NCBI GenBank assembly: GCA_001603115.1
Contig: LVBG01000018.1
Location: forward strand, 1-64,000
Length of the DNA stretch: 64,000 nucleotides
Source of the DNA: Spirochaetales bacterium Spiro_05
GTDB lineage: Bacteria; Spirochaetota; Spirochaetia; Sphaerochaetales; Sphaerochaetaceae
Reading direction: 5' to 3'
Both the position numbers and the translations under genes were made by a program. Positions within the stretch are counted from its first letter, which is position 1; each line of letters begins with the position of its first letter. The notes under the pieces are model-generated. The model saw only the letters and a program-made list of their open reading frames with translations. It searched no databases and was not told the DNA's origin. Below are positions 1 through 64,000 of this stretch, piece by piece.

Positions 1-156
1 GTCGTTGGCGGCATTGACCACGATGAGCTCGACGTAGCCGAACTGCTCGAGCGACCGCTTCAGCTTCTCGTACTCGGGATCCCCGCTCTTGAGGGCTTTG
101 CGCGGATTGTATGTTGCCGGATTTAGATCCGACAGTTGCATCTTCTGTATTCTCAT
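1..156 (-). CDS. ParB-domain protein, N-terminal part (probable phage DNA methylase)
   Basis: The first 52 codons of a minus-strand gene that continues past the left edge. The visible part reads as a ParB/Srx-type nuclease fold start: a QLSDLNPATYNPRK-like stretch followed by a helix ending in LEQFGYVELIVVN, where NPR plus the FG.(V/P) segment is typical. In phages this domain is usually fused to a site-specific adenine or cytosine DNA methylase. The next gene upstream is an AdoMet synthetase, which fits a methylase here, but the catalytic domain is outside the window. The ATG at 156 is preceded by GAGAGGAAG at good spacing. It follows metK by 13 bases, so the two are co-transcribed. The ParB-like domain is fairly sure; the methylase fusion is inference. 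Confidence 0.75.
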   Translation of the reverse strand, partial: MRIQKMQLSDLNPATYNPRKALKSGDPEYEKLKRSLEQFGYVELIVVNAAND

Positions 157-169
157 GGTGTGCTTCCTC

Positions 170-1333
170 TCAGCAGTTGATTCCCAGTTCTTTCTCGAGC
201 ATGTTTGCATACAGTTCGCTCACCTGCTCCCATGCAAAGAGGGCGTTGCCGAAATGACCGTAATTGGAGGTGAGGTTGTACATCGGTATGCGCAGTCCCA
301 GCTCCTCGATGATGTCCTTGGGCTTGAGGTTGAACACCCTGGGCACCGCCTCGGCAAGCCTGGCATCATCAACCCTGCCGGTTGCGAATGTGTGTACATT
401 CACGGCAACAGGCTCGGCCTTTCCGATGGCGTAGGAGATCGAAACCCCGCAGCGCTTGGCAAGGCCGGCTGAGACGATGTTCTTGGCGATCATGCGCGCC
501 ATGTAGGCCCCGCTCCGGTCTACCTTGGTGGGATCCTTGCCGCTGAAGGCGCCCCCTCCGTGGAGTGCCAGCCCCCCGTAGGTGTCCACCATGATCTTGC
601 GTCCTGTCAGACCGGTATCGGCAGCAGGCCCGCCCTCGACGAAACGGCCGGAGGGATTGATGAGGATGCGTGTGCGCGCATCGAGGGGGAAGTGGATGAA
701 GGCGGGCTCGAGCACCTTCTCGATGATCTCGGCCTTGAGGCTGTCCAGGTTCTTGTCGCGATCGTGCTGGACCGAGACGATGACGGCGGCAACCCTGACG
801 GGAATGCCATCCTCGTACTCGACCGAAACCTGGGCCTTGCCGTCGCTGCGGATACCCATGATGGTGCCGTTTTTCCTGCACTTGTCCAGGATGCTGCATA
901 TGCGGTGGGAGAGTTCAAGAGGCAAAGGGATGCAGGTGGGTGTCTCGTCGGTTGCATATCCGTACACCGTGCCCTGATCCCCGGCTCCCAATTCTTCCTT
1001 GCTGCCGTCGGCATCCCTGACCTCAAGGGCAGTGTCGACGCCTCCTGCGATATCGGAGCTCTGGTTGTGCAGGAACACGCTGATGGTGAAATCCTTGGGA
1101 TTGTAGCCACTCTCTGCAAGGGCAGTTCTCACCGTCTCGCGCACATTGATCCTGCTGCGGCTGGTGATCTCACCTGCGACGATGATACGGCCCTTGGTGG
1201 CCATGACCTCGCAGGCCACGCGCGAATACGCGTCGACGGACAGGCAGGCATCGAGAATGGAGTCGGCGATGTAGTCGCACAGCTTGTCGGGATGTCCCTG
1301 GCAGACACTCTCGGATGTGAGGTGGTTTCTCAT
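170..1333 (-). CDS. metK: S-adenosylmethionine synthetase, phage-encoded
   Basis: Makes S-adenosylmethionine from ATP and methionine. At 387 residues it has the usual full length. The sequence shows GHPDK at residues 13-17, the GAGDQG hexapeptide at 116-121 and the glycine-rich GGGAFSGKD loop at 259-267, which are the ATP/methionine-binding signatures of the family, so it should be active. It lies between the terminase small subunit and a ParB-domain (probable methylase) gene on the same strand, an arrangement known from Firmicutes-type siphophages. The likely role is to supply AdoMet for modification of the phage DNA. ATG at 1333 has AAAGGAATT upstream. This is not expected to be the host housekeeping copy, because every neighbour is phage-like. 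Confidence 0.95.
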   Translation of the reverse strand: MRNHLTSESVCQGHPDKLCDYIADSILDACLSVDAYSRVACEVMATKGRIIVAGEITSRSRINVRETVRTALAESGYNPKDFTISVFLHNQSSDIAGGVDTALEVRDADGSKEELGAGDQGTVYGYATDETPTCIPLPLELSHRICSILDKCRKNGTIMGIRSDGKAQVSVEYEDGIPVRVAAVIVSVQHDRDKNLDSLKAEIIEKVLEPAFIHFPLDARTRILINPSGRFVEGGPAADTGLTGRKIMVDTYGGLALHGGGAFSGKDPTKVDRSGAYMARMIAKNIVSAGLAKRCGVSISYAIGKAEPVAVNVHTFATGRVDDARLAEAVPRVFNLKPKDIIEELGLRIPMYNLTSNYGHFGNALFAWEQVSELYANMLEKELGINC

Positions 1334-1361
1334 GTTTGAATTCCTTTGATTGTTTGATTTC

Positions 1362-1901
1362 CTAGCGGCTGCGCCTGGAGGTGAGCAGCCTTTCCATCAG
1401 GTCGTCCTGGGGGTTCGCACCCTGGTAGGAGGAGGCGTTGTTCTCCTTCACGATTTGGAAGATCTGGAACCAGATCTGGTTGACCTGCTTCATGTATTCG
1501 CGGCTCATCGCCACGTATGGAGAGGCTATCGCAGCACCCGTGGTAGGGTGCTTTGCGAGGAAGCCGTATTCGCTGACGGCCATCTCGCACTGAATCCAGC
1601 GGGCTACAGCCATCGCGTACTGGTGTATGATCTGGCTGCTCACCAATTCTTCGCACCGCCTGGCTTTAAGCCAGTCCCATGTCTCCTGGTAGACCTCCGC
1701 GGCATCGAGCTCGATACCGCTTTTCTGGGTCACCGTCATGTAATACTTGGCCGGAGGCATGTCCGCGCCCTGCAGCTCGGGAGCCTCGGGCAGCTGAACC
1801 ACGCGGGCCTCTCTGCCCTCGTGGATCTTCTCTGAGAGAGCCTTGCTTTTCCTCCCTGCACCGACGCGGGCACCGCCACGGTTGGTACCGTCCTTTGCCA
1901 T
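1362..1901 (-). CDS. terS: phage terminase small subunit, P27 family
   Basis: Probable DNA-recognition subunit of the packaging motor; it would bind the phage pac/cos region and hand DNA to the large terminase, which is not in the window. The 179-residue protein starts with a basic NRGGARVGAGRKSK tail typical of the P27/Terminase_4 family. A helical domain follows with a YQETWDWL segment and ending in an aromatic-rich IWFQIFQIVKENNA helix. It sits one gene after an HNH endonuclease, the usual pairing in cos-type phages where HNH assists terminase cleavage. ATG at 1901 with GAAGGCGG upstream; 28 bases separate its stop from metK. Family call is good; the packaging type is inference from the HNH neighbour. 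Confidence 0.85.
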   Translation of the reverse strand: MAKDGTNRGGARVGAGRKSKALSEKIHEGREARVVQLPEAPELQGADMPPAKYYMTVTQKSGIELDAAEVYQETWDWLKARRCEELVSSQIIHQYAMAVARWIQCEMAVSEYGFLAKHPTTGAAIASPYVAMSREYMKQVNQIWFQIFQIVKENNASSYQGANPQDDLMERLLTSRRSR

Positions 1902-2033
1902 GTTGCACCGCCTTCGATTATGAGGGGGTTAATACCCCGTTTGAATTCCCGTTTTTACGCGTGATTGCCCCTGCACGTTGTAAACCTATATGCTGTAGAG
2001 ATTTGCAAGCCCCCTCCAAAGTGCTACGAAAAG

Positions 2034-2393
2034 TTACGTGTGCAACCTATCATTTTTCTGTCGTCCGTGGAGGGTGGAATGGCAGCTTGCACACAGGGCC
2101 ATGAGGTTCTCCTCGTCATCCGTGCCGCCCTGTCTGGCGGCATTGATGTGGTGGACCAGTGTAGCCTGTGTCGTTCTTCCCTGCCTTCGGCACAGCTCAC
2201 AGAAGGGATGCTCGTCAAGAAACTTCTTGCGGGCTTTCCTCCAGGATGAACCGTAACGCTTGTGGGTGCCGGGATCCCGTTGGTTGCGCTCGTAGGTCCT
2301 CGCAGCCTCTTTCGCATGCTCCTCGCAGTACCGACCTTCGGTTAAGCGTGGGCAGCCTGGGTGGCTGCACGGTCGCTTGGGCTTGTAGGGCAT
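2034..2393 (-). CDS. HNH endonuclease (terminase-associated)
   Basis: A 119-residue HNH nuclease. An N-terminal zinc-binding patch uses C9, C14 and C23. The HNH core follows: CELC at 65-68, the HHIN pair at 81-84, an Asn-containing DDEENLMALC segment and CASCH at 101-105. In many siphophages an HNH protein lies directly upstream of the terminase small subunit and is needed for specific cleavage of DNA during packaging; the same position is seen here. The ATG at 2393 is chosen because AAGGAGA precedes it at ideal spacing; an in-frame extension to 2495 has no ribosome site and runs through a terminator hairpin. A decayed copy of the first 20 codons lies at 3106-3165. Confidence 0.9.
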   Translation of the reverse strand: MPYKPKRPCSHPGCPRLTEGRYCEEHAKEAARTYERNQRDPGTHKRYGSSWRKARKKFLDEHPFCELCRRQGRTTQATLVHHINAARQGGTDDEENLMALCASCHSTLHGRQKNDRLHT

Positions 2394-2411
2394 CGAGGGG
2401 TCTCCTTGGGG

Positions 2412-2443
2412 CAAAAAGAAAGCCCGGGAGGATTCCCCGAGCT
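2412..2443 (-). terminator. Intrinsic terminator in the leader of the HNH-terS-metK operon
   Basis: On the minus strand an 8-bp stem (AGCTCGGG pairing CCCGGGCT, one G-U) is followed by TTTCTTTTT. It ends only about 10 bases before the ribosome-binding site of the HNH gene, so it sits between any upstream promoter and the late genes. That placement is that of an attenuator or antitermination target rather than a simple operon end. A second copy with a 9-bp stem is at 3183-3215. Confidence 0.75.
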
Positions 2444-2465
2444 CCGTATGGACTTGTCTGAGTGT

Positions 2466-2495
2466 ACAGTAGCGCGAAAGGCCTACTGAGCACAA
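2466..2495 (-). promoter_or_regulatory. Possible promoter upstream of the attenuator
   Basis: On the minus strand TTGTGC (2495-2490), an 18-base spacer and TACTGT (2471-2466) resemble a weak sigma-70 promoter. It would start a leader of about 65 bases that contains the terminator at 2412-2443. The same arrangement is kept in the second copy of the repeat (about 3238-3267). Weak match; offered as a candidate only. Confidence 0.3.
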
Positions 2496-2534
2496 CTGTT
2501 ATTTTCTGATAATTTAACGTTTGGTTTCAAGGTG

Positions 2535-3035
2535 CTATTGCTGGATTTCTCCTTGCTGCTTCCTTGCAAGGAACAACGTCCCCACATCTTTGTCATTCAT
2601 TGTCAGGAACAATTCATTCTCGTAGAGAAGGGCATATCTTTCGGCAGTATTGTCTTGCATGATGGCCCAGACTTGGTTGTCATAGAATGTATCGATATAC
2701 CAGATGAAATCTTGTTTCTCTTCAGTTTCGCTACCGTAGGCCGAGGTGATTTTGGACAAAGTGCCCTTACTCTCTAATCCGAACGAAAAGGCGAGTTCAA
2801 GTCTTGAATCAGAAGGCCAGCCCTTCATCCCAAGCTTTTTTGCAGTTTCTCCAAAGTTCTTGTCAGAATACACCCAAGTACCTAAAAACTTTGCTTCGGG
2901 ATTTTCCTTCTGTTTCGCTGAATATCCGCTGGAATCGGTAGACGATTCATTGCCTTCAAGTGCTAACGTTTCGCAAGATACAAACATGGCAACTAACAGG
3001 ACGAGGAAAATTATCTGGATGTAAGGTTTTTTCAT
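2535..3035 (-). CDS. Small secreted lipoprotein, function unknown (cargo gene)
   Basis: 166 residues. Residues 1-20 form a lipoprotein signal with a hydrophobic run and a lipobox LVAMFVSC, so the mature protein should be anchored to a membrane through Cys. The rest is soluble and contains FLGTWVYSDKNFGETAKKLG and a FIWYIDTFYDNQVWAIM segment, resembling lipocalin-like or copper-resistance NlpE-like small proteins in tone only; I do not recognise the family. ATG at 3035 has AGAGG upstream and fits the signal peptide; a longer in-frame start at 3134 would bury it. It lies between two 180-bp direct repeats within phage genes and is AT-richer than they are, so it is probably acquired cargo expressed in the lysogen. 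Confidence 0.75.
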   Translation of the reverse strand: MKKPYIQIIFLVLLVAMFVSCETLALEGNESSTDSSGYSAKQKENPEAKFLGTWVYSDKNFGETAKKLGMKGWPSDSRLELAFSFGLESKGTLSKITSAYGSETEEKQDFIWYIDTFYDNQVWAIMQDNTAERYALLYENELFLTMNDKDVGTLFLARKQQGEIQQ

Positions 3036-3105
3036 TTCTACCTCTTTTGAAAGCCAACGTATCACACCCAGCATACGGTTGCAAGAATTTAATCCATTAA
3101 ATCTT

Positions 3106-3165
3106 CCTACTGGTGAACCAGGGGCAACCTGCATGGCTGTACGATTGCAGCGGCTTGTAGGGGAT
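3106..3165 (-). pseudogene. Decayed 5' fragment of the HNH gene
   Basis: Twenty codons on the minus strand align to the first 20 codons of the HNH gene at 2034-2393: the start codon is now ATC, and PYKP, SH.GCP and the final Arg are kept. The rest of the gene is missing. It lies at the inner end of the second direct-repeat copy, so it marks a duplication of the HNH leader and 5' end. Confidence 0.75.
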
Positions 3166-3302
3166 CGAGGGTTCTCCTTGGGACAAAAAGAAAGCCCGGG
3201 AGGGTTTCCCGAGCTCTGTATGGACTTGTCTGAGTGTACAGTATCGCGGAAGGCCTACTGAGCACAACTGTTATTTTCTGATAATTTAACGATTGGTTTC
3301 AA
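3123..3302. repeat. Direct repeat R1, copy 2 (180 bp)
   Basis: Second copy of the HNH leader region, same orientation as 2351-2530. It keeps the candidate promoter and the terminator but only the first codons of the HNH gene. Differences between copies preserve the terminator stem. Confidence 0.85.
3183..3215 (-). terminator. Intrinsic terminator, second copy
   Basis: Minus-strand 9-bp stem AGCTCGGGA / TCCCGGGCT, five-base loop AACCC, followed by TTTCTTTTT. Equivalent to the hairpin at 2412-2443; it would stop transcripts coming from the right before the lipoprotein gene. Confidence 0.75.
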
Positions 3303-3354
3303 CGGTACAGGGGTTCTACGGAGCAGTCCAGGCACCTGTTCCCGATCGCGTTCT

Positions 3355-3577
3355 CAAGCACTCAAAAACTCCTATATGCGTGAATATACGTATACGGGCA
3401 TATTGCACTGGTATTTCCCCCTATATATTACTGCTATTTATGCCATTGGATATTTCAGGAACATAGGAACAGATACTAGACAATTGTTTTCATACCAATG
3501 ATTCATGCCCTGTAACCGCATTTGTGCCTGTTGCCTTGGTGGGAACCTGGGAACAACAGGTGTACTGTTCCTTGTAC
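3355..3577. repeat. Repeat R2, decayed copy
   Basis: Aligns over about 215 bp to 8166-8385. The best-kept block is near 3369-3400 (CCTATATGCGTGAATAT then ACGTATACGGGCAT). On the minus strand it still starts with ATGTTCCTGAAATA, like the small gene at 8110-8271, but then meets a stop after eight codons and a frameshift. It is a dead copy of that small gene and its flank. Confidence 0.7.
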
Positions 3578-3773
3578 TGACGATGAAATGCAAGAACACA
3601 TCGGCCAACTGTTTGGGTACGTGCGGTTGTGAGATGAATTTGTATCTTTGAGTATTAAGCACCAGAAATGTAATGAATCTTGAAAAACATAGCCAATAGC
3701 TAAAAATCAAACCTCAAAGGCTTTCAATTTAAGTAATCTGTGAGATAATTATTCAATTTGGAGAAAGCTGTTC
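3578..3773. other. AT-rich gap without a gene
   Basis: Between repeat R2 and the next gene. A minus-strand open frame covers part of it (to 3710) but has no ribosome site and runs into the dead repeat copy. The right end holds a plausible plus-strand promoter: TTTCAA at 3722-3727, 16 bases, GATAAT at 3744-3749. Confidence 0.5.
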
Positions 3774-4613
3774 ATGAAGAGATTAATCGTCCTTTTACTT
3801 GTGATAGGTATAGCCTGTTCGTGCCTGTTTGCTGTTAGTGAGAATCAATTTGAATACCTAGTAGTATCGTTTGGGAAGACATATTTTTCCGAATTGAGAA
3901 GCAAGACGATGGCATACTGGGATCAAGGTATCAGTAAAACCGCTCAAGGAGCTACAAGTTTTGAAAAGGATTTAGATATCCTTGGTCAGCATGGTTGGGA
4001 GGTAGTCTCGATTCTTGGAGCAATAGGAGGAGACCAACAGGTCACTTTAAAAAGATTGCATGATGATGCTCGAACTACTTCTGAACTGCGGACGATTGAA
4101 GAGAATAGCGAGAAAGTTGTCAATGGTTTTTTAGAATCCCTGCTAGCCGAAGATGAAAAGTTTAAACAAGAAGCGGCCAGCGTCGAGATAACGCTCGTTG
4201 AGTTGGATGCCTATGAAGCAGAACAAGCAAAATATGAAGCGGAACAAGCAGAACAAAAGACACGATATGAGCTCGAGACCACTGCAACCAATTTTCTCAA
4301 TAGGTTTACTATAAATCCGAAAGGCATAAGTTACGAATGGGAAACCGATTCCTATTCAAAGAAAGACAAAGTGAATATTGAACTGAAATATGATGTAACA
4401 AAGGATTGCCTCATAAATATCAACCAATATCGTCAGAGCGATGTCGAGCAGCTCCTTAATTCATACGGGGAGCAAATTAAGGCGATTCCGATTCCAAAAG
4501 ACTCCCTGACCTCTATTAGTTTGGATGGGTACATCACTTATATGGACAAGGAATTTTTTGTTGGCAATATATTTTACTATATCGATTATTACGGTAATTG
4601 GGAGAGACTTTGA
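3774..4613 (+). CDS. Secreted protein with DUF4177-like N-terminal domain (cargo)
   Basis: 279 residues. Residues 1-20 are a Sec signal peptide with a hydrophobic core, probably cleaved after CLFA. Residues 26-95 follow the DUF4177 pattern: FEYLVVSFGK, later LDILGQHGWEVVSI and a closing VTLKRL. A charged, helical linker of AEQAKYEAEQAEQ type (about 140-165) suggests a short coiled coil. The C-terminal 100 residues are a soluble domain I cannot name. Alone on the plus strand between minus-strand phage genes, AT-rich, with its own promoter (3722-3749) and GGAGAAAG before the ATG. It therefore looks like an independently expressed cargo gene of the prophage. Confidence 0.75.
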   Translation: MKRLIVLLLVIGIACSCLFAVSENQFEYLVVSFGKTYFSELRSKTMAYWDQGISKTAQGATSFEKDLDILGQHGWEVVSILGAIGGDQQVTLKRLHDDARTTSELRTIEENSEKVVNGFLESLLAEDEKFKQEAASVEITLVELDAYEAEQAKYEAEQAEQKTRYELETTATNFLNRFTINPKGISYEWETDSYSKKDKVNIELKYDVTKDCLININQYRQSDVEQLLNSYGEQIKAIPIPKDSLTSISLDGYITYMDKEFFVGNIFYYIDYYGNWERL

Positions 4614-4848
4614 TTGCGGCCATGCAGCAGATAAGAAGCTGAGAGTTGCCTCAATATTGCATCAAGTTTTTGATAATTACAATTCTCGAAAAGCGCACAC
4701 CTATTTTAGGCAATCAGCAAGGTGTCATAATGCTACCTTCCTATGAGTCTAGTGAGAAATTACAAATTTTTGCTCCAGGTTTGTGATGCACTCCCACAGA
4801 AATGAACCTATGGGAGATTGCCGTATCTTGCGGGAGGAGTCATCGGAA

Positions 4849-5256
4849 TCACAGAACCTTCACCAACCCCAGCGCCTTTCTATGCAGGTGGTAGATATAG
4901 TCCTGGCTGTAGTCCAGCTGGGATGCGATCTGGTCCCAGGCAAGGAAGGTGAGGTACCGCATCTCCAGCAGCGTCTCACACTCCATGTTGTTGATGCCCC
5001 TGATCGCTTTCCCGATTTCCTGTTTCAGCATCATCAGATTTGCGATGCTGCTGTTGATCTCATTCTCCAACTCGGTGATGCGCACCACCGCCTCCTCAAC
5101 TGGAGACCGTCTGCCCGAAACTGCAACCTTGGGTTCGTCCGAGATCTTGGGGGAGACATAGGCGGCATGGCTTCTGAGCCAGTCGATCTGGCGTTCCTTG
5201 GTCTTGATGCGCTTGTCCAGATACCATGCCTGGGACAGATATTCCTTTGCGTTCAT
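4849..5256 (-). CDS. Sigma-70 region 4-like phage regulator (DUF1492/ArpU-like)
   Basis: 135 residues. The first 35 residues are helical, a long middle helix (about 48-90) looks like a coiled coil, and the C-terminal third holds LLEMRYLTFLAWDQIASQLDYSQDYIYHLHRKAL, which fits the helix-turn-helix of sigma region 4. Proteins of this shape occur at the end of phage early operons and are thought to switch on late genes. Here it is the last gene of the SNF2 cluster and points toward the HNH-terminase genes. ATG at 5256 has AGGAG upstream and overlaps the stop of the preceding gene by four bases (ATGA), so translation is coupled. Function is inference from fold and position. Confidence 0.7.
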   Translation of the reverse strand: MNAKEYLSQAWYLDKRIKTKERQIDWLRSHAAYVSPKISDEPKVAVSGRRSPVEEAVVRITELENEINSSIANLMMLKQEIGKAIRGINNMECETLLEMRYLTFLAWDQIASQLDYSQDYIYHLHRKALGLVKVL

Positions 5257-5474
5257 GCTCTCATCTCCTGTAGGTGAATCTTGGTGAAGTCGGGGTTGAT
5301 GTCGCACAGGAAATCAAACCACTCGCTCTCGAAGAATCTTTCGATCTCATCCTTTGCTGCCCATGCATGCTGGTAGTCGGGATTGTCCTCCAATTGGGTT
5401 ACCGCCTTCTGCCAGTCCCATACCGCCCGTTCCACGATTGCTGCTGCCAGCTGTCTCATGCTTGCCTCGGTCAT
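5253..5474 (-). CDS. Small conserved-looking phage protein
   Basis: 73 residues, not recognised by name. It reads as one helical domain with AAAIVERAVWDWQKA and a FFESEWFDFLCDINPDF motif, the kind of small ORF often found between the SNF2 helicase and the sigma-like gene of siphophages. Start at 5474 overlaps the helicase stop (5471) by four bases and its stop overlaps the next start (5256) by four, so it belongs to a tightly coupled operon. That overlap on both sides is the main support that it is real. Confidence 0.7.
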   Translation of the reverse strand: MTEASMRQLAAAIVERAVWDWQKAVTQLEDNPDYQHAWAAKDEIERFFESEWFDFLCDINPDFTKIHLQEMRA

Positions 5475-6844
5475 TGAGGGCCCCCTTCAAGTTCGGCCTT
5501 CACCGCCTCGATCAATGCATCCTGGGTCTCTGCCTTGCCCGAGAGGACTCTCATGATGTGCTCGTCTATGGTCTTGTCGGTGATGATGTGCTGGACCACC
5601 ACGGTCTCGGACTGTTGCCCCTGACGCCACAGCCTTGCCACCGTCTGCTGGTACAGCTCGAGGCTCCAGGTCAGGCCGAACCAGATCAGGAAGCTCCCTC
5701 CGCCTTGGAGATTTAATCCGTGCCCGGCGGAGGCTGGGTGTATCAGAGCGGCCTGCAGTTCCCCCTTATTCCATCTCAACAGGCTCTCACTCGAGTCCAG
5801 ATTGGAGAACGATAAGCCCAGCTTCTCCAGTCTCCCTGTGATCCGCGCCAGGTCATGCTTGAACCAATAGGCAACCAAGACACTCTGCCCGTTCGCTGCT
5901 TCGATGAGATCCTCCAATGCATCAAGCTTTCGGTCATGGATGCCGATCGTCATCCCTTCGTCGGTGTATACAGCACCGTTTGCCAGCTGCAGCAGTTTGC
6001 CAGACAGGCTTGCAGCATTGGCAGCAGTAACCTGGCCCCCCGAGGCATCAAGGACCAGTTCCTTGCGAAGCTTCTCGTAGGCAGAGCGCTCATCATCGCT
6101 GAGGGTGACACGATACTCGTTGGTGACAAGTTCGGGCATCCTGATATGGTCCTGTGCCTTCATTGAGATGGTGATGTCCTCGATTGCCTGGTAGATCCGT
6201 TCCTCCGCACCGGGGGCTGGTTTGTAGCTGAACACAATATGGCCGCTTCGCTTGTCGGCCTTGAAGTACGCATCACGGTAGGCTCCGATGAATCTCCCCA
6301 ATCTCACACCCTTGTCCAGAAGTTTGAACTGTGCCCACAGGTCGATCAAGCCGTTGCTGGCCGGGGTGCCGGTCAGGCCCACGATGCGGCGGACCATCGG
6401 GCGGCGTTTCATCAGAGCCCTGAAACGCTTGGAGCGGTGGTTCTTGAACGATGAGAGCTCGTCGATGACCACCATGTCGAAGTCGAAGGGCAGGGCGGAC
6501 TCCTCGATCAGCCACTGCACATTTTCGCGGTTGATGATGTACAGGTCAGCCTTGCGTTCGAGTGCTGTAAGGCGCTCAGTTGTACTTCCCACGGCCACTG
6601 ATGGGATCAAATCCCCCAGGTGATCCCACTTGCCGATCTCATCCGGCCACGTGTCCCTTGCAACCCGAAGGGGTGCGATGACCAGTACCTTGCGTACCAG
6701 GAAGGAGTCGAAGAGGAGGTTCTGCACCGCCGTCAGGGTGATGATCGTCTTGCCAAGTCCACACGCGATTAATATGGCAGAGATGGCATTGCTTTCGATG
6801 AATTCTGTGGCGAATGTTTGGTATGCATGTGGGGTATATTTCAT
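5471..6844 (-). CDS. SNF2-family phage helicase
   Basis: 457-residue superfamily 2 ATPase. Visible motifs: CGLGKT (28-33, Walker A), VVIDELSSF with DEL at 128-130 (motif II), GLTGTP (motif III, 158-161), SAGHGLNLQ (372-380, motif V) and QQTVARLWRQGQ (399-410, motif VI). Both RecA-like halves are complete and there is no accessory domain, matching the short phage SNF2 proteins that accompany VapE and VRR-NUC genes. It probably remodels DNA during replication or recombination. It is coupled to the next gene by a four-base overlap and follows an HNH gene by four bases. High confidence in family, moderate in role. Confidence 0.92.
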   Translation of the reverse strand: MKYTPHAYQTFATEFIESNAISAILIACGLGKTIITLTAVQNLLFDSFLVRKVLVIAPLRVARDTWPDEIGKWDHLGDLIPSVAVGSTTERLTALERKADLYIINRENVQWLIEESALPFDFDMVVIDELSSFKNHRSKRFRALMKRRPMVRRIVGLTGTPASNGLIDLWAQFKLLDKGVRLGRFIGAYRDAYFKADKRSGHIVFSYKPAPGAEERIYQAIEDITISMKAQDHIRMPELVTNEYRVTLSDDERSAYEKLRKELVLDASGGQVTAANAASLSGKLLQLANGAVYTDEGMTIGIHDRKLDALEDLIEAANGQSVLVAYWFKHDLARITGRLEKLGLSFSNLDSSESLLRWNKGELQAALIHPASAGHGLNLQGGGSFLIWFGLTWSLELYQQTVARLWRQGQQSETVVVQHIITDKTIDEHIMRVLSGKAETQDALIEAVKAELEGGPQ

Positions 6845-6848
6845 CTTC

Positions 6849-7325
6849 TCAACTCTCCAGCATTGCGAGCACTTTGTTTAACTCATTGTGGAATCTTGCG
6901 TGTTCCGCCTGGGAGGCAAAGATTCTCAGATTACCCGGATTATTGTTCCGGCGATTCCCGTCGATATGGTGGACTACCTCACCTTTCCTGAGAGGCCTGC
7001 CAAGGATTTCTTCAGCGACAACCCTATGCTCATGTCTTCCATAACGTTTCGCATAGGTTTTCCCCTCACCTGACCCAAGCCGCGCTTGGCGTAGTTTTTC
7101 TCTGGTTGCAGGTGTCATTCTGGTAAGGTTGAGTATCTTGTTAAGCCTACTGAGCGTTTCACCTGCTTTGCTTAGATCCTTCAACGTATGATATCCGTCA
7201 GGGTTTTTTATCTTGCTGCTGAAATCATGCATGCACGTCCGGCAACAAAAGTTGTGTTTCTTGATATTCCATTTTTCCCTTTCAAATTTCTTTTTGCACC
7301 AATCGCATTCAATGACTAATTTCAT
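6849..7325 (-). CDS. HNH endonuclease, homing type
   Basis: 158 residues. A small zinc-binding knuckle (C7, C10, C28, C31) comes first, then a linker, then an HNH fold with HEHRVVAEE at 98-106 and HHIDGNRRNNNPGNLR at 119-134, the signature of phage HNH homing endonucleases. Such genes are selfish and often sit between core replication genes, as here between VRR-NUC and the SNF2 helicase. Its start overlaps the VRR-NUC gene by 17 bases. No intron or intein boundary is seen in the flanking genes, so it is probably free-standing. AT-richer than both neighbours, consistent with late arrival. Confidence 0.85.
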   Translation of the reverse strand: MKLVIECDWCKKKFEREKWNIKKHNFCCRTCMHDFSSKIKNPDGYHTLKDLSKAGETLSRLNKILNLTRMTPATREKLRQARLGSGEGKTYAKRYGRHEHRVVAEEILGRPLRKGEVVHHIDGNRRNNNPGNLRIFASQAEHARFHNELNKVLAMLES

Positions 7326-7587
7326 TGATGATCTCCTCTATCTGCTCTCTTGCATCCAGCACGTATGCCTTGAACCCCAGGGCCTTCAGCATTTCATGCC
7401 TTACCCGTTGGAGTGCCCTCATCCTTTTGCCCGGGGCCTTCACTTCCACAAAGCCGCACCGACCGCCAGGCAGCAGCACCAATCGGTCCGGCATCCCGTC
7501 AAAGCCCGGACTGGTGAACTTCACCGCCCGGCCTCCCATCTTTTTCACAGCCATCACCAGCTGCAACTCGATCTCCTTCTCAAGCAT
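7309..7587 (-). CDS. VRR-NUC domain nuclease
   Basis: 92 residues forming a single VRR-NUC (PD-(D/E)XK) domain. Residues GFDGMPDR (28-35) give the catalytic Asp, VEVK (47-50) gives E48 and K50, and Q60 sits on the following helix. Free-standing VRR-NUC proteins are common in siphophages next to SNF2 helicases and are thought to resolve branched DNA. It overlaps the upstream gene by eight bases and the HNH gene by 17, so it is in the same transcript. All catalytic residues are present. Confidence 0.88.
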   Translation of the reverse strand: MLEKEIELQLVMAVKKMGGRAVKFTSPGFDGMPDRLVLLPGGRCGFVEVKAPGKRMRALQRVRHEMLKALGFKAYVLDAREQIEEIINEISH

Positions 7588-8113
7588 GCCAAGCCTCCTC
7601 TGCAGGATCGATCAGATTGAACGCCGCATGGACTGCCGACAAGAAGTTTGTGATCGGTTTTCCCTTGTGTTGCGATGTGCAGTCGTTGCCCAGACTGACC
7701 GTAAAGTGCCCGGGGTGGACATGGCTTTCGCTTATCTTGAGAAGTTCGCCCCGATACCTGAGGACATATGCCCCATCGAGTGTTTTATCCCATAGCCGCT
7801 TCAGGAAGTTCTTCCGACGCTTCGCCCGGTTCTTCATAAGGCGATCGCGTTCCTTCGCAGCAAGGATGTCGTCTTCCATGATCCCTGCGCAGATGCACCC
7901 CACCGAGATTCGCTCGAAATATTGCCGGTGCTCCATTTCATGCACGAACCGCACCTGCGTGCATCCGCACAGCTCGCAGGTGAACAGCTCATCCGCTTCC
8001 TCGAGGCAATCGTAGGTGTTGAGAACCAACCAACCATCCAAAGGAGCCCCCCATTCCTTGAGCGTCCTGTGGCATCGGGCGATGTATGCCTTGCTGTAGA
8101 TTTCACCGCTCAT
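7580..8113 (-). CDS. Phage protein with zinc-finger cysteines, function unknown
   Basis: 177 residues. Cys pairs CELCGC (46-51) and GCICAG (72-77) could bind one zinc. A strongly basic stretch KNRAKRRKNFLKRLW (94-108) may contact nucleic acid, and the C-terminal half has FTVSLGNDCTSQHKGKPI. I do not recognise a named family. The ATG at 8113 is preferred over the longer TTG at 8134, because GGGAG precedes it and because it forms an ATGA overlap with the small gene upstream. It is encoded between VapE and VRR-NUC, so a replication or recombination accessory role is plausible. Confidence 0.75.
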   Translation of the reverse strand: MSGEIYSKAYIARCHRTLKEWGAPLDGWLVLNTYDCLEEADELFTCELCGCTQVRFVHEMEHRQYFERISVGCICAGIMEDDILAAKERDRLMKNRAKRRKNFLKRLWDKTLDGAYVLRYRGELLKISESHVHPGHFTVSLGNDCTSQHKGKPITNFLSAVHAAFNLIDPAEEAWHA

Positions 8114-8271
8114 ATGGCGCTCCCGCAAATGCAATCCATGCGGTTGTTCCGAACGCCGTACCCAAGAGCCGAAAAACCCCTATACGCGTGAATATGCGTA
8201 TACGGGCATGCCGCGCTGGTCTTCTCCCTATATAGTAATGATATTGATGATTTATAGTATTTCAGGAACAT
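8110..8271 (-). CDS. Small 53-residue phage ORF, translationally coupled
   Basis: Short frame beginning MFLKYYKS, with a GGAGGA ribosome site nine bases before the ATG and a stop that overlaps the next start (ATGA at 8113-8110). Residues near the middle read CPYTHIHAYRGF. The DNA for this segment is repeated in decayed form at 3355-3577, where the CPYT.IHAYR stretch is still readable. No known domain. The ribosome site and overlap favour a real leader-type peptide that couples translation to the next gene; an alternative is that the DNA repeat itself (a palindrome TATACGC...GCGTATA) is the functional unit. Confidence 0.5.
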   Translation of the reverse strand: MFLKYYKSSISLLYREKTSAACPYTHIHAYRGFSALGYGVRNNRMDCICGSAI

Positions 8272-8385
8272 AAGAACAAATCCTCCATAATTGTATATTC
8301 GGCAACGAGTCATGATGTGTTACCACGCTTGTACTCGTTGCCGCGGCAAGAACACGGGAACAGTTGTCATGCTGTTCCCCAGAGA
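8166..8385. repeat. Repeat R2, intact copy, with three hairpins
   Basis: Between vapE and the next gene. It contains TATACGC/GCGTATA with an 8-base loop near 8180-8201, a 10-bp hairpin GGCAACGAGT/ACTCGTTGCC near 8301-8342, and GGGAACAG/CTGTTCCC near 8355-8378. The last one has a counterpart in the decayed copy (GGAACA/TGTTCC), the middle one has not. The hairpins follow directly on the vapE stop and may limit readthrough. Confidence 0.6.
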
Positions 8386-8389
8386 GTCG

Positions 8390-10750
8390 CTAGTTCCCAA
8401 GAACCTCTTGGACTACCGGCGGAGTGAATACGAACTGGGGTCCGTACAGTGCAAGACGCTCCTTGGCCTCCTTGCGCACCCACCCGAGCTTGAGCAGTAT
8501 TGCGATGATCTCGTTGGAGTCCCCGCGCCTGAGCATGGAGCGTTCCCGGCCGAAGCACTCGCACCAGATCTCCATGGTGCACACCTTGGTCCGGACGCAC
8601 TCCCCCGAAGGTTTGCCGTCGACGAAGCCGAAGCCGTCGAGATAGGACCTCCGCTCTCCGATGTCCATTGCTTCCCACCGTGATGGGAGTGTGGTGGCCA
8701 GGTAGTCGGCTACGATTCCCTCGCGCTCATCGGCTTCAAGCGCATCAAGCTGCTCGTCCTTCGCCATGGCTTCGACCTCGGGCTCCAGATACAGCTGCTC
8801 GCCTGCCTCAACGAGACATTTGACCTCAGCCCAGATTTGTTTTACCTCATCGTCGCCCATCTCCCAGGGACGCTTGGTGTTGCTGCCGGGGGTGTTGACC
8901 GGCCAGAAGCGCCGGTTGCCTGTGGTATCCCTCAGATATCCGCTCTGTGCGTTCGTGGTGCCGATGAAGATGCACTGGCGGGGATGGGGGGTTGTCCGGC
9001 GACCATAGGCTGCACGGAAGATATCGTTCTGGCGCGAGATGAAAGACCTGAGGGTCTCGGTCTCGGCTTTCCTCAGCCCTGCCAGCTCGCCGACCTCCAT
9101 GATCCAGTAGCCCTGCAGCTTCTCCGCAGCCGTCTTGTCCTTGGTGTCGCTCAGGTGCAGGCTGTCGGAGTACCAGGGGCCTGCGAGCTTTGCTATGGTG
9201 GTGCTCTTGCCGATACCCTGGGGACCGCAGAGCACCGGCATGCTGTCGAACTTGCACCCCGGGGTGAGAACGCGCTTGTATGCCGCACACAAGGTCTTTC
9301 GGGTGACGCTCCTGGTATAGAGGGTGTCGGGGGACCCGAGATAGTCGATGAATACCAACTCGGCCCGCACTTTGCCGTCCCAAGCCGGGAGTGCGTCGAA
9401 GTATTGGCGGATGGGATGGTAGGAGCGGTCGTCGGCTACCTTGGAGATTGCGATATCGTAGTTGCGCGAGCTGAAGGTCCCGTAGTTGGCATCGATGTAG
9501 CTGATGAGCTGCGAGTCATCAGCATCGCGCCAGAACCGGGACGGATGCTGCCAGGGAACCTCTCCGGTAATCTCGATGGCGTCCAGCAACTGGTTGAATG
9601 CGATGTTTTGCAAGGCCTTGTCGTGTTCGAGGATGAGCTTGAGGTTGTGCAGCGAGTTCATCAGGACCATCGAGCGTTTCTCTCGTACCAGGCCCTTCTT
9701 CCATTCTTCACCATCGTCATCGGCGGGAAACTCCTGTTTTGCCTTGGCTTGCCTTTCGGCGAGTATAAGCATATTCACCCGCTCATCCTTGCTGGCAAGG
9801 TCCGCCATGGCGTTGAAGGTCTTGATCGGATCGTCATCGCCGAAATGGTGGATCCTGACCAGGTCGAAGGCATTGAGCCTCCGTCCACAGGCGGGATCGC
9901 TGGCATGGTAGGATTGGGCGAACTTGTCTTCATAGATCGCGAGCCCAGAGGTGCTGTCGGCGGGGATGTAGCTGTATCTGTCAACAACGGTCGTGGGTTC
10001 GTAGATGTGTGAAAGGAATGTCTCTATGGCATCCTGGATCGGGTAATAGGTACGGCAGAACGCTCCTACGAGGCCTTCCTTCGCAAGCGGATCCTCCTGC
10101 ATCTTGCCCGATGGTGTATGCACTGTGCTTTCGCGGGACGAGGTGGGCAGGAGAGAACAGTCCTTCCAATCGGGATGGGATGCGAGGAACACATCGGGAT
10201 CCAGCCACGGGCCGTCGATGCGATCGAACACGTATTCTCCGTTGGAGGGTGTGGTCGGCCAATACATCAGCTGGTGGGGGCGATAGGAGCATTCATCGAA
10301 TTGGTCGATACCCCACTTTGCAGCCAGGTGCCTGGTGATCGCCACGTATTCATCGGAACTCACATCCCTGGTGAGCGGGACGAGGATGCGCACCCGTGGA
10401 TTCTCAGGGGTGTGGCTGTGGGTGGTGTACAGGCAGGCGGCGTAGGCGCACTGTGTCTTGAACGCTGCCACGAAATCCACGCTTGCACGGTCCGCATCGA
10501 AGGCCAGCATCGATCGGCTCGCGACGTTTTCCCGCCGCCTCCGGTTGTCCTTCAGCCGGCCAGCGACGAACCCTCCCTTGTCCTTCACTTTGTCGCGTTG
10601 TGCCTTCGGGAGTTTGGGATACTCCTGGACGGACTCGGTCGTGCGGATGGTGGTCGATAGGCGATCGCACAGGGCGTCGAATGTCGTGGTCTTGTTGCTC
10701 CATGTCTTCGCATGACAGCTGTTGCCATAGGCGATATTCAGCTCTCTCAT
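8390..10750 (-). CDS. VapE-type primase-helicase
   Basis: 786 residues, two parts. The N-terminal part (about 60-330) has a primase-polymerase look: LAFDAD at 82-87 could be the metal-binding acidic pair and SYRPHQLMYWPT follows. The C-terminal part is the virulence-associated E helicase: GPQGIGKST (Walker A, 509-517), WIMEVGEL (Walker B, 549-556), a GTTN sensor (597-600) and a GNRRFWPV segment. Such fusions start phage DNA replication. The ATG has AAGGAGA upstream and overlaps the antirepressor stop by four bases. Length and motif order are complete; no frameshift. Confidence 0.92.
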   Translation of the reverse strand: MRELNIAYGNSCHAKTWSNKTTTFDALCDRLSTTIRTTESVQEYPKLPKAQRDKVKDKGGFVAGRLKDNRRRRENVASRSMLAFDADRASVDFVAAFKTQCAYAACLYTTHSHTPENPRVRILVPLTRDVSSDEYVAITRHLAAKWGIDQFDECSYRPHQLMYWPTTPSNGEYVFDRIDGPWLDPDVFLASHPDWKDCSLLPTSSRESTVHTPSGKMQEDPLAKEGLVGAFCRTYYPIQDAIETFLSHIYEPTTVVDRYSYIPADSTSGLAIYEDKFAQSYHASDPACGRRLNAFDLVRIHHFGDDDPIKTFNAMADLASKDERVNMLILAERQAKAKQEFPADDDGEEWKKGLVREKRSMVLMNSLHNLKLILEHDKALQNIAFNQLLDAIEITGEVPWQHPSRFWRDADDSQLISYIDANYGTFSSRNYDIAISKVADDRSYHPIRQYFDALPAWDGKVRAELVFIDYLGSPDTLYTRSVTRKTLCAAYKRVLTPGCKFDSMPVLCGPQGIGKSTTIAKLAGPWYSDSLHLSDTKDKTAAEKLQGYWIMEVGELAGLRKAETETLRSFISRQNDIFRAAYGRRTTPHPRQCIFIGTTNAQSGYLRDTTGNRRFWPVNTPGSNTKRPWEMGDDEVKQIWAEVKCLVEAGEQLYLEPEVEAMAKDEQLDALEADEREGIVADYLATTLPSRWEAMDIGERRSYLDGFGFVDGKPSGECVRTKVCTMEIWCECFGRERSMLRRGDSNEIIAILLKLGWVRKEAKERLALYGPQFVFTPPVVQEVLGN

Positions 10751-11271
10751 AGAATCTCCTTCATTAAGTCTTCACATGTGTGATCGAAGTTGCTGTGCGG
10801 CTCACGGTCTTCGACCAGAGCCAATAGTTCTTGGGACAATCCATGTTCTGCCTTGATCCGCCGTTCTGCTTCGACTCTTCGCGCTTTTGCAATGGCGAGA
10901 GCACGCTCCATGAGCTGGTCAGGTGATTCCCAGTTCTGTTCGCATTCAAGGAAGTAGCGGCGAAACCTGCGGCCGGCCGCCGAGCGCTGGAGCATGCACA
11001 GCTCCTTGGCCATCGCGATGGTGATCTCATGGTCGATACTCGGACGCCCTCCGGTATGGTTGCGAGAGACGGCATAGTAATCCTTTCCCTCGACAAACCC
11101 GAAGAGACGGATGCGTGCGAACCAGTCGTTGTAGCGGGTGGCTACCTGCAACGCCTTGTGCAGCGTTCTTCCGCTGACGGTCGGCTTGTTCCCGAAGCAG
11201 GTGATGCGGATCAGCGCATCCCTGCTGGTATTTCCTGGTTGTTCCAATTGTGCATCGGTGTTCAATACCAT
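10747..11271 (-). CDS. AntA/AntB-family antirepressor
   Basis: 174 residues. Residues about 30-105 match the AntA/AntB domain: PTVSGRTLHKALQ, then a YNDWFARI segment, FVEGKDYY, and GRPSIDHEITIAMAKELCML. A basic C-terminal helix follows. The domain is known from phage antirepressors (P1, P7 and many Firmicutes phages), which inactivate the lysogenic repressor. The target would be the XRE repressor at 20595-20978. The ATG at 11271 is preceded by GGAGGAG at ideal spacing; the longer frame to 11409 lacks a ribosome site and runs into the next gene. Confidence 0.85.
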   Translation of the reverse strand: MVLNTDAQLEQPGNTSRDALIRITCFGNKPTVSGRTLHKALQVATRYNDWFARIRLFGFVEGKDYYAVSRNHTGGRPSIDHEITIAMAKELCMLQRSAAGRRFRRYFLECEQNWESPDQLMERALAIAKARRVEAERRIKAEHGLSQELLALVEDREPHSNFDHTCEDLMKEIL

Positions 11272-11332
11272 TGTTCTTCTCCTCCATGAATTACCGAAAA
11301 ACCGTACCTCCTGTTTTCTTGCCTCAGGACGT

Positions 11333-11764
11333 TCATCCCACCACCTCCTTGCATTCGGCATCGAAGTAGCGAAGGCTGTAGCCCTTGTTCTGCGCATGCT
11401 CGATCTCACCCGCCATGCCCGCCGATATCCCGTGTCCTGCGAACACCCACACCTGGGCGCACTTGCTCATCAGCACGTTGCCGAAACGAAGCGCAAGCTC
11501 GCGCTCGGCCGGGTTCTCGTCGTTCATGAACTGCGGGTAGAGCAGGTGCACCGTCAGAGGGATGCACCCAGACTCCACCGCGAAGCGGCTGTAAAGGCGG
11601 GCCCTTTCGACGTTCTTCTCTATGTCACCCGCATACGGCGAGCAGATATATACGATCGGTCGGAACGCACGGGCCGCCTTTTTCTCCTCGGCCTCCATCG
11701 CCCTGAATGCCTCGTAGGGCGTCGGGTCCGGGTACCCGGATCCGTTCAGATACTCCTGATTCAT
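11333..11764 (-). CDS. DUF4406 protein (nucleoside deoxyribosyltransferase-like)
   Basis: 143 residues. IVYICSPYAGD (37-47) followed by NVERARLYSRFAV, FGNVLMSKCAQVWVFAG (about 94-110) and SAGMAGEIEHA (114-124) give the DUF4406 fold, related to nucleoside 2-deoxyribosyltransferases; many phages carry one and its role is not settled. The ATG at 11764 has AAGGAGGA upstream. It is the first gene of the leftward transcript. A truncated second gene of the same family starts at 16315 on the other strand, and its first 20 residues match this one (GY.D.TP(Y/F)EA). Confidence 0.85.
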   Translation of the reverse strand: MNQEYLNGSGYPDPTPYEAFRAMEAEEKKAARAFRPIVYICSPYAGDIEKNVERARLYSRFAVESGCIPLTVHLLYPQFMNDENPAERELALRFGNVLMSKCAQVWVFAGHGISAGMAGEIEHAQNKGYSLRYFDAECKEVVG

Positions 11765-11805
11765 GGAATCCTCCTTCATTCGGATTGCAGGGGTGCTCCC
11801 CTACA

Positions 11806-11916
11806 TACCCTTCCGTACGCCGCGTCGGATTTGACCGACAATTTTCCAAAGAATTTTTTCAGGGAAAAATCTTTCACTTTCGGTCGGTCAAAATGCGCCC
11901 TGCATACGGAAGGTTG
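11806..11916. promoter_or_regulatory. Divergent control region with long inverted repeat
   Basis: Arms of about 34 bp at 11806-11839 and 11881-11916 are imperfect inverted copies. Read outward, each carries TCGGTCAAA, a short GC stretch and TACGGAAGG. The centre (11840-11880) is AT-rich. The two arms lead into the leftward DUF4406 transcript and the rightward replication transcript, so each transcript begins with nearly the same leader. This is a likely shared operator or symmetric promoter pair. Confidence 0.6.
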
Positions 11917-11958
11917 TGAGAGGCGATTACGAGACCGCCTGTCACTGGAGGGAACCGG

Positions 11959-12183
11959 ATGGATGAACGAAGTGCACGGCGCCGGTCGGAGCAATCGATG
12001 GACGAGGATCTTGCAGAGGTGCTCATGACCATCAGCGCAGTGTCCAAGAGGTTGGCCAGGAAGCTCATGGCTCCTGCAGCCGACGAACGAATGAACAAGA
12101 GGGGTGAAAGATCACATGGGAGACAAGCAAGAGACGCAGGCCTTGATCGCAGAGGCCATGACTATCCTGAATACCGCTTCTAG
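11959..12183 (+). CDS. Small phage protein, first gene of the rightward operon
   Basis: 74 residues. The helix LAEVLMTISAVSKRLARKLM resembles small ORFs that precede the DUF2800 genes in Firmicutes phages; the C-terminal part is rich in Arg and Gly and looks low-complexity. GGAGG lies eight bases before the ATG. It overlaps the next gene by 68 bases, which is long, so the true end may matter less than the start. Function unknown. Confidence 0.55.
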   Translation: MDERSARRRSEQSMDEDLAEVLMTISAVSKRLARKLMAPAADERMNKRGERSHGRQARDAGLDRRGHDYPEYRF

Positions 12184-12583
12184 CTCGCTGGGAGCCTTGA
12201 TGGCACGCATGGGAGTGAAGGATGAACCGGTTGCGAAGCAGGAAAGCAAGCCACTGACACTGGTGGAGGTCCGTTCGGTACTGGCCGACAAGTCGCGAAG
12301 CGGCTTCACCGAGCAGATACGCGGGCTTCTGGAAAAGTACGGGGCTCCCAAGCTGTCAGAGATCGATCCCGCCCGGTACCAAAACCTCATGGATGAGGCG
12401 CTGTGCCTGGGAGCTACACGACAGGATCTTGAGGCTGCGCTCGCCGAAAAGCGGAAGGAAGGGTTGGGGGATTTGTTCGATGCCGTTTTCGGGCACCACT
12501 ATGCCACCACCCTCGAGGACCTGAAGGAAGAATACTACCCGTCCTTTCTTCGCGACATCAGGAGGCTCAGGCGTGCCGACTAG
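12116..12583 (+). CDS. Phage replication-associated protein upstream of DUF2800
   Basis: 155 residues. The core LTLVEVRSVLADKSRSGFTE followed by IRGLLEKYGAPKLSEIDP is the recurrent motif of proteins that databases sometimes label rRNA biogenesis protein rrp5 in phages; that label is almost certainly wrong. The N-terminus is a predicted helix (QALIAEAMTILNTASSSLGALM). The C-terminus has an LEDLKEEYYPSFLRDI end that may bind a partner. ATG at 12116 follows AGAGGGGTG; a GTG at 12104 has poorer spacing. Its stop overlaps the DUF2800 start by 11 bases, implying coupled expression and probably a joint role in recombination. Confidence 0.7.
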   Translation: MGDKQETQALIAEAMTILNTASSSLGALMARMGVKDEPVAKQESKPLTLVEVRSVLADKSRSGFTEQIRGLLEKYGAPKLSEIDPARYQNLMDEALCLGATRQDLEAALAEKRKEGLGDLFDAVFGHHYATTLEDLKEEYYPSFLRDIRRLRRAD

Positions 12584-13700
12584 CCACAGCAGGTTGACCA
12601 GCCCCTCGGCTGCAGAGCGTTGGATCAATTGTCCGCCCTCCGCCCTGCTGAACGCTGCATGCGAGGATACCACCAGCTCGTATGCCCAGGAGGGGACCGA
12701 CGCCCATGAATTGTGCGAGCACCTGCTTCGCAAGGCGATGGGACAGGATACCGTCGATCCCAGGCCGAAGCTCCAGTACTACGACGAGGAGATGGAGGAT
12801 GCCGCCCAGGGGTATGCAGCCTATGTGCTTGAGATCCTGGAAGCAGAGCGGCAAAGGTGCAGTGATCCTCTCTTGCTGATCGAGCAGCGCATAGACTTCT
12901 CGCGCTGGGCGGGAGAGGGCAGCTTCGGGACCAGCGATGCGGTCATCATCGCTGACGGGCGTTTGAGCGTGCTGGACTTCAAGTACGGCAGCCGCCTGGT
13001 GGAGGTCGAGGGCAACGCACAGGTCATGTGCTACGGCCTGGGGGCGCTTGCCATGTTCGACGGTGTGTTCGATGTGGATGAGGTGGCCCTGCACATCTAC
13101 CAGCCGAGGCGTTCCAATGTCTCATCTATAACCATTCCGAAAAAGGAACTGTACGAATGGGCGGAATCGGTATTGGGGCCGGCTGCTGTTCTGGCCAGGG
13201 CCGGGGAGGGTGAGTTCTCCTGCGGCAAGTGGTGCACATTCTGCAAGGTGGCCCCCACCTGCCGTAGGCGTGCCGAGGCGAACATGACTCTTGCCCGTTT
13301 TGATTTTCGCAAGCCCCCGACCCTTGACGATGCTGAGGTGAGCGAGGTGCTCGCCCGGGTGGACGACCTGGTCGCCTGGGCATCGGATGTGAAGGACCAT
13401 GCGCTGCAGCTCGCCCTTGGGGGCAAGCAGTGGCCGGGGTTCAAGCTGGTGGCGGGACGGTCGATCCGCAGGTACACCAACGAGGGCGATGTCGCCTCTG
13501 CTGTCATCGAGGCAGGCGGGGATCCGTATGAGAAGAAGCTCCTGGGCATCACTGCGATGCAGAAACTGCTCGGGAAGTCGCAATTCGAACAGCTGCTTGG
13601 GGGCCTTCTTGAGAAGCCTGCAGGCAAGCCGACGCTGGTGCCCGAATACGACAAGAGACCGGCGATCAATACTGCACAACACGATTTTGAGGAGAACTGA
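12573..13700 (+). CDS. DUF2800 Cas4/RecB-like nuclease
   Basis: 375 residues. The PD-(D/E)XK core is clear: GTDAHE (41-46), GTSDAVI with D122, VLDFKYG with D135 and K137, and NAQVMCYGLGA with Q150. Four cysteines in CGKWCTFCKVAPTC near 216-230 fit an iron-sulfur or zinc site like that of Cas4/AddB nucleases. DUF2800 genes lie next to DUF2815 and DNA polymerase in many phages and are proposed 5' exonucleases for strand annealing. GTG start at 12573 is preferred because AGGAGG precedes it by nine bases. All active-site residues are present. Confidence 0.9.
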   Translation: MPTSHSRLTSPSAAERWINCPPSALLNAACEDTTSSYAQEGTDAHELCEHLLRKAMGQDTVDPRPKLQYYDEEMEDAAQGYAAYVLEILEAERQRCSDPLLLIEQRIDFSRWAGEGSFGTSDAVIIADGRLSVLDFKYGSRLVEVEGNAQVMCYGLGALAMFDGVFDVDEVALHIYQPRRSNVSSITIPKKELYEWAESVLGPAAVLARAGEGEFSCGKWCTFCKVAPTCRRRAEANMTLARFDFRKPPTLDDAEVSEVLARVDDLVAWASDVKDHALQLALGGKQWPGFKLVAGRSIRRYTNEGDVASAVIEAGGDPYEKKLLGITAMQKLLGKSQFEQLLGGLLEKPAGKPTLVPEYDKRPAINTAQHDFEEN

Positions 13701-13702
13701 AC

Positions 13703-14266
13703 ATGTCAACAATTGCAAATCCCATGAAGGTAATCACCGGAAAGAACACCAGATGGTCTTATGCCAATATTTGGGAGCCCAAGTCCATCAACGGAGGGGC
13801 GCCGAAGTACTCGGTATCCTTGATCATCCCCAAGAGCGACAAGGCCACGGTGCAAAAGATCAAGGCCGCCATTGAGGCTGCATACAAGGAAGGCGAGGCG
13901 AAGCTGAAGGGAAGCGGCAAGTCGGCCCCATCCCTTGCATCGCTGAAGACCCCCTTGCGCGACGGCGACATCGACCGCCCCGATGATCCCGCCTACGAGA
14001 ACGCATTCTTCATCAATGCCAACAGCGCAACGGCCCCGGGAATCGTGGATGCCCAGTGCAACCCGGTGCTGAACCGCAGTGATGTGTACTCGGGTGTGTA
14101 CGGCAGGGCCTCGATCACCTTCTATGCGTTCAACTCCAACGGCAACCGCGGCATTGCATGCGGGCTTCAGAACCTGCAGCTGATCCGTGATGGGGAGCCC
14201 CTGGGCGGCAAGGCGAGTGCCGAGAGTGATTTCGCCACCGACGACGAGGATGATTTCCTCGCCTGA
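13703..14266 (+). CDS. DUF2815 single-stranded DNA-binding protein
   Basis: 187 residues. DUF2815 proteins have an OB-like fold related to T7 gp2.5. Here YSVSLIIPKSDKATVQKI and VYSGVYGRASITFYAFNS are the strand-rich cores. The C-terminus is very acidic (TDDEDDFLA), as in many SSBs that dock replication partners through this tail. It starts two bases after the DUF2800 stop with GAGGAGAA upstream, so it belongs to the same operon. Together with the nuclease it would form a recombination or replication pair. Confidence 0.88.
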   Translation: MSTIANPMKVITGKNTRWSYANIWEPKSINGGAPKYSVSLIIPKSDKATVQKIKAAIEAAYKEGEAKLKGSGKSAPSLASLKTPLRDGDIDRPDDPAYENAFFINANSATAPGIVDAQCNPVLNRSDVYSGVYGRASITFYAFNSNGNRGIACGLQNLQLIRDGEPLGGKASAESDFATDDEDDFLA

Positions 14267-14276
14267 TCGCAATCCA

Positions 14277-14306
14277 GAAGGGCGGCGGCTTAGGCTGCCG
14301 CTCTTC
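14277..14306 (+). promoter_or_regulatory. Intercistronic hairpin before DNA polymerase
   Basis: Ten-bp stem GAAGGGCGGC / GCCGCTCTTC with one G-U pair and a 10-base loop, directly after the DUF2815 stop. There is no T-run behind it, so it is more likely to protect or partly attenuate the operon message than to terminate it fully. Confidence 0.5.
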
Positions 14307-14356
14307 CAATACTACGTATTGTCTTTGACGAACAAGCCACCAGAGAGGAGAACCAT

Positions 14357-16312
14357 GTGACTGTGATGCATTCGTTGTTTTGTGACCTGGAGACGTATTC
14401 CTCGGTCGATCTCTCCAGGAGCGGAGTTTTTCGATACTGCGAGGCCGAGGACTTCGAGATCCTCCTGTTCGGCTACAGCGTCGATGGCGGGGCGGTGCAG
14501 GTCATCGATCTCGCCAGGGGAGAATCGATACCCAAGGATATCATCGAGGCTATCACCGATGGCAGCGTGGTCAAGTGGGCGTTCAACGCAGCCTTCGAGC
14601 GAATCTGCCTCTCCCGGTATCTGGGATTGCCGACCGGCACCTATCTGAACCCGGCATCGTGGCGCTGTACAATGGTCTGGTCGGCATACCTAGGGTTGCC
14701 GCTGTCGCTCATGGGCGTCGGTGCTGTGCTGGGCCTGGAGAAGCAGAAGCTCGCCGAGGGAAAGGACCTGATCCGCTACTTCTGCATCCCCTGCAACCCT
14801 ACGATCGCCAATGGGGGACGAAGGAGAAATCATCCTTCCGACGCCCCAGACAAGTGGTCTTTGTTCGTCGAGTACAACAAGCGCGATGTCGAGGTCGAGA
14901 TGGCAATCCACCAGCGCCTGGCCAGGTTTCCGGTTCCTGATACCGTCTGGGATGAGTACCACCTTGACCAGCGCATCAACGACCGGGGGGTATTGGTCGA
15001 CAGGACTTTAGTCCAAAGAGCCATCGAGATGGACAGCCTATCACGACAGGAACTCGTGTCCAGGATGAGGGAGCTCACCGATCTTGAGAATCCGAACTCG
15101 GTTTCCCAGGTAAAGACATGGCTGGCAGACAATGGGCTGGAGGTTGAGTCGCTGGGCAAAAAAGATGTGAAGGCAGCATTGCAGGATGCCCCGCGACAGA
15201 TTCAGGAAGTGCTGGAGCTCAGGCTTCAGCTTGCAAAGTCGTCGGTGAAGAAGTACCAGGCAATGGAAAACGCAGTCTGCAGCGATGGCAGGGCAAGGGG
15301 CATGTTCCAGTTCTACGGGGCAAACCGTACCGGGCGGTGGGCTGGAAGGCTCGTGCAAATGCAAAATCTGCCACAGAACCATCTGGAGGACCTTGGCACA
15401 GCCAGGGCATTGGTGGGAAGCGGTGATTACAAGGCTGTGAAGATGCTCTATGGTGATGTCCCTGATACGCTTTCCCAGCTCGTGCGCACAGCCTTCATAC
15501 CCAGGAAAGGTTATAGGTTCATCGTATCGGACTTTTCTGCCATTGAGGCGAGGGTGATAGCTTGGCTTTCCGGAGAGTCCTGGAGGTCTGAAGTTTTCAA
15601 GCAGGGAGGAGACATCTACTGTGCATCTGCCTCTATGATGTTCAAGGTTACTGTAGAGAAACATGGCCAGAACGGCCATCTAAGGCAAAAAGGGAAAATT
15701 GCCGAACTGGCGCTCGGTTACGGCGGGTCGGTGGGGGCTCTTAAGGCTATGGGAGCCCTGGAAATGGGTTTGAAGGAGGAAGAACTCAAGCCTCTGGTTG
15801 ATGTCTGGCGCCAATCCAATCCGAACATCGTCAGGTTTTGGTGGGATGTGGACGAGGCGGCAAAGCAGGCGGCACGGGACAAGGCCACAACCAGTACGCA
15901 TGGGATCAGGTTCTCCTATGAGAGTGGCTTCCTATTCATCGGATTGCCATCCGGTAGGAGGCTTGCATACGTGAAACCCCGCATCGGGACCAATGACTTT
16001 GGCAGTGACTGTGTTACCTATGAAGGCGTGGGGGCTACCAAGAAATGGGAACGCATTGATACCTACGGGCCAAAATTGGCCGAGAATCTCTGCCAGAGCA
16101 TCAGCCGCGACCTGCTGTGCCATGCTATGCAGCAACTCGAGGCCGTCGGATGCCGCATCGTGATGCATATCCACGATGAGGTGGTCATTGAGGCACCTCC
16201 AAACATTTACCTCCAAAACATAGAGACATCGATGGCTATTGTCCCTGATTGGGCGCAGGGGTTGCTGCTCAATGCTGACGGCTATGAAACCAATTTTTAC
16301 AAGAAGGACTGA
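14357..16312 (+). CDS. Phage DNA polymerase, family A
   Basis: 651 residues. The N-terminal 3'-5' exonuclease begins with CDLETYS (D10, E12). The polymerase domain shows motif A SDFSAIEAR (391-399), motif B KIAELALGYGG (about 447-457) and motif C HIHDEVV with HDE at 606-608. It lacks the 5'-nuclease domain of bacterial Pol I, as usual for phage replicases. GTG at 14357 is chosen because GAGAGGAG lies seven bases upstream; the ATG two bases earlier is out of frame and immediately stops. It ends two bases before a DUF4406 fragment. Confidence 0.93.
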   Translation: MTVMHSLFCDLETYSSVDLSRSGVFRYCEAEDFEILLFGYSVDGGAVQVIDLARGESIPKDIIEAITDGSVVKWAFNAAFERICLSRYLGLPTGTYLNPASWRCTMVWSAYLGLPLSLMGVGAVLGLEKQKLAEGKDLIRYFCIPCNPTIANGGRRRNHPSDAPDKWSLFVEYNKRDVEVEMAIHQRLARFPVPDTVWDEYHLDQRINDRGVLVDRTLVQRAIEMDSLSRQELVSRMRELTDLENPNSVSQVKTWLADNGLEVESLGKKDVKAALQDAPRQIQEVLELRLQLAKSSVKKYQAMENAVCSDGRARGMFQFYGANRTGRWAGRLVQMQNLPQNHLEDLGTARALVGSGDYKAVKMLYGDVPDTLSQLVRTAFIPRKGYRFIVSDFSAIEARVIAWLSGESWRSEVFKQGGDIYCASASMMFKVTVEKHGQNGHLRQKGKIAELALGYGGSVGALKAMGALEMGLKEEELKPLVDVWRQSNPNIVRFWWDVDEAAKQAARDKATTSTHGIRFSYESGFLFIGLPSGRRLAYVKPRIGTNDFGSDCVTYEGVGATKKWERIDTYGPKLAENLCQSISRDLLCHAMQQLEAVGCRIVMHIHDEVVIEAPPNIYLQNIETSMAIVPDWAQGLLLNADGYETNFYKKD

Positions 16313-16314
16313 AC

Positions 16315-16458
16315 ATGAATATTCGCAACATGGAAGGATACATGGATAGGACACCCTTTGAGGCCATAAAAGCCGTTGAAAGAAACAAACTGCCACATTT
16401 TAGTTATCACACCTATTATAGAATAGCCGTGAGCATTTCATGGGTATGTAGTATCTGA
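16315..16458 (+). pseudogene. Truncated DUF4406 gene (5' fragment)
   Basis: Starts with ATG two bases after the polymerase stop. Residues 7-24 (EGYMDRTPFEAIKAVERN) align with residues 10-27 of the intact DUF4406 protein at 11333-11764, where the same GY.D.TP..EA pattern occurs. After about 25 codons the frame leaves the family and stops at 16458; the catalytic part is missing. The break coincides with a drop in GC and the start of the foreign two-gene cassette, so this looks like the gene interrupted by the insertion. Confidence 0.7.
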
Positions 16459-16588
16459 CTATCTTTTATAGGAGTTAAAATACCCCTCTTGATGTCCTTA
16501 CCCTATAGATGGGCCAATTATCACTTTACATTAAGACTGCGTTAGGATTGTCTTCAAATAATAAAGATATGAATAACAACCAATCTAT

Positions 16589-16607
16589 GCTAATATCGTC
16601 TATTAGC
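16589..16607. promoter_or_regulatory. Palindrome before the HEPN-like gene
   Basis: GCTAATA, five bases, TATTAGC, centred 27 bases before the ATG at 16625. Perfect seven-base arms in this position suggest an operator for autoregulation or a short hairpin in the leader. Confidence 0.5.
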
Positions 16608-16624
16608 GAGAAAAAGGAGTTGTT

Positions 16625-17422
16625 ATGCAAGCGTTTATTAACTTTGATGCCTTAATTAGAAATATTGGTTCATTTGCGGCAAAGCCTGAAACAGTACAAA
16701 GCAACAACCGCCAATTACTTGTTGAGCAGGAAATTGAGAAAGCTGTTAGTTTTATTGTCCAGAAGTATACTAATCCAGAATTCGCGACCACTCCTATCGA
16801 TATACCATACAAGAGAATTGAATTTTGGAGGGCTTATTTTAACGACAGTCTTGATTTCTTCGAGAAACATGAAAACTACCAATCTATCAATCCAATAATC
16901 AGGACACTTTTTTATCCATTGATTACCCAGTTGAATGATTTGTGCTTTTTAATACAAAACAAACGATTTGAGGCAGCATTAATACTATCTGGAGCATTTG
17001 TTGAAAGATGCACGGTAGTATTTTTTCTGATAAACCATCCAGAATGTATCGATGATTACCTCACTTATCATACGGATGACAAGAATCAAGAATATGTGAA
17101 TGACAATCAGTATGGGTGGGCAAGAAAGGTACTTAATAAAAATAAAATTTCCTTTCTTGACCTATTTCTAGATGATGATTTTGATCAACAGCTAATCAAA
17201 TATCATGAATTGACCCTAGGCTATTTTCAATCTAACGCAATGATTCTGATCAATAAGGAAGAAATCTATATCACCGCAATTCAATCAATTGAGAAATTAC
17301 TTCCATCCTTACTTACCAGCCTTTTTCATGATGGATTCCATGAATTATCGAAAACAGACATTTACTGTCATAAGGAAATAACAAGCAAAGTCATGGAAGC
17401 AATGAAAAAATTGACTGATTGA
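16625..17422 (+). CDS. Unknown AT-rich protein, HEPN/DUF5677-like
   Basis: 265 residues, all helical in appearance, no signal or membrane segment. The stretch QLNDLCFLIQNKRFEAALILSGAFVERC with R114 and E127, followed by FFLINHPE, has the layout of DUF5677/HEPN-like proteins (a helix pair with a conserved E..R pair), several of which are abortive-infection toxins; the match is by eye and weak. AAGGAG lies well before the ATG. It is convergent with a PD-(D/E)XK gene and forms with it an AT-rich island inside the phage. A defence role is inference only. Confidence 0.65.
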   Translation: MQAFINFDALIRNIGSFAAKPETVQSNNRQLLVEQEIEKAVSFIVQKYTNPEFATTPIDIPYKRIEFWRAYFNDSLDFFEKHENYQSINPIIRTLFYPLITQLNDLCFLIQNKRFEAALILSGAFVERCTVVFFLINHPECIDDYLTYHTDDKNQEYVNDNQYGWARKVLNKNKISFLDLFLDDDFDQQLIKYHELTLGYFQSNAMILINKEEIYITAIQSIEKLLPSLLTSLFHDGFHELSKTDIYCHKEITSKVMEAMKKLTD

Positions 17423-17444
17423 TATCAATACTTAGCCAGATCAG

Positions 17445-18386
17445 CTACCGGATTTTCCAATTTTCGTTTTGTGATAACCTTTGCCAGATTTCTTGAGTGA
17501 TGGCTGCCAACTCATGTGCATTATGCAATGCCGTATCGGCAAGATGCTCTTGTTCTCGGAACGATCTGGAGATATCCATCTTCTGTATCTGTTTTCTGAA
17601 AACCACGGAATTTCCCGCGACTGCTATCTCAATTTCCAAATCTGAAAATATCTCAGTCACTTTGTCGATCATCGGGGCCATACCGGGTACTTGCAGGTCG
17701 ACGAATCCATGGACGACCTTATGCAACAACTGGTAGGTTTTTGGTAACGACTCGGGGTAGAAATTGATGAAGCTTGCTTTTGCCGGTTTCTTGCCTGGCT
17801 GGTTCATTCTCAAGTCTGGATAGTCCCGGATTGCGTATTCCCAGTAATCCCTCCAGAAGGAGGTAACTCTGGAATCCGGTACGGCTGAATATCCTCGCCT
17901 GTTTTGCTCGATGGCTTCATGCATCATGTATGTTTTGAATTGGTACCTTTTGGTATCTCGAGCTTCAAACCAATCTCGGATGCATTCATACGCTATGGTT
18001 GCTTGGTAATTCTGTACATCGGAAACACCTTGTAGGTATGATTCGGGAGCCATGATGCATGTTGAATACGAGGTCCAATATCCGCGGGAAAGTCCCTTTC
18101 CTCCCCGTAGGATGTACCGTGTTGCTTGGTTTTCCTGGGCTGATGCATCGATCTTGTTTTCGACCAGGATAGCGTGTCCATTCCCATAGAGCACAACTAT
18201 GTCAGATTCTCCCAACTCAGGATCACAGACCGAATGAAAAGCCTTCGCATTGTTTGGAATTGGTAAAGCGAGATGGTTCTCAAGATAGAACCATCTCGCG
18301 AAATCCTCTGAGACAATAAGCTCTTCCAAAATGAGCAAATCAATGTCACGTTCTGCTACCGCTTCCACAATATTCGTTTCAAACAC
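17445..18386 (-). CDS. PD-(D/E)XK nuclease-superfamily protein
   Basis: 313 residues. The catalytic pattern is GESDIVVLYGNGHAILVENK with D62, E76 and K78, followed by QENQATRY; this is the PDDEXK_4-like arrangement seen in many phage or defence-associated nucleases. The C-terminal 150 residues form a separate domain (SFWRDYWEYAIRDYP, then SFINFYPESLPKTYQL). GTG at 18386 is the preferred start, since CGGAGG lies eight bases upstream; the longer frame to 18503 has an Arg/His-rich, unlikely N-terminus. Convergent to the HEPN-like gene with 22 bases between the stops. Confidence 0.75.
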   Translation of the reverse strand: MFETNIVEAVAERDIDLLILEELIVSEDFARWFYLENHLALPIPNNAKAFHSVCDPELGESDIVVLYGNGHAILVENKIDASAQENQATRYILRGGKGLSRGYWTSYSTCIMAPESYLQGVSDVQNYQATIAYECIRDWFEARDTKRYQFKTYMMHEAIEQNRRGYSAVPDSRVTSFWRDYWEYAIRDYPDLRMNQPGKKPAKASFINFYPESLPKTYQLLHKVVHGFVDLQVPGMAPMIDKVTEIFSDLEIEIAVAGNSVVFRKQIQKMDISRSFREQEHLADTALHNAHELAAITQEIWQRLSQNENWKIR

Positions 18387-18576
18387 TGTGTGCCTCCGTC
18401 GATGTCGATGATTCTGATCTCCCGCTTCCCATGGATGATCAGAACATTGCTTCATTCTATAGCCTATGCAATCGGTCCACAAGTTTTGTTGAACCCTCTG
18501 CACAAACCAAAAGTTTTTCCAGCCAGTCTATATGATCGGGGCATCAGAGGAAGTCATCGGTCTGTTTGCATGCATT

Positions 18577-18613
18577 ACAGCCATGGAGGTTGACTCTTCA
18601 CTTCCATGGCTGT
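18577..18613. terminator. Hairpin between two minus-strand genes
   Basis: ACAGCCATGGA (18577-18587) and TCCATGGCTGT (18603-18613) form an 11-bp stem with a 15-base loop, 13 bases past the stop of the sigma-like gene. No T-run on either strand, so termination would be weak or factor-dependent. Confidence 0.45.
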
Positions 18614-18626
18614 GATCGCGACAAGT

Positions 18627-19124
18627 TCAACCCTCATAAAACAACCTGAAATCCTCCTTGATCTTCTTCAGCCTTCGATGAATCGTATCCTGGGAAACCC
18701 CCATAACAGATGCAATCTCATCTTGTGATTTACCCTCCTCATGGAGGTCGTAGATTCTTCTTAACTCCGCTGAAAGCAGCTGAAGAAAGGCTTCGGCTTT
18801 CTCCCTGAATTCCTTTCGCTCTACAGCAGTGTGGGGATCATGGTCGTCATAACGATTACTGTTCATGATTTCCAAATCGTAGTACAACCGGGCGAGGGTG
18901 TCCTGCTCTGGATCACGCGCCCAGTCGCATACATTGCAATCACCACCACACAGCCACCATTTGCTGCATGCACATTGGTGGTGGCGCTTTGCGAATGCAA
19001 AGACCCGGTAGATGGGTCGGTAGTACTCCCTGAACTGGTCCTCAGTGACTGGTATCTTCTTCTCGGTGATCGGATCGAAGATGTAGAATTCCTTGTTTTT
19101 CTTGTGATTGTCTGATTTTGCCAT
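18627..19124 (-). CDS. Sigma-70-like phage regulator with cysteine cluster
   Basis: 165 residues. The C-terminus contains LLSAELRRIYDLHEEGKSQDEIASVMGVSQDTIHRRLKKI (117-156), a sigma region 4 helix-turn-helix. A cysteine group (C51, C53, C59, C63, C66) in the middle could bind zinc. An IFDPITEKKIPVTEDQFREYYRPIYR opening resembles small phage sigma-like proteins. ATG at 19124 follows GAGGAGGGG. It is a second sigma-like gene besides the one at 4849-5256; being next to the lysogeny genes it may act early. Its leader is the hairpin-rich region 19192-19453. Confidence 0.75.
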   Translation of the reverse strand: MAKSDNHKKNKEFYIFDPITEKKIPVTEDQFREYYRPIYRVFAFAKRHHQCACSKWWLCGGDCNVCDWARDPEQDTLARLYYDLEIMNSNRYDDHDPHTAVERKEFREKAEAFLQLLSAELRRIYDLHEEGKSQDEIASVMGVSQDTIHRRLKKIKEDFRLFYEG

Positions 19125-19191
19125 GCGCCCCTCCTCGGGGTTCGGGCAAAACGGAGACGGGAATTCGGGCATGCAAAGGCAAGGGCATGCT

Positions 19192-19375
19192 GGCCGAAAT
19201 CAAAACGTATCTCCGTTTTGACCTTCGGCCGGTGCATTCCCTACAACCGGCATTCAATGTTTGATGTGGTGCATCCTTGAGGGGAAACCTTGGCTTGGCA
19301 CAAGGATGCTCTCGTTCGGATCCAACGAATCCGAGATGTGCTGACCATTCGCTTTTGCCAATGAAGCGAACGGTC
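19192..19375. promoter_or_regulatory. Cluster of inverted repeats in the leader of the sigma-like gene
   Basis: A gene-free stretch (19125-19541) holds five inverted repeats in 190 bases: 19192-19207 with 19214-19230 (16-bp arms, GGCCGAA...TCAAAACG); 19228-19233 with 19246-19251 (GCCGGT/ACCGGC, sharing bases with the first, so the two exclude each other); 19271-19279 with 19301-19309 (GCATCCTTG); 19316-19321 with 19329-19334 (TCGGAT); and 19343-19354 with 19364-19375 (GACC.TTCGCTT). Either a structured 5' leader or RNA, or a series of operators. The CAAAACGGAGA core near 19147 recurs on the other strand at 19208-19218. Confidence 0.55.
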
Positions 19376-19400
19376 CTGATTGCGCTGAAAGAGACTTCCG

Positions 19401-19453
19401 GGCAAAAAGAAAGCCGGATGATTACAAGACGTTTGTCCTGTGAATCATCCGGC
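19401..19453 (-). terminator. Intrinsic terminator after the zinc-ribbon gene
   Basis: Perfect 11-bp arms GCCGGATGATT / AATCATCCGGC (19413-19423 and 19443-19453), followed on the minus strand by TTTCTTTTTG. It closes the short transcript that starts near 19760, leaving the hairpin cluster and sigma-like gene as a separate unit. Confidence 0.75.
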
Positions 19454-19541
19454 CATTCGGTGGCTCGTCATGCGGCCCCATTGCTCGGTATGTCCTGGTA
19501 GTGGTGCATATATTTGTCAGGGGAGGGTGGTTCCCTCCAAG

Positions 19542-19736
19542 TTACCTGTTCACGCTTTGAACAAGGGTTCCTCCTTTTCTGGGTGGCAGGCACATGTGCG
19601 GTGCAATCGGGACCTCTACAATCCTTCTGCAGTGCGGACACTTGAGTGAGATTTCCACCGGCTGTTCGACAGGGTGGATTCCTGAGGCATCGAATACCCG
19701 CTTCCCGCAATTTGGGCATTTCATGGGAATATACAT
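19542..19736 (-). CDS. Small zinc-ribbon protein
   Basis: 64 residues. Two CxxC knuckles, KCPNCGKR near the start and KCPHCRRI near residue 33, form a four-Cys zinc ribbon. In phages such proteins (Com-like) often regulate translation or transcription. GGAG precedes the ATG at 19736. The predicted repressor operator at 19759-19778 lies just 23 bases upstream, so the gene should be silent in the lysogen and on during induction. Ends at a strong terminator. Confidence 0.7.
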   Translation of the reverse strand: MYIPMKCPNCGKRVFDASGIHPVEQPVEISLKCPHCRRIVEVPIAPHMCLPPRKGGTLVQSVNR

Positions 19737-19758
19737 CACAACTCCTTTTTGTGTAGAA

Positions 19759-19778
19759 TGTTAACCAAAAAGCTAACA
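19759..19778. promoter_or_regulatory. Putative repressor operator O1
   Basis: Matches the consensus TGTTWACYAAAAAGCTWACR with the site at 21001-21020 (16 of 20 bases identical). It is a pseudo-palindrome: GTTAAC on the left, GCTAAC on the right. Placed between the zinc-ribbon gene and the ImmA gene. Confidence 0.6.
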
Positions 19779-19883
19779 TCGAGGCGAAAAAGAAACCCGC
19801 TGTCTATGGCAGTCAGGCATTCTTATGAGATATACAAATCACCGGCAGCCGTATTGGGTGCATGGTGAATGAAGTTCCAGAAA

Positions 19884-20588
19884 TCAGGTGGGAAGATACC
19901 CCAGTGAGGCCAATCGGACCCTTGCAGCCTGCTCGGAGACGTTGAAGGCCTCGACCATCATGCTGATTAGCTCAAGATGCCAACGGCCGTTGCACTTGAA
20001 ATCGATATTCTTGATTGCAGTCTTGGGCATCAGAAGGACTGCAGCAAGGTAGTTTGCCTGCCATTCAAGCCAAGCTTCCCCCTGGAGTCGTTTGCCGCTT
20101 GCATCAACACCGCTTAGGTCAGGAGCACAGGATTTTGAGTAGATGCCCCCGCTGTTGTCACAGAATCCGGCAAATTCGGCCTTGCGTCTGTAATACTCAG
20201 CGTGTATCAGACCGTGCGCCGCCTCATGGCCCAGCGTGAAGCGTTCACGATGTTCATAGGCAGGGTTCTCTGCAAGCGTACCCTCGATGATGATGGTGTT
20301 TTTCTTCACCGATATGAACTCTGCGCGGTTTAGTATTGGATTGTAAACGGGCAGCATGTCAGTATCATTGAATACCGTAACCCCCAGGTATACCTTGTTG
20401 TGGGAAAGGTACTGGTACTCCTGATTGAATCCCATTTCTCTGATGAGTCCATCCAGATCCGTGGGTTGCGGATTTACCAGTACTGCAGGGGAGAAGATGT
20501 GAAGAATCTTCTCTCCGTGCCTCTCGAGCTGATTTTTGCTCAGAAGCGGAATCCCGTTTGAGTCCATTTTACTTGCACATTTTACCAT
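19884..20588 (-). CDS. ImmA/IrrE-family metallopeptidase
   Basis: 234 residues. The zinc motif HEAAH at 121-125 within FTLGHEAAHGLIH, plus a downstream EWQANYLAAVLLMP, defines ImmA/IrrE (DUF955). In ICEBs1 the ImmA protease cleaves the repressor ImmR on induction; by analogy this protein would inactivate the XRE repressor encoded six bases upstream. Both genes are on the minus strand and co-transcribed. Sequence is full length with the C-terminal VRLASLGYL segment typical of the family. Confidence 0.88.
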   Translation of the reverse strand: MVKCASKMDSNGIPLLSKNQLERHGEKILHIFSPAVLVNPQPTDLDGLIREMGFNQEYQYLSHNKVYLGVTVFNDTDMLPVYNPILNRAEFISVKKNTIIIEGTLAENPAYEHRERFTLGHEAAHGLIHAEYYRRKAEFAGFCDNSGGIYSKSCAPDLSGVDASGKRLQGEAWLEWQANYLAAVLLMPKTAIKNIDFKCNGRWHLELISMMVEAFNVSEQAARVRLASLGYLPT

Positions 20589-20594
20589 GCTGCC

Positions 20595-20978
20595 CTAGTT
20601 ATCCCCGCTTTTCCTCTTGATCAGTTCCTCGATGAACATCTTCCAATCATCCTCGTTCGCTTCCAGGTTCCTTGCGGTTCTCAAGGCAGCGTTCACGTAG
20701 GGCCTGTCGTTGACATACGGGTTCAGATCTGGTGCCAGCAGGCCTTTCTGGTGTCCCACGATGTCATACATCTCAGCTTTCTCAGCCTCATTCAGGTTCA
20801 GCACATCAGCCAGCGTTGCCAGTCGTTCTTCTGTCAACGGAGTGCGACGGTTGTTCTCCACGTCGCTCAAAAAAGGCGCCGATACTTCCAATCTTCGCGC
20901 CAGTTCCCGCAGGCTAATTTGCTTTTCCTCTCTCTTCTGTTTCAGATATTCTCCGAAATTGGTGGTAGTCTTGTGCAT
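20595..20978 (-). CDS. XRE-family lysogeny repressor
   Basis: 127 residues. Helix-turn-helix at about 21-42 (ISLRELARRLEVSAPFLSDVENNRR), then LATLADVLNLNEAEKAEM, the usual Cro/C1 layout. Probably keeps the prophage silent. ATG at 20978 is chosen because the HTH begins a few residues later; a longer frame to 21161 is the remains of another gene (mcrC) fused in frame, not part of this protein. The spacing to any ribosome site is poor (GAGG about 13 bases away). A predicted operator lies 23 bases upstream (21001-21020), so it should repress itself. Confidence 0.85.
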   Translation of the reverse strand: MHKTTTNFGEYLKQKREEKQISLRELARRLEVSAPFLSDVENNRRTPLTEERLATLADVLNLNEAEKAEMYDIVGHQKGLLAPDLNPYVNDRPYVNAALRTARNLEANEDDWKMFIEELIKRKSGDN

Positions 20979-21000
20979 GGTGTTTTTATCCTCGCAAGCT

Positions 21001-21020
21001 TGTTTACTAAAAAGCTTACG
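21001..21020. promoter_or_regulatory. Putative repressor operator O2
   Basis: TGTTTACTAAAAAGCTTACG, 16 of 20 identical to the site at 19759-19778. Sits directly upstream of the repressor gene, with a further GTAAAC at 21022-21027 forming a longer dyad with GTTTAC. Confidence 0.6.
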
Positions 21021-21139
21021 AGTAAACGATAGTATGGAAGAGTGGAAATGGTCAATAGATTTTTGGAAAAAAGACTGAACAAATGTGTAGCTGTTTAGAA
21101 AACACCTCTGAAGGTACCGAATCAACATGCTGGTGTCAA

Positions 21140-21406
21140 TCGGTATCTTCGTCTGGCTCAACCCAAAAAAGGATTCATCGACAAAAGTATCCAGCAGCTT
21201 ACACGTATCGATACGAAATCGAGGTTGAGATCGAGCGTTCTTACTGTGACTTGGTTACCGCTCATCCGGTAGGTCTTTTTCATAACCGGATCATCATCGA
21301 TTTGTGTATAGAGAAGCATGCCGGAGACCTTATGAGGGATCTCTCTCAGTTCAACTTCCTTGTTCTTTACATAGGTGAAAATCTGGTAGAGGTTTGCTGA
21401 ATGAAG
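21140..21406 (-). pseudogene. mcrC remnant (C-terminal part of a 5-methylcytosine restriction subunit)
   Basis: The minus strand from 21406 reads NLYQIFTYVKNKE, then HKVSGMLLYTQ, then YRMSGNQVTVRTLDLNLDF, the hallmark C-terminal sequence of McrC (NLYQIFTYVKN.., VSGMLLYA, MSGN.I.V.TLDLN). A frameshift near 21205-21220 is needed to continue into DTCKLLDTFVDESFFGLSQ, which fits the family end. The reading frame is closed upstream by a stop at 21407-21409, so only about 80 of some 350 residues remain. It sits between the repressor and a methylase gene, a relic of an earlier McrBC-type system at this spot. No mcrB piece is seen. Confidence 0.8.
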
Positions 21407-21452
21407 TTATTCTATATCTTTTGAAACATGACAAGGAATTCTGATAATTAAT

Positions 21453-21518
21453 TTGGTTATTAAAAACCAATTGACAGAATTTATGAGGCGTGATATATTT
21501 TTGGTTATGAAAAACCAA
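21453..21518 (+). promoter_or_regulatory. Promoter bracketed by two 18-bp palindromes
   Basis: TTGACA (21471-21476), exactly 17 bases, TATATT (21494-21499): a near-consensus sigma-70 promoter. Palindrome one, TTGGTT-ATTAAA-AACCAA (21453-21470), ends where the -35 begins. Palindrome two, TTGGTT-ATGAAA-AACCAA (21501-21518), covers the start point and the ATG at 21507. The centres are 48 bp apart. Both fit a single dimeric regulator. Confidence 0.75.
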
Positions 21519-23318
21519 AATAATAAACAAACGACCACTATGTTGCTTTCAAGTAATCAAGAGAAGTTATCAGATCAAATATTCCTCAATCATGTTGAGA
21601 TGGTTCAGTCTTTCCTTGATGTAAATCTCAAGCCAAATCATCAATTGACTGGTGGTTTCATGAATCTTACGACTTCAATACCTATTATAAAAATTTTGTA
21701 CTGTTATCTTGTTTTAATATCCAACGAATTTACTGAGTCTGAGGACGCCACTTTAAACGATGTCTTAGAGCGTTCGGATGAATATAATCCAGCAATAAGT
21801 GCTTATTATAAGAAAATCCTCGACCTAAGAACCTTTAATGAGTTGAGGCTTCTTCTCTCTAATATGACAGATTCTAGCGATATTCTAAAATACATTGTTG
21901 AAGAAGAATGTTCTTCATTTGAATGGTCTACACCTGAATCAATTGTTTCACTTGCTCTTGAAATACTGGATATCAAAGAAGGAGAAACAGTTGTAGATGT
22001 TGGTTCGGGTACCGGTACTTTTTTGTTGAATGGCGTCGCAGAAAAGCCAAAAGCAGAATTTACTGGTCTTGAAATCAATACTGTGATGTTTCTTGTCAGC
22101 TTGATGAGGAATTACATTCACAATGGTGATGCCAAGAACGATAATCTTAAGATAATTCAGACTGATGCATTCGACCTTGTTGAGTCCGATTCAAACAAAC
22201 GGTTTGACAAGGTGTTTTCAAATTATCCAATCAATATGCAATTTAAATTTTCTGGAATCGGGCAGAGGTACTTGGAAAGAATTTCCAATACCGTTCCTGA
22301 AATAAGATCATTGGGATCGGGAGATTGGATATTTAATAGATTGATTCGGGATCTTACTTCCAACACGCCTGATGGGAAAGCTGTAGGAATAATGGCTGGA
22401 GGTGGTACTTGGAACCTTACAGATAAGTTTACTAGAAGAAGTTTTCTTGATCTTGGGATTGTGGAATGCGTGATTGCACTTCCTGCAAAATTATTCAAAG
22501 ATACGAATATTCCTGTCATGATGATCGTATTTAGCTTTGGCAATAATAGTGTGAGAATGATTGATGCTACAGCCTTCTTCAAACCGGGAAGACGTCAAAA
22601 TTCCATGAATGCTGAGCATGTTAGCCAAGTAGTCGAAGCCTTGAATATTGACTCCAAATATAGCCGATTGGTGGAATATGAGGAAATGGAGAAACAGGAT
22701 TTTGTATTGGACCCATGTAGGTACCTGCATCACAAAATTGAGATAGAATATGGTGTCCCGTTTGAATCTGTGATCAAGAGCATCACCAGAGGTGCACAAA
22801 AGACTGCGAAAGAGTTGGACCAGCTTGTAACACAGCAACCCACGAATATCCAATATCTGATGCTGTCCAACATCCAGGATGGGCTCATTGACGATGAACT
22901 CAGTTCACTTAAAGTACTCGACCCCAGTCTTGAGAAGTATTGCTTGAAAGATAATGATCTTATTCTTTCTAAGAATGGATATCCATACAAAGTAGCGATT
23001 GCACATCCACGACCCGGCCAGAAAATTCTAGCGAATGGTAATCTGTATGTCATCGAGTTAGATCAAGATAAGATCAATCCACTTTACCTCAAAGCCTTTT
23101 TGGAAAGTGAGACTGGGATAAACATTTTGAAAAGTATTACTGTTGGTGCAACGATTCCGAATCTGGGAGTGGAAAAGCTTAAGAAAATCCAAATTCCCCT
23201 TCCTCCGTTGCATGAACAAAATAAAGTGGCGGTTAGGTATCTTGCTCAACTTGAAGAAATCAGAGTCCTCCGCATCAAACTTGATAAAGCCATCAAGAGA
23301 TTGGGGGAGGTGTTCTGA
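21507..23318 (+). CDS. Methylase-specificity fusion protein (N6-adenine, type I-like)
   Basis: 603 residues. Residues about 130-420 are an HsdM-like methyltransferase: VVDVGSGTG (162-170) is the AdoMet loop, and the catalytic motif IV is SNYPI (238-242), a variant of the usual NPP(F/Y). Residues about 430-603 are one target-recognition domain plus a conserved helix, as in HsdS: IQYLMLSNIQDG, then GATIPNLGVEKLKKIQIPLPPLHEQ. This half-S fusion would need to dimerise to read a site. ATG at 21507 sits seven bases after the -10 box, so the message may lack a leader. No nuclease is attached. The stop overlaps the next ATG (TGATG). Confidence 0.8.
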   Translation: MKNQNNKQTTTMLLSSNQEKLSDQIFLNHVEMVQSFLDVNLKPNHQLTGGFMNLTTSIPIIKILYCYLVLISNEFTESEDATLNDVLERSDEYNPAISAYYKKILDLRTFNELRLLLSNMTDSSDILKYIVEEECSSFEWSTPESIVSLALEILDIKEGETVVDVGSGTGTFLLNGVAEKPKAEFTGLEINTVMFLVSLMRNYIHNGDAKNDNLKIIQTDAFDLVESDSNKRFDKVFSNYPINMQFKFSGIGQRYLERISNTVPEIRSLGSGDWIFNRLIRDLTSNTPDGKAVGIMAGGGTWNLTDKFTRRSFLDLGIVECVIALPAKLFKDTNIPVMMIVFSFGNNSVRMIDATAFFKPGRRQNSMNAEHVSQVVEALNIDSKYSRLVEYEEMEKQDFVLDPCRYLHHKIEIEYGVPFESVIKSITRGAQKTAKELDQLVTQQPTNIQYLMLSNIQDGLIDDELSSLKVLDPSLEKYCLKDNDLILSKNGYPYKVAIAHPRPGQKILANGNLYVIELDQDKINPLYLKAFLESETGINILKSITVGATIPNLGVEKLKKIQIPLPPLHEQNKVAVRYLAQLEEIRVLRIKLDKAIKRLGEVF

Positions 23319-23860
23319 TGCAATATACTCCACTTGATGTCGAAGAAATAGTAGAGCTTGAAGAGAGACTCTTAGCTGTTCTGAAGGAGGATTTTTATAC
23401 GATCCTTCTTAACCTCAATAGATCAGAACAGTTGGGCAATCTTCTCATTCTATTGGGACATCCGGAGCTGATAGAGAAGAATGATAATGGGTATGTTCCG
23501 CTAACTGATAGGTCTATTGTAATACTTGGAGAATCAAGCATTGATGCGAATGATGTTATGAAGACCATCACTAAATTTGGTATATCAAAGGATAGAGTCG
23601 AATTACATCTAGGATACAAACCGAATGGTTTTAACCTTGATGCGCTCAAGTATTCAATCAACTACTCATTGGTACTTGTGGGGCCGATGCCACATAGTAT
23701 GGAAGGGAAAGACGAATATACAAGTATAATCAGCAGAATGGAGAAAGAAGCAGGTTTCCCTCCGGTCAAGAGATTAATTGCTGGAAATGAGCTTAAGATT
23801 ACCAAGACCTCAATTAGAAATGCGATTGGAGAGGCTTTCGAGAAGGGAATCATAACCTAA
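23318..23860 (+). CDS. Rossmann-like partner of the methylase fusion, function unknown
   Basis: 180 residues. The N-terminal helices (VEEIVELEERLLAVLKEDF) are followed by an alternating strand-helix part: SIVILGESSIDANDVMKTI, RVELHLGYKPN, YSLVLVGPMPHSMEGKDEY and a KRLIAGNELKITKTSIRNAI end. A nucleotide-binding or TIR-like Rossmann fold is plausible, but no catalytic motif is certain. It is translated from TGATG with GGGGGAGG upstream, so it is made with the methylase fusion. I recall similar unnamed proteins beside such fusions in Firmicutes, but cannot confirm it. It could be the regulator of the palindromes, a cofactor or an effector. Confidence 0.75.
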   Translation: MQYTPLDVEEIVELEERLLAVLKEDFYTILLNLNRSEQLGNLLILLGHPELIEKNDNGYVPLTDRSIVILGESSIDANDVMKTITKFGISKDRVELHLGYKPNGFNLDALKYSINYSLVLVGPMPHSMEGKDEYTSIISRMEKEAGFPPVKRLIAGNELKITKTSIRNAIGEAFEKGIIT

Positions 23861-24062
23861 TAGGTGATTAAACCAGTAAAATAACCGAGAATTGGATCGA
23901 GAATGCTTACCTATCTAATCTGACTTGAAAATTCTCGTATCCAAACAAGAGGATGGAGTTGGATGATGCTTTCTTTCCTTGAGATATTACTGAACAAGAA
24001 GTATTCTGGAAAGTATGAAGATGAGTCTGTAGGAAACAATTCAATAGTATAGAGGCAAATTA

Positions 24063-26501
24063 ATGGCAGTTAAGAAATCGGAGCTTTACAATTCACTGTG
24101 GGATTCTTGCGACCAGCTGCGTGGCAGTATGGATGCAAGCCAATACAAGGATTACATTCTAGTACTCCTGTTCATGAAATATGTTTCAGATAAGCATCGT
24201 GCTACTCTTGTAGAAGTTCCTGAAGGTGCAAGCTTCAACGACATGGTGAAGCTAAAAGGCAAAGCGGATATCGGAGACCAAATTAACAAGATTATCGGCA
24301 AGATGGCCGAGGCCAATGCCTTGACCGGAGTAATCACGGTCGCGGATTTCAATGATGATGAGAAATTGGGAAGAGGTAAGGAGAAGGTCGACAGGCTAAG
24401 CAACCTGATTGCGATATTCGAACGTCCCGAACTCGATTTCAGCAAGAACATGGCTGAAGGGGATGACTTGCTTGGTGATGCCTACGAATATTTGATGAGA
24501 TTGTTCGCCACGGAAAGTGGAAAGAGCAAGGGACAATTCTATACGCCGGCAGAAGTCTCCAGGATTATGGCCCGACTCATTGGTATCAACCAATCAAAGA
24601 GCCAGGATGAAACGTTGTATGACCCTACCTGTGGATCCGGTTCACTTCTTTTAAAGGCTGCGAGTGAGACACAGAACAATATCACCATTTACGGGCAGGA
24701 ATATGACAATGCCACACGAGCTTTATGTGTGATGAATATGTGGTTACATGATAATCCCGATTCTGATATTCGCCTAGGAAACACCCTAGCTAATCCTCTT
24801 TTCTTGAATGACGATACAGGAGCCTTGAAACAATTTGATTATGCTGTAGCCAATCCACCTTTTTCCTATAAGTCTTGGAGGAATGGATGGGATCCAGAGC
24901 ATGATGTGTTCAAGCGATTCGAGGGATATCCTCTACCACCCGACAAGAACGGAGACTATGCGTTCCTGATTCATCTGGTCAAATCCTTGAAGTCCAAAGG
25001 CAAGGGCTGTATCGTCATGCCTTTGGGGGTTTTGTTCAGAGGGAATTCCGAAGGGCTTCTTCGTAAGCGACTTATTCAACAGGGCTACATCAAAGGCATC
25101 ATCGGATTACCTCCGAACTTATTTTATGGAACAGGTATTGCCGCTTGTCTGATAGTCATCGATAAGGAGCATGCTGCAGAAAGGAAAAGCATCTTCATGA
25201 TTGATGCAAGCAAAGGCTTCATCAAGGATGGAAATAAGAATCGTCTTCGGGAGCAGGATATCCATAAGATTATTGATACCTTCCTTTCTGGCACTGAGAA
25301 CCCTAAATATTCCAGAATTGTGCCCATCGAAGAGATTGCCAGTGAGAAGAACGACTACAACCTCAATATTCCTAGATACATAGATAACCAGGATGAAGAG
25401 GATATACAGGATATCCAAGCGCATCTCTCTGGAGGATTTCCAAGATATGATGTGGAATCTTTGGAAGATTATTGGAAGGTGTTTCCGAAGTTGAGGCAGG
25501 GTTTATTCAATATCACTGACAGGGATGGATATTATGAACTTTCCGTCGGCACTGACTCGGTGCGAGAGTTTATTCTTAACCATCAAGATTCCATTGACTT
25601 TAAGCAGTTGCTTCTCTCCGACTTTAAGGTGTGGAAGCAAAATATAGCTACATTCTTGAAGAGCCTGGAACCAGGGGAGAAACCTAAGGGAATCATCGAA
25701 AACATATCTGAAGGATTGTTGCAATTATTTGCTGATAAAACGCTTACCGATAAATATGACCTCTATCAGATTCTCATGGATTATTGGTATGAGGTCATGC
25801 AGGATGATGTGTATGTCATTTCGACCGGGGGATGGACTGCTGGAAGAGAGCTGAACCGTCTGATGAAGAAGAATTCCAAAGGTGTAGATAAAGCAGTGTC
25901 TGGATTAGACGGATTGGAAGGTAGAATTATCCCCACAGCTCTTATTATTCAGGAATACTTTGCTGAATTGCAGCAACAGATAGAAGATATTGAAGCAGAA
26001 TTGGATTCTATCAAATCTAGAAAGGCTGAAATCGATGAAGAGAATGGGACCTCTGATGATAGTCTAATTAATGATGCCTATGTCGAGGGGAAGACTTCAA
26101 AGAAACAGCTGAAGGATGCTCTGGCTGACTTGGGTAAGAGAGACGATGAGAATGCAGAAGCCCATGACTTGTTGAACGAGTATCTAGAATTGTTGGAGAA
26201 AGAACCTTCCTTGAAAAAATCTTTGAATGCATTGAAGAATGAGATTGAAAGGAAAGTGATTTCAAAATATCCCAAACTTTCAGAGGAAGAAATAAAGACT
26301 CTCATTGTTGATAAGAAGTGGTTCTCAACAATTAGTGAACGCATCGAAGCTGAATTGGACAACATCAGCCATCGGTTATCAAATAGGATAAAGGAACTTG
26401 CTGATAGATATGAAAAACCAATAATACTGATTGAGAAGGAAGTTGAGGATTTGACAAGCAAAGTTGAAGAACACTTGAAGGCGATGGGGATGGCATTGTA
26501 A
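24063..26501 (+). CDS. hsdM: Type I restriction-modification methyltransferase subunit
   Basis: 812 residues. The HsdM N-terminal domain (SLWDSCDQLRGSMDASQYKDYIL) is followed by GQFYTP, DPTCGSGS (187-194, AdoMet) and NPPF (264-267, catalytic). The C-terminal 250 residues are strongly charged and probably coiled-coil; this makes it longer than the E. coli HsdM (about 530), as in the large HsdM group. It methylates adenine in the site read by HsdS and is needed for restriction. AGAGG precedes the ATG. First gene of a four-gene operon; its stop overlaps hsdS by one base (TAATG). Confidence 0.93.
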   Translation: MAVKKSELYNSLWDSCDQLRGSMDASQYKDYILVLLFMKYVSDKHRATLVEVPEGASFNDMVKLKGKADIGDQINKIIGKMAEANALTGVITVADFNDDEKLGRGKEKVDRLSNLIAIFERPELDFSKNMAEGDDLLGDAYEYLMRLFATESGKSKGQFYTPAEVSRIMARLIGINQSKSQDETLYDPTCGSGSLLLKAASETQNNITIYGQEYDNATRALCVMNMWLHDNPDSDIRLGNTLANPLFLNDDTGALKQFDYAVANPPFSYKSWRNGWDPEHDVFKRFEGYPLPPDKNGDYAFLIHLVKSLKSKGKGCIVMPLGVLFRGNSEGLLRKRLIQQGYIKGIIGLPPNLFYGTGIAACLIVIDKEHAAERKSIFMIDASKGFIKDGNKNRLREQDIHKIIDTFLSGTENPKYSRIVPIEEIASEKNDYNLNIPRYIDNQDEEDIQDIQAHLSGGFPRYDVESLEDYWKVFPKLRQGLFNITDRDGYYELSVGTDSVREFILNHQDSIDFKQLLLSDFKVWKQNIATFLKSLEPGEKPKGIIENISEGLLQLFADKTLTDKYDLYQILMDYWYEVMQDDVYVISTGGWTAGRELNRLMKKNSKGVDKAVSGLDGLEGRIIPTALIIQEYFAELQQQIEDIEAELDSIKSRKAEIDEENGTSDDSLINDAYVEGKTSKKQLKDALADLGKRDDENAEAHDLLNEYLELLEKEPSLKKSLNALKNEIERKVISKYPKLSEEEIKTLIVDKKWFSTISERIEAELDNISHRLSNRIKELADRYEKPIILIEKEVEDLTSKVEEHLKAMGMAL

Positions 26502-27808
26502 TGGAGAAGCATATACCAGAAGGATACAAACAGACTGAAGTCGGAATATTTCCTGAAGATTGGGTTGAGAAACGTATTGGAGATATTTTTGATTTTAAAA
26601 ATGGTCTAAATAAGGGAAAAGAATACTTCGGATATGGAATACCGATTATTAATTATATGGATGTCTACAAAAACTCAAGTATTCTTGGTAAGAACCTAAA
26701 AGGGAGAGTAAGCCTTAATAAAAATGAAATTGAAACCTACAAAGTGAACAAAGGCGATGTATTTTTTACAAGGACATCTGAAACAGTTGAGGAAATCGGA
26801 ATGTCCGCGGTTTTATTAGAAGATTCGAGTGATACTGTCTTTAGTGGTTTTTTATTGAGGGCTAGGCCAAGAAACCAAATATTAGACTTAGAGTTCTGCA
26901 AATACTGTTTCTCACATAAACAAATAAGGAGACAAATACTTCAAAAAGCTTCATTTACTACTAGAGCTCTAACAAATGGGAAATTACTCTCGCGAGTAAT
27001 CTTACTAATTCCACCTACTAAAACTGAACAACAATCCATTGCCACAGCCTTATCCGATGTTGATAATCTCATCACTTCCCTAGAGCAACTAATCGAAAAG
27101 AAGAAAGCCATCAAACAGGGAACCATGCAGGAGTTGCTCACTGGGAAAAGACGGTTGAAGGGATTCGGTGAAGGAAAGGGATACAAGCAGACTGAGTTGG
27201 GGTTGATTCCTGAGGATTGGGAGGTGAAGAGATTGCATGAATTGGGAAAATTCCAATCTGGAATCGGTTTCCCATTGCATTTACAAGGCAAGCACCAGGA
27301 GGTTATTCCATTCTACAAAGTTTCCGATATGAATAATAATGGGAACGAAGTTTTTATGCTGAATAGCAATAACTATATTTCACAGAAGGTGTTGATAGAA
27401 TTGGGAGCAACTCTGATACCGAGAAGTTCAATAGTATTTGCAAAAATTGGAGCTGCATTATTTCTAGAAAGAAAAAGATTACTTTTAGTTGATAGCCTCA
27501 TTGATAATAACATGATGGCAATAATTGCAGATATTGATACTATCGATACAAAATATCTGTATTACTTACTCATAAACATAAAATTAAGTAAATATGCAAA
27601 TACAACTGCACTTCCATCTATCAACAGAAATGATATTGGAGAAATCAATTTAAAAATTCCAACCTTATATGAGCAGCAAGCTATTACAGAAGTCCTTACA
27701 AATATGGATTCTGAAATTGAAAACCTAGAAACCAAAGTCAATAAATACAAACAAATCAAACAGGGGATGATGCAGAACCTCCTCACAGGAAGGATAAGGT
27801 TGGCGTGA
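26501..27808 (+). CDS. hsdS: Type I specificity subunit
   Basis: 435 residues with the classical two-repeat build. Each half opens with GYKQTE.G..PEDW (residues about 8-21 and 228-241), then a target-recognition domain, then a conserved helix (TEQQSIATALSDVDNLI and YEQQAITEVLTNMDSEI) ending in KQG.MQ.LLTGK/RRL. The two target domains differ, so the recognised site is bipartite and asymmetric. The DNA of the two repeat openings is still nearly identical (26521 and 27179), which permits recombination between halves. Starts at ATG overlapping the hsdM stop and ends on TGATG with hsdR. Confidence 0.93.
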   Translation: MEKHIPEGYKQTEVGIFPEDWVEKRIGDIFDFKNGLNKGKEYFGYGIPIINYMDVYKNSSILGKNLKGRVSLNKNEIETYKVNKGDVFFTRTSETVEEIGMSAVLLEDSSDTVFSGFLLRARPRNQILDLEFCKYCFSHKQIRRQILQKASFTTRALTNGKLLSRVILLIPPTKTEQQSIATALSDVDNLITSLEQLIEKKKAIKQGTMQELLTGKRRLKGFGEGKGYKQTELGLIPEDWEVKRLHELGKFQSGIGFPLHLQGKHQEVIPFYKVSDMNNNGNEVFMLNSNNYISQKVLIELGATLIPRSSIVFAKIGAALFLERKRLLLVDSLIDNNMMAIIADIDTIDTKYLYYLLINIKLSKYANTTALPSINRNDIGEINLKIPTLYEQQAITEVLTNMDSEIENLETKVNKYKQIKQGMMQNLLTGRIRLA

Positions 27809-30800
27809 TGAACCAAAAACAAAAGACTGAGAGGGAAACCCAGAACAGGGTAATCAAGCTGTTTCAGAACGAGCTGGGATATGCCTACCTTGGGGATTGG
27901 ACTGAAAGACCTGATAACAGCAATGTGGAAGAATCGATACTCACAGATTGGCTTAGGAAGAAAGGGTATGAAGAGAGCCTAGTCAACAAAGCCCTACATA
28001 AGATTCGGAACATCATCGGGAACAAGTCCATTTCCCTGTATGAAGCAAACAAGAATTTCTATTCGCTATTACGCTATGGCGTTAACGTCCAGACAAGCGC
28101 AGGACAGCACAACCAGAATGTGCATCTCATTGATTGGGAAAATCCCCAGGCAAATGATTTTGCTATTGCAGAAGAAGTGAGCATCGAGGGGTTTAATAAG
28201 AAACGACCTGATATCGTCCTGTATGTAAATGGGATTGCCCTTGGAGTATTGGAGCTCAAACGAAGCACCGTCTCTGTTTCAGAAGGAATCAGACAGAATC
28301 TTGATAACCAGAAACATCTGTTCATAGGACCTTTCTTCCATACGATGCAACTGGTCATGGCAGGGAATGACTCCGAAGGACTGCGGTATGGTTCAATCGA
28401 GACTCCCGAGAAATACTATCTGACTTGGAAAGAGGTTCGCGAGCAGAATCTGGACAATCCTAATCTCTTGGAAATGACCGCAACCATCAGAGGACTGTCC
28501 CAGAAGCAATCGATTCTGCTGGATAAGCACATTGTCCAGATGCTCAATAAGGAACGATTCTTGGAGCTTATCCACGATTTCATCGTATTTGACAAGGGAA
28601 TCAAGAAGCTCTGCAGGCATAACCAGTATTTCGGAGTTAAATCAGCCCAGGATTTCATCCACAGGAACAAAGGCGGTATAATTTGGCACACACAGGGAAG
28701 TGGCAAGAGCCTGACGATGGTTTGGTTGGCGAAGTGGATTCATGAGCAATACCACGATGGTAGGGTGCTCCTCATCACCGACAGGGAAGAGCTGGATGAC
28801 CAAATACAGAAGGTGTTCAGTGGAGTCGATGAGGAGATCTATCGGACCAAAAGTGGTAGGGATTTGTTGGAGCAGTTGAATGCGACTGCTCCTTGGCTGA
28901 TATGTTCGCTGGTACATAAGTTCAAAGGCAAAGAGGAAGATGATGTAGAGGATTACCTGAACGATATTCGAGGAAATCTTCCCACTGATTTCAGGGCTAA
29001 GGGAAAAATTTTCGTATTTGTTGATGAATGTCACCGTACACAATCAGGGAAGCTGCATAGGGCGATGAAGGAAATCCTTACCGAGAATGCTATCTTCATC
29101 GGTTTCACAGGAACGCCTTTATTGAAATCCGACAAGATTTCTTCCAGTTTTGAAGTCTTCGGGGACTACATTCATACCTACAAATTCGATGAAGGAGTAG
29201 AGGATGGTGTCATCCTTGACTTGAGGTATGAAGCGCGTGATGTGGAACAGACTCTGGGATCGGAAGAGAAGATTGACGATTGGTTTGATGCAGCCACGAA
29301 AGGAATGACTGATACAGCCAAGGCGACCCTGAAACAACGATGGGGAACTTTGAAGAAGCTGTTCAGCTCAAAGAACCGACTGGAACAGATAGTTGCCGAT
29401 ATCCTGATGGACATGATGAAGAAGGAACGGCTTCAGAATGGGAAAGGAAACGCGATCCTTGTATCGGATAGCATATACAACGCATGCAGGTATTACGAAC
29501 TCTTTACCCAATCGCATTTCAAGAAATGTGCAATCATCACCAGCTACAATCCAAATATTTCAGATATAAAGGGAGAATCGACCGGAGAGGACGGGTATAC
29601 GGAGAAACTGAAGCGGTTTGAAATCTACCAAAAGATGCTCTCCGAGTATTTCCATGAACCTGCAGAAAGAGCGGTGAATAGGGTAGAGGAATTCGAGCGT
29701 GAAGTGAAGGAGAAATTCATCAAGGAACCTGCACAGATGAAACTGCTGATTGTGGTGGACAAGCTCCTTACCGGTTTTGATGCTCCTCCTGCAACCTACA
29801 TGTACATCGACAAATCCCTGCAGAATCATGGTCTCTTCCAAGCAGTGTGTAGGGTCAACCGTTTGGATGGAGAAGACAAGGAATATGGATATATCATTGA
29901 TTACAAGGATTTATTCGACAGCCTTAAGAGTGCGTTCTATGATTACACCACTGGAGCTCTCGCTGGTTATGATCCCAAGGATGTTAGTGGCTTCTTGAAG
30001 AACAAGCTTGTTGAAGGAAAGAAGAAGCTGGAGGATTCGCTCGAAGCTGTTAAAGCTCTTTGTGAGGCTGTGGATATGCCAAAGAGTGAGGTTGATTTCC
30101 TCGACTATTTTGTGGGTGATACAGAATTTAAGGATACACTCCAGGATACTGAACCCCAACGGGTTGCACTGTATAAGTTGGTCACTTCCTTGGTGAGGGC
30201 GTATGCGAATATTGCGGATGAGATGGAAGAGGCGGGATTCTCTGAACAGGAGGCACGTTCAATCCAATCGGATGTCGCTTTCTACCATAGCATGAAGAGG
30301 GCAGTGGAACTTGCCAGTGGTGATTATATCGAGCTCAAGAAATATGAACCAGCGATGAGGTTCCTCCTTGATTCCTACATCGGTGCCAAGGAAAGTCGTG
30401 TTCTTGCAGCATTTGAGGATATCAGTCTTGTGGATATGTTGGTGGAGAAAGGTGCCGATGCTGTTAAGGATTTGCCTGAGAACATCAAGAAACACAAGGA
30501 GGCGGTTGCTGAGGTTATAGAGGGAAACTATAGAAAAGAAATTGTGGAACAGGAAATCACCAACCCCGCCTACTATGCGAAGATGAGTGAACTTCTCGAT
30601 TCTCTGATATCTGAGCGAAAGAAACAGACCAAAGAATATGAAGAGTATCTACAAGAACTGATTGCCTTCGCTCCCAGGATAAAGAATCCTGAGCATTCCA
30701 CCAGTTATCCTGCTGGAATCGATTCACCTGCCAAGAGAGCTCTCTGGGACAACTTCAACAAGGGATATGACTTTGTCAGTGATGTCCACGAAGCCATCAT

Positions 30801-30948
30801 GGGCTCCAAAAAAGATGGATGGAGAGACCATCCCATCAAGTTGCGGGCAGTGAAGAAGGCTGTGGGGAGTATACTAGAAAAGCATGGAGTCGATGATTTT
30901 TCAGAAGCAGATATTGTCGAACTTGCTAGGAATCAACGGGAATACTGA
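27808..30948 (+). CDS. hsdR: Type I restriction endonuclease subunit
   Basis: 1046 residues. The nuclease domain near the N-terminus has RPDIVLYVNGIALGVLELKR (D135, E149, K151). Then come the translocase motifs TQGSGKS (295-301), VDECHR (DECH 406-409) and FTGTP (434-437), and later LLTGFDAPPATYMYID with QAVCRVNR. Full length and intact, so restriction should be active. An in-frame GTG one codon earlier exists; the ATG at 27808 is used because it overlaps the hsdS stop (TGATG). A helical C-terminus of about 250 residues mediates complex assembly in this family. Confidence 0.95.
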   Translation: MNQKQKTERETQNRVIKLFQNELGYAYLGDWTERPDNSNVEESILTDWLRKKGYEESLVNKALHKIRNIIGNKSISLYEANKNFYSLLRYGVNVQTSAGQHNQNVHLIDWENPQANDFAIAEEVSIEGFNKKRPDIVLYVNGIALGVLELKRSTVSVSEGIRQNLDNQKHLFIGPFFHTMQLVMAGNDSEGLRYGSIETPEKYYLTWKEVREQNLDNPNLLEMTATIRGLSQKQSILLDKHIVQMLNKERFLELIHDFIVFDKGIKKLCRHNQYFGVKSAQDFIHRNKGGIIWHTQGSGKSLTMVWLAKWIHEQYHDGRVLLITDREELDDQIQKVFSGVDEEIYRTKSGRDLLEQLNATAPWLICSLVHKFKGKEEDDVEDYLNDIRGNLPTDFRAKGKIFVFVDECHRTQSGKLHRAMKEILTENAIFIGFTGTPLLKSDKISSSFEVFGDYIHTYKFDEGVEDGVILDLRYEARDVEQTLGSEEKIDDWFDAATKGMTDTAKATLKQRWGTLKKLFSSKNRLEQIVADILMDMMKKERLQNGKGNAILVSDSIYNACRYYELFTQSHFKKCAIITSYNPNISDIKGESTGEDGYTEKLKRFEIYQKMLSEYFHEPAERAVNRVEEFEREVKEKFIKEPAQMKLLIVVDKLLTGFDAPPATYMYIDKSLQNHGLFQAVCRVNRLDGEDKEYGYIIDYKDLFDSLKSAFYDYTTGALAGYDPKDVSGFLKNKLVEGKKKLEDSLEAVKALCEAVDMPKSEVDFLDYFVGDTEFKDTLQDTEPQRVALYKLVTSLVRAYANIADEMEEAGFSEQEARSIQSDVAFYHSMKRAVELASGDYIELKKYEPAMRFLLDSYIGAKESRVLAAFEDISLVDMLVEKGADAVKDLPENIKKHKEAVAEVIEGNYRKEIVEQEITNPAYYAKMSELLDSLISERKKQTKEYEEYLQELIAFAPRIKNPEHSTSYPAGIDSPAKRALWDNFNKGYDFVSDVHEAIMGSKKDGWRDHPIKLRAVKKAVGSILEKHGVDDFSEADIVELARNQREY

Positions 30949-31682
30949 TGAACGCCATACTACAAGTTGAATCTATTTCTATACTCGATGTGGAGGTTGA
31001 GATATTTCGTAAAGATATCAAGAACATCCATCTCAGAGTTTATCCTCCTGAGGGGTTTGTACGGGCTACAGTCCCTTTTGATATGGATAGAGATGCCATC
31101 AGGTTGTTTCTGGTGAAGAAAATCAGCTGGATTCGAAAACAGCAGGAAGATTTTAGAAAGGTTGAACGCCAGACACCACGAGATTTCCTAAGAAGGGAAA
31201 GTCATTACTTCTTGGGCTTACGATATCTTCTGGATGTGGTTGAAAGTAACGAGAAGCAACAGGTGGTTCAGAAGAATAAAAAGACCCTAGTGCTACAAAT
31301 GAGACCAGAAGCATCCCATATCAAGGCTCAGGAAATAATGGATGCATTTTATCGGAATGAGTTGAAATTGATTGTTTCGAGTCTCATTGAGAAGTGGGAG
31401 CCCCTTCTGAAGGTCCAAGTGTCTGATTGGCAAGTGAATAAAATGAGAACTCGTTGGGGAACGTGTAACCCTGAGAAGAAGAGGATCTTGATTAACTTGG
31501 AACTGGCTAAGAAGCCGCCACGCTGTATCGAATATATAGTGGTTCATGAGTTGGTGCACCTATTGGAAAGAACTCACAATGAACATTTCATTGAATTGAT
31601 GGATTCGTTTCTCCCAAACTGGAGGGCCTTGAAACACGAGTTGAATAGCTTGCCAGTGAGTCATGCTGATTGGAATTATTGA
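30948..31682 (+). CDS. YgjP-like (DUF45) metallopeptidase of the hsd operon
   Basis: 244 residues. TRWGTC (168-173) and VVHELVHLLERTHNEHF with HELVH at 200-204 and H210 are the YgjP/SprT-like zinc-peptidase signature. Genes of this family often follow hsdR in type I operons; the job is not known, with restriction alleviation by proteolysis one suggestion. The ATG overlaps the hsdR stop (TGATG), so it is made in step with HsdR, which supports a functional link. The protein looks complete. Confidence 0.88.
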   Translation: MNAILQVESISILDVEVEIFRKDIKNIHLRVYPPEGFVRATVPFDMDRDAIRLFLVKKISWIRKQQEDFRKVERQTPRDFLRRESHYFLGLRYLLDVVESNEKQQVVQKNKKTLVLQMRPEASHIKAQEIMDAFYRNELKLIVSSLIEKWEPLLKVQVSDWQVNKMRTRWGTCNPEKKRILINLELAKKPPRCIEYIVVHELVHLLERTHNEHFIELMDSFLPNWRALKHELNSLPVSHADWNY

Positions 31683-31712
31683 GATTAGAGAAGTATTAGG
31701 TATTCTCAAAAA

Positions 31713-31762
31713 AATACTATCAAAATTTTGTTTGGTCCAAATTATTATTCAGTGATAGTATT
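31713..31762. promoter_or_regulatory. Inverted repeat before the unknown gene
   Basis: AATACTATC at 31713-31721 and GATAGTATT at 31754-31762, perfect nine-base arms separated by 32 bases, lying 37-86 bases before the next start. Possible operator pair or a leader hairpin. Confidence 0.45.
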
Positions 31763-31798
31763 GCCAATGAATCAAAGTCACAATCACGAGGTAGCATT

Positions 31799-32743
31799 TT
31801 GGAAATCGATTTTAACTCAATTAAATATCTTGAAGAAGCGGTTGATGCTAAACAGCACAAACTCATTATAGCTGGAATCAAAAAAAGTTGGGAAGATTGT
31901 CTAGAAAAAAATCAACAGATTTTTGATTGTAAGATTTTGAGTGCCCGTTGGATTGAAAATACTAGTGCTCTTGCTATTTTTGAAGATTGCTATGAAGATA
32001 TTTTTGATAATACACCTCGCAACGTAATTGAAGTAAAATATAGTATTTGGATTACTTCAGATAGAAAGGGGGTTTGGGCTCCCGAGCAAATTTGCCGAAT
32101 CACTAATACGATGTATCTTTATAAATATTCAAATGATGCTGAATATCCCTATGCTATTGACTACATCGATGAAATCGAGCATGAAACTTTAGAAGGGGGC
32201 ATTGAAAGCACGCAATTGTCAGAGGAAGGGGTACTGGAATTATTAGCCTCGTTGGAGAACGGTACGTCTGCTGAGATATTAGCTGAAATAAAACCAGAAG
32301 AGTTGCCGGATAATCTACATCCAAAGGTTAGGGAGCTTCATGGCAAACTGCATACTAATTTTCTCAAGGAAGAGGCTGAATATGAAGAAAGTATGCTTGA
32401 GAGAAAGCGGATGGTTCTGGAGTTTTCAGAAAAGACTTACTATTCAGAACATGTGATCACCTTGCCGTCAAAACATGAAAATTTCTATTTTGATATAGAA
32501 TTGCTATATGCTGAAGGATGTAATGAGAGTAGTGAATTACAAATCACTGCTTTTAGTCCTTACACAGATCATCGAAGTAAACGATATCCAATATGGAAGC
32601 AAGCAGTCAAAATCCCTTCGGTGAAAATTGAGGACGCAAGTCGCTACCTGCAAGATTGGATAGAGAATACTGCTAATTTGGATTTGATACGAATATTTCA
32701 GTTTCAATCACGAATTGATGATGAAAACAAACAATCTAGGTAG
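31799..32743 (+). CDS. Unknown AT-rich protein at the element's right end
   Basis: 314 residues, rich in Glu, Lys and Ile, no signal peptide or membrane segment, no cysteine pattern, no known motif. Residues 40-110 (LSARWIENTSALAIFEDCYEDIF, then VIEVKYSIWITSD) look strand-rich; 170-210 is a charged helix; the end has LQDWIENTANLDLIRIFQFQ. TTG at 31799 is the likely start, with GAGG eight bases upstream; there is no better in-frame start. It is the last gene before the radC junction and may be cargo, possibly defence-linked by location only. Confidence 0.6.
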   Translation: MEIDFNSIKYLEEAVDAKQHKLIIAGIKKSWEDCLEKNQQIFDCKILSARWIENTSALAIFEDCYEDIFDNTPRNVIEVKYSIWITSDRKGVWAPEQICRITNTMYLYKYSNDAEYPYAIDYIDEIEHETLEGGIESTQLSEEGVLELLASLENGTSAEILAEIKPEELPDNLHPKVRELHGKLHTNFLKEEAEYEESMLERKRMVLEFSEKTYYSEHVITLPSKHENFYFDIELLYAEGCNESSELQITAFSPYTDHRSKRYPIWKQAVKIPSVKIEDASRYLQDWIENTANLDLIRIFQFQSRIDDENKQSR

Positions 32744-33010
32744 GCGAGGGCTGTCTGAGCTTGAAAAGAACTCACCGTAGAAGGTTACCATTCGGGGCAA
32801 GATTTAATTGATAGTTGCACAAATAGATTATTCCCACGTGTCCCAATCCGAAGGTTTCAAATTACACACTAGCTCTGGTTCTACAAGTATACTCAGCTTA
32901 TAAATGTCGTAGCACAGAGCTTCCAGCATTGAGGAAACCTCAAAATGCCGCATTCAATAGCGGTTTCAGCCCTTTTTGCCCTATTATTATTGTATCAATT
33001 GTGAGGTCAA
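32744..33010. other. Non-coding end of the integrated element
   Basis: AT-rich, no credible gene. A small hairpin CCGC/GCGG near 32952-32966 is followed by a T-rich plus-strand stretch (CCCTTTTTGCCC). It leads into the truncated radC. Integrase-binding sites would be expected here but none can be identified by eye. Confidence 0.4.
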
Positions 33011-33490
33011 GACCTCGCGAGGGTGGACGAGGGTCCTGTTCACCAAGCCGATAGAGCAGACATTCACCGAGAGCACCTCATGAGCACCATTGAGACAGAC
33101 ACTGAGAAAGTGCTCCTGCATACGGGTGGCATAGTGCCTGATCAAAGGATAGATGTCCGCCGGGGTGGAAATCTGTCGCCGTTTGGACGGGAGCCTTCGT
33201 CTTCCCAACTCGAGAGCAGAGGCGATGAGGGTGCTCTTCGCTGTTCCCAATCCTTGAATGGCGATCAGATCTTCATAGGTGACCGTACTTTTCTTGTCCA
33301 TCAGCTCCAAAAGGTCCTTGGCAATGAGGGTAACCGATCGTTCACGGTTCCCGCTACCGATGAGAATTGCCAGCAGCTCCTGGTCACTGAGCGACTGCGA
33401 CCCTCCTGCGATCATGCGTTCACGAGGGCGGTCGCATACAGCCATATCCTTGATTTTCTGTTCAGTTGGTGTGTTGATGAGGTATTTCAT
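32987..33490 (-). pseudogene. radC: radC, truncated at the 3' end
   Basis: 167 codons remain of about 225. The N-terminal helix-hairpin-helix region (YEDLIAIQGLGTAKSTLI) and the first part of the JAB/MPN domain (HFLSVCLNGAHEVL, GLVNRTLVHPREV) are intact. The metal-binding HNHPSG and later residues are gone; seven unrelated residues (LTSQLIQ) and a stop follow at 33010. ATG at 33490. The protein cannot keep its catalytic site. The truncation matches an insertion that replaced the rest of the gene, not a point mutation. The 3' part is predicted at the other end of the element. Confidence 0.85.
33003..33016. repeat. Candidate right attachment junction inside radC
   Basis: GAGGTC-AA-GACCTC is a 14-bp palindrome exactly where the radC reading frame departs from the family consensus (HPREV, then LTSQLIQ and stop). 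The left half belongs to the element, the right half to radC. A short dyad at the crossover would suit a serine recombinase site. The partner (attL, with the radC 3' end) should lie beyond the left window edge. Confidence 0.5.
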
Positions 33491-33521
33491 ACCTGCTAAG
33501 GGGTGGAGAGGGTTGGTTTGC

Positions 33522-33551
33522 TTGAGTTTTGGACCAATGCTGTGGTACAAA
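33522..33551 (+). promoter_or_regulatory. MerR-type promoter and operator
   Basis: TTGAGT (33522-33527), 18 bases, TACAAA (33546-33551). The spacer contains the dyad TTTGGACCA-ATGCTG-TGGTACAAA (33528-33551, eight of nine bases paired), placed between -35 and -10 as for MerR family activators. Start of transcription would fall at the ATG. Confidence 0.6.
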
Positions 33552-33558
33552 TGCGAGT

Positions 33559-34005
33559 ATGCAGGAACAAACATATCGGATAGGGGAGTTGGCGAGAAAG
33601 TGCAAGGTTACCGTTCGTACCATCAGGTACTACGAGTCACTGGGGCTGCTCAAGACCAACCATCGCTCTGATGGTGGACAGCGCTACTACACCGATGCCG
33701 ATGTGGTCTACCTCAACCGGATTGCAGAGCTGAAAGAGCTCGACTTTACTCTCAGTGAGATCAGGACTATCATCCTGATGGGCAGTGAGGATACAACCGG
33801 GGAGAAGCGACGCAACGAGTTGCTCAGACAATATCGCAGCAAACTCAGCGAAGCATTGGAAAGACAGGCTGCAATCGAGCGACGTGTCACCGATCTCTCC
33901 TGGCATATCCAGCAGTTGGAAACCAACGATGACTTCCAGCAGTGTCCTGGCTTGATGTGCAAGAGTTGCACATTCAAAGACCGCTGTCGCTTCAGGGAAC
34001 TCTAG
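33559..34005 (+). CDS. MerR-family regulator with C-terminal cysteine cluster
   Basis: 148 residues. The N-terminal winged helix (YRIGELARKCKVTVRTIRYYESLGLL) is typical, with a coiled-coil helix at about 80-120. The tail CPGLMCKSCTFKDRC has Cys at 129, 134, 137 and 143; this could bind a metal, haem or redox signal, as in metal- or thiol-sensing MerR proteins. The ATG at 33559 has no Shine-Dalgarno sequence and lies seven bases after the -10 box, so the transcript may be leaderless. It converges with the sugar isomerase gene with a 14-base overlap. The true targets are not obvious; the operator upstream suggests autoregulation. Confidence 0.85.
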   Translation: MQEQTYRIGELARKCKVTVRTIRYYESLGLLKTNHRSDGGQRYYTDADVVYLNRIAELKELDFTLSEIRTIILMGSEDTTGEKRRNELLRQYRSKLSEALERQAAIERRVTDLSWHIQQLETNDDFQQCPGLMCKSCTFKDRCRFREL

Positions 34006-34798
34006 AGAGCAGGAAGTCTCCGATAAGCTTTGCTTGCCTGATAGCCTGCACCTTCAGTTGCAATGGCAAATGCTGGTTGAAGAACATGCATTCATAGGTC
34101 AGGTCTCCCTGGTAGCCAATCTGAGATAGGGCTGCAAGGACATCTTCCCAATCAATCGTCCCGTAGAAAGGCAACAGATGCTCATCGTTCTTTCCTTTGT
34201 TGTCTGCAATGTGGGTTGCAACCAGACGACTGCCCATCATGGTGATATCCTTGGCCAGATCATGGCCGCACATATGGGCATGGCCAGTATCGTAGCAGAT
34301 GCCGGTAAAGGGAGAAGCAAAGCTTTCCACCAAAGCAGTGAGATCAGCGATATCAGTCAGCTCCCCTTCCTCATTCAGATTCTCAAAAGCCAGTACCACC
34401 CGATGCGCTTCAGCTGCCTTGAGATAGGGGAGAAACGCATTGTGGTTCTCCTCAATGGTACCAGGTACCGGATGCACAACCAGAATCGGGATGCCGAGGA
34501 GGTGACAAATCTGGAGCGCGCGCGTAAGCATCTCCTCCAGGATCTCCCCACTTCTCGCATAAGGAGCATGTGCTTGGTTGAAAATCAGGGTATGTTGGTG
34601 CCTCAGCTGACCCAACCGCTCTGCATACTCTTTCCACTGCTCACCAGCAAGGCTTGCATGCGGGTTGAGCATTTCACAGAGGTTGAGGTCGAGCACCCGA
34701 AACCCCTCCTTTGCATAGAGGGGCAACAGGTGGACCATCTCTGTCTTGGAACCATCACGGTTGAAGCTGATGAGGTTGGTGCTGGTAGCTATTCTCAC
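33992..34798 (-). CDS. Sugar phosphate isomerase/epimerase, TIM-barrel
   Basis: 268 residues, xylose-isomerase-like AP2 barrel. Metal-ligand candidates are HPVPG (around 109-113), LAFENLNEEGELTD (E138 region), CYDTGHAHMCGHD (D168, H171) and a late TYECMF Glu. Closest to sugar-phosphate or inositol epimerases; the substrate cannot be read from sequence. GTG start at 34798 overlaps the TGA of the solute-binding gene (GTGA), so it is translated in step with the transporter; it is the last gene of the operon and probably processes the imported sugar. Confidence 0.8.
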   Translation of the reverse strand: MRIATSTNLISFNRDGSKTEMVHLLPLYAKEGFRVLDLNLCEMLNPHASLAGEQWKEYAERLGQLRHQHTLIFNQAHAPYARSGEILEEMLTRALQICHLLGIPILVVHPVPGTIEENHNAFLPYLKAAEAHRVVLAFENLNEEGELTDIADLTALVESFASPFTGICYDTGHAHMCGHDLAKDITMMGSRLVATHIADNKGKNDEHLLPFYGTIDWEDVLAALSQIGYQGDLTYECMFFNQHLPLQLKVQAIRQAKLIGDFLLSRVP

Positions 34799-36138
34799 TG
34801 GCCCTGCATCCTCAGAAACTCAGAGAAGTAGCTGTTGATTTCCCTTTCCAGGGCTTTGCTGGTCTCTTCAGCACTGCGGTTCTCCTGAAGCATTTTCAGG
34901 ATGCCGCTTTGGAAAGCGTAGTAAATCTGGTAAGCACTGGGAACCCAGATGCCCTGCAGTTTGGGATTGCTTGCCATCAGTTGCCTGATCGCGACCCCAT
35001 AGTGGGGATTTTGGGCAAGATGCTGTTCGAAAGCTTGCAACGAGTAGGTGTCCTGATGGACAGGGAAGTAGCCGGTGGCAACATGCCACTTCAGTTGTTG
35101 TTCTGCGCTGATGGCGAACTTGACGAACTCCCAGGCAGCGGCTTGGTTGCCGCTCCCATTGTCCAGAGCGTAGATGGCGCCTCCTCCGACGTTCACTCCG
35201 CCGGTGGCTTTCTCATCGACCATCGGGAAGTTGGCAACGCAAACTTCAAAGCGATCGCCGACCATGGAGAAGATGGTGGTCAGGTTGCTGGTGGAAGCCA
35301 CAATCATGGCAACCCTGCCGCTGGCAAAGGCACCATTGAGGTCGCTGGTGAGGTTTTCCACAGCACCGGTTGCATACAGCTCCTTCCAGCGTGAGAGGAA
35401 GTTGACCATGGTCCCATTCTCATCGAAGAGCACCTTGGTGGGAGGCCCGGTATGTCCATTCTCCTCATCTGTGATGTAGCTCAGCCCATTCTGCTGCCCG
35501 AGCCAAACGATCAACTCATACGTGGTGGGTACATTGGCAAAGCCATAGCGGGTCACCTTGCCCTTCTCATCGGTTTTGAGCAGTGCTTTGGCTGTGGAAC
35601 CCAACTCTTTCAGCGTCTTCGGAGTATGGGAGAGGCCTGCTTCCTCGAACGCTGTCTTGTTGTAGTAGAGCAGGATTGTGGAGCTGTTGAACGGCATCGC
35701 AATCATCTTGTTCTTGTAGGTCACTGACAGGCGTGCTGCTTCGATGATGTTTGACAGGTCGTACCCGTCAGCTTTTGCAAGGTCATCCATGGCGATCAAC
35801 TGCTTTTGGTCGCGGATATCCAACACTGCAGACCCATCCAGCTGAACCAGATCGGGTAGGTCGCGGGTAGTGTTTGACTGAAGAATTGCCTTTGTCTTGG
35901 TCAGTACATCGTTTGACTTACCTTGGTACACAGCTTGGACCTGGATTCCTTTCTCCTTGCCGACCGTTGCATTGAAGGAGTCGACCAAGGCATCGGAAGC
36001 CTTGCCGGCAAGACCGCTGTTTGAGTGCCACCAGGTGATGGTCTTTACCTGTTCATTGGTCTTTTCTGGGGTGCCGAGGGCCATCAGGCCCTGTATGGCG
36101 AAGAGTGCAAGCAGTGCAATAATGAATAAACGTCTCAT
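34795..36138 (-). CDS. Sugar ABC transporter, solute-binding protein
   Basis: 447 residues, UgpB/MalE-like family 1 binding protein. Residues 1-20 are a signal peptide ending ALG/T, the usual non-lipid type of this genus. Then ITWWHSNSGLAGKASDALVDSFNA, the tell-tale first lobe, PDLVQLDGSAV and AMPFNSSTILLYYNKTAFEEAGL. The substrate is uncertain; glycerol-3-phosphate or an oligosaccharide are the family's usual choices. GGGAGATAA precedes the ATG. It is the first product after two permeases in the order permease-permease-binding protein, and no ATPase gene is nearby, so a shared MsmK-type ATPase must serve it. Confidence 0.88.
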   Translation of the reverse strand: MRRLFIIALLALFAIQGLMALGTPEKTNEQVKTITWWHSNSGLAGKASDALVDSFNATVGKEKGIQVQAVYQGKSNDVLTKTKAILQSNTTRDLPDLVQLDGSAVLDIRDQKQLIAMDDLAKADGYDLSNIIEAARLSVTYKNKMIAMPFNSSTILLYYNKTAFEEAGLSHTPKTLKELGSTAKALLKTDEKGKVTRYGFANVPTTYELIVWLGQQNGLSYITDEENGHTGPPTKVLFDENGTMVNFLSRWKELYATGAVENLTSDLNGAFASGRVAMIVASTSNLTTIFSMVGDRFEVCVANFPMVDEKATGGVNVGGGAIYALDNGSGNQAAAWEFVKFAISAEQQLKWHVATGYFPVHQDTYSLQAFEQHLAQNPHYGVAIRQLMASNPKLQGIWVPSAYQIYYAFQSGILKMLQENRSAEETSKALEREINSYFSEFLRMQGQ

Positions 36139-36140
36139 GG

Positions 36141-36947
36141 TTATCTCCCGGTAAAGCGTGTGCTCACGCTGGTTTGGATAGGTTTGTGCATCACCACAAA
36201 GGCGATGAGAATCGGTGTCATCAAGAGCGTGATGGCCGCAAATTGCGGACCATAGTCAAGGTTCTCGGAAAAACCGAGCATGGTGAGTGCTACCTGTACG
36301 GTACGCATCGCTTCACGGTTGGTGACCAGAAGCGGCCAGAGGTAGTCGTTGAAGATGGTGGAGAATGAGTGGATGGCCAAGGTGATGACCACCGCCTTGC
36401 TGATGGGAATCAAGAGAGTGGTGAGAAAGCGTGTATCGCTGCACCCCTCCAGAATAGCCGCTTCCCGGTACTCCGGGCTCACCGTCTTGAAGTATTGGCG
36501 AAGCATGAAGATGTGGGTGGGAGCCAACAAGGAGGTGGCAATGATGCCAAGGTATGAGTCAGTCAACCTCAGGCTGCGGATGGTGGAGTAGTTTGCGATG
36601 AGCAGGGCATCGGAAGGAAGGAGCATGGTTGCCACCACCAGCACAAAGAGGACATCCCTTCCTTTGAAAGAGAAGAACGAGAATGTGTATGCTGCGAGGA
36701 CACTGATGGTCATCCGCACTATGGTGCCAAGACTTGCGGTGATCAGAGAGTTGAGTAGGAAACGCTCCAGCTTCGACTCAGTGAAAGCCCTTCGGTAGTT
36801 TTCAAAGGTGGGTGCACTGCTGAAAAGGCGTGCAGGGATGCTGGTGAAGTCGGTATAGGTGAAGAATGATGCGCTGAGCGAATAGAAAATCGGGAAGAAG
36901 ATGACCAGCGAAAACAGGGTGGCTGAGAGGGCAACAAGTTTTTTCAT
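36141..36947 (-). CDS. Sugar ABC transporter permease 2 (UgpE/MalG type)
   Basis: 268 residues with six transmembrane helices. The EAA loop, REAAILEGCSDTRFLTTLLIPISKA at about 178-202, fits the family, where it docks the ATPase. The ATG at 36947 overlaps the stop of permease 1 by four bases. Two bases separate its stop from the solute-binding gene. Together with permease 1 it forms the membrane channel. No mutation is visible. Confidence 0.9.
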   Translation of the reverse strand: MKKLVALSATLFSLVIFFPIFYSLSASFFTYTDFTSIPARLFSSAPTFENYRRAFTESKLERFLLNSLITASLGTIVRMTISVLAAYTFSFFSFKGRDVLFVLVVATMLLPSDALLIANYSTIRSLRLTDSYLGIIATSLLAPTHIFMLRQYFKTVSPEYREAAILEGCSDTRFLTTLLIPISKAVVITLAIHSFSTIFNDYLWPLLVTNREAMRTVQVALTMLGFSENLDYGPQFAAITLLMTPILIAFVVMHKPIQTSVSTRFTGR

Positions 36948-37810
36948 TGGTAGTACACCCTCCTTCGTTCCAAGTGCAGCAAGGAGAGCAGGATGGTGAA
37001 GGTGAGTAAAAATACTACCGTTGCAATGGCCGAACCCATGGCGTAGTTCCCGCTCTTGAACCCTTCCAGATACATCTGGTAGACCAAGGTCTGAGTCGAA
37101 CGGAAGGGGCCTCCTTCGGTAAGAATGAGCACCGGGGATGAGATGAGCATGGCATCCTTGATGTTGGTCATCAGGACAAAGACGAGGGTGGGGGCGATGA
37201 GCGGCAGTTGAAGGTAGCGGAAGATACTCATCTTTCCCGCCCCTTCAAGATTAGCCACCTCCACCAACTCCTTGGGTACATTACGCAGTGCTGCCGAGAG
37301 CAACAGAAAGTTGAATCCGATGTCCAGATACACCCCAGCAATAACCAAGAGAGCCATCGCTGCTTTCGGGTCGTTGAACCATTGGATATCAGCACCGATG
37401 AGGTGATTGATGATTCCGATGGAGGGGTTGAACATCATCTTGATGATCATCATTGCGCTGGACAGCCCTACCGCCATGGGAAGGAAAAAGAAAATCTGGT
37501 TGAGTGTGGCAAGCTTGCCTTCCCTATTGGAGAGCAGGGCAGCAGAGAGGCAGATGGTGATGTTGGTGGGAACAAAGAAGAGGGTGAAGCGCAGGGTATT
37601 GGAGAGGCTGGCCTGAAAGGATTCGCTTGCAAAAAGTCGTTGGTAGTTTTCCACTCCAACAAACTGCATGCGCACTCCCCCCAAGTTGACGGTATGAAAG
37701 CTGTTGAGAATTGTGATCACAAAGGGACGATAGGCGAACACCACTGCTAGAAGCAGGGCGGGAAGTACAAGGACGTAGGGTTTGACTTTCCAGGTTCTGT
37801 ATAGTTTCAT
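36944..37810 (-). CDS. Sugar ABC transporter permease 1 (UgpA/MalF type)
   Basis: 288 residues, six transmembrane helices. LVEVANLEGAGKMSIFRYLQLPLIAP (about 200-225) is the EAA loop. First gene of the ABC operon; upstream lies the divergent intergenic region shared with a marR gene, so the two units may be regulated together. The usual short MalF form without a long periplasmic loop. Ribosome site is weak (AAGATGG). Confidence 0.9.
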   Translation of the reverse strand: MKLYRTWKVKPYVLVLPALLLAVVFAYRPFVITILNSFHTVNLGGVRMQFVGVENYQRLFASESFQASLSNTLRFTLFFVPTNITICLSAALLSNREGKLATLNQIFFFLPMAVGLSSAMMIIKMMFNPSIGIINHLIGADIQWFNDPKAAMALLVIAGVYLDIGFNFLLLSAALRNVPKELVEVANLEGAGKMSIFRYLQLPLIAPTLVFVLMTNIKDAMLISSPVLILTEGGPFRSTQTLVYQMYLEGFKSGNYAMGSAIATVVFLLTFTILLSLLHLERRRVYYQ

Positions 37811-37882
37811 GCCATCTTATCCGGTCAGATACTAACGCCTTTTGATTGCAAAGGGCAAGGGAATCTGGGGCTAAATTCTGTA

Positions 37883-37967
37883 TTAGGAAAGAAATACCTA
37901 ACGTTATGAGACTGTACGTCAGCTTTTTGAAGAAAAACCTTACGTACGATTCTGTTAAGGAAGGTTT
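37883..37967. promoter_or_regulatory. Inverted repeats between ABC operon and marR
   Basis: Two dyads: TTAGG-N9-CCTAA (37883-37901) and AAACCTT-N19-AAGGTTT (37935-37967). The first has the size of a MarR operator. They lie between the divergent ABC transporter and marR genes. A weak promoter, TTGCAT and CACCAT 17 bases apart, ends six bases before the marR ATG. Confidence 0.4.
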
Positions 37968-38009
37968 CTTGCTCTTGCATTTTGGTCATGCTTTGGACAC
38001 CATAGGAGC

Positions 38010-38450
38010 ATGTACACCGACAAGAACCTGGGTGAGCAGTTGCTCACTACCCTCGATGCATGCAACGCACAGATTCAGGCAGCATTTACCGAACTGTTGG
38101 AGCCCTACAATCTGACGCTTGTTGAATACCAGGCGCTCCTTATCCTTTGGAAGGAGGATGGTCTTGCCTCCAAGCAGTTGGCACAACGACTTGGGAAGGA
38201 GGGAGTTTCTATCACTCCCTTGGTCGTAAGTCTGGAGAGAAAACAGTTCATCCTGAGAAGAGAAAACCCAAAGGATGCACGCTCAGCGTGTGTGTTTTTA
38301 ACAGAGAAAGGTAAAAACACACGCATTCCTGCCAGGACCCTCGACGGTCAGCTTCTTGCGTGCCTGCAACACAGCGGAGCCTTGCAGGAAGCAGATCTCT
38401 ACACCCTGCTCAGGCTTTTGGACAAGGCCCTCATTTCCCTTAGAACGTAA
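38010..38450 (+). CDS. MarR-family regulator
   Basis: 146 residues. Winged helix with TLVEYQALLILWKEDGLASKQLAQRLGKEGVSITPLV and a basic wing RKQFILRRENPKDARSACVFLTEKG. Likely a ligand-responsive repressor; the divergent ABC operon is the natural target, via the dyads at 37883-37967. Its stop is 11 bases inside the end of the convergent outer-membrane gene. Only one start is available; GGAG lies almost on the ATG, so initiation may be unusual. Confidence 0.85.
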   Translation: MYTDKNLGEQLLTTLDACNAQIQAAFTELLEPYNLTLVEYQALLILWKEDGLASKQLAQRLGKEGVSITPLVVSLERKQFILRRENPKDARSACVFLTEKGKNTRIPARTLDGQLLACLQHSGALQEADLYTLLRLLDKALISLRT

Positions 38451-40086
38451 GTGAACAGCCCAGGCTCAACTGCAGGTCGCTTCTGTGGTTCGAGCCTGAC
38501 TTGGTAGCCTTGGTATAGATGCGCCTTCCGATCCAGTCGAGTTGACCATAAAACGAAAGCCGCTCTTTCCAAGAGGGGGAGTAGGTGCCCTTGAGGCCTA
38601 CCACCAAGGTTTCCTTGACGATAGGTCCATAGGGGGCAGGTCCATTCTTATCCGGTGCAGAACTATTGAGTTCAGTGCTGCTATGCGAAGTCAGGTAGTC
38701 AACCTCACCCTGTCTGTGCAGGGTGGTGCTCAGCAGCAAGTCAAGGTTGGTCAGGTTGTCATAGGCAAGGGAAAGAGCGAAGACCTGGCTGTCCGAACCA
38801 TATTGGTAGCCAAGATAGTCGATGATCACGGGATTGCCGTTGTTGTGAAGCCCCCTGGCTACAAGAAAGTCAATTCCTTCTCTTCTGTACATGGCTGGGT
38901 CGGTGGTTGCAACCTCAGCACGTGCAGTCCAGAACCCCTTCTGTTCCCAACTGTAGGAGAGGTTGACCAGAGCTGCCATTGCATTGGCGATGGATGATGT
39001 CTCGTTGGGCAGCTGGAACTGGTCCAGGGCAAACTGGCCGTGCAGGGAGAGGGAGGGCCGGATGGCAAGGTCAACCTCCAGGCTTGCGATGGCGTTGAGG
39101 TGAGTTGAATCATAGAGATTGTGATAGATATAGGTGGGGTCGAGGTAAGCCAAGGTGAGGGTGCTTCCTTGATACATCACATTCTCGGTGATTGCTATCC
39201 GAGCCCAAGAGGCGGGCTGGGCTTCGAGGCGATGGCCGAGAAAGAGACGTTGTTCTGTCTCTCCCGTCGGATTGGGCAGGAAGAGATAGAGCAGTTCCAG
39301 CTTCACTTGCTCGGCGAAGAAGCTTGCCTTGAGGTGGTTGTGGTTGGTGATGTGGCTTCCCAGCACCAGGTTGCCTGTCTTTCCGCTTCCCCAGTTCAGT
39401 GCACCACGGCCTGTGGTAAGCGACCACCAGTCTCCTGCCAATGAGAGTTGTGATTCTTGTGGCCAGTCGGAAAGCAAATTGGCCGAGCTGGATAGGGGGA
39501 TGTTGACCATGAGGGCTTTCTGATAGCGGTAGGCAACATCTTGGTAAGTGACGGTGGAGGAGAAAGCACCAATGGATGTTGATGAGATTTCCGTGTCGTC
39601 ATCATGAGCTGAGGAGACTCCAAGGTCTACGGAGGTGGAGAAGTAGAGACGGTCGGAGAAGTCCATCTCCATGGTGAAGCGGAAGAGCGGCTTGCGCTCA
39701 TCGACGCTGTACAGCCAGTCTGAGGGGGTTTTGAATTGGTCAGGATTGGTATGGGCATATCCTTCCAGATTCACGGTGGTGGAGAGCAGATAGCTGAAGG
39801 TGGGGGAGACCTCTTTGAGATCTGTCTCCTCGATGTGTTGCCAAGCTTTGCTTATCAGTTCTGGATACTCAGAAAGCTCGGTGATGGTGGAAAGGATCTG
39901 TCTTGCTTCGGTGGTGCTCCAAGGCCGGGAGGCAGAGGGCAGAGCAAGACCAGCAAGCCGATAGAGAAGATCAACTTGTTCGTAGAGTGGGGATGAGAGG
40001 CTTATCATACGTGATGAGGGGGAACTTTGGGCAGCGAGGGAAACACAAATGAGCAGTGTTGCTGTGAGGAGAACCAGTCTTTTCAT
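38440..40086 (-). CDS. Outer-membrane beta-barrel protein, Wzi/capsule-like
   Basis: 548 residues. Sec signal peptide 1-20 ending SLAAQ, then a 100-residue periplasmic helical part (SSPLYEQVDLLYRLAGLAL), then alternating aromatic strands through to a terminal LGCSLTF; a C-terminal Phe is the outer-membrane insertion mark. Features such as RGALNWGSGKTGNLVLGSH resemble the capsule-assembly Wzi family. It may help display surface polysaccharide, but that is by resemblance only. ATG at 40086 has AAGGA upstream; an earlier ATG three codons before is too close to that site. Confidence 0.75.
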   Translation of the reverse strand: MKRLVLLTATLLICVSLAAQSSPSSRMISLSSPLYEQVDLLYRLAGLALPSASRPWSTTEARQILSTITELSEYPELISKAWQHIEETDLKEVSPTFSYLLSTTVNLEGYAHTNPDQFKTPSDWLYSVDERKPLFRFTMEMDFSDRLYFSTSVDLGVSSAHDDDTEISSTSIGAFSSTVTYQDVAYRYQKALMVNIPLSSSANLLSDWPQESQLSLAGDWWSLTTGRGALNWGSGKTGNLVLGSHITNHNHLKASFFAEQVKLELLYLFLPNPTGETEQRLFLGHRLEAQPASWARIAITENVMYQGSTLTLAYLDPTYIYHNLYDSTHLNAIASLEVDLAIRPSLSLHGQFALDQFQLPNETSSIANAMAALVNLSYSWEQKGFWTARAEVATTDPAMYRREGIDFLVARGLHNNGNPVIIDYLGYQYGSDSQVFALSLAYDNLTNLDLLLSTTLHRQGEVDYLTSHSSTELNSSAPDKNGPAPYGPIVKETLVVGLKGTYSPSWKERLSFYGQLDWIGRRIYTKATKSGSNHRSDLQLSLGCSLTF

Positions 40087-40233
40087 GCACGACATCCTTC
40101 GTATGAACTGCTTGGTATTGTAGTGGAAACACAGGCAAAAGGAAAGAAAGTATCGCTGTATGAAGAGAAAGCTCTGAGCGGGTTTGGTGATAAACAGCTC
40201 AGAGCTTCTTGGTCTGTTGGACCGACAGGTATG

Positions 40234-41652
40234 CTACTCGGTATAGAAGAGTGTCCCTGGCTTGGCGAAAGCGCGCTTCTTTGCGATCAGGAGGTAGGAA
40301 ACAAATGACGCAAGCATATAGAAGGCGCTGATCAGGATGGCAAAGGTGAAGAGCATGGGGTTGTTTCGGGTAATACTGAACGCCGGCAGGTTGATACTGA
40401 GGATGATGGGAATAGCCAGGATGAAGACAATGCCCACCGAGTAGAGGTAGTCGGTGGCTACCGGGGTTTCGAACTCCTTGTCGACCACCCGCAGCAAAGC
40501 AAGTCCGGTAGGAAGCGTTCCGGTGGCAGTGCCATAGATCACCAGCATTCTGAAGAATTGGTGGTCGTCGTAGATGCGTGAACAATACCAGGGAAGGATG
40601 ATCAAGGTGATGAACAAGCCGACCAAGGTGAGGATGAGGATGGGGATCCAGTAGCCCTGGATCGAGACCAAGGAGATGGCCCCGAGCGATGAGGCAACCG
40701 TCAGGTCGACCGAAAGCCCACTGAGACGGTTGCAGGTTGCATTGTCGATGGTGGTTTCCACCTTGAAGGCGCGCATGATGAGCTTCACCCCAATGGCACA
40801 GAAGGAACTGAAGACAAAATTGATACCCCAAAGACTCTCAGCCAAGTCGGAACCCAAAGGTCCTATGAGATTGAGCAGCACCGTCAGACCGCTGAGGAAT
40901 GCCCAGCTTACCAAGTAGGTGCCCATGACAAGAGCTACATGGTAGGTGAGAGAATCCAGTGACTCCCCGTCGGTAGATAGGTAGGACCCGATCGGGCGCT
41001 CGGTATCCAGACGACTGAAAAAGCCGGTCCGGACGCTTCTATCGTTGATGCGGTCTGCACTCTCCCGGCCGATCCATCCACGCTTAAGGCCTTGGTTGAT
41101 CAGGACCACGCCACCGAAGGAGCCGATGAGAAAACCAATGGCAGCCATGGTGAGTCCGACCGAAGAGCCTCCGCGGAAGCCCATCTTCTCCCACCCTATT
41201 CCGATGGAATAAGCTTGTCCGGGTCCCAACTCAAAGCCGAGGGGAAGCGTAAAGCCGAAAGCGGGGAAGAGGTCGGGTTTGAACGTTGCAATCATGATAG
41301 CGGTAAAGAGTAAGCCGAAGAAACACTGAAGACCATACTGTCCCATTACTGCCGTGATATTAGCCGCGAGGGTTCGTTGTCCTTTCCTGTCCTGCTTCTG
41401 CTTGGGAGTAACCCGAAGCAACATGGCGATGAAGCTGATGTTGAGCAGGTGGTACACAATTTCTCCCAGGAAATCGTTCTTCAGTCCGAACAGGGGAGCC
41501 AAGAAGTTGTAGAAGAGCAAAAGCAAGATGCCGCTGATGATCGGGGAGGGGATGAGATATCGTTGAAAGAAACGAATCCTTGCGCGTAAGAGGGCCGCGA
41601 TGAGGAGTGAGAACGAGATGATCCCAATATGGTAGAAAAAATTCCAGCTCAT
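40234..41652 (-). CDS. gltS: Sodium/glutamate symporter
   Basis: 472 residues with about 11 membrane segments. GQAYSIGIGWEKMGF followed by GGSSVGLTMAAIGFLIGSFGG, and in the second half ATGTLPTGLALLRVVDKEF, are the paired re-entrant loops of the GltS family. It imports glutamate with Na+. AGGGAGAAA is upstream; the start overlaps the plsC stop by four bases. Slightly longer than E. coli GltS (401) because of an extended central loop between about residues 190 and 230. Confidence 0.85.
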   Translation of the reverse strand: MSWNFFYHIGIISFSLLIAALLRARIRFFQRYLIPSPIISGILLLLFYNFLAPLFGLKNDFLGEIVYHLLNISFIAMLLRVTPKQKQDRKGQRTLAANITAVMGQYGLQCFFGLLFTAIMIATFKPDLFPAFGFTLPLGFELGPGQAYSIGIGWEKMGFRGGSSVGLTMAAIGFLIGSFGGVVLINQGLKRGWIGRESADRINDRSVRTGFFSRLDTERPIGSYLSTDGESLDSLTYHVALVMGTYLVSWAFLSGLTVLLNLIGPLGSDLAESLWGINFVFSSFCAIGVKLIMRAFKVETTIDNATCNRLSGLSVDLTVASSLGAISLVSIQGYWIPILILTLVGLFITLIILPWYCSRIYDDHQFFRMLVIYGTATGTLPTGLALLRVVDKEFETPVATDYLYSVGIVFILAIPIILSINLPAFSITRNNPMLFTFAILISAFYMLASFVSYLLIAKKRAFAKPGTLFYTE

Positions 41653-42821
41653 GGTGTTTCTCCCTTTTGCCGTGCATGGTAGCGTTCCACATACTTGAGA
41701 ATGGAACCTCTTTGTTGGATGCGAATTCGGTAGAGCTGCTGCTTGTGAAAAAGCTCCACCGTATTTTTTGCATTGATGATCATGGAGCCAATGTCGGAAA
41801 AACCGAAGCTAAAGTGCTCTCCTTTCTGGGTTTTGATGCTGAAACCATCACGTTCCATGTGAAGGGTAAAGTCTTTGGCGAGAGTGTGAAGTCGCCTTGC
41901 CTCTCCTTTCTGAAAGAGTACTCCCCGGTCGAAGGGGTAGTCCAAATCAGCGCCTTGCTCGCTGGTGATGATTTTCTTCTCCCATGCATGCCACTCAGCC
42001 ACATCAGAAAAAATGTGTTCACCCTTTTGGATATGGAGTTTGTCATAGTTGTCGAGTCTTGCCTCGTAGGAGCAGGAGGAGCAGGTAATGGTATTTGCTT
42101 TGCTTGCGATGGTGCTGACCTTATGGCAATCAGGGCAGAGATAGAGCACCTGCTCAAGGCCTTCGGCAAGTCGGGTTCCGTGGTAGGGTGCCGGAGTTTG
42201 CTCCTGAAAACGCCGGTTTGAGTGATTGAGCACCGTTTGCAGGTGTGCATACAGCTCATCAACGGAGAGGTTGCTGATCTGCTCAGCGGTAAGGGTCTCC
42301 ATCACTCTGATGGTTCCAACACCTCTGCGTCGCTTTCGGGCCCAGCGGGGTCTCAACCCATAGAAGCCCTCCAGGTTGAGCAGGACGATGGGAACCTTGA
42401 AAATTTTCACCAGCTTGGCGATTGCCATGTCAAAGCCGACTGGTTCCCCATCCCAGGTGCGGGTTCCCTCAGGGAAAAGCCCCACAACATCCCCATGTTT
42501 CAGGGCTTCTGAGATGGTCCTGATGGTGTAGAGGTCGCTTCTTCCTTGTTGCTTGGAGATGGCCTGGATCCACCGTTCCATCAGGGGCCTGAGACCGAGC
42601 ATCTTGAACAAGTAGGCACCAGCAACCCAGCGGATATGGATCGGGGAGGCAGAGGAGACAAAGAATGGATCGAAGGTGTGGACATGGTTACCCATAACCA
42701 AGAATGGAGGAGCAAGAGTGGAAAGTTGTTCCATACCAACGGCTTGGATTTGGTGATGGCGCAAGAGGTATGCGCCGTAGGTCGGCTGGGCGAGGCGGAT
42801 GAACAGGGGTTTTTTCGACAC
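41649..42821 (-). CDS. 1-acylglycerol-phosphate acyltransferase with C-terminal extension
   Basis: 390 residues. The acyltransferase domain has NHVHTFD (45-51, catalytic H..D) and FPEGTR (116-121). Beyond residue 200 a zinc ribbon is visible (CPDC and CSSC), followed by a domain of about 150 residues (PFDRGVLFQKGEARRLHTL, SIKTQKGEHFSFGF) that may be PH-like. It would esterify lysophosphatidate during lipid synthesis. GTG start at 42821, with GAGAGGAA upstream. First gene of an operon with gltS, joined by a four-base overlap; a metabolic link between the two is not evident. Confidence 0.82.
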   Translation of the reverse strand: MSKKPLFIRLAQPTYGAYLLRHHQIQAVGMEQLSTLAPPFLVMGNHVHTFDPFFVSSASPIHIRWVAGAYLFKMLGLRPLMERWIQAISKQQGRSDLYTIRTISEALKHGDVVGLFPEGTRTWDGEPVGFDMAIAKLVKIFKVPIVLLNLEGFYGLRPRWARKRRRGVGTIRVMETLTAEQISNLSVDELYAHLQTVLNHSNRRFQEQTPAPYHGTRLAEGLEQVLYLCPDCHKVSTIASKANTITCSSCSYEARLDNYDKLHIQKGEHIFSDVAEWHAWEKKIITSEQGADLDYPFDRGVLFQKGEARRLHTLAKDFTLHMERDGFSIKTQKGEHFSFGFSDIGSMIINAKNTVELFHKQQLYRIRIQQRGSILKYVERYHARQKGETP

Positions 42822-42891
42822 TCGGTTCCTCTCTGTTTAAAATATACCCCAGCCAGAGAAGCCTTGTCCACCAACAAGTGTGAGGAAGCGA

Positions 42892-42924
42892 TGAAAAAGA
42901 AGGGATTGCCGACTTGGCAACCCC
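42892..42924 (-). terminator. Intrinsic terminator of the TRAP-GDPD operon
   Basis: On the minus strand GGGGTTGCC, loop AAGTC, GGCAATCCC, then TTCTTTTTC. Nine-base stem with one wobble pair; 14 bases past the GDPD stop. Confidence 0.8.
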
Positions 42925-42938
42925 TCAGGATTTTGTGG

Positions 42939-43673
42939 TCAGTTGGCTTGTTTTGCTTCTATGTACGCCTTGCAGACCGCTGGGAAGTTGGTGAATACCC
43001 CATCGCAACCCCATGCGTAGCAGTTTTCCAAAGCCTCCATACTGTTGACAGTCCATACATTCACCTGGATGTTGTACTCGTGGCATTCGGCAACCGAAGC
43101 GGCATCGATGGTACAGTAGGCAGGATGGTAACATTCAAAGCCAAACTTGTTTGCACAATATCCTGCATTGACCAGACCTGTCTCAGGAACCAAGGCCCCA
43201 CATGGAACCGAAGGAGCGAGAGCCTTGATGGCGGCGAGCGAGAGGTGATTGAACGAAGAGAACAACACCTTCTCTTCCAACTTGTGGCGCTTGATGATCT
43301 CCCAGGTCTTCTCCTCGATTTCAGGATAGTAGATGATGCTGGTCTTCAGCTCGATGTTGGTGATCAGTGGCGTGGAGGCAACCCAGCTGCAGTACTCCTC
43401 AAAGGTTGGGATGGTAAGGTTCTGGTCTTCAAACGCAGTTCCAGCACCTGCATTGCAGGTCTGGAGCTCTTTCAACGAGTAGTCACAGACACGGCCTTTC
43501 CTGTCAGTGGTTCGATCAAGCGTCTCATCATGGATGATGACCACCTCTCCATCTTTGGAGAGCTGCACATCCAACTCAATACCATAACTGCCGCATTCGA
43601 GGGCTTTCTCAAAGGCTAGCATGGTGTTTTCTGGATATGCGCCGCTGTACCCTCTGTGTGCAAAAACGTTCAT
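42939..43673 (-). CDS. Glycerophosphodiester phosphodiesterase
   Basis: 244 residues, GDPD barrel. The N-terminus gives AHRGYSGAYPEN (H6, R7, E16), then ELDVQLSKDGEVVIIHDETLDRTT with a second His, and later TNIELKTS, matching the catalytic set. It hydrolyses glycerophosphodiesters such as glycerophosphocholine to glycerol-3-phosphate plus an alcohol. No signal peptide, so it is cytoplasmic. Fourth gene after dctM in the same operon, AAGGAG before the ATG. The context suggests that the TRAP transporter imports a glycerophosphodiester or a related acid. Confidence 0.9.
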   Translation of the reverse strand: MNVFAHRGYSGAYPENTMLAFEKALECGSYGIELDVQLSKDGEVVIIHDETLDRTTDRKGRVCDYSLKELQTCNAGAGTAFEDQNLTIPTFEEYCSWVASTPLITNIELKTSIIYYPEIEEKTWEIIKRHKLEEKVLFSSFNHLSLAAIKALAPSVPCGALVPETGLVNAGYCANKFGFECYHPAYCTIDAASVAECHEYNIQVNVWTVNSMEALENCYAWGCDGVFTNFPAVCKAYIEAKQAN

Positions 43674-43687
43674 GATTGGCTCCTTAG

Positions 43688-44983
43688 TTATATCGTCCCG
43701 TAGAGGAGGTTGGGAAGGATGAGGCTGATGGCCGGTATATAGGTCACGAGCAACAATGCAATGATCAGGGCTATGATGAAGGGGAAAACTTCCTTTACAA
43801 AGTCCTGCAACTTACATTTGGTGATGCTGCAACAGGTGAACATCATCGAACCGAAGGGTGGGGTAAGTCCACCGATCATGATGTTGACGATGGTGATAAG
43901 ACCGAAATGTACAGGGTCTACACCAAGTCTGGTGACTACCGGCACCAACAGAGGGGCAAGGATAATCATGGCGGCCCCTCCTTCGAGGAACATGCCCATG
44001 AAGAGGAACAGGACGTTGATGATCATCAGCATCACATACTTGTTCTGGGTGATATCCAGGAGCAAGGTGGTCATTGCCTGGGGGATTCGCTCCCAGTTCA
44101 GGTAGTAGCCGAAGACTGAGGCCGAGACAATGATCAGCACGACCCCTGCGGTTCCGAAGACGGTTTCCCTGAGAACTGGAATGAAATGCTCCTTGCCAAG
44201 CTCCTTATAGATGAACTTTCCAACGATGATGCAGTAAAAGACAGCAACCGCACCGGCTTCGGAGGGAGTGAACATGCCGATGCGCAGGCCCAGAATAATG
44301 CCGAAGGGGAAGAGCAGAGCCCAGAGGGAATCCAAACCTTGGTGCAGGATTTCTTTTGTGCTGGCTCTCTTCTCACGAACCGGCTGATACCCGCGCTTCT
44401 TGGAAATAAAGGCTACTGTCACCATCAGGCTAACGGTCATCAACAAACCGGGAAGGTAGCCAGCCATGAAGGTGCGGCCGACCGAGACGTTGGCGATCAG
44501 GGCGTAGATGATGAGGTTGATGCCAGGAGGGATGACTGGGGTAACTGCCGAGGAAGCAGCGGTGATGGCGGTGGAGAAAGCCCGGTCGTAGCCACGTGCT
44601 TCCATTTCAGGGACGAGCATCTTGCTCTGCATTGCCGCATCGGCGTTGGCAGAACCGGAGACCCCTCCCATGAGCATACTCAAGAGTACGTTCACCTGGG
44701 CAAGACCACCAGATAAGTGTCCGGTAAGTACATCAGCAAACTGCATCAGCTTCTTGCTGATTCCTGCGTAGTTCATGATTGAGCCGGCCATGACGAAGAA
44801 GGGGATTGCCAACAGCGGGAAGGACTGGGTGCTGGTGACGAACTTCTGCAGAATGAGATCGACCGGACTGCTGGTATCGATGAGTGCAAAGTAGAAAAGC
44901 GAAGATCCGAAAAGTGCATACGCAATAGGGATGCTGGAGAAGTAGAGGATGAAGACAAGCAGAATGGGCAGATAGGCTATCAT
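43688..44983 (-). CDS. dctM: TRAP transporter large permease
   Basis: 431 residues, 12 to 13 membrane segments. The GGVSGSANADAAMQSKML segment (about 106-123) and ITAASSAVTPVIPPGINLIIY (about 140-160) are the DctM Na+/substrate-channel signatures; IGGLTPPFGSMMFT near the end is the second repeat. Complete. The ATG overlaps the dctQ stop by four bases, with AGGAGG upstream. Substrate set by DctP. Confidence 0.93.
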   Translation of the reverse strand: MIAYLPILLVFILYFSSIPIAYALFGSSLFYFALIDTSSPVDLILQKFVTSTQSFPLLAIPFFVMAGSIMNYAGISKKLMQFADVLTGHLSGGLAQVNVLLSMLMGGVSGSANADAAMQSKMLVPEMEARGYDRAFSTAITAASSAVTPVIPPGINLIIYALIANVSVGRTFMAGYLPGLLMTVSLMVTVAFISKKRGYQPVREKRASTKEILHQGLDSLWALLFPFGIILGLRIGMFTPSEAGAVAVFYCIIVGKFIYKELGKEHFIPVLRETVFGTAGVVLIIVSASVFGYYLNWERIPQAMTTLLLDITQNKYVMLMIINVLFLFMGMFLEGGAAMIILAPLLVPVVTRLGVDPVHFGLITIVNIMIGGLTPPFGSMMFTCCSITKCKLQDFVKEVFPFIIALIIALLLVTYIPAISLILPNLLYGTI

Positions 44984-45465
44984 GCAGCACCTCCTTCTGT
45001 ATGCTTTCGGATATCCTGGATCAGGAAATAGACAGCGTAGATGGTCATCAATGCAAAGCTTACCAGAATGGAAGAGCTGATGTAGGCCGTTGAGATACCC
45101 AGCACTGGGGTGGGTTTTTTGTAGGAAAGTGAGAGATAGATGACCGCAATATAGGTGATGTAGCCGTTGATCAGCAGCAGTACCAGGTCAACGACGATGA
45201 TGATGATCTTCTTGAGGATGGGTGGGCAGAGATTGACCAGCATGTCTACTCCGACATGGGCCTTGTGCTTGTAGCCTGCAGCTGCGCCGATGAAGACAGA
45301 CCAGACGAAACAGGCGGTTGCTACCTCTTCAGTCCAATAGATGCCGGTCTTGAAGAAATAACGCATGATGACATTGAGCATGACAAGACTGGTGGTGATG
45401 ATGATGCAGGTACTTGCCAGGATAAGTTCGAAGTTGGATAGGACCTTCTTGAGGAGTTGGGGCAT
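44980..45465 (-). CDS. dctQ: TRAP transporter small permease
   Basis: 161 residues, four membrane segments with the family's NVIMRYFFKTGIYWTEEVA motif. It binds DctM to form the membrane complex. The ATG at 45465 is chosen because AAGGAGAA lies eight bases upstream; an in-frame ATG at 45489 lies within the hairpin flank and has none. The start-stop overlap with dctM shows coupling. Confidence 0.9.
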   Translation of the reverse strand: MPQLLKKVLSNFELILASTCIIITTSLVMLNVIMRYFFKTGIYWTEEVATACFVWSVFIGAAAGYKHKAHVGVDMLVNLCPPILKKIIIIVVDLVLLLINGYITYIAVIYLSLSYKKPTPVLGISTAYISSSILVSFALMTIYAVYFLIQDIRKHTEGGAA

Positions 45466-45490
45466 CGGTATGTTCTCCTTGAACAACATG

Positions 45491-45536
45491 GTACAGGCCG
45501 AAGAACGGGTTGTATACCCTCATCTCCGGCCTGTAC
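45491..45536 (-). promoter_or_regulatory. Intercistronic stem-loop after dctP
   Basis: GTACAGGCCG and CGGCCTGTAC form perfect 10-bp arms (45491-45500, 45527-45536) with a 26-base loop, between the dctP stop and the dctQ start. No T-run. Such hairpins usually raise the level of binding protein over permeases. Confidence 0.7.
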
Positions 45537-45549
45537 AGGACAAACAAAC

Positions 45550-46563
45550 TTACTTGGGCATCTTTGCCAGTTCGTTCTGCAGAATCTGATAGATACCAGG
45601 GGTTACACCCTTCATGTTGGCATACACTACGTCGACGGTCTTCGCAAAAGCAGCGCTGTCAACTTCGTTGAACTTGTTGCCCTTGGCTTCGAGACGAGCC
45701 TTGGTGGCTTCGTAGTTGTTGGAGATCTCGCCGATCATGTGCTTTGCACCAGCAGTAAACTCTTCTTCAATGATCGCCTGATACTTGGCAGGAATCTTGT
45801 TGAAGACATCTACGTTGATGTATACACCACAGGTTCCGAGGAAGTGCTGGGTGAGAGCCATGTTCTTTGCAACTTCCGAGCTGCCATTGGAACCATAGGC
45901 ATCCATGGTGCCTTCGAGTCCATCCACTACACCCTGCTGTACAGCTGAAAGGGTTTCAGCAAACCCGAGCGGGGTAGCTGTTGCGCCCATGGCGTTGATG
46001 GTGTCGATGAACAGCTGGCTTCCGGGAGTACGGATCTTCATCCCCCTCAGGTCTGCGGGAGTGGTGATGACCTTGTTGGTCTTCATGTTTCTGAAACCGA
46101 AGATGTAGTCGAGTGCAAGAACCTTGATCCGGTGCTTGTCTTCGAGTTCCTTCAGCATGCCCTTGACCAGATCGGTCTGGATCATGTACTCGTACTCGTC
46201 AAAACTCTTGTAGAGCATCGGGCCTACGAGAGCATTGAAATCGGCAACATAATCGCCCAGGTATGAGGGGTCCTCAACGGAGATGAAGTTTGCACCACGG
46301 GCAACCTGCTCAACACCGTCTTTGTAGACTGCGAGCTGGCTCTGCGGATAGTGCTGGATCTCGATTGCGCCGCCGGTGCGGTCCTTGATATTCTTGATGA
46401 CGATCTCAAGAGACTTGGTGAGCTGTTCGTTTGGTGCGAACACATGACTCATTCTCAGAACGAGCTTGTAGTCGTCCTCGCTTGCAGCTTCCTTGGTTCC
46501 CTGAGCCATGATCGGCATGAGAGCAACGACCAGGATCAACAGGATAAACAGTGCTTTTTTCAT
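45550..46563 (-). CDS. dctP: TRAP transporter solute-binding protein
   Basis: 337 residues. Signal peptide 1-20 ending MPIMAQG. The mature part follows the DctP pattern: LVLRMSHVFAPNEQLTKSLE, YPQSQLAVYKDGVEQVARGA, then a DLRGMKIRTPGSQLFIDTINAMGATATPL segment carrying the substrate Arg. It captures a carboxylate in the periplasm; which one cannot be seen. First gene of the operon dctPQM-GDPD. AGGAGGA before the ATG. A LacI-type repressor is divergent. Confidence 0.92.
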   Translation of the reverse strand: MKKALFILLILVVALMPIMAQGTKEAASEDDYKLVLRMSHVFAPNEQLTKSLEIVIKNIKDRTGGAIEIQHYPQSQLAVYKDGVEQVARGANFISVEDPSYLGDYVADFNALVGPMLYKSFDEYEYMIQTDLVKGMLKELEDKHRIKVLALDYIFGFRNMKTNKVITTPADLRGMKIRTPGSQLFIDTINAMGATATPLGFAETLSAVQQGVVDGLEGTMDAYGSNGSSEVAKNMALTQHFLGTCGVYINVDVFNKIPAKYQAIIEEEFTAGAKHMIGEISNNYEATKARLEAKGNKFNEVDSAAFAKTVDVVYANMKGVTPGIYQILQNELAKMPK

Positions 46564-46602
46564 TCTTTCCTCCTGAATGTTTTGTGATCTTGTAGAACTA
46601 AA

Positions 46603-46784
46603 TTAAGCAAAGTTTACTAAAACTGAGCATCATTCTACAACGCCTTTTTGTGCAGTGTACGGTACGTTTTTGCAAAAGTCAAAAAATATTTTTTGCTTCT
46701 TCGACAAGATACCTGAAAACCTATGTGAAAATTGTGAGAAAACTATGTAAAATTTTCTTGCGTTATTTGCTTAACAATGCTTAA
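46603..46784. promoter_or_regulatory. Control region between dctP and lacI, with TGCTTAA repeats
   Basis: TGCTTAA occurs at 46768-46774 and 46778-46784, one helical turn apart, and inverted as TTAAGCA at 46603-46609. The core is AT-rich. The placement, near each of the two divergent starts, fits a LacI-type autoregulated operator set. Confidence 0.5.
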
Positions 46785-46817
46785 ATTTTATTACTTGAAT
46801 GTAGTGAGGTGCTTCAC

Positions 46818-47876
46818 ATGAAAACAAAAAAGGTCACCCTTCGCGATATAGCGGACCAAGTGGGAATATCTGCTGCCAGCGTATCAATGATCTTGGCATC
46901 AAAAAGTCTTTCCCGCTTTTCCGATACCACCATCGATGCTGTCTACCGCGTGAGCCGGGAACTGGGGTATGTAAGCAAACATGAGAGGGAGGACCGCAGG
47001 GTGGTGGTCATTGTCTGCCCTTCGGTGATCAACCCGTACTTTGCCACCATCATCCAGGGGATGGAGCAGGAAGCGAAGGTGAAGGGTTTGGGTACGATGC
47101 TCTTCACCACCTACTGGGATACCGAAGAGGAGAAGCGCATTTGTGCCTTTGCCAAGGATCCTATGGTGGGTGGGGTCATTTTTGCCATGATCCCCCAACA
47201 ACCTGAGCTGGTGAGGGAACTGAACAAGACGGTTCCTGTTGTGGCTGTGGGTGACAAGCAGAACGAACTCGGCCTGGATACGGTGGATGTGAACAACTTC
47301 AATGCAGGCACATTGGTTGCCAAGCACCTGCTCGGGCTCGGACATCGCCATATCGCCTACCTATCCACCAGCCTCAACAGCGAGCACAGCGCTCGTGTCC
47401 GACGCTACGAGGGTTTGAAGGCACAGGTCAAGCAGTTCGGCAATGGGGCGAAGCTCTCTCTCTTAACTTCAGAGATACCTTCCCTTACTGAGCTGAATAC
47501 CGTCGATATCGAACATCAGACCGGATATCTGCTGGCAAAGCGTTGCATGAAAGAAGCTCCGGGGGTAACAGCCATGGTAGCAATCAACGATATGGTTGCC
47601 TATGGGGTGATTGATGCGATAAAGGATGCAGGATATGCGATTCCTTCCGACTACAGTGTCTGTGGATTTGACAACATTTACCCCTCCTCATTTCTGGGCG
47701 TAGGGCTGACCAGCGTTGAACACTACATTATCCAGGGCGGAAAAAGCGCTGTGCGTCTGCTCTGCGAGAAGATGTCACAACAGGTACCCAGAACCTTGGA
47801 GTCGGGTGCTGTGACCCGTGTTGAGTACCAGAACCGTCTCATTGTCCGTACTTCCACTGGAAAACCGCGTCTGTAA
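46818..47876 (+). CDS. LacI-family repressor of the TRAP operon
   Basis: 352 residues. HTH at 5-30 (VTLRDIADQVGISAASVSMILASKS), then the periplasmic-binding-like core (VVVIVCPSVINPYFATIIQGMEQEA, VDVNNFNAGTLVAKHLLGLGHRHIAYL). The ATG at 46818 has GTGAGG before it; the GTG nine bases earlier has none. Divergent from dctP with 254 bases between, so it most likely controls the dctPQM-GDPD operon in response to its substrate. Confidence 0.9.
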   Translation: MKTKKVTLRDIADQVGISAASVSMILASKSLSRFSDTTIDAVYRVSRELGYVSKHEREDRRVVVIVCPSVINPYFATIIQGMEQEAKVKGLGTMLFTTYWDTEEEKRICAFAKDPMVGGVIFAMIPQQPELVRELNKTVPVVAVGDKQNELGLDTVDVNNFNAGTLVAKHLLGLGHRHIAYLSTSLNSEHSARVRRYEGLKAQVKQFGNGAKLSLLTSEIPSLTELNTVDIEHQTGYLLAKRCMKEAPGVTAMVAINDMVAYGVIDAIKDAGYAIPSDYSVCGFDNIYPSSFLGVGLTSVEHYIIQGGKSAVRLLCEKMSQQVPRTLESGAVTRVEYQNRLIVRTSTGKPRL

Positions 47877-47913
47877 GGACTATACTGGCCGTCAAGTGAG
47901 GAAGAACGAGGAT

Positions 47914-49176
47914 ATGGCGACGGGAACATTTTCCAAAAATGTGCAGTACGCAAAGTTTTGTGCCTATGGGTTTCTGAAGGACCTTCGGTTCTATGAGCCC
48001 TTCATGATGTTGGTATTCCTGGACAAGGGGCTGAGCTATTTGGAAATTGGATCTCTGTACGCAACTCGGGAGATCCTGATAAATGTCACCGAGATTCCCT
48101 CGGGCATCTTTGCAGACAGTGTGGGAAGACGCATCACCATGGCCTTCTCCTTTCTGGCTTATATCACCGCATTCATGCTCTTTTTTCTTGCAGACCAGTA
48201 TGTGGTATTGCTTGTGGCCATGGTCGCTTATGCCTTCGGCGATGCGTTCCGCACCGGAACCCACAAGGCGATGATCTTTGACTACCTGCGCATCAAGGGG
48301 TGGGAGGACCAGAAGACCCACTACTACGGACATACCAGGGCTTGGTCGCAGCGGGGAGCTGCTGTCTCGGCCCTGATCGCCGCTTTTTTGGTTTTCTACA
48401 GTGGTTCTTATGCCCCCATTTTCCTGTTTACCATCATCCCCTATGTACTCAATCTCTTTCTGATTCTCTCCTACCCCAAGGAGCTGGATGGAAAGAAAGA
48501 AAGCGGGCGCCATTCCATCAAAAAGGAGTTCGCATCCGTATTCTCCTCTCTGCTTTTCACCTTCAAGCGAGTCTCCATGATCAGGACCATTTCCAGCCAG
48601 GCCCTGTTCAGTGGGTACTACAAGGCGTTCAAGGACTATCTGCAACCCATCCTCCAGGCCTTTGCCCTCGCTCTTCCTATCCTGCTTGCCTTTGATGACC
48701 AGAAGAGGACTGCACTCATCGTTGGGGTTGTCTATTCGCTGCTCTATGGGGCAACTGCCTTTGCCTCAAGTCGCTCAGGCAAATTCGCCGACCGTTTCGG
48801 TGAACTTGCCACTCCTCTGAACATAACCCTTGTTGTTGGCATCACGCTTGGATTGGTCAGTGGGCTCTTGTTGCATCTCTCCTACGCAGCCTTGGCGGTT
48901 GCGCTTTATCTGGGCATCTATATTCTGGAAAATCTGCGAAAACCCATGGGTATTGCCTACGTCAGCGAACGGATGGACCAAACCTCCCTTGCTTCAGGAC
49001 TATCGGTCGAGTCGCAGGCTGAGTCCCTCTTTGCAGCAGGGATTGCCCTGTTGCTGGGCTGGATGAGCACACGCTATGGAGTGGGATTGGGAATCCTGAT
49101 TGTCAGCGCAATCTGTTTGGGTTTGGGTTTGTTGCTGAAACTTCCTAAAGAGTCTCAGGTTCTCCAAAAGTCATAA
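47914..49176 (+). CDS. MFS transporter, multidrug-type
   Basis: 420 residues with about 12 membrane segments. The N-terminal half has GFLKDLRFYEPFMML, IPSGIFADSVGRRITM (the A-motif) and FLADQYVVLLVAMVAYAFGDAFRTGTHKAM. It resembles the group of MFS proteins that lack a clear drug motif C. ATG at 47914 with CGAGGA upstream; a longer frame from 47818 runs through the lacI end and is unlikely. Its stop overlaps the convergent PII-like gene by 32 bases. Confidence 0.82.
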   Translation: MATGTFSKNVQYAKFCAYGFLKDLRFYEPFMMLVFLDKGLSYLEIGSLYATREILINVTEIPSGIFADSVGRRITMAFSFLAYITAFMLFFLADQYVVLLVAMVAYAFGDAFRTGTHKAMIFDYLRIKGWEDQKTHYYGHTRAWSQRGAAVSALIAAFLVFYSGSYAPIFLFTIIPYVLNLFLILSYPKELDGKKESGRHSIKKEFASVFSSLLFTFKRVSMIRTISSQALFSGYYKAFKDYLQPILQAFALALPILLAFDDQKRTALIVGVVYSLLYGATAFASSRSGKFADRFGELATPLNITLVVGITLGLVSGLLLHLSYAALAVALYLGIYILENLRKPMGIAYVSERMDQTSLASGLSVESQAESLFAAGIALLLGWMSTRYGVGLGILIVSAICLGLGLLLKLPKESQVLQKS

Positions 49177-49468
49177 AGCGTTCGACATCGACACAGAATG
49201 CGATGCCGGATCCGGGTTCGGCGAGAGTAGGGACTTCCTTGATGGCCTCAAGAACCTTTCCGGTAAGACCAGCTCCTACCAGAACCAGCAGCATGTCTTT
49301 CTCCGGCACGAGTGGATATCCGAAGAATTTCACATCTTCTTCCTTGCCGGTTCCGCGTGCCGAGAGGATGGTTCCGCCAGTAGCTCCCGCAGCTCTTGCT
49401 GCATCCATGACTTCTTCCGCTGCGCCCTTGTTGACAATACAGGTGATGAGGGTGTGGGGTGTGTGCAT
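49145..49468 (-). CDS. PII-like signal protein
   Basis: 107 residues. GTILSARGTGKEEDVKFFGYPLVPEKDMLLVLV and LAEPGSGIAFCVDVERFM match the PII-like group that lacks the classical uridylylation Tyr in its T-loop; here the loop is short. These proteins bind adenine nucleotides, possibly cAMP or ADP, and sense energy or carbon state. AGGAGG lies before the ATG at 49468. Its 3' end overlaps the MFS gene. No ammonium transporter or glutamine synthetase is near, so its partner is unknown. Confidence 0.75.
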   Translation of the reverse strand: MHTPHTLITCIVNKGAAEEVMDAARAAGATGGTILSARGTGKEEDVKFFGYPLVPEKDMLLVLVGAGLTGKVLEAIKEVPTLAEPGSGIAFCVDVERFMTFGEPETL

Positions 49469-49638
49469 AGCTTGCCTCCTCGTTGCATACGCTGAGCATA
49501 GTAACAAATAGTATCACCTAATTTGCGACCGAAGGAAAGAGGGGGGCTTTTTGACATGGTTTGTGAAAAAATCCATTAACTGAGACACCATATGTCACAG
49601 AGATGGGGGTATTCTGGGGATGAACCAAGGAGGAATGT

Positions 49639-49899
49639 ATGCAAAGTTGGAGAGAAGACCAAAAAGCATTGACGCGGTCCATCATCCGGAATGTGGATGT
49701 GGTTGCGTTCTGTTTTTCCCTGACCGGGATAAACAAAGGATGTACCCTCGACCATCTCGATGGACGGTTTGGGTACATAACCCTCGAGGATGCTCTCGCT
49801 GATTGCTTTCGAGTCTATGACTATGAGAGCGATGATCTTCAAGCAACCTACGAAACCCTTGACCTTTTGATCGAGGATGGATGGAAGGTAAGCACCTGA
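49639..49899 (+). CDS. Small soluble protein of unknown function
   Basis: 86 residues, acidic. RNVDVVAFCFSLTGINKGCTLDHLDGRFGYITLEDAL is likely one small alpha-beta domain; the end is helical (LQATYETLDLLIEDGWKV). GGAGGAATG before the ATG supports it. Its stop overlaps the next start (TGATG), so both are one unit. No family recognised. Confidence 0.65.
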   Translation: MQSWREDQKALTRSIIRNVDVVAFCFSLTGINKGCTLDHLDGRFGYITLEDALADCFRVYDYESDDLQATYETLDLLIEDGWKVST

Positions 49900-50279
49900 T
49901 GAAACCAAAGAAAACAAATGCCCCGTTTGTCAGCTCGCGCTTTTCGCCGGATTACCTCAAGAAGGCCCATGACGCTACGTTTGCCCATGAGTCTGTCATC
50001 CGAGCCAGCGATCATTGTGTGTGTTTCTATTGCGGGCATAGCTTCAAGCCGAGCGAGGAAGAGAAGCTCTTCTGGATTGATGAGCGTCCTCCCCGAGAAC
50101 GGACACTTCGTTGTCCCATGTGTGCCATCGACTGTGTCATCGGATCTGCTTCCTCATTTCCAATCGATGACCCTGAGTTCGTGCTTGCTTGCAGCGAAGC
50201 GTGGTTCTCAGGTATCAGCAGAATCAGTGACGGCAAGCCGGTAGAAAAGCTCAGCTATGTACATTTGATCCTCGACTGA
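49899..50279 (+). CDS. Cytosolic protein with two CxxC pairs
   Basis: 126 residues. CFYCGHSFKP and, 35 residues later, RCPMCAIDCVIG hold two CxxC knuckles, enough for one zinc site. The rest (FPIDDPEFVLACSEAWF) may be a helical cap. This resembles a recurring small protein family that databases label cytoplasmic or hypothetical. Translation overlaps the gene upstream (TGATG). Confidence 0.65.
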   Translation: MKPKKTNAPFVSSRFSPDYLKKAHDATFAHESVIRASDHCVCFYCGHSFKPSEEEKLFWIDERPPRERTLRCPMCAIDCVIGSASSFPIDDPEFVLACSEAWFSGISRISDGKPVEKLSYVHLILD

Positions 50280-50364
50280 GGAATTTCCTCTCCTCTTGTC
50301 ATGAAAGGTTATCCAATTGCCCATTATGTGCTAGAGTGTTCTGAGTACAGGAGAGTGGTAAAGG

Positions 50365-51300
50365 ATGTTACAGGAAATTTTTCTTGATTTCACTGACAAG
50401 AAAAAGATGCTTCGTATTGCACGGGCTCTTGCAAATGAGGCAAGGATCAACATCCTTGAGTTGTTGAATGTACGTAGTCTCAGTGTCAATGAGATTGCCG
50501 AACAGTTGAATCTACCTACTTCCACGGCTGCCCTCAATGTGAGGATCTTGGAAAATGCAGGACTCTTGTACACCGAGTCGCAGCCGGGTATCCGAGGAGC
50601 GATGAAAGTCAGCATCCGTGCTTGCGACCGGGTTGTGGTCAAACTCTTGCTTGAACAGATGCAGCAGAACAAACAGCACTCTGTGGTCCTGGACATGCCG
50701 GTGGGCAACTATGCCAACTGTGAGATACACCCAACCTGCGGAATTGTAAGTGAGAAGAGTGCCATCGGCATTTTCGACCAACCCTGTTCCTTTTACTTTC
50801 CTGAACATACCACCGCACAACTGCTCTGGTTCTACAAGGGCTATGTTGAGTACCGTTTCCCCAACACCGTCGTCAACGGCGGAAAACTCAAGCGTCTCGA
50901 TCTCTCCTTCGAGTCCTGTAGTGAGGCTCCCTTCTATCGTAATGACTGGCCGAGTGACATCACCGTCTGGATCAATGGTGTTGAGGTTGGTACCTGGACC
51001 AGCCCCGGGGATCTTGGAGGGAGAAGGGGAAAATTCAACCCCTCCTGGTGGCCTGAATCGCTTAACCAGTATGGTTTGCTCAAGAGTTGGGTGGTCTCCC
51101 ATGAGGGGACGTTCCTCGATGATGCCGAACTCTCTTCAACGGTCATTGAGGACCTTCATATCAAGGACCAGTGCTTCATCAGCGTAAAAATTGGCATCAA
51201 GGAAGATGCAGAATTTGTCGGTGGCGTCAGCCTTTTCGGTGAGCACTTCGGCGACTTCTCCCAGAACATCGTTCTCAAACTCGATTACGACTTAGCCTGA
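50365..51300 (+). CDS. ArsR-type HTH regulator with C-terminal beta-sandwich
   Basis: 311 residues. An ArsR/SmtB winged helix covers about 16-80 (RIARALANEARINILELLNVRSLSVNEIAEQLNLPTSTAALNVRIL). The C-terminal 200 residues are strand-rich (YRFPNTVVNGGKLKRLDLSFESCSEAPFY, DITVWINGVEVGTWTSPGDLGG) and look like a carbohydrate-binding sandwich, so the protein may read a sugar or glycan. Regulators of this shape are known from carbohydrate loci. The start has AAAGG directly adjacent, so the second Met at 50407 is possible. Target genes are unclear. Confidence 0.75.
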   Translation: MLQEIFLDFTDKKKMLRIARALANEARINILELLNVRSLSVNEIAEQLNLPTSTAALNVRILENAGLLYTESQPGIRGAMKVSIRACDRVVVKLLLEQMQQNKQHSVVLDMPVGNYANCEIHPTCGIVSEKSAIGIFDQPCSFYFPEHTTAQLLWFYKGYVEYRFPNTVVNGGKLKRLDLSFESCSEAPFYRNDWPSDITVWINGVEVGTWTSPGDLGGRRGKFNPSWWPESLNQYGLLKSWVVSHEGTFLDDAELSSTVIEDLHIKDQCFISVKIGIKEDAEFVGGVSLFGEHFGDFSQNIVLKLDYDLA

Positions 51301-51340
51301 TTTTCTTCTCCCCACATCGTATATCCTTCCGGTCGTTCCC

Positions 51341-51368
51341 TTTACAGGAGCGAATGTAGGTGTATACT
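51341..51368 (+). promoter_or_regulatory. Promoter of the DUF3788 operon
   Basis: TTTACA (51341-51346), 16 bases, TATACT (51363-51368). It lies 33 bases before the ATG, which itself follows a run of G, a very strong ribosome site. Confidence 0.55.
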
Positions 51369-51401
51369 GGATAGCGAAATGTCTATAAGGGGGGGGACTG
51401 C

Positions 51402-51845
51402 ATGCAATGGCATGAAGCATTTGGGGAAAAGCACCAGCCATCTTGGCAGGACATTCGCACCTATGTGGGAAAGGGCGTTGTCCTATGGGATGAACTGAAC
51501 TCCTATCTTTCTACCTTGTGTGGAAAGGAAGGCGACCTCTCCTACAGCTCCTGTGCAGCCCAACCTGGTTGGAACGTGAAGTACCGAAAGGGAGGAAAGT
51601 CCTTGTGCACCCTCTACCCGATGCAGGAATTCTTCATCACCCTGGTGGTCATCGGGACAAAAGAGGAAAGCTCTGTCTTTCACCTCATCGCAGAAGGAGC
51701 GCTCAACGAGTACGTGATAGGGTTGTTCACCCATGCACGTCCGATGGCAATCGGCCGCTGGCTGATGATTGAAGTCCGTGATGGCACCATCCTCAGGGAT
51801 GTCCAGACTTTGGTTGCGCTTCGGTTGCAGGCTGGAGGCCGATGA
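51402..51845 (+). CDS. DUF3788-family protein
   Basis: 147 residues. The YRKGGKSLCTLYPMQEFFITLVVIG core followed by ARPMAIGRWLMIEVRDGTILRDVQTLVALR matches DUF3788, a soluble family of unknown role. Some members are near regulators. The gene stop overlaps the next start by four bases, so translation is coupled. GGGGGG upstream. Confidence 0.78.
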   Translation: MQWHEAFGEKHQPSWQDIRTYVGKGVVLWDELNSYLSTLCGKEGDLSYSSCAAQPGWNVKYRKGGKSLCTLYPMQEFFITLVVIGTKEESSVFHLIAEGALNEYVIGLFTHARPMAIGRWLMIEVRDGTILRDVQTLVALRLQAGGR

Positions 51846-52849
51846 TGGAGTGGCGAACACATCTCAAGGCTGATCCAACCGACTGGCTTCTCTCCTCCCA
51901 AAACCCTTCGATCAGGTATTTCACCCGCAAGGATATTCTTGATTTTTCACCTCTCAACCCTCTGCTTACGGCAGAGAGAGAACAGATTTCCACCAGAGGA
52001 TATGTTCCCTCCCTGTTGGAGGCAATGGAGAGCTCTGAGTATCGAAAAACGTTCAACCGGTACTATGTCTATAAGTATAAGGGACTGGTGTGGTCGCTCT
52101 TGACGCTTGCTGAAGTGGGTGCAGAACGCAACAATGCCATAGAAATGTATGCCGAGTACTTGCTTGAACATGCACAGGAGCGAAACGATGGTGGTTTTGC
52201 CATGCACTCGTGCAAGGCTGGGGGAGGTCGGAACACCGAAGTCATTCCCTGCCTGACGGGAAACTTGGTGTATAGTCTCTGCAAGTTTGGATATCAGGAT
52301 GATCCTAGGCTGAAGAAAGCTCTCTCGTATCTGGTTCACTTCCTCGTTCTCAATGATGGGGAGGAAGTTGATCCACAGGTTCCTCCTTACAACCGATACG
52401 AGGAGTGTTGGGGCAAGCATACCTGCCACATGGCCGTGGTGAAGAGTCTCAAAGCCTTTGCTGCCCTCGACCCTTCGCTTTGGGATGTCGATCTCAAGAC
52501 GACAATGGATAAGGCGATTGAGTTTGTCTTGATCCACCACATCCACAAGCGCAGCCACAATCTCAGTCGCAACACCAAACCAGGTTGGCTCAATTTCGGC
52601 TTTCCTCTGATGTACCAAACGGATGTCTTGGAGATACTGGATATTCTTACCACGTTGGGAGTGAAGGATGAGCGCATGGAAGAGGCCATCACTGTAGTAA
52701 AGGCAAAGCAACAGGAGAGTGGGAGATGGAGGGTGGAAAACACCTACGGAAGTGACCGCCTTCTCATTCCGATCGGTACAAAGGATGAGGAGAGTGAGTG
52801 GGTGACGCTGAGGGCTCTGCGTGTTCTGAAACGTTATCACCAACTCTGA
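51842..52849 (+). CDS. Alpha-toroid (prenyltransferase/terpene-cyclase-like) protein
   Basis: 335 residues, made of repeated helix pairs: LLTLAEVGAERNNAIEMYAEYLLEHAQERNDGGFAMH, then TGNLVYSLCKFGYQDDPRLKKALSYL and YQTDVLEILDILTTLGVKDERMEEAITVV. It is the fold of squalene cyclase and prenyltransferases, but no DXDD or zinc ligand is seen, so activity is not assured. Two in-frame ATGs (51842 and 51845) overlap the DUF3788 stop. Databases often mislabel this family as nitrogen fixation protein. Confidence 0.7.
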   Translation: MMEWRTHLKADPTDWLLSSQNPSIRYFTRKDILDFSPLNPLLTAEREQISTRGYVPSLLEAMESSEYRKTFNRYYVYKYKGLVWSLLTLAEVGAERNNAIEMYAEYLLEHAQERNDGGFAMHSCKAGGGRNTEVIPCLTGNLVYSLCKFGYQDDPRLKKALSYLVHFLVLNDGEEVDPQVPPYNRYEECWGKHTCHMAVVKSLKAFAALDPSLWDVDLKTTMDKAIEFVLIHHIHKRSHNLSRNTKPGWLNFGFPLMYQTDVLEILDILTTLGVKDERMEEAITVVKAKQQESGRWRVENTYGSDRLLIPIGTKDEESEWVTLRALRVLKRYHQL

Positions 52850-53025
52850 AGACACACCTCAGCTGAGTTTACGTTGCACCTTTGCGTAGAGGGCGAACCA
52901 ATAACTGCAATAGGACTGCTAGGCACATAAACCTGAAAACCCTTCTTCTCAAGACATCCCTCTTTGTATCAGCTTGACACGCAATGCAGGAACACAGTAC
53001 TGCTTCACCGATAAGGGAGAACAGA

Positions 53026-53958
53026 ATGAGAAAGAGTCGTACAGCCAAGGATCTTGTAGCAGGGTACTTGCTGGTTGCGCTCTCTGCCGCTTGTTTCGGT
53101 GTCATGCCAATTTTTGCACGCATAGCCTATGCTTCAGGTGCTGATACCCTGACCCTGCTCTTCATCCGATTCTTCGCAGGGGGAGTGTTGCTCTCCTTGA
53201 TAGTTTGGAAGAGGAAAGCTCCGCTTCCGCCGAAGGGATATTGGCCTGTCTTTGTCCTGCTTGGGATCCTCGGTTACACAGGCACTTCGTTTTGCTACTT
53301 CACCGCACTCAACCATGCCTCGGCAAGCGTGGTCTCTCTGTTGCTGTATGCCTATCCTGCACTGGTTACCCTCTTTTCGGTGCTCTTCACCAAGGAAAAG
53401 CTTTCATTCTCCAGCGCACTAGCCTTACTCTGTGCCCTTCTGGGTTGTCTTCTGGTCATCGGCTTGGGAGGTCATGCAGAGCCGAAAGGCATCGCCCTTG
53501 CCTTGGCCGCTGCGCTTGCCTACTCGATATACATCATCATCAGCGCGCAGGTCGTGGGTACGCGAACTGCCATGGCCAGCAGTGCGGTGATCATCATCAG
53601 TTCCTCAGTCTCTTACCTGTTTCTGATGCTGCGATCGGGAGTGCATCTTCCCCAGACAGTGAGTGGGGTGCTTGCAACCCTCTCGCTGGCGCTCTTTTCC
53701 ACTGTGGTGGCGTTCTGGTCCTTTTTTGCAGGGATGGGGAGGATAGGGGCAACACGGGCAAGCCTGGTTTCGACCCTCGAACCCTTGGTAACGGTGCTCA
53801 GTGCGATACTCTTTCTGGGTGAGATTCCTTCGCTCGCAGTGCTTGGTGGAGGAGTGCTCATTGGTATCGCCTTGGTCCTGTCAGCTACCACACAAACTTC
53901 ACCAAGCGATACTTCACCTGCTGTGCATACGAGCGATAGCCCTCAAGCTCTTGCATGA
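53026..53958 (+). CDS. EamA/DMT-family transporter
   Basis: 310 residues with ten membrane helices, two EamA repeats. The first ends with LNHASASVVSLLLYAYPALVTLFS, the second with ATRASLVSTLEPLVTVLSAILFLGE. ATG at 53026 after AAGGGAG; an upstream ATG at 52984 has no ribosome site and sits inside a TTGACA-led segment that is probably the promoter. The end overlaps the convergent gene by 74 bases. It probably exports or imports metabolites such as amino acids. Confidence 0.85.
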   Translation: MRKSRTAKDLVAGYLLVALSAACFGVMPIFARIAYASGADTLTLLFIRFFAGGVLLSLIVWKRKAPLPPKGYWPVFVLLGILGYTGTSFCYFTALNHASASVVSLLLYAYPALVTLFSVLFTKEKLSFSSALALLCALLGCLLVIGLGGHAEPKGIALALAAALAYSIYIIISAQVVGTRTAMASSAVIIISSSVSYLFLMLRSGVHLPQTVSGVLATLSLALFSTVVAFWSFFAGMGRIGATRASLVSTLEPLVTVLSAILFLGEIPSLAVLGGGVLIGIALVLSATTQTSPSDTSPAVHTSDSPQALA

Positions 53959-54580
53959 GTGTACGATCTTCGAAAGCTGTTCTGACGACGAATCCAACCG
54001 AAACCAACAAGGCTGGAAGCAACGCGACAGAGGATTGGAGTGCCAGTGGGGTTGCCAAGATGCCGATAATCCCCCCAAGGTAGCCGGGGTGGCGTACCAA
54101 AGCATACGGACCGCTGTCAACCACTTTCTGGTTCCGATCGTCCTGGATACGGACAGTGGCAGAGAAGAATTGGTTGGTATGCATCGCCCAGGTAGCGAAG
54201 AAGGATGCAAGCAGGAACACCAGCAGACCGATACCACTTGCCCAGAGAGGGATCGCTACTCCCCAACCGTAGCGCCGGTCAAGAGCTGCAGTAATCCAAA
54301 CGAGGTACGGCCCAATAATCGCTACAAAGGCAGAGAGGGCGATGTCCCACCCCTTGGTACCCTTCTGTATCTTTGAGCGTTCGGCAAGCAGGGCTCGGTC
54401 CATAGCCAGTAGATTGGCAGCCATGACAAGCAAGAGGGAAGCCATAAAGAGCCAAGCCATCGTCCACATTGCGTCTTTGGCGCATAGGAAGAGTGTACAG
54501 GCGACCAGCACGAGGAAGAAAAGCTGCTTGGCAAGGTAGCGTGAGAGCGCTCGCTGTGTTTCAGGTTTTTGTGTATTCAT
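53885..54580 (-). CDS. Isoprenylcysteine carboxyl methyltransferase-like membrane protein
   Basis: 231 residues, five to six membrane segments. The C-terminal SGPYALVRHPGYLGGIIGILATPLAL and VRTAFEDRTLMQELEGYRSYAQQVKYRL are the PEMT/ICMT motif, where RHPGY and the E..L..Y residues bind AdoMet. It methylates a lipid or a quinone-like substrate; in bacteria the real one is mostly unknown. Neither candidate ATG (54592, 54580) has a Shine-Dalgarno sequence, and ATG at 54580 is taken for length. The 3' end overlaps eamA by 74 bases. Confidence 0.75.
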   Translation of the reverse strand: MNTQKPETQRALSRYLAKQLFFLVLVACTLFLCAKDAMWTMAWLFMASLLLVMAANLLAMDRALLAERSKIQKGTKGWDIALSAFVAIIGPYLVWITAALDRRYGWGVAIPLWASGIGLLVFLLASFFATWAMHTNQFFSATVRIQDDRNQKVVDSGPYALVRHPGYLGGIIGILATPLALQSSVALLPALLVSVGFVVRTAFEDRTLMQELEGYRSYAQQVKYRLVKFVW

Positions 54581-54663
54581 CAAGAAAACCATACCACAAT
54601 AAGCAAAATTGAAAAGAGTTTGTCCTTGCCGGCAAACCCTTTTCTTCCTAGACTATACCCATC

Positions 54664-54957
54664 ATGAACACGTACTTTTCCCAAGTCTACGAAGTGGTGA
54701 GCCGCATACCATACGGCATGGTAGCGTCATACGGCCAGATAGCCCTGCTCTTGGGTGATCCCCGCCAAGCCCGTACTGTCGGATGGGCTATGAGCCAGTG
54801 CCCTGAGGAGCTTGCTTGGCACAGGGTTGTTCGCTCGGATGGAAGTATTGCTCAGCGGGAACATGATGCGCTGCAGCGCGTCCTGCTGGAAGCAGAAGGC
54901 ATCTGCTTTCTTCAGTCAGGACGCATTGACATGCAGCACTATCAGTGGAGACCCTGA
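54664..54957 (+). CDS. Alkyltransferase-like DNA repair protein
   Basis: 97 residues, the C-terminal domain of MGMT only. YEVVSRIPYGMVASYGQIALLLG is the DNA-binding helix, and the active-site motif reads AWHRVV (51-56) instead of PCHRV, so the acceptor Cys is replaced by Trp52. Proteins of this type (ATL, YbaZ) bind O6-alkylguanine without repairing it and hand it to nucleotide excision repair. A TATACC at 54654-54659 lies four bases before the ATG. Ends two bases before the convergent symporter. Confidence 0.85.
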   Translation: MNTYFSQVYEVVSRIPYGMVASYGQIALLLGDPRQARTVGWAMSQCPEELAWHRVVRSDGSIAQREHDALQRVLLEAEGICFLQSGRIDMQHYQWRP

Positions 54958-54959
54958 GA

Positions 54960-56306
54960 TCAAGCCATTGCCATCTCTGAGCCCAGATCCTGCGTATTGA
55001 AGGCATCCCTGTCAAACTCCCCAAGGGAGTTGGCCACTACCACTGAGGTGCTCAGGTCACCTGCAACATTGGTCATGGTGCGGAACATATCCACCAGGAA
55101 GTCTACTCCTGCAACCAAGCCTACCGCTTCCACCGGGAGTCCCACCGTCGTCAGGGTGATGATGGTGAAGGCTGTCGCTCCCATGGGCACTGCGGCACTG
55201 CCAAGACTGGCGAATACGGAGATGACGACGATCAGGATGTACTGGGAGATCGAGAGATCGATTCCGAATGCATTTGCTGCAAATACAGCGACCATGGCAG
55301 GAAAAATTCCTCCACATGCATCCATATTCATCACAGCCCCAAGCGGCCCCACAAAATTTGCTACTCTCGGACTCACTTTCAAGCGATTGGTCATGGTACT
55401 GACGGTCATGGTAAGAGAGCCGAGGCTTGAGCGGCTTGAAAATGCAAGCAACAAGGCGGGGCTTGCTGCACGAAAGAACCTGATGGGGTTGATCTTTGCA
55501 CTGAAGGCAAGCAGACCCGAGTAGACGATGCCCATCTGCAGCAAGCAAGCGACGATAATGGCAACGACAAAGAGTCCAAGCTGTACCAAAGCGTTCAGCC
55601 CTGTGCTTGAGAGCCAATACGAGGTGAGGGCAAGAACACCGTATGGCGTGAGCCGAAGCACAATTTTCGTCAATTCCATGACGATGGCGAGAAAACTCTC
55701 CAAGAGGTTCTCAAAGGGTTTTGTCGCTTCGGGTTTCTTGCTCTTCACTGCAATGGCTGCCACGCCGAGGAAGAGTGAAAAGACCACCAAAGGGATCATC
55801 TGCAACTCACTTGCCGCTCTGACCGGATTGGAGGGGATGAAGGCCCTGAACTGGGAAAAGAGGTTGGTCAGGGTGTTCGGCTCCCGTTTTGCCAGTTCCC
55901 CGATGGTCATGCCGCTTCCTACCGAGAAGAGCGATCCAACCAGCAGTCCGATGATACCTGCAAGAATGGCAGTGAAGAGAAAGAGAGCGATGGTCCGGCT
56001 TCCCATCTTTCTGAGCTCTTCAGTTGAGCTGAGCCTGAGCAACCCTGCGATGATGCTGGTGGGGACCAAGGGGATGATCAGCATCCTCAACAGGTCCACA
56101 TAGCCGTTGCCTACCAGGGCTGTCCACCTGCGTACTTCATCCCGGGTTGCACTCTCTGCGAAGAAGAACAGTGCGAGTCCCAGAAGAGCACCCAGTGCAA
56201 GAGCGGTGGACACCCGAATGGAGAAGGGTAGGTGGAAACGGCGTTTCATTGCCACCAGGCTTGCAAGCAAGAGTACAAAGATTCCCAGCCAAAGCAGTGT
56301 GTTCAT
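54960..56306 (-). CDS. Dicarboxylate/amino-acid:cation symporter
   Basis: 448 residues, eight membrane helices plus two re-entrant loops. LLAFSSRSSLGSLTMTVST, later PLGAVMNMDACGGIFPAMVAVF and GLVAGVDFLVDMFRTMTNVAGD fit the DAACS family; the TcyP/GltP distinction leans to the TcyP (cystine) branch. ATG at 56306 has GGATGG upstream; a second ATG at 56315 is possible. The promoter lies just upstream (56352-56379). Confidence 0.85.
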   Translation of the reverse strand: MNTLLWLGIFVLLLASLVAMKRRFHLPFSIRVSTALALGALLGLALFFFAESATRDEVRRWTALVGNGYVDLLRMLIIPLVPTSIIAGLLRLSSTEELRKMGSRTIALFLFTAILAGIIGLLVGSLFSVGSGMTIGELAKREPNTLTNLFSQFRAFIPSNPVRAASELQMIPLVVFSLFLGVAAIAVKSKKPEATKPFENLLESFLAIVMELTKIVLRLTPYGVLALTSYWLSSTGLNALVQLGLFVVAIIVACLLQMGIVYSGLLAFSAKINPIRFFRAASPALLLAFSSRSSLGSLTMTVSTMTNRLKVSPRVANFVGPLGAVMNMDACGGIFPAMVAVFAANAFGIDLSISQYILIVVISVFASLGSAAVPMGATAFTIITLTTVGLPVEAVGLVAGVDFLVDMFRTMTNVAGDLSTSVVVANSLGEFDRDAFNTQDLGSEMAMA

Positions 56307-56351
56307 AGGTTCCATCCTTTTTATATACTATTAAATCTATAATACTAGTAT

Positions 56352-56396
56352 GATATATAAGAGAAGCACACCCTGTCAAGGAGAGTACCCTGACAG
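56352..56396 (-). promoter_or_regulatory. Promoter and dyad of the symporter gene
   Basis: On the minus strand TTGACA (56379-56374), 16 bases, TATATC (56357-56352). The dyad CTGTCA-N12-TGACAG (56373-56396) covers the -35 box, so a repressor bound there would block it. Confidence 0.6.
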
Positions 56397-56426
56397 AATG
56401 AGCAGATCCTTGAGAGATTTGATTGC

Positions 56427-59400
56427 TTAGAGTCGTCTGAACGGCCTGACCCTGCCCTCCGTCCGCTTATCGAGGATTGGCATCTCAAACGAGAATTCCT
56501 CTTTGCCAGGATCTGGTTGATTGTGTCGATTTGCATAGGCAAGACCAGCATGCACACTATCGGTAGCTGTCCAATAATTGGCATTGCGCACAATATTGCC
56601 AATTGATTTTGAGACATACAAGTCTATCAGGGCAGACATTTCGGAATTGGATGGCAGGAACCAGCCGGATTGTTTGGAGGCGGCTCTGCATGCATACTCC
56701 AAGCTGATACCATAATAGTCTACCACCGCCTGGGTTGCTCCCAATCCCATTCCAACATCTCCATACGGGCCTTGGTCGCCCCCGGTTGCTGGATTGAAGA
56801 AATGGTGATCTTCTCCGACTGGGGTCCAAGGTGCATCCCAATCCCCATCATTGTTGCAGTCGGTGTTGGCAGCAACCAAGTAGCGCCAAGGGCTGGCTTC
56901 CCGATAATCGTAAGGATCGAGTGTCGATTGCTCGCTGTTGCGATCGAAGACGATGAATCCATACTCCGGTGCCGGGGTCAGGTCTCCCACCTGATAGGTG
57001 TAATTCCATTTAGGATGCAGGGTGATGTCACCATGAGAACCCAAGGGGAGTTCCTGTTTCAGTATGTTGAGCGTTGACTCCGTGTACCAGCCACCGAAGT
57101 AATACCCAGTTCTGGTTGGATCTGCAAAGGTGATGCTAGGTGTTTCAATCGTGTAGCTGGCAGGATTATCCTGATGGTTGATTTGGTCTTGTTTCAGGAC
57201 ATACGAGATGCTGTAGACAATAGGGGTCCACTTGGCATAGAGGTCTTTGTTCCCATAGGAACCCAGCTCGATCTTCGTAACCTGATTTGAGAAACCAGGT
57301 TCGGAGTACCAGCCGCTGAAGTTGTAGTAATCCCTCGCCGGATTGCTCAGGGTGATGGTGCTCGTCTCAATGGTGTAGGTCGCCGGATTGTCCGGCGAGG
57401 GGGCTGTTCCACTGTTCAGATGATAGGTCAGATTGTAGGTGATGGGTGTCCACTTGGCATAGAGAGCCTTGTCACCTGATGAGCCTTTGTCAATGGTGGT
57501 CACTTGTGTTGAGAATCCTGCTTCAGCAAACCAGCCTGCGAAGGTGTAGCCGGTTCGGCTAGGATTTGAGAGTGTGATGGTGTCCGTCTCAATGGTGTAG
57601 GTGGCAGGGTTGTTCACAGAAGGGGCCGTTCCGCTGTTCAGATGATAGGTCAGGGTGTAGGTGATGGGCATCCAATGGGCATGGAGATCGGTGTCTGAGG
57701 CGATGTTCCAGGTCCTGCTGCTTGCCATTGCCTGGGTGTAATACTGGGTTCCTCCTCCATCTGGGGAAATGTAGTATCCACCAAAGGTGTATCCGGTTCT
57801 GTTTGGGGCGGTTGCTGTGGGCATGGCTGCATCAAAGGTTGCCGTTACCGTGGTGCTTCCTCCGCTTCCGCTTTGTTGATTCAGGGTCAAAGTATAGGTA
57901 TTTGCTGTCCACTTGGCATGCAGTGTCTTGTTTTCGTGGGACCCTTGGGCGATGGAAGTGAACTGGGTGTTGTAGGTCGATTCAGCAAACCATCCTGCAA
58001 AGGTATAGCCTGTTCTGGTTGGATCTGCAAAGGTGATGGTGTTGGTTTCAATCGTGTATGTGCTTGGGTTCTGGTTGCTGTTTGTCCCTCCATACAGTTC
58101 ATAGGCGATGGTATATGTGTCCGCACTCCACTTGGCAAAGAAATCCTTATTGCCGGTGGATCCTTGCAAAATTGTGGTCTGCACAGTATCGAATATCGAT
58201 TCAGCATACCAGCCTAGGAATGAATAATAGGTTCTTGCTGGATTCTTGAGGGTGATGGCAGCTGTTTCTATCGTATAGGTGGTCGGATTATCCGGCGAGG
58301 GAGCTGTACCGTTGTTGAGATGGTAGGTAAGCGTGTAGGTGATGAGTGTCCACTTGGCATACAGAGTGGTGTTCGAAGTGAGATTCCAATCATGGCTGCT
58401 TGTCATCGCTTGGGTGTAATACTGACTCCCTCCACCATTAATCGCTGTATAGTATCCGCCAAAGGTGTAGCCGGCTCTGGTTGGCGAGGTTGCCGTGGGC
58501 ATGGCTGCATCATAGGTGGCGGTGACCGAGGAGCTTCCCCCACTTCCACTCTGTTGATCGAGGGTCACGGTGTAAGTGCTTGGTGTCCACTTGGCATACA
58601 GGGTGGTTTCTGAGGCAATGTTCCATGTCCTGCTGCTTGCCATTGCCTGCGTGTAATACTGGGTTCCCCCTCCATTCGTGGAAGTATAGTATCCACCAAA
58701 GGTGTAGCCGGTTCTGTTTGGGATGGTTGCTGTGGGCATGGCAGCATCAAAGGTTGCCGTGACCGTGGTGCTTCCCCCACTTCCATTCTGCTGATCAAGG
58801 GTTACGGTATAGGTATTCGCTGTCCACTTGGCATGCAGGGTGATGTCGTCGTGCGAACCCTTTGCAATGGTGGTGACTTGCGTAGTGAATGTAGACTCGG
58901 TATACCAACCTCCGAAGGAGTATCCCGTACGTGAAGGATCTTGGAGGGTAATGGTGTCGGTCTCAATCGTGTAGCTAGCCGGGTTGGACGCATGGTTCTG
59001 CCCATTGTTAAGTGTGTAGGTAATCGTATATGGGGTTGGAGCCCACTGCGCATAGAGGGTGTGGTTCTCTGCAATTGAAACAAGTGTGGCATTGCTGATC
59101 GTGGTTCCGCTTCCATCCTGTACTGTGTTCCACGTATGTCCATAATAGGTTTTGGCTGGAGTGGGGAGATTTGCATAGGCATCCCCAAATATGAAGGCTT
59201 GATCATTGGGATTCTGGATGGCTTGGTCATTGCTGTTGAAGGATACGGTATAGGTGTTGGCCGTCCATTTCGCATAGAGGGCCTTTGTTCCGGTACTGCC
59301 ATGTGGAATTTCGGTGACAGCAGTTCCCGAATAATTGCTTGAGGCGTACCAGCCGGCAAAGGTGTAACCGGTGCGACTGGGATCGGACAGTTGGATAGTA

Positions 59401-59561
59401 ACAGATTCCACCGTGTATGATGAAGGATTGGAATTCGGATTGGTTGCTTCGTCAACGTTATGATACGTAATGGTGTACTGGACTGGAGGGTCAGGTTCAC
59501 ATCCTACCAAGACCATGAGGCAAAGCAGTGAGAAAACGATCAGGCTTCTTTTCTTTCCCAT
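56427..59561 (-). CDS. InlB-repeat lipoprotein with DUF1566-like end
   Basis: 1044 residues. Lipoprotein signal 1-17 with lipobox LVGC. Then about 11 tandem repeats of 65-80 residues of the InlB-B/Flg_new type, each with a (D)PSRTGY.F.GWY core and closing (Y/H)AKWT. Some units are shorter and have a GGYYT form. The last 170 residues (from YQVGDLTPAPEYG) contain WRYLVAA, GWFLPSNSEMSALI, NYWTATDS and GRVRPFRR, as in DUF1566/Fibrobacter-type domains common in spirochaetes. A surface or periplasmic adhesin-like protein is likely. ATG at 59561 has AGGAG upstream. Confidence 0.85.
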   Translation of the reverse strand: MGKKRSLIVFSLLCLMVLVGCEPDPPVQYTITYHNVDEATNPNSNPSSYTVESVTIQLSDPSRTGYTFAGWYASSNYSGTAVTEIPHGSTGTKALYAKWTANTYTVSFNSNDQAIQNPNDQAFIFGDAYANLPTPAKTYYGHTWNTVQDGSGTTISNATLVSIAENHTLYAQWAPTPYTITYTLNNGQNHASNPASYTIETDTITLQDPSRTGYSFGGWYTESTFTTQVTTIAKGSHDDITLHAKWTANTYTVTLDQQNGSGGSTTVTATFDAAMPTATIPNRTGYTFGGYYTSTNGGGTQYYTQAMASSRTWNIASETTLYAKWTPSTYTVTLDQQSGSGGSSSVTATYDAAMPTATSPTRAGYTFGGYYTAINGGGSQYYTQAMTSSHDWNLTSNTTLYAKWTLITYTLTYHLNNGTAPSPDNPTTYTIETAAITLKNPARTYYSFLGWYAESIFDTVQTTILQGSTGNKDFFAKWSADTYTIAYELYGGTNSNQNPSTYTIETNTITFADPTRTGYTFAGWFAESTYNTQFTSIAQGSHENKTLHAKWTANTYTLTLNQQSGSGGSTTVTATFDAAMPTATAPNRTGYTFGGYYISPDGGGTQYYTQAMASSRTWNIASDTDLHAHWMPITYTLTYHLNSGTAPSVNNPATYTIETDTITLSNPSRTGYTFAGWFAEAGFSTQVTTIDKGSSGDKALYAKWTPITYNLTYHLNSGTAPSPDNPATYTIETSTITLSNPARDYYNFSGWYSEPGFSNQVTKIELGSYGNKDLYAKWTPIVYSISYVLKQDQINHQDNPASYTIETPSITFADPTRTGYYFGGWYTESTLNILKQELPLGSHGDITLHPKWNYTYQVGDLTPAPEYGFIVFDRNSEQSTLDPYDYREASPWRYLVAANTDCNNDGDWDAPWTPVGEDHHFFNPATGGDQGPYGDVGMGLGATQAVVDYYGISLEYACRAASKQSGWFLPSNSEMSALIDLYVSKSIGNIVRNANYWTATDSVHAGLAYANRHNQPDPGKEEFSFEMPILDKRTEGRVRPFRRL

Positions 59562-59631
59562 ACGTGCACTCCTAGCTCTACAGTACACTGGGAAAAAAGT
59601 ATGGAGCTATTGAGTATTGTTACCCAATTAT

Positions 59632-59649
59632 CTAGGTACCTTTACCTAG
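59632..59649. promoter_or_regulatory. CTAGG palindrome 1
   Basis: CTAGGTA-CCTT-TACCTAG, perfect seven-base arms, about 70 bases before the InlB-repeat gene and 190 before the PTS gene. Related in sequence to two dyads at 62071-62106. Confidence 0.4.
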
Positions 59650-59837
59650 CTTGATGGCTCCGTGCTGAAAGAAAGGCTCTCTTTGCCCGCAGTGATATGT
59701 GCAGGAAGAAAGATCTCTATGGTCTTTACTCAGTCGGCTGCTCTTGGTATAGTCGTTTCCGACGGAGGCCTTGTGCAAGGCTACGGTTCTTGCACCTGAC
59801 AAGTCATCCACCAAATCCAAATCAGCAGGAGCTCTCT

Positions 59838-60881
59838 ATGGCAGAAGGAATGCATTCCTCCCATGGCAAGCAGGTGGGTGCCTACATCACCCGTGTCTTG
59901 GGCGGTATGGCTCAAGGGTTGTTTGCCTCACTCATCATCGGCCTCATTCTCAAGCAAATCGGTCATTACACACACCTCGTGGTCTTGGAGCGCATCGGCC
60001 AGATTGCGCAGTATCTCACCGGACCTGCCATTGGACTGGGAGTTGCCTATGCGGTGAAAGCTCCGTTGCTCGGAGTGTTGAGCAGTGCTGCAGTGGGTGC
60101 AATCGGAGCCGGGACTTTTGTCTTTGGGGATGGATTACTTTTGGTGCGGATAGTTGTTGGTGAGCCGGTGGGTGCGATGCTTGCTTCCTTGGCAGGAGCG
60201 GAGCTGGCAAAGCGGGTCAGTGGGAAAACGGGTGTAGACATCATGTTGGTTCCCTTGGTCACCTTGGCCGGGGGCGCTGTGGTGGGATACCTTGTGGCAC
60301 CTCCGATGGCAGCCTTGATGAGTTGGCTTGGTTCGTTCATCAATGCACTGACCCAACTCTATCCATTACCGATGGGGATTCTGGTTTCTACTGTCGTGGG
60401 GATGTTGCTGACGCTGCCGATCAGCAGTGCCGCAATTTGCATCAGTCTGGGTCTCGATGGATTGGCAGCGGGAGCTGCAGCTGTTGGGTGCAGTTGCCAG
60501 ATGATAGGCTTTGCAGTGAGCAGTTACCGAGAGAACAGGCTTGGTGGCTTGCTAAGCCAGGGGCTGGGGACAAGCATGCTCCAGATCCCCAATATTACCA
60601 AAAACCCCTTGATCTGGGTTCCTCCCACCCTGGTATCTGCTCTTTTGGGCCCAGTCAGCACCATGGTCTTCAAGATGGAGAACAACAGTGCAGGAGCAGG
60701 TATGGGAACAAGCGGACTGGTAGGCCAGTTCAACGCCCTTTCGGTGATGGGCCTTGATGCCTGGCCTACTGTCGTGCTCATGCATATTCTGCTTCCTGCC
60801 TTGCTCTCCTATCTGGTGAGTACGTACTTCCGCAGGAGAGGGTGGATCAAGGAAGGGGACATGCTGCTCGAAACTCTCTGA
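59838..60881 (+). CDS. PTS_EIIC_2-type membrane protein
   Basis: 347 residues with about nine membrane segments. The TGPAIGLGVAYAVKAPLLGVLSSAAVGAIGAG, GTSGLVGQFNALSVMG and ITKNPLIWVPPTLVSALLGP segments mark the PTS_EIIC_2 (DUF) family, which lacks linked EIIA/EIIB domains and whose transport role is unproved. ATG at 59838 with CAGGAG upstream. It converges with the DOMON gene with only six bases between the stops. Confidence 0.78.
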   Translation: MAEGMHSSHGKQVGAYITRVLGGMAQGLFASLIIGLILKQIGHYTHLVVLERIGQIAQYLTGPAIGLGVAYAVKAPLLGVLSSAAVGAIGAGTFVFGDGLLLVRIVVGEPVGAMLASLAGAELAKRVSGKTGVDIMLVPLVTLAGGAVVGYLVAPPMAALMSWLGSFINALTQLYPLPMGILVSTVVGMLLTLPISSAAICISLGLDGLAAGAAAVGCSCQMIGFAVSSYRENRLGGLLSQGLGTSMLQIPNITKNPLIWVPPTLVSALLGPVSTMVFKMENNSAGAGMGTSGLVGQFNALSVMGLDAWPTVVLMHILLPALLSYLVSTYFRRRGWIKEGDMLLETL

Positions 60882-60887
60882 GATTGC

Positions 60888-61418
60888 TTACTTTTGGAAA
60901 GCAATCGTATGGCTGTCGTAGCGCAGGTGTTTGCTTCTGAGGTTGTCCTGGGTCCCGTAGGCAACAATAAGGCGCAAATCCCTTCCTGAGCTGTAGTTTG
61001 AGGCTGGCAAGGAGAACTCAAGGGTTGTCTTTCCTGCGCTCTCCTTGATGGCACTTTGGCTCAGCAGCTTTGTTGATGAAGGGCTGTGCCCGTGTCCACG
61101 TCCAGTCTCCTCGCTGATCACCTGGCTTGAAAGCGCATCATAGCCGATGATGATATGCGCACCATGCATCCGGTTTGAACCGAGTCCTACTGAAACCCAA
61201 CCGGTGGTCGGTGCTTCCAGGATGAAGTGAAGGCTTTGGCCGTTACGGCTCAGGGCATAGCCCAATCTCATGTCCTTGAGCTGTACGACCTGTGGGTATT
61301 CCGAAGCGCCGAATGAGCCGTCAATGACGGGATCAACGGGTGCGGAAGGGAGAATCTGCGCAGCAAGCGGCAGAGCCAGAAATGCAAGAATTATCAGTAT
61401 GGTGATACTCTGTTTCAT
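60888..61418 (-). CDS. DOMON-domain secreted protein
   Basis: 176 residues. Signal peptide 1-20 ending LAAQ. One DOMON beta-sandwich: DMRLGYALSRNGQSLHFILEAPTTGWVSVGLG, MHGAHIIIGYDA and LRYDSHTIAF at the end. DOMON domains bind haem or sugar, often next to a cytochrome-b membrane protein, and the next gene upstream encodes one. The start overlaps that gene's stop by four bases. A pair for periplasmic electron transfer is likely. Confidence 0.78.
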   Translation of the reverse strand: MKQSITILIILAFLALPLAAQILPSAPVDPVIDGSFGASEYPQVVQLKDMRLGYALSRNGQSLHFILEAPTTGWVSVGLGSNRMHGAHIIIGYDALSSQVISEETGRGHGHSPSSTKLLSQSAIKESAGKTTLEFSLPASNYSSGRDLRLIVAYGTQDNLRSKHLRYDSHTIAFQK

Positions 61419-62056
61419 GATTTACCTCTGTGTGTACGGCCTTTCAGGCGGTAGTTCAGGTACGACAGGAGGGAAAAAGCCATCCATGCCATGAGGATGG
61501 ACATCCCCCAAGGGTTGTAGGAGAACGAAGATGTTGACGCACGCAAAACATGGAGAAGTACGACCAAGCCTGCCACTACCATGAGGTTGTGCATGGCTCT
61601 GGCTCTCTGGTAGGTCAGACCTGTTTTTTCATAGGCTTTTGTGCGCAGTACTGCAAACGCTTTGTGTTTTGTCAGGAGGGTGTTTGCGAAGAAAAAGAGC
61701 GCGGCCATCGTCCCCACAAAGAAGAGGATGAACGCTGCAAGACCCAGCAAAGCTTGGGTGGTTGAGAGGGTAAATCCATTGGAAAGTTTCAAACTTGCAT
61801 GCACGAGGGAGAGCAGCAAGATCAAGAGCGGGGAACTGCTGTGCAGTGCTCGTACGGCTTTCGCTCCCAAAAGCTTGGTAAGCCAAACAGGTTGTGAAGC
61901 CAGATAGAACTGATTGCAGACAAGGATGAAGGCGTACACCCCAAAGATGATGGAGACTGAGTAAGAGTCATACATTGCCCCAGCTGTTCTGAGATACACA
62001 GCGATGGGAATGAGGGGAGTGAGGAAAAATCCAAGATGGAAAGTAGTATGCTTCAT
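61415..62056 (-). CDS. Ferric-reductase/cytochrome b-like membrane protein
   Basis: 213 residues, six membrane segments. Histidines in LLSLVHASLKL and MHNLMVVAGLVVLLHVLRA are suitably placed for haem ligation, as in the ferric-reductase-like transmembrane domain. With the DOMON protein it could move electrons across the membrane. First gene of this two-gene operon; the CTAGG palindromes at 62071-62106 lie directly upstream. Confidence 0.7.
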   Translation of the reverse strand: MKHTTFHLGFFLTPLIPIAVYLRTAGAMYDSYSVSIIFGVYAFILVCNQFYLASQPVWLTKLLGAKAVRALHSSSPLLILLLSLVHASLKLSNGFTLSTTQALLGLAAFILFFVGTMAALFFFANTLLTKHKAFAVLRTKAYEKTGLTYQRARAMHNLMVVAGLVVLLHVLRASTSSFSYNPWGMSILMAWMAFSLLSYLNYRLKGRTHRGKS

Positions 62057-62070
62057 CGGGACCTCCTGTA

Positions 62071-62106
62071 CTAGGATGAACTCCTAGTGTTAACCTAGGG
62101 TAACAT
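62071..62106. promoter_or_regulatory. CTAGG palindromes 2 and 3
   Basis: ACTAGGA-TGAAC-TCCTAGT (62071-62089) and TGTTAACCTAGGGTAACA (62089-62106), abutting each other upstream of the ferric-reductase-like gene. The CTAG core is also in the palindrome at 59632. Confidence 0.45.
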
Positions 62107-62182
62107 TCCAGCTCTTCTTCGGTCAAGGTGTGCACCTCCAAGAAGATGCAAGGAATAGTTGCAGATAAGCGTGCTGGATGCT

Positions 62183-62210
62183 TTGCCTCTTTGCAGGTTT
62201 TGACTATGCT
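62183..62210 (+). promoter_or_regulatory. Promoter of the LysE gene
   Basis: TTGCCT (62183-62188), 16 bases, TATGCT (62205-62210). The ATG at 62218 follows after seven bases, with no ribosome site. Confidence 0.5.
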
Positions 62211-62217
62211 GTGTGCC

Positions 62218-62862
62218 ATGGAAGTACCCTATCTTACCGGCATGGCAACCGGAGCCAGCCTGATCATTGCTATCGGAGCACAGAATGCCTTTGTCCTTAC
62301 CCAAGGAATTCGCAAACAACACCGATTTATGGTAGCCCTCATCTGCTCGCTTTGCGATGCCTTGCTCATCACAGCAGGGGTTGCCGGCATGGGGGCGCTC
62401 ATCGAGCAGTCTCCTCTGCTTATGAGCATTGCCTCTGTAGCAGGGGCCCTCTTTCTGTTTGTATATGGGCTGAAGAGCCTTCTCTCTGCGTTTCAGGCAA
62501 AAACAGGGATGGAGGAATCCGGCGAACATCTGATCAGCCGAAAACAGGTTATCTTCACCACCTTGGCGATAACCTTGCTAAATCCTCATGTCTATCTTGA
62601 TACCGTGGTACTGTTGGGCAGCATCAGTGCAACCTATGCAGGTCCAGGGAGGTATCTGTTCGGTGGGGGAGCGGTTACCATGTCTTTTCTCTGGTTTTTC
62701 ATCCTAGCCTACGGATCAGGCTTTTTGGCTCCTCTCTTCAGAAAGGCCATTACCTGGCGTATTCTCGATACTTCAATCTTTTTGGTCATGTGGAGCATTG
62801 CCTACAAGCTCTTGGTGTTCTCGGGGATTGCAGACTCCATCCGCATGTTGTATTTCCCGTAA
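62218..62862 (+). CDS. LysE/ArgO-family amino-acid exporter
   Basis: 214 residues, five to six membrane segments. The opening YLTGMATGASLIIAIGAQNAFVLTQGIRKQ is the ArgO/LysE signature, and TLLNPHVYLDTVVLLGSIS the conserved loop. It exports basic amino acids such as arginine. ATG at 62218 aligns with the ArgO start; upstream in-frame starts lack any ribosome site. It lies alone on the plus strand, convergent with a lacI gene. Confidence 0.85.
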   Translation: MEVPYLTGMATGASLIIAIGAQNAFVLTQGIRKQHRFMVALICSLCDALLITAGVAGMGALIEQSPLLMSIASVAGALFLFVYGLKSLLSAFQAKTGMEESGEHLISRKQVIFTTLAITLLNPHVYLDTVVLLGSISATYAGPGRYLFGGGAVTMSFLWFFILAYGSGFLAPLFRKAITWRILDTSIFLVMWSIAYKLLVFSGIADSIRMLYFP

Positions 62863-62916
62863 TCTATCTGCTTTCCTCTTTGTTGATACCTCTTAGTACG
62901 TTGGGCTCGGTAGCTG

Positions 62917-64000
62917 CTAAAAAGTTTTCTCTACCTGCAGAATCTCGTCTATGGAGGACGTTTTGCTGGTTTCCTCAAAAGGTATTCCCCCACTGGCCAC
63001 GATAACTTTGATTTCAGGTTGTAGCATAACCCGTTTGGGAAAACCTTCCCAATTCCCACCGAGACGTTGGAGCAAGAGAGTAGCGACTTCTTCTCCAATT
63101 TGTTCAAATTGTTGCGAAACAGCATAATGGCAGAATTTGAGCAATGGCGCATAGCTAAGATAGTCAAAGCTGGCAAAAACCAGCTTGCTAAGCTCATTTG
63201 CATCCAAATTCTCGATTGCATGGATGGTGGCTCCCAAGTGCATGGAATCATTTGCAATGAAGAATGCGTGAGGATGGTCGGGGAGGGAGAGAGCCTGTTG
63301 AAGGAGTCCCCGCCCGTTGGCTTGTGTCATGGCTCCACGGTGCAGAACAAACTGCTCTTCAATGCGAAGACCATAGAGTGACATCGCTTCCAAATAACCG
63401 TTCAAGCGTTCACCAGCAGTATGAATGCTTGGATCCCCTCCGATGAAACCGATTCGATGAAACCCCTCGTTTTTCAGAGCTTGTATCATCTTGTGTACAC
63501 CAAAACGGTTGTCGGTCTCCACAGAGTCTACGCGGAGATTCTTTATGCGGCGGTCGACAAGAATGAGGGGAATATTTGCCAAGGCTTTGGACAGGAAATG
63601 ATCACCTTCGGCACCGGAAGGCATAACTACCATTCCGTCTACGTTGCGCTCAATAAGGATCTGTAATTTGCGTTTTTCCTCTTCCACCGAATCGTAGGAG
63701 GAGGTGATTATCATCGAATAGCCTTTGGGGGCCAAGCAACGTTCCAGCGCTTCAATGACTTCCATAAAAAAGATATTGGAAAGTTCTGGTGCAATAATAC
63801 CAATGGTACGAGTCTGACGGAATTTGAGAGAACGTGCCACCTCATTGCGGTTGTACCCGAGTTTCTCAACTGCTTCCAATACTGCTTTCTTGGTATTTGC
63901 TTTCACACCATCTCTTGCATTCAGGGCACGAGACACCGTTGCAATTGACACCCCTGCCAATCGTGCAACGTCCCTGATGGTTGCCGATACGTTCTCATCC
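62917..64000 (-). CDS. LacI-family repressor, 5' end beyond the window
   Basis: The frame is open from the window edge (codons reading VSATIRDVARLAGVSIATVSRALN at the start), so the first few residues lie outside. The core is typical: TRTIGIIAPELSNIFFMEVIEALERCL, GMVVMPSGAEGDHFL, DNRFGVHKMIQALKNEGFHRIGFIGGD. Binding pocket intact. A Met at 63960 is internal and would cut the HTH, so it is not the start. Target operon probably lies to the right. Confidence 0.9.
   Translation of the reverse strand, partial: DENVSATIRDVARLAGVSIATVSRALNARDGVKANTKKAVLEAVEKLGYNRNEVARSLKFRQTRTIGIIAPELSNIFFMEVIEALERCLAPKGYSMIITSSYDSVEEEKRKLQILIERNVDGMVVMPSGAEGDHFLSKALANIPLILVDRRIKNLRVDSVETDNRFGVHKMIQALKNEGFHRIGFIGGDPSIHTAGERLNGYLEAMSLYGLRIEEQFVLHRGAMTQANGRGLLQQALSLPDHPHAFFIANDSMHLGATIHAIENLDANELSKLVFASFDYLSYAPLLKFCHYAVSQQFEQIGEEVATLLLQRLGGNWEGFPKRVMLQPEIKVIVASGGIPFEETSKTSSIDEILQVEKTF

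Follow-up and report, generated by a model that had tools for sequence, protein, structure and literature searches.

Anatomy of the locus

The window analyzed here is a 64,000-nucleotide stretch of a contig from Spirochaetales bacterium Spiro_05. On its forward strand, positions 21507-23318 carry a gene for a 603-residue protein that joins an HsdM-like part (Pfam N6_Mtase, residues 134-410, positions 21906-22736, 3.7e-31) to a single HsdS-type recognition domain, or TRD (Pfam Methylase_S, residues 475-586, positions 22929-23264, 1.2e-10). Alignment places the sequence SNYPI at motif IV (residues 238-242, positions 22218-22232), where it replaces NPPF. Both this replacement and the fusion of an HsdM-like domain to one HsdS recognition domain, reported in an earlier note made from the DNA letters, were confirmed by Pfam and by the sequence itself. 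The TRD matches solved TRDs, including Esub1 of 8vsr/8vsq.

The TGA stop codon of this M-S fusion gene overlaps the ATG of ORF B, a 180-residue frame on the same strand (23318-23860), confirming the previously described translational coupling by TGATG. A type I operon follows on the forward strand, comprising hsdM (24063-26501, NPPF intact), hsdS (26501-27808, two Methylase_S stretches) and hsdR (27805-30948), all identified by Pfam and by strong PADLOC matches. The claim that no restriction subunit follows is accurate for the gene pair but fails for the locus, where hsdMSR (24063-30948) starts 202 bp on. Weak promoter sites matching 9 of 12 positions lie near the 202-bp gap, which may hold hsdM's own promoter.

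Several further features were recorded around these genes. A YgjP/SprT-type metalloprotease gene lies behind or near restriction-modification genes in the window (30948-31682), in L024 (2097-2795) and in L029 (9457-9497). Between 8.4 and 16.3 kb the window carries phage-type helicase/primase, antirepressor, exonuclease, single-stranded DNA-binding and DNA polymerase genes. An IMG/VR provirus record from the same genome (L009, window positions 1-23860) matches the M-S gene, its coordinates being those of the window, and ends exactly at the end of ORF B; among viral contigs, this record alone carries a window-type M-S protein. A search of viral contigs for the operator-promoter pattern returned the same record and one match that, by eye, falls inside a phage DNA polymerase gene.

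The M-S promoter is bracketed by paired palindromes

A forward-strand promoter agreeing with the consensus at 11 of 12 positions (TTGACA-17-TATATT, 21471-21499) precedes the M-S gene, its -35 hexamer at 21471-21476 separated by a 17-bp spacer from the -10 hexamer at 21494-21499. As the earlier note had proposed, it is bracketed by two TTGGTT-N6-AACCAA palindromes. Putative operator 1 (TTGGTTATTAAAAACCAA, 21453-21470) abuts the -35 hexamer, and a like site occupies the same place in the relatives L005, L008 and G560. Putative operator 2 (TTGGTTATGAAAAACCAA, 21501-21518) covers the expected transcription start and includes the ATG at 21507-21509. The two palindromes are direct repeats of one another, identical at 17 of 18 bases. 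The reading frame opens mechanically at a TTG (21453), and the gene likely starts at 21507; the 18 bases preceding 21507 contain no Shine-Dalgarno sequence, so the message would be leaderless.

We scored pairs of 18-mers for palindromic 6-bp arms and for half-sites that match, with a maximum of 24. The window promoter scores 24, a value reached by none of 200 dinucleotide shuffles, and scores of at least 22 occur in five of 3192 sliding 170-bp segments across the 64 kb, all five covering the M-S promoter. The exact TTGGTTN6AACCAA palindrome occurs three times in the source genome (2.3 Mb, 69 contigs, 68.6% complete), at the two operators and at L003, where it lies inside a coding sequence, an ABC permease by eye, and was taken as chance. 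The core GGTTN6AACC is not enriched in this genome (49 occurrences versus 61 for the control).

Relatives of the M-S fusion

Relatives of the M-S fusion were found across five phyla. Scanning genome contigs yielded one (L005, 70%), and a plasmid collection yielded a Subdoligranulum sequence from another phylum (L008, 42.5%, on a Bacillota plasmid) together with ten more distant fusions (L019-L028). A profile search identified 3 of 392 genomes of the phylum. A looser cut-off raised this to 49 of 392, of which seven (G000, G387, G046, G273, G218, G197 and G375) matched over both parts of the model and most of the rest over methylase positions only. Further profile searches identified 14 of 274 genomes from the family of G273, 1 of 9 from the class to which G046 belongs and 3 of 139 from the window's own family, counts that overlap one another and those for the phylum.

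The aligned set comprises 29 M-S fusions. Left out of it were L030 (Thermus, NPPF intact), L080 (gene start past the contig end), L082 (TRD part only) and L084, identical in sequence to L005 (of these two, one comes from a genome of the window's family and the other from the named MAG Sphaerochaeta sp. UBA6084). A further candidate, L029, turned out to be an ordinary HsdM. Short frames of 214-233 residues in G391 (L059), G268, G259 and G297 match only the TRD part of the profile and are possibly stand-alone single-TRD proteins. In a tree of the methylase part, built without G455 and G558, most M-S fusions lie outside the HsdM group, while L020 and the Thermus sequence fall with the HsdMs. Support for a clade of all core members is weak (0.105), as is deep support generally; because of this and the placement of L020 and Thermus, M-S fusions possibly arose more than once.

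Motif decay in the methylase half

The window protein retains the N6_Mtase fold, and the HsdM motif IV [ND]PP[YFW] is present in 0 of 29 aligned M-S fusions versus 8 of 8 HsdMs checked (seven in one alignment plus the G560 HsdM). The corresponding residues read NYPI in the window and L005, DYPF in L008, NYPF in G560 and NFPF in L020. SAM motif I is near-normal in the window, L005 and L008 and is altered or missing in most others, judged over 20 non-Thermus M-S fusions. Given the loss of [ND]PP[YFW] in 29 of 29 and the state of the SAM motif in most, the M-S protein is likely no longer a methylase. The earlier suggestion of a methylation or epigenetic switch is disfavored by the altered motif IV and by a methylase half that in most pairs has diverged more quickly than the TRD.

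Motif decay is least advanced in the window group. In the window protein the SAM motif reads DVGSGTG and the catalytic position still holds an N, and an N or D is retained in motif IV of the window, L005, L008 and G560. Weak catalysis is therefore conceivable in this group, and residual catalysis or SAM sensing is possible on the strength of these motifs. A plasmid fusion from Thermus thermophilus (L030, 3695-5671) keeps NPPF intact, so an active M-S fusion apparently exists as well. None of the 29 aligned frames contains an internal stop.

The protein was also compared with other restriction-modification components. The window protein has a single Methylase_S match, in the same chain as the M part, and not the two TRDs in a separate chain expected of an HsdS. 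A Pfam scan to E values of up to 1 detected no HTH family in it, and at 603 residues it is neither a small HTH protein nor a four-helix DNA-binding protein of the C-protein or RptR kind. Judged from sequence, it would work like a controller protein while belonging to no regulator family tested, and by motif it does not appear to be a functional HsdM.

Operators recur in one clade

The paired sites recur with the gene. L005 carries the window's 18-mer twice, one copy abutting TTGACA and one over the ATG, around a promoter (TTGACA-17-TACTTT) that was read directly, the promoter scan having preferred another site. L008 has GGTTATTAAAAACC twice, at the -35 and past the -10, and G560, of genus g13, has TTGGTTATGAATAACCA against TTGACA and TTGGTTATACAAAACCAA past TATATT. 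Two GGTT-N6-AACC sites lie over and after the -10 in G046, which belongs to another class of the phylum. Elsewhere in genus g13, sites stand upstream of the -35 and past the -10 in G197 (TTGATAAACGTTTATCAA and TTGATAAACGCTTATCAA) and in G557 (TTGTATAAGATTATACAG and TTGTATAAGACTATACAA); those of G558 and G550 resemble G197's, and G218 has a less perfect version. G273 combines TTGAATAAGATTATTCAA with a weaker second site, and weaker TTGAATA-type sites were seen by eye in G387, G455, G422 and G477. The promoter hexamers lie at or between the operators.

A strict test was applied to 34 rows, namely 29 gene starts and five operon starts. Nine of the 15 core promoters (window, L005, L008, G046, G197, G558, G550, G560 and G557) score 22-24, each with 0 of 200 shuffles reaching its score; since G197, G558 and G550 are close kin, these represent six or seven lineages. 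The other six core promoters (G387, G455, G273, G218, G422 and G477) failed, each having one imperfect site read by eye. In total 25 of 34 rows fell below the passing level, the lowest among them being the L023 operon start (2 of 200 shuffles) and G422 (3 of 200). None of the 14 distant relatives (L019-L028, G375a/b, G513 and G689) passed at the gene start, and none of the five operon starts did, L023 being the best. The operator evidence consequently covers one clade, and the wider family may act otherwise. Single palindromes occur upstream of several distant relatives and a like pair only in L020 (4099-7000), where AGTAAT-N3-ATTACT appears twice (15 bp, 98 bp apart) upstream of a DUF2325 gene.

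A separate scan took in 188 upstream regions, those of M-S genes among them, in 18 loci. Six scored at least 22: the M-S promoters of L005, L008, G046, G197 and G560, plus a divergent neighbor sharing one of these regions. That scan used mechanical starts and so misses the window promoter, which the sliding scan of the window finds alone. Among the window, L005, L008 and G560 (G046 was left out), the GGTT operators are pairwise 83-100% identical, whereas the DNA between them is 50-73% identical, against a shuffled mean of 56. Examined as a possible autoregulator, the gene has operators at its own promoter that are conserved with it in the window clade and not in distant relatives. The conserved regulatory arrangement in this one clade is real.

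Operator type tracks the recognition domain

Within the clade, half-sites follow TRD class and take the forms GGTT, TTGATAA, TTGTATA and TTGAATA. Inside genus g13, G560, with a TRD 59% identical to the window's, has GGTT operators, and members with other TRDs have TTGATAA-type sites (G197, G218, G558 and G550), TTGTATA (G557) or TTGAATA-type sites (G387, G273, G455, G422 and G477). Operator type therefore goes with the TRD and not with the host genus. These observations give good support, in the window clade, to the earlier view of the gene as self-controlled: the operators accompany the gene in its relatives and vary with TRD class.

The HsdM subunit is normally better conserved than the TRD. 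Among M-S fusions of the GGTT class the TRD is the more conserved part in 10 of 10 pairs (for example 60/33 and 59/31), and it is better conserved in most other core pairs too. The exceptions are several pairs with the truncated G046 and the near-identical pairs G197-G558 (97/99) and G558-G550 (93/95).

Neighborhoods and ORF B

Neighborhoods were read for 25 of the 29 fusions (G558, G550, G455 and G689 were left out). In eight of them hsdM is the next gene or lies one small gene away. The window and G560 have ORF B and then a full hsdMSR; L005 has ORF B followed by a longer frame containing an HsdM; L008 has an hsdM, cut short, behind the M-S gene; L020 has a 151-residue gene in between; and L019, L022 and L023 have hsdM directly behind. 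The M-S gene thus precedes a type I operon in the window and in some relatives, and the notion that the two were acquired independently finds no support in these eight neighborhoods. The longer frame of L005 (6571-9069, 832 residues) joins an apparent ADP-ribosylglycohydrolase, so identified by eye, to HsdM, and a second HsdM-like match follows at 9074-9808.

In the other 17 neighborhoods hsdM is not directly behind the M-S gene. One has cas6 (G046) and the other 16 vary. The G046 fusion is truncated to 389 residues, lacks the SAM part and stands directly ahead of cas6, with a Cas10/Cas7/Cas5/Csx19 type III-D CRISPR set facing it; the whole arrangement spans 482-10456 of L013. L024 lies near hsdR and L027 near a divergent HsdM; L025 precedes genes for a DEAD helicase and an N-6 methylase, and L026 adjoins HipA genes. 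Restriction-modification genes were not found by tblastn in G387, G273, G218, G197 and G375a/b, were not seen by eye in G422, G477, G557 and G513, and are absent from the annotation of L021 and L028. A small Cro/CI-type HTH gene comes next in five g13 loci, identified by Pfam in G387 and G477 and by eye in G273, G218 and G422.

Seven pairs of M-S TRD and own-system HsdS lend no support to a shared specificity, considered here as a route to sensing methylation state: they are 23-28% identical over 53-125 residues in G560, L019, L008 and L023, and no significant match was obtained in the window, L020 and L022.

In L005 and G560 an ORF B homologue (35% to the window's) lies between the M-S gene and hsdM. 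The search for a conserved gene order and palindromes that the earlier note called for thus found partner and palindromes together in both. The sequence GPMPHS is invariant in the four aligned relatives (window ORF B, L005, G560 and L007); in L007 (1462-2802) the ORF B-like domain forms the C-terminus of a TPR-like protein encoded next to part of a UvrD-type helicase gene. The earlier note considered ORF B as a possible defense effector; L008 and G046 both have an M-S gene with operators but no ORF B, which is therefore not a required part. The description of ORF B as Rossmann-like was not confirmed, and no match to a TIR or nucleotide-binding effector emerged: searches of Pfam, PADLOC and PHROGs gave nothing, NCBIfam gave one match at E 0.13 and, searched alone, ORF B has no PDB sequence match. 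A profile of the four relatives matches Nesprin-2 among PDB sequences (E 0.0016), the G560 homologue has no sequence-family match, and tblastn against plasmids and phages returned nothing for ORF B. L020 has its DUF2325 gene ahead of the M-S gene and the unassigned 151-residue gene behind; a link between the DUF2325 gene and ORF B is a guess.

Discussion

A candidate methylase-derived autorepressor

The reading that best accommodates these sequence data, and that we consider likely, is that the 603-residue protein is a methylase-derived transcriptional autorepressor, a dimer that reads the paired operators through its TRD and whose methylase half is no longer catalytic or is on the way to becoming so. 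The M-S gene would then probably turn its own expression on and off, and sometimes that of adjoining phage-defense genes. Two copies would dimerize by way of the one TRD that each carries, in the manner of truncated type IC HsdS subunits, and recognize the interrupted palindrome, with its GGTT-N6-AACC core and 18 bp overall. At sufficient protein, one dimer against the -35 and another over the start point would block RNA polymerase. The methylase half may be kept for dimerization, placement or sensing. The transcript probably runs into ORF B and perhaps on into hsdMSR, in which case the switch may determine how much of the type I system is made and give a delayed or inducible supply of the restriction enzyme.

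The M-S protein is the likely reader of these sites because it is the only part common to the loci and carries a DNA-reading TRD, because within a single genus the operator type changes with the TRD type, and because a single TRD can homodimerize on an interrupted palindrome. The last point has precedents in EcoR124I delta50, EcoDXXI truncations and NgoAV, single-TRD HsdS homodimers that read interrupted palindromes; such homodimers are reported for type IC only (PMC3874165). The fusion resembles these type I M2S assemblies in its HsdM- and HsdS-type domains and in the interrupted palindrome proposed for it (PMC3874165), and differs from them in that M and S form one chain, the catalytic motif is altered and conserved sites stand at its own promoter.

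Other known regulators offer partial parallels. A 2025 review describes promoter methylation (CfrBI), HTH-fused regulatory methylases, antisense RNA and C proteins as type II control modes (PMC12707154). Like the regulatory methyltransferases among these, the M-S fusion is a methylase-type protein proposed to repress its own promoter and shift restriction expression. Unlike it, they are enzymes with an N-terminal HTH that serve type II systems, whereas the proposed reader of the M-S protein is its TRD, its catalysis is apparently lost and its gene adjoins a type I system. RptR, a small repressor at type I operons (PMC12255303), shares with the M-S fusion a place as first gene at type I operons, repeated promoter palindromes, autorepression (proposed here) and an association with other modules too. 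It differs in being an unrelated 9-kDa all-helical protein that acts at TAGCTA sites (PMC12255303). C (controller) proteins are likewise autogenous regulators of restriction-modification operons at their own promoters, as proposed for M-S, but they are small HTH proteins without a methylase or TRD part. Within the literature searched, which takes in only a minority of subscription papers and no bioRxiv preprints, no described M-S pseudo-methylase regulator was found.

Three other explanations were weighed. That the protein is an active solitary methylase of the palindrome, setting expression through methylation of its own promoter sites, has a type II precedent in CfrBI (PMC12707154) and would suit both the adenines in the AACC half-site and the DVGSGTG motif and catalytic-position N of the window protein. 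We judge it quite unlikely given the altered motif IV in all 29 fusions, the deletion of the SAM part in G046 and the faster divergence of its methylase half in most pairs. A methylase site, moreover, would have no need of the spacer ATKAAA, which the window, L005 and L008 keep (G560 and G046 do not); the lack of GGTTN6AACC enrichment in the genome also speaks against such an enzyme, as a weak point. The decay that disfavors an active methylase could instead reflect a redundant methylase gene eroding under weak selection, with palindromes left over from earlier regulation, as progressive motif loss and the 389-residue G046 protein might suggest. Frames free of internal stops in all 29, and GGTT-class TRDs and operators that are conserved while the DNA between the operators stays mostly near the shuffled level, make this highly improbable.

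A different regulator, whether ORF B, a neighboring HTH protein or a host factor, might bind the operators and leave M-S as a defense component or orphan enzyme. ORF B is coupled to the M-S gene in the window, L005 and G560, and the Cro/CI-type HTH protein encoded behind the M-S gene could be the operator binder in the five g13 loci. Yet the next gene encodes no recognized HTH in the window, L005, L008, G046 or G560, operators persist without ORF B in L008 and G046, and the M-S gene is the one part that the loci have in common. Across genera the type of operator goes with the M-S TRD, and inside one genus it varies; with these points together we regard an outside regulator as very unlikely.

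An extension of the autorepressor reading, which we hold possible though doubtful, is that the pseudo-HsdMS protein represents a new class of transcription factor that acts as a decoy sensor, released by phage DNA mimics or SAM depletion so that the defense operon is turned on. Such a protein would still look like an anti-restriction target, and the window copy keeps its SAM motif. The operon switched on would be a type I system, as found in 8 of 25 neighborhoods, or the type III-D CRISPR system of G046.

Were the autorepressor reading correct, some genes annotated as "N-6 DNA methylase" or "type I R-M subunit M/S" would be switches and not enzymes. A type I TRD could then serve as a transcription-factor domain, in a field where the type I operon regulators in the literature searched are unrelated small proteins, and the operator would read out TRD specificity directly, without methylome data. 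The decoy-sensor extension, if true, would link counter-restriction to the induction of defense.
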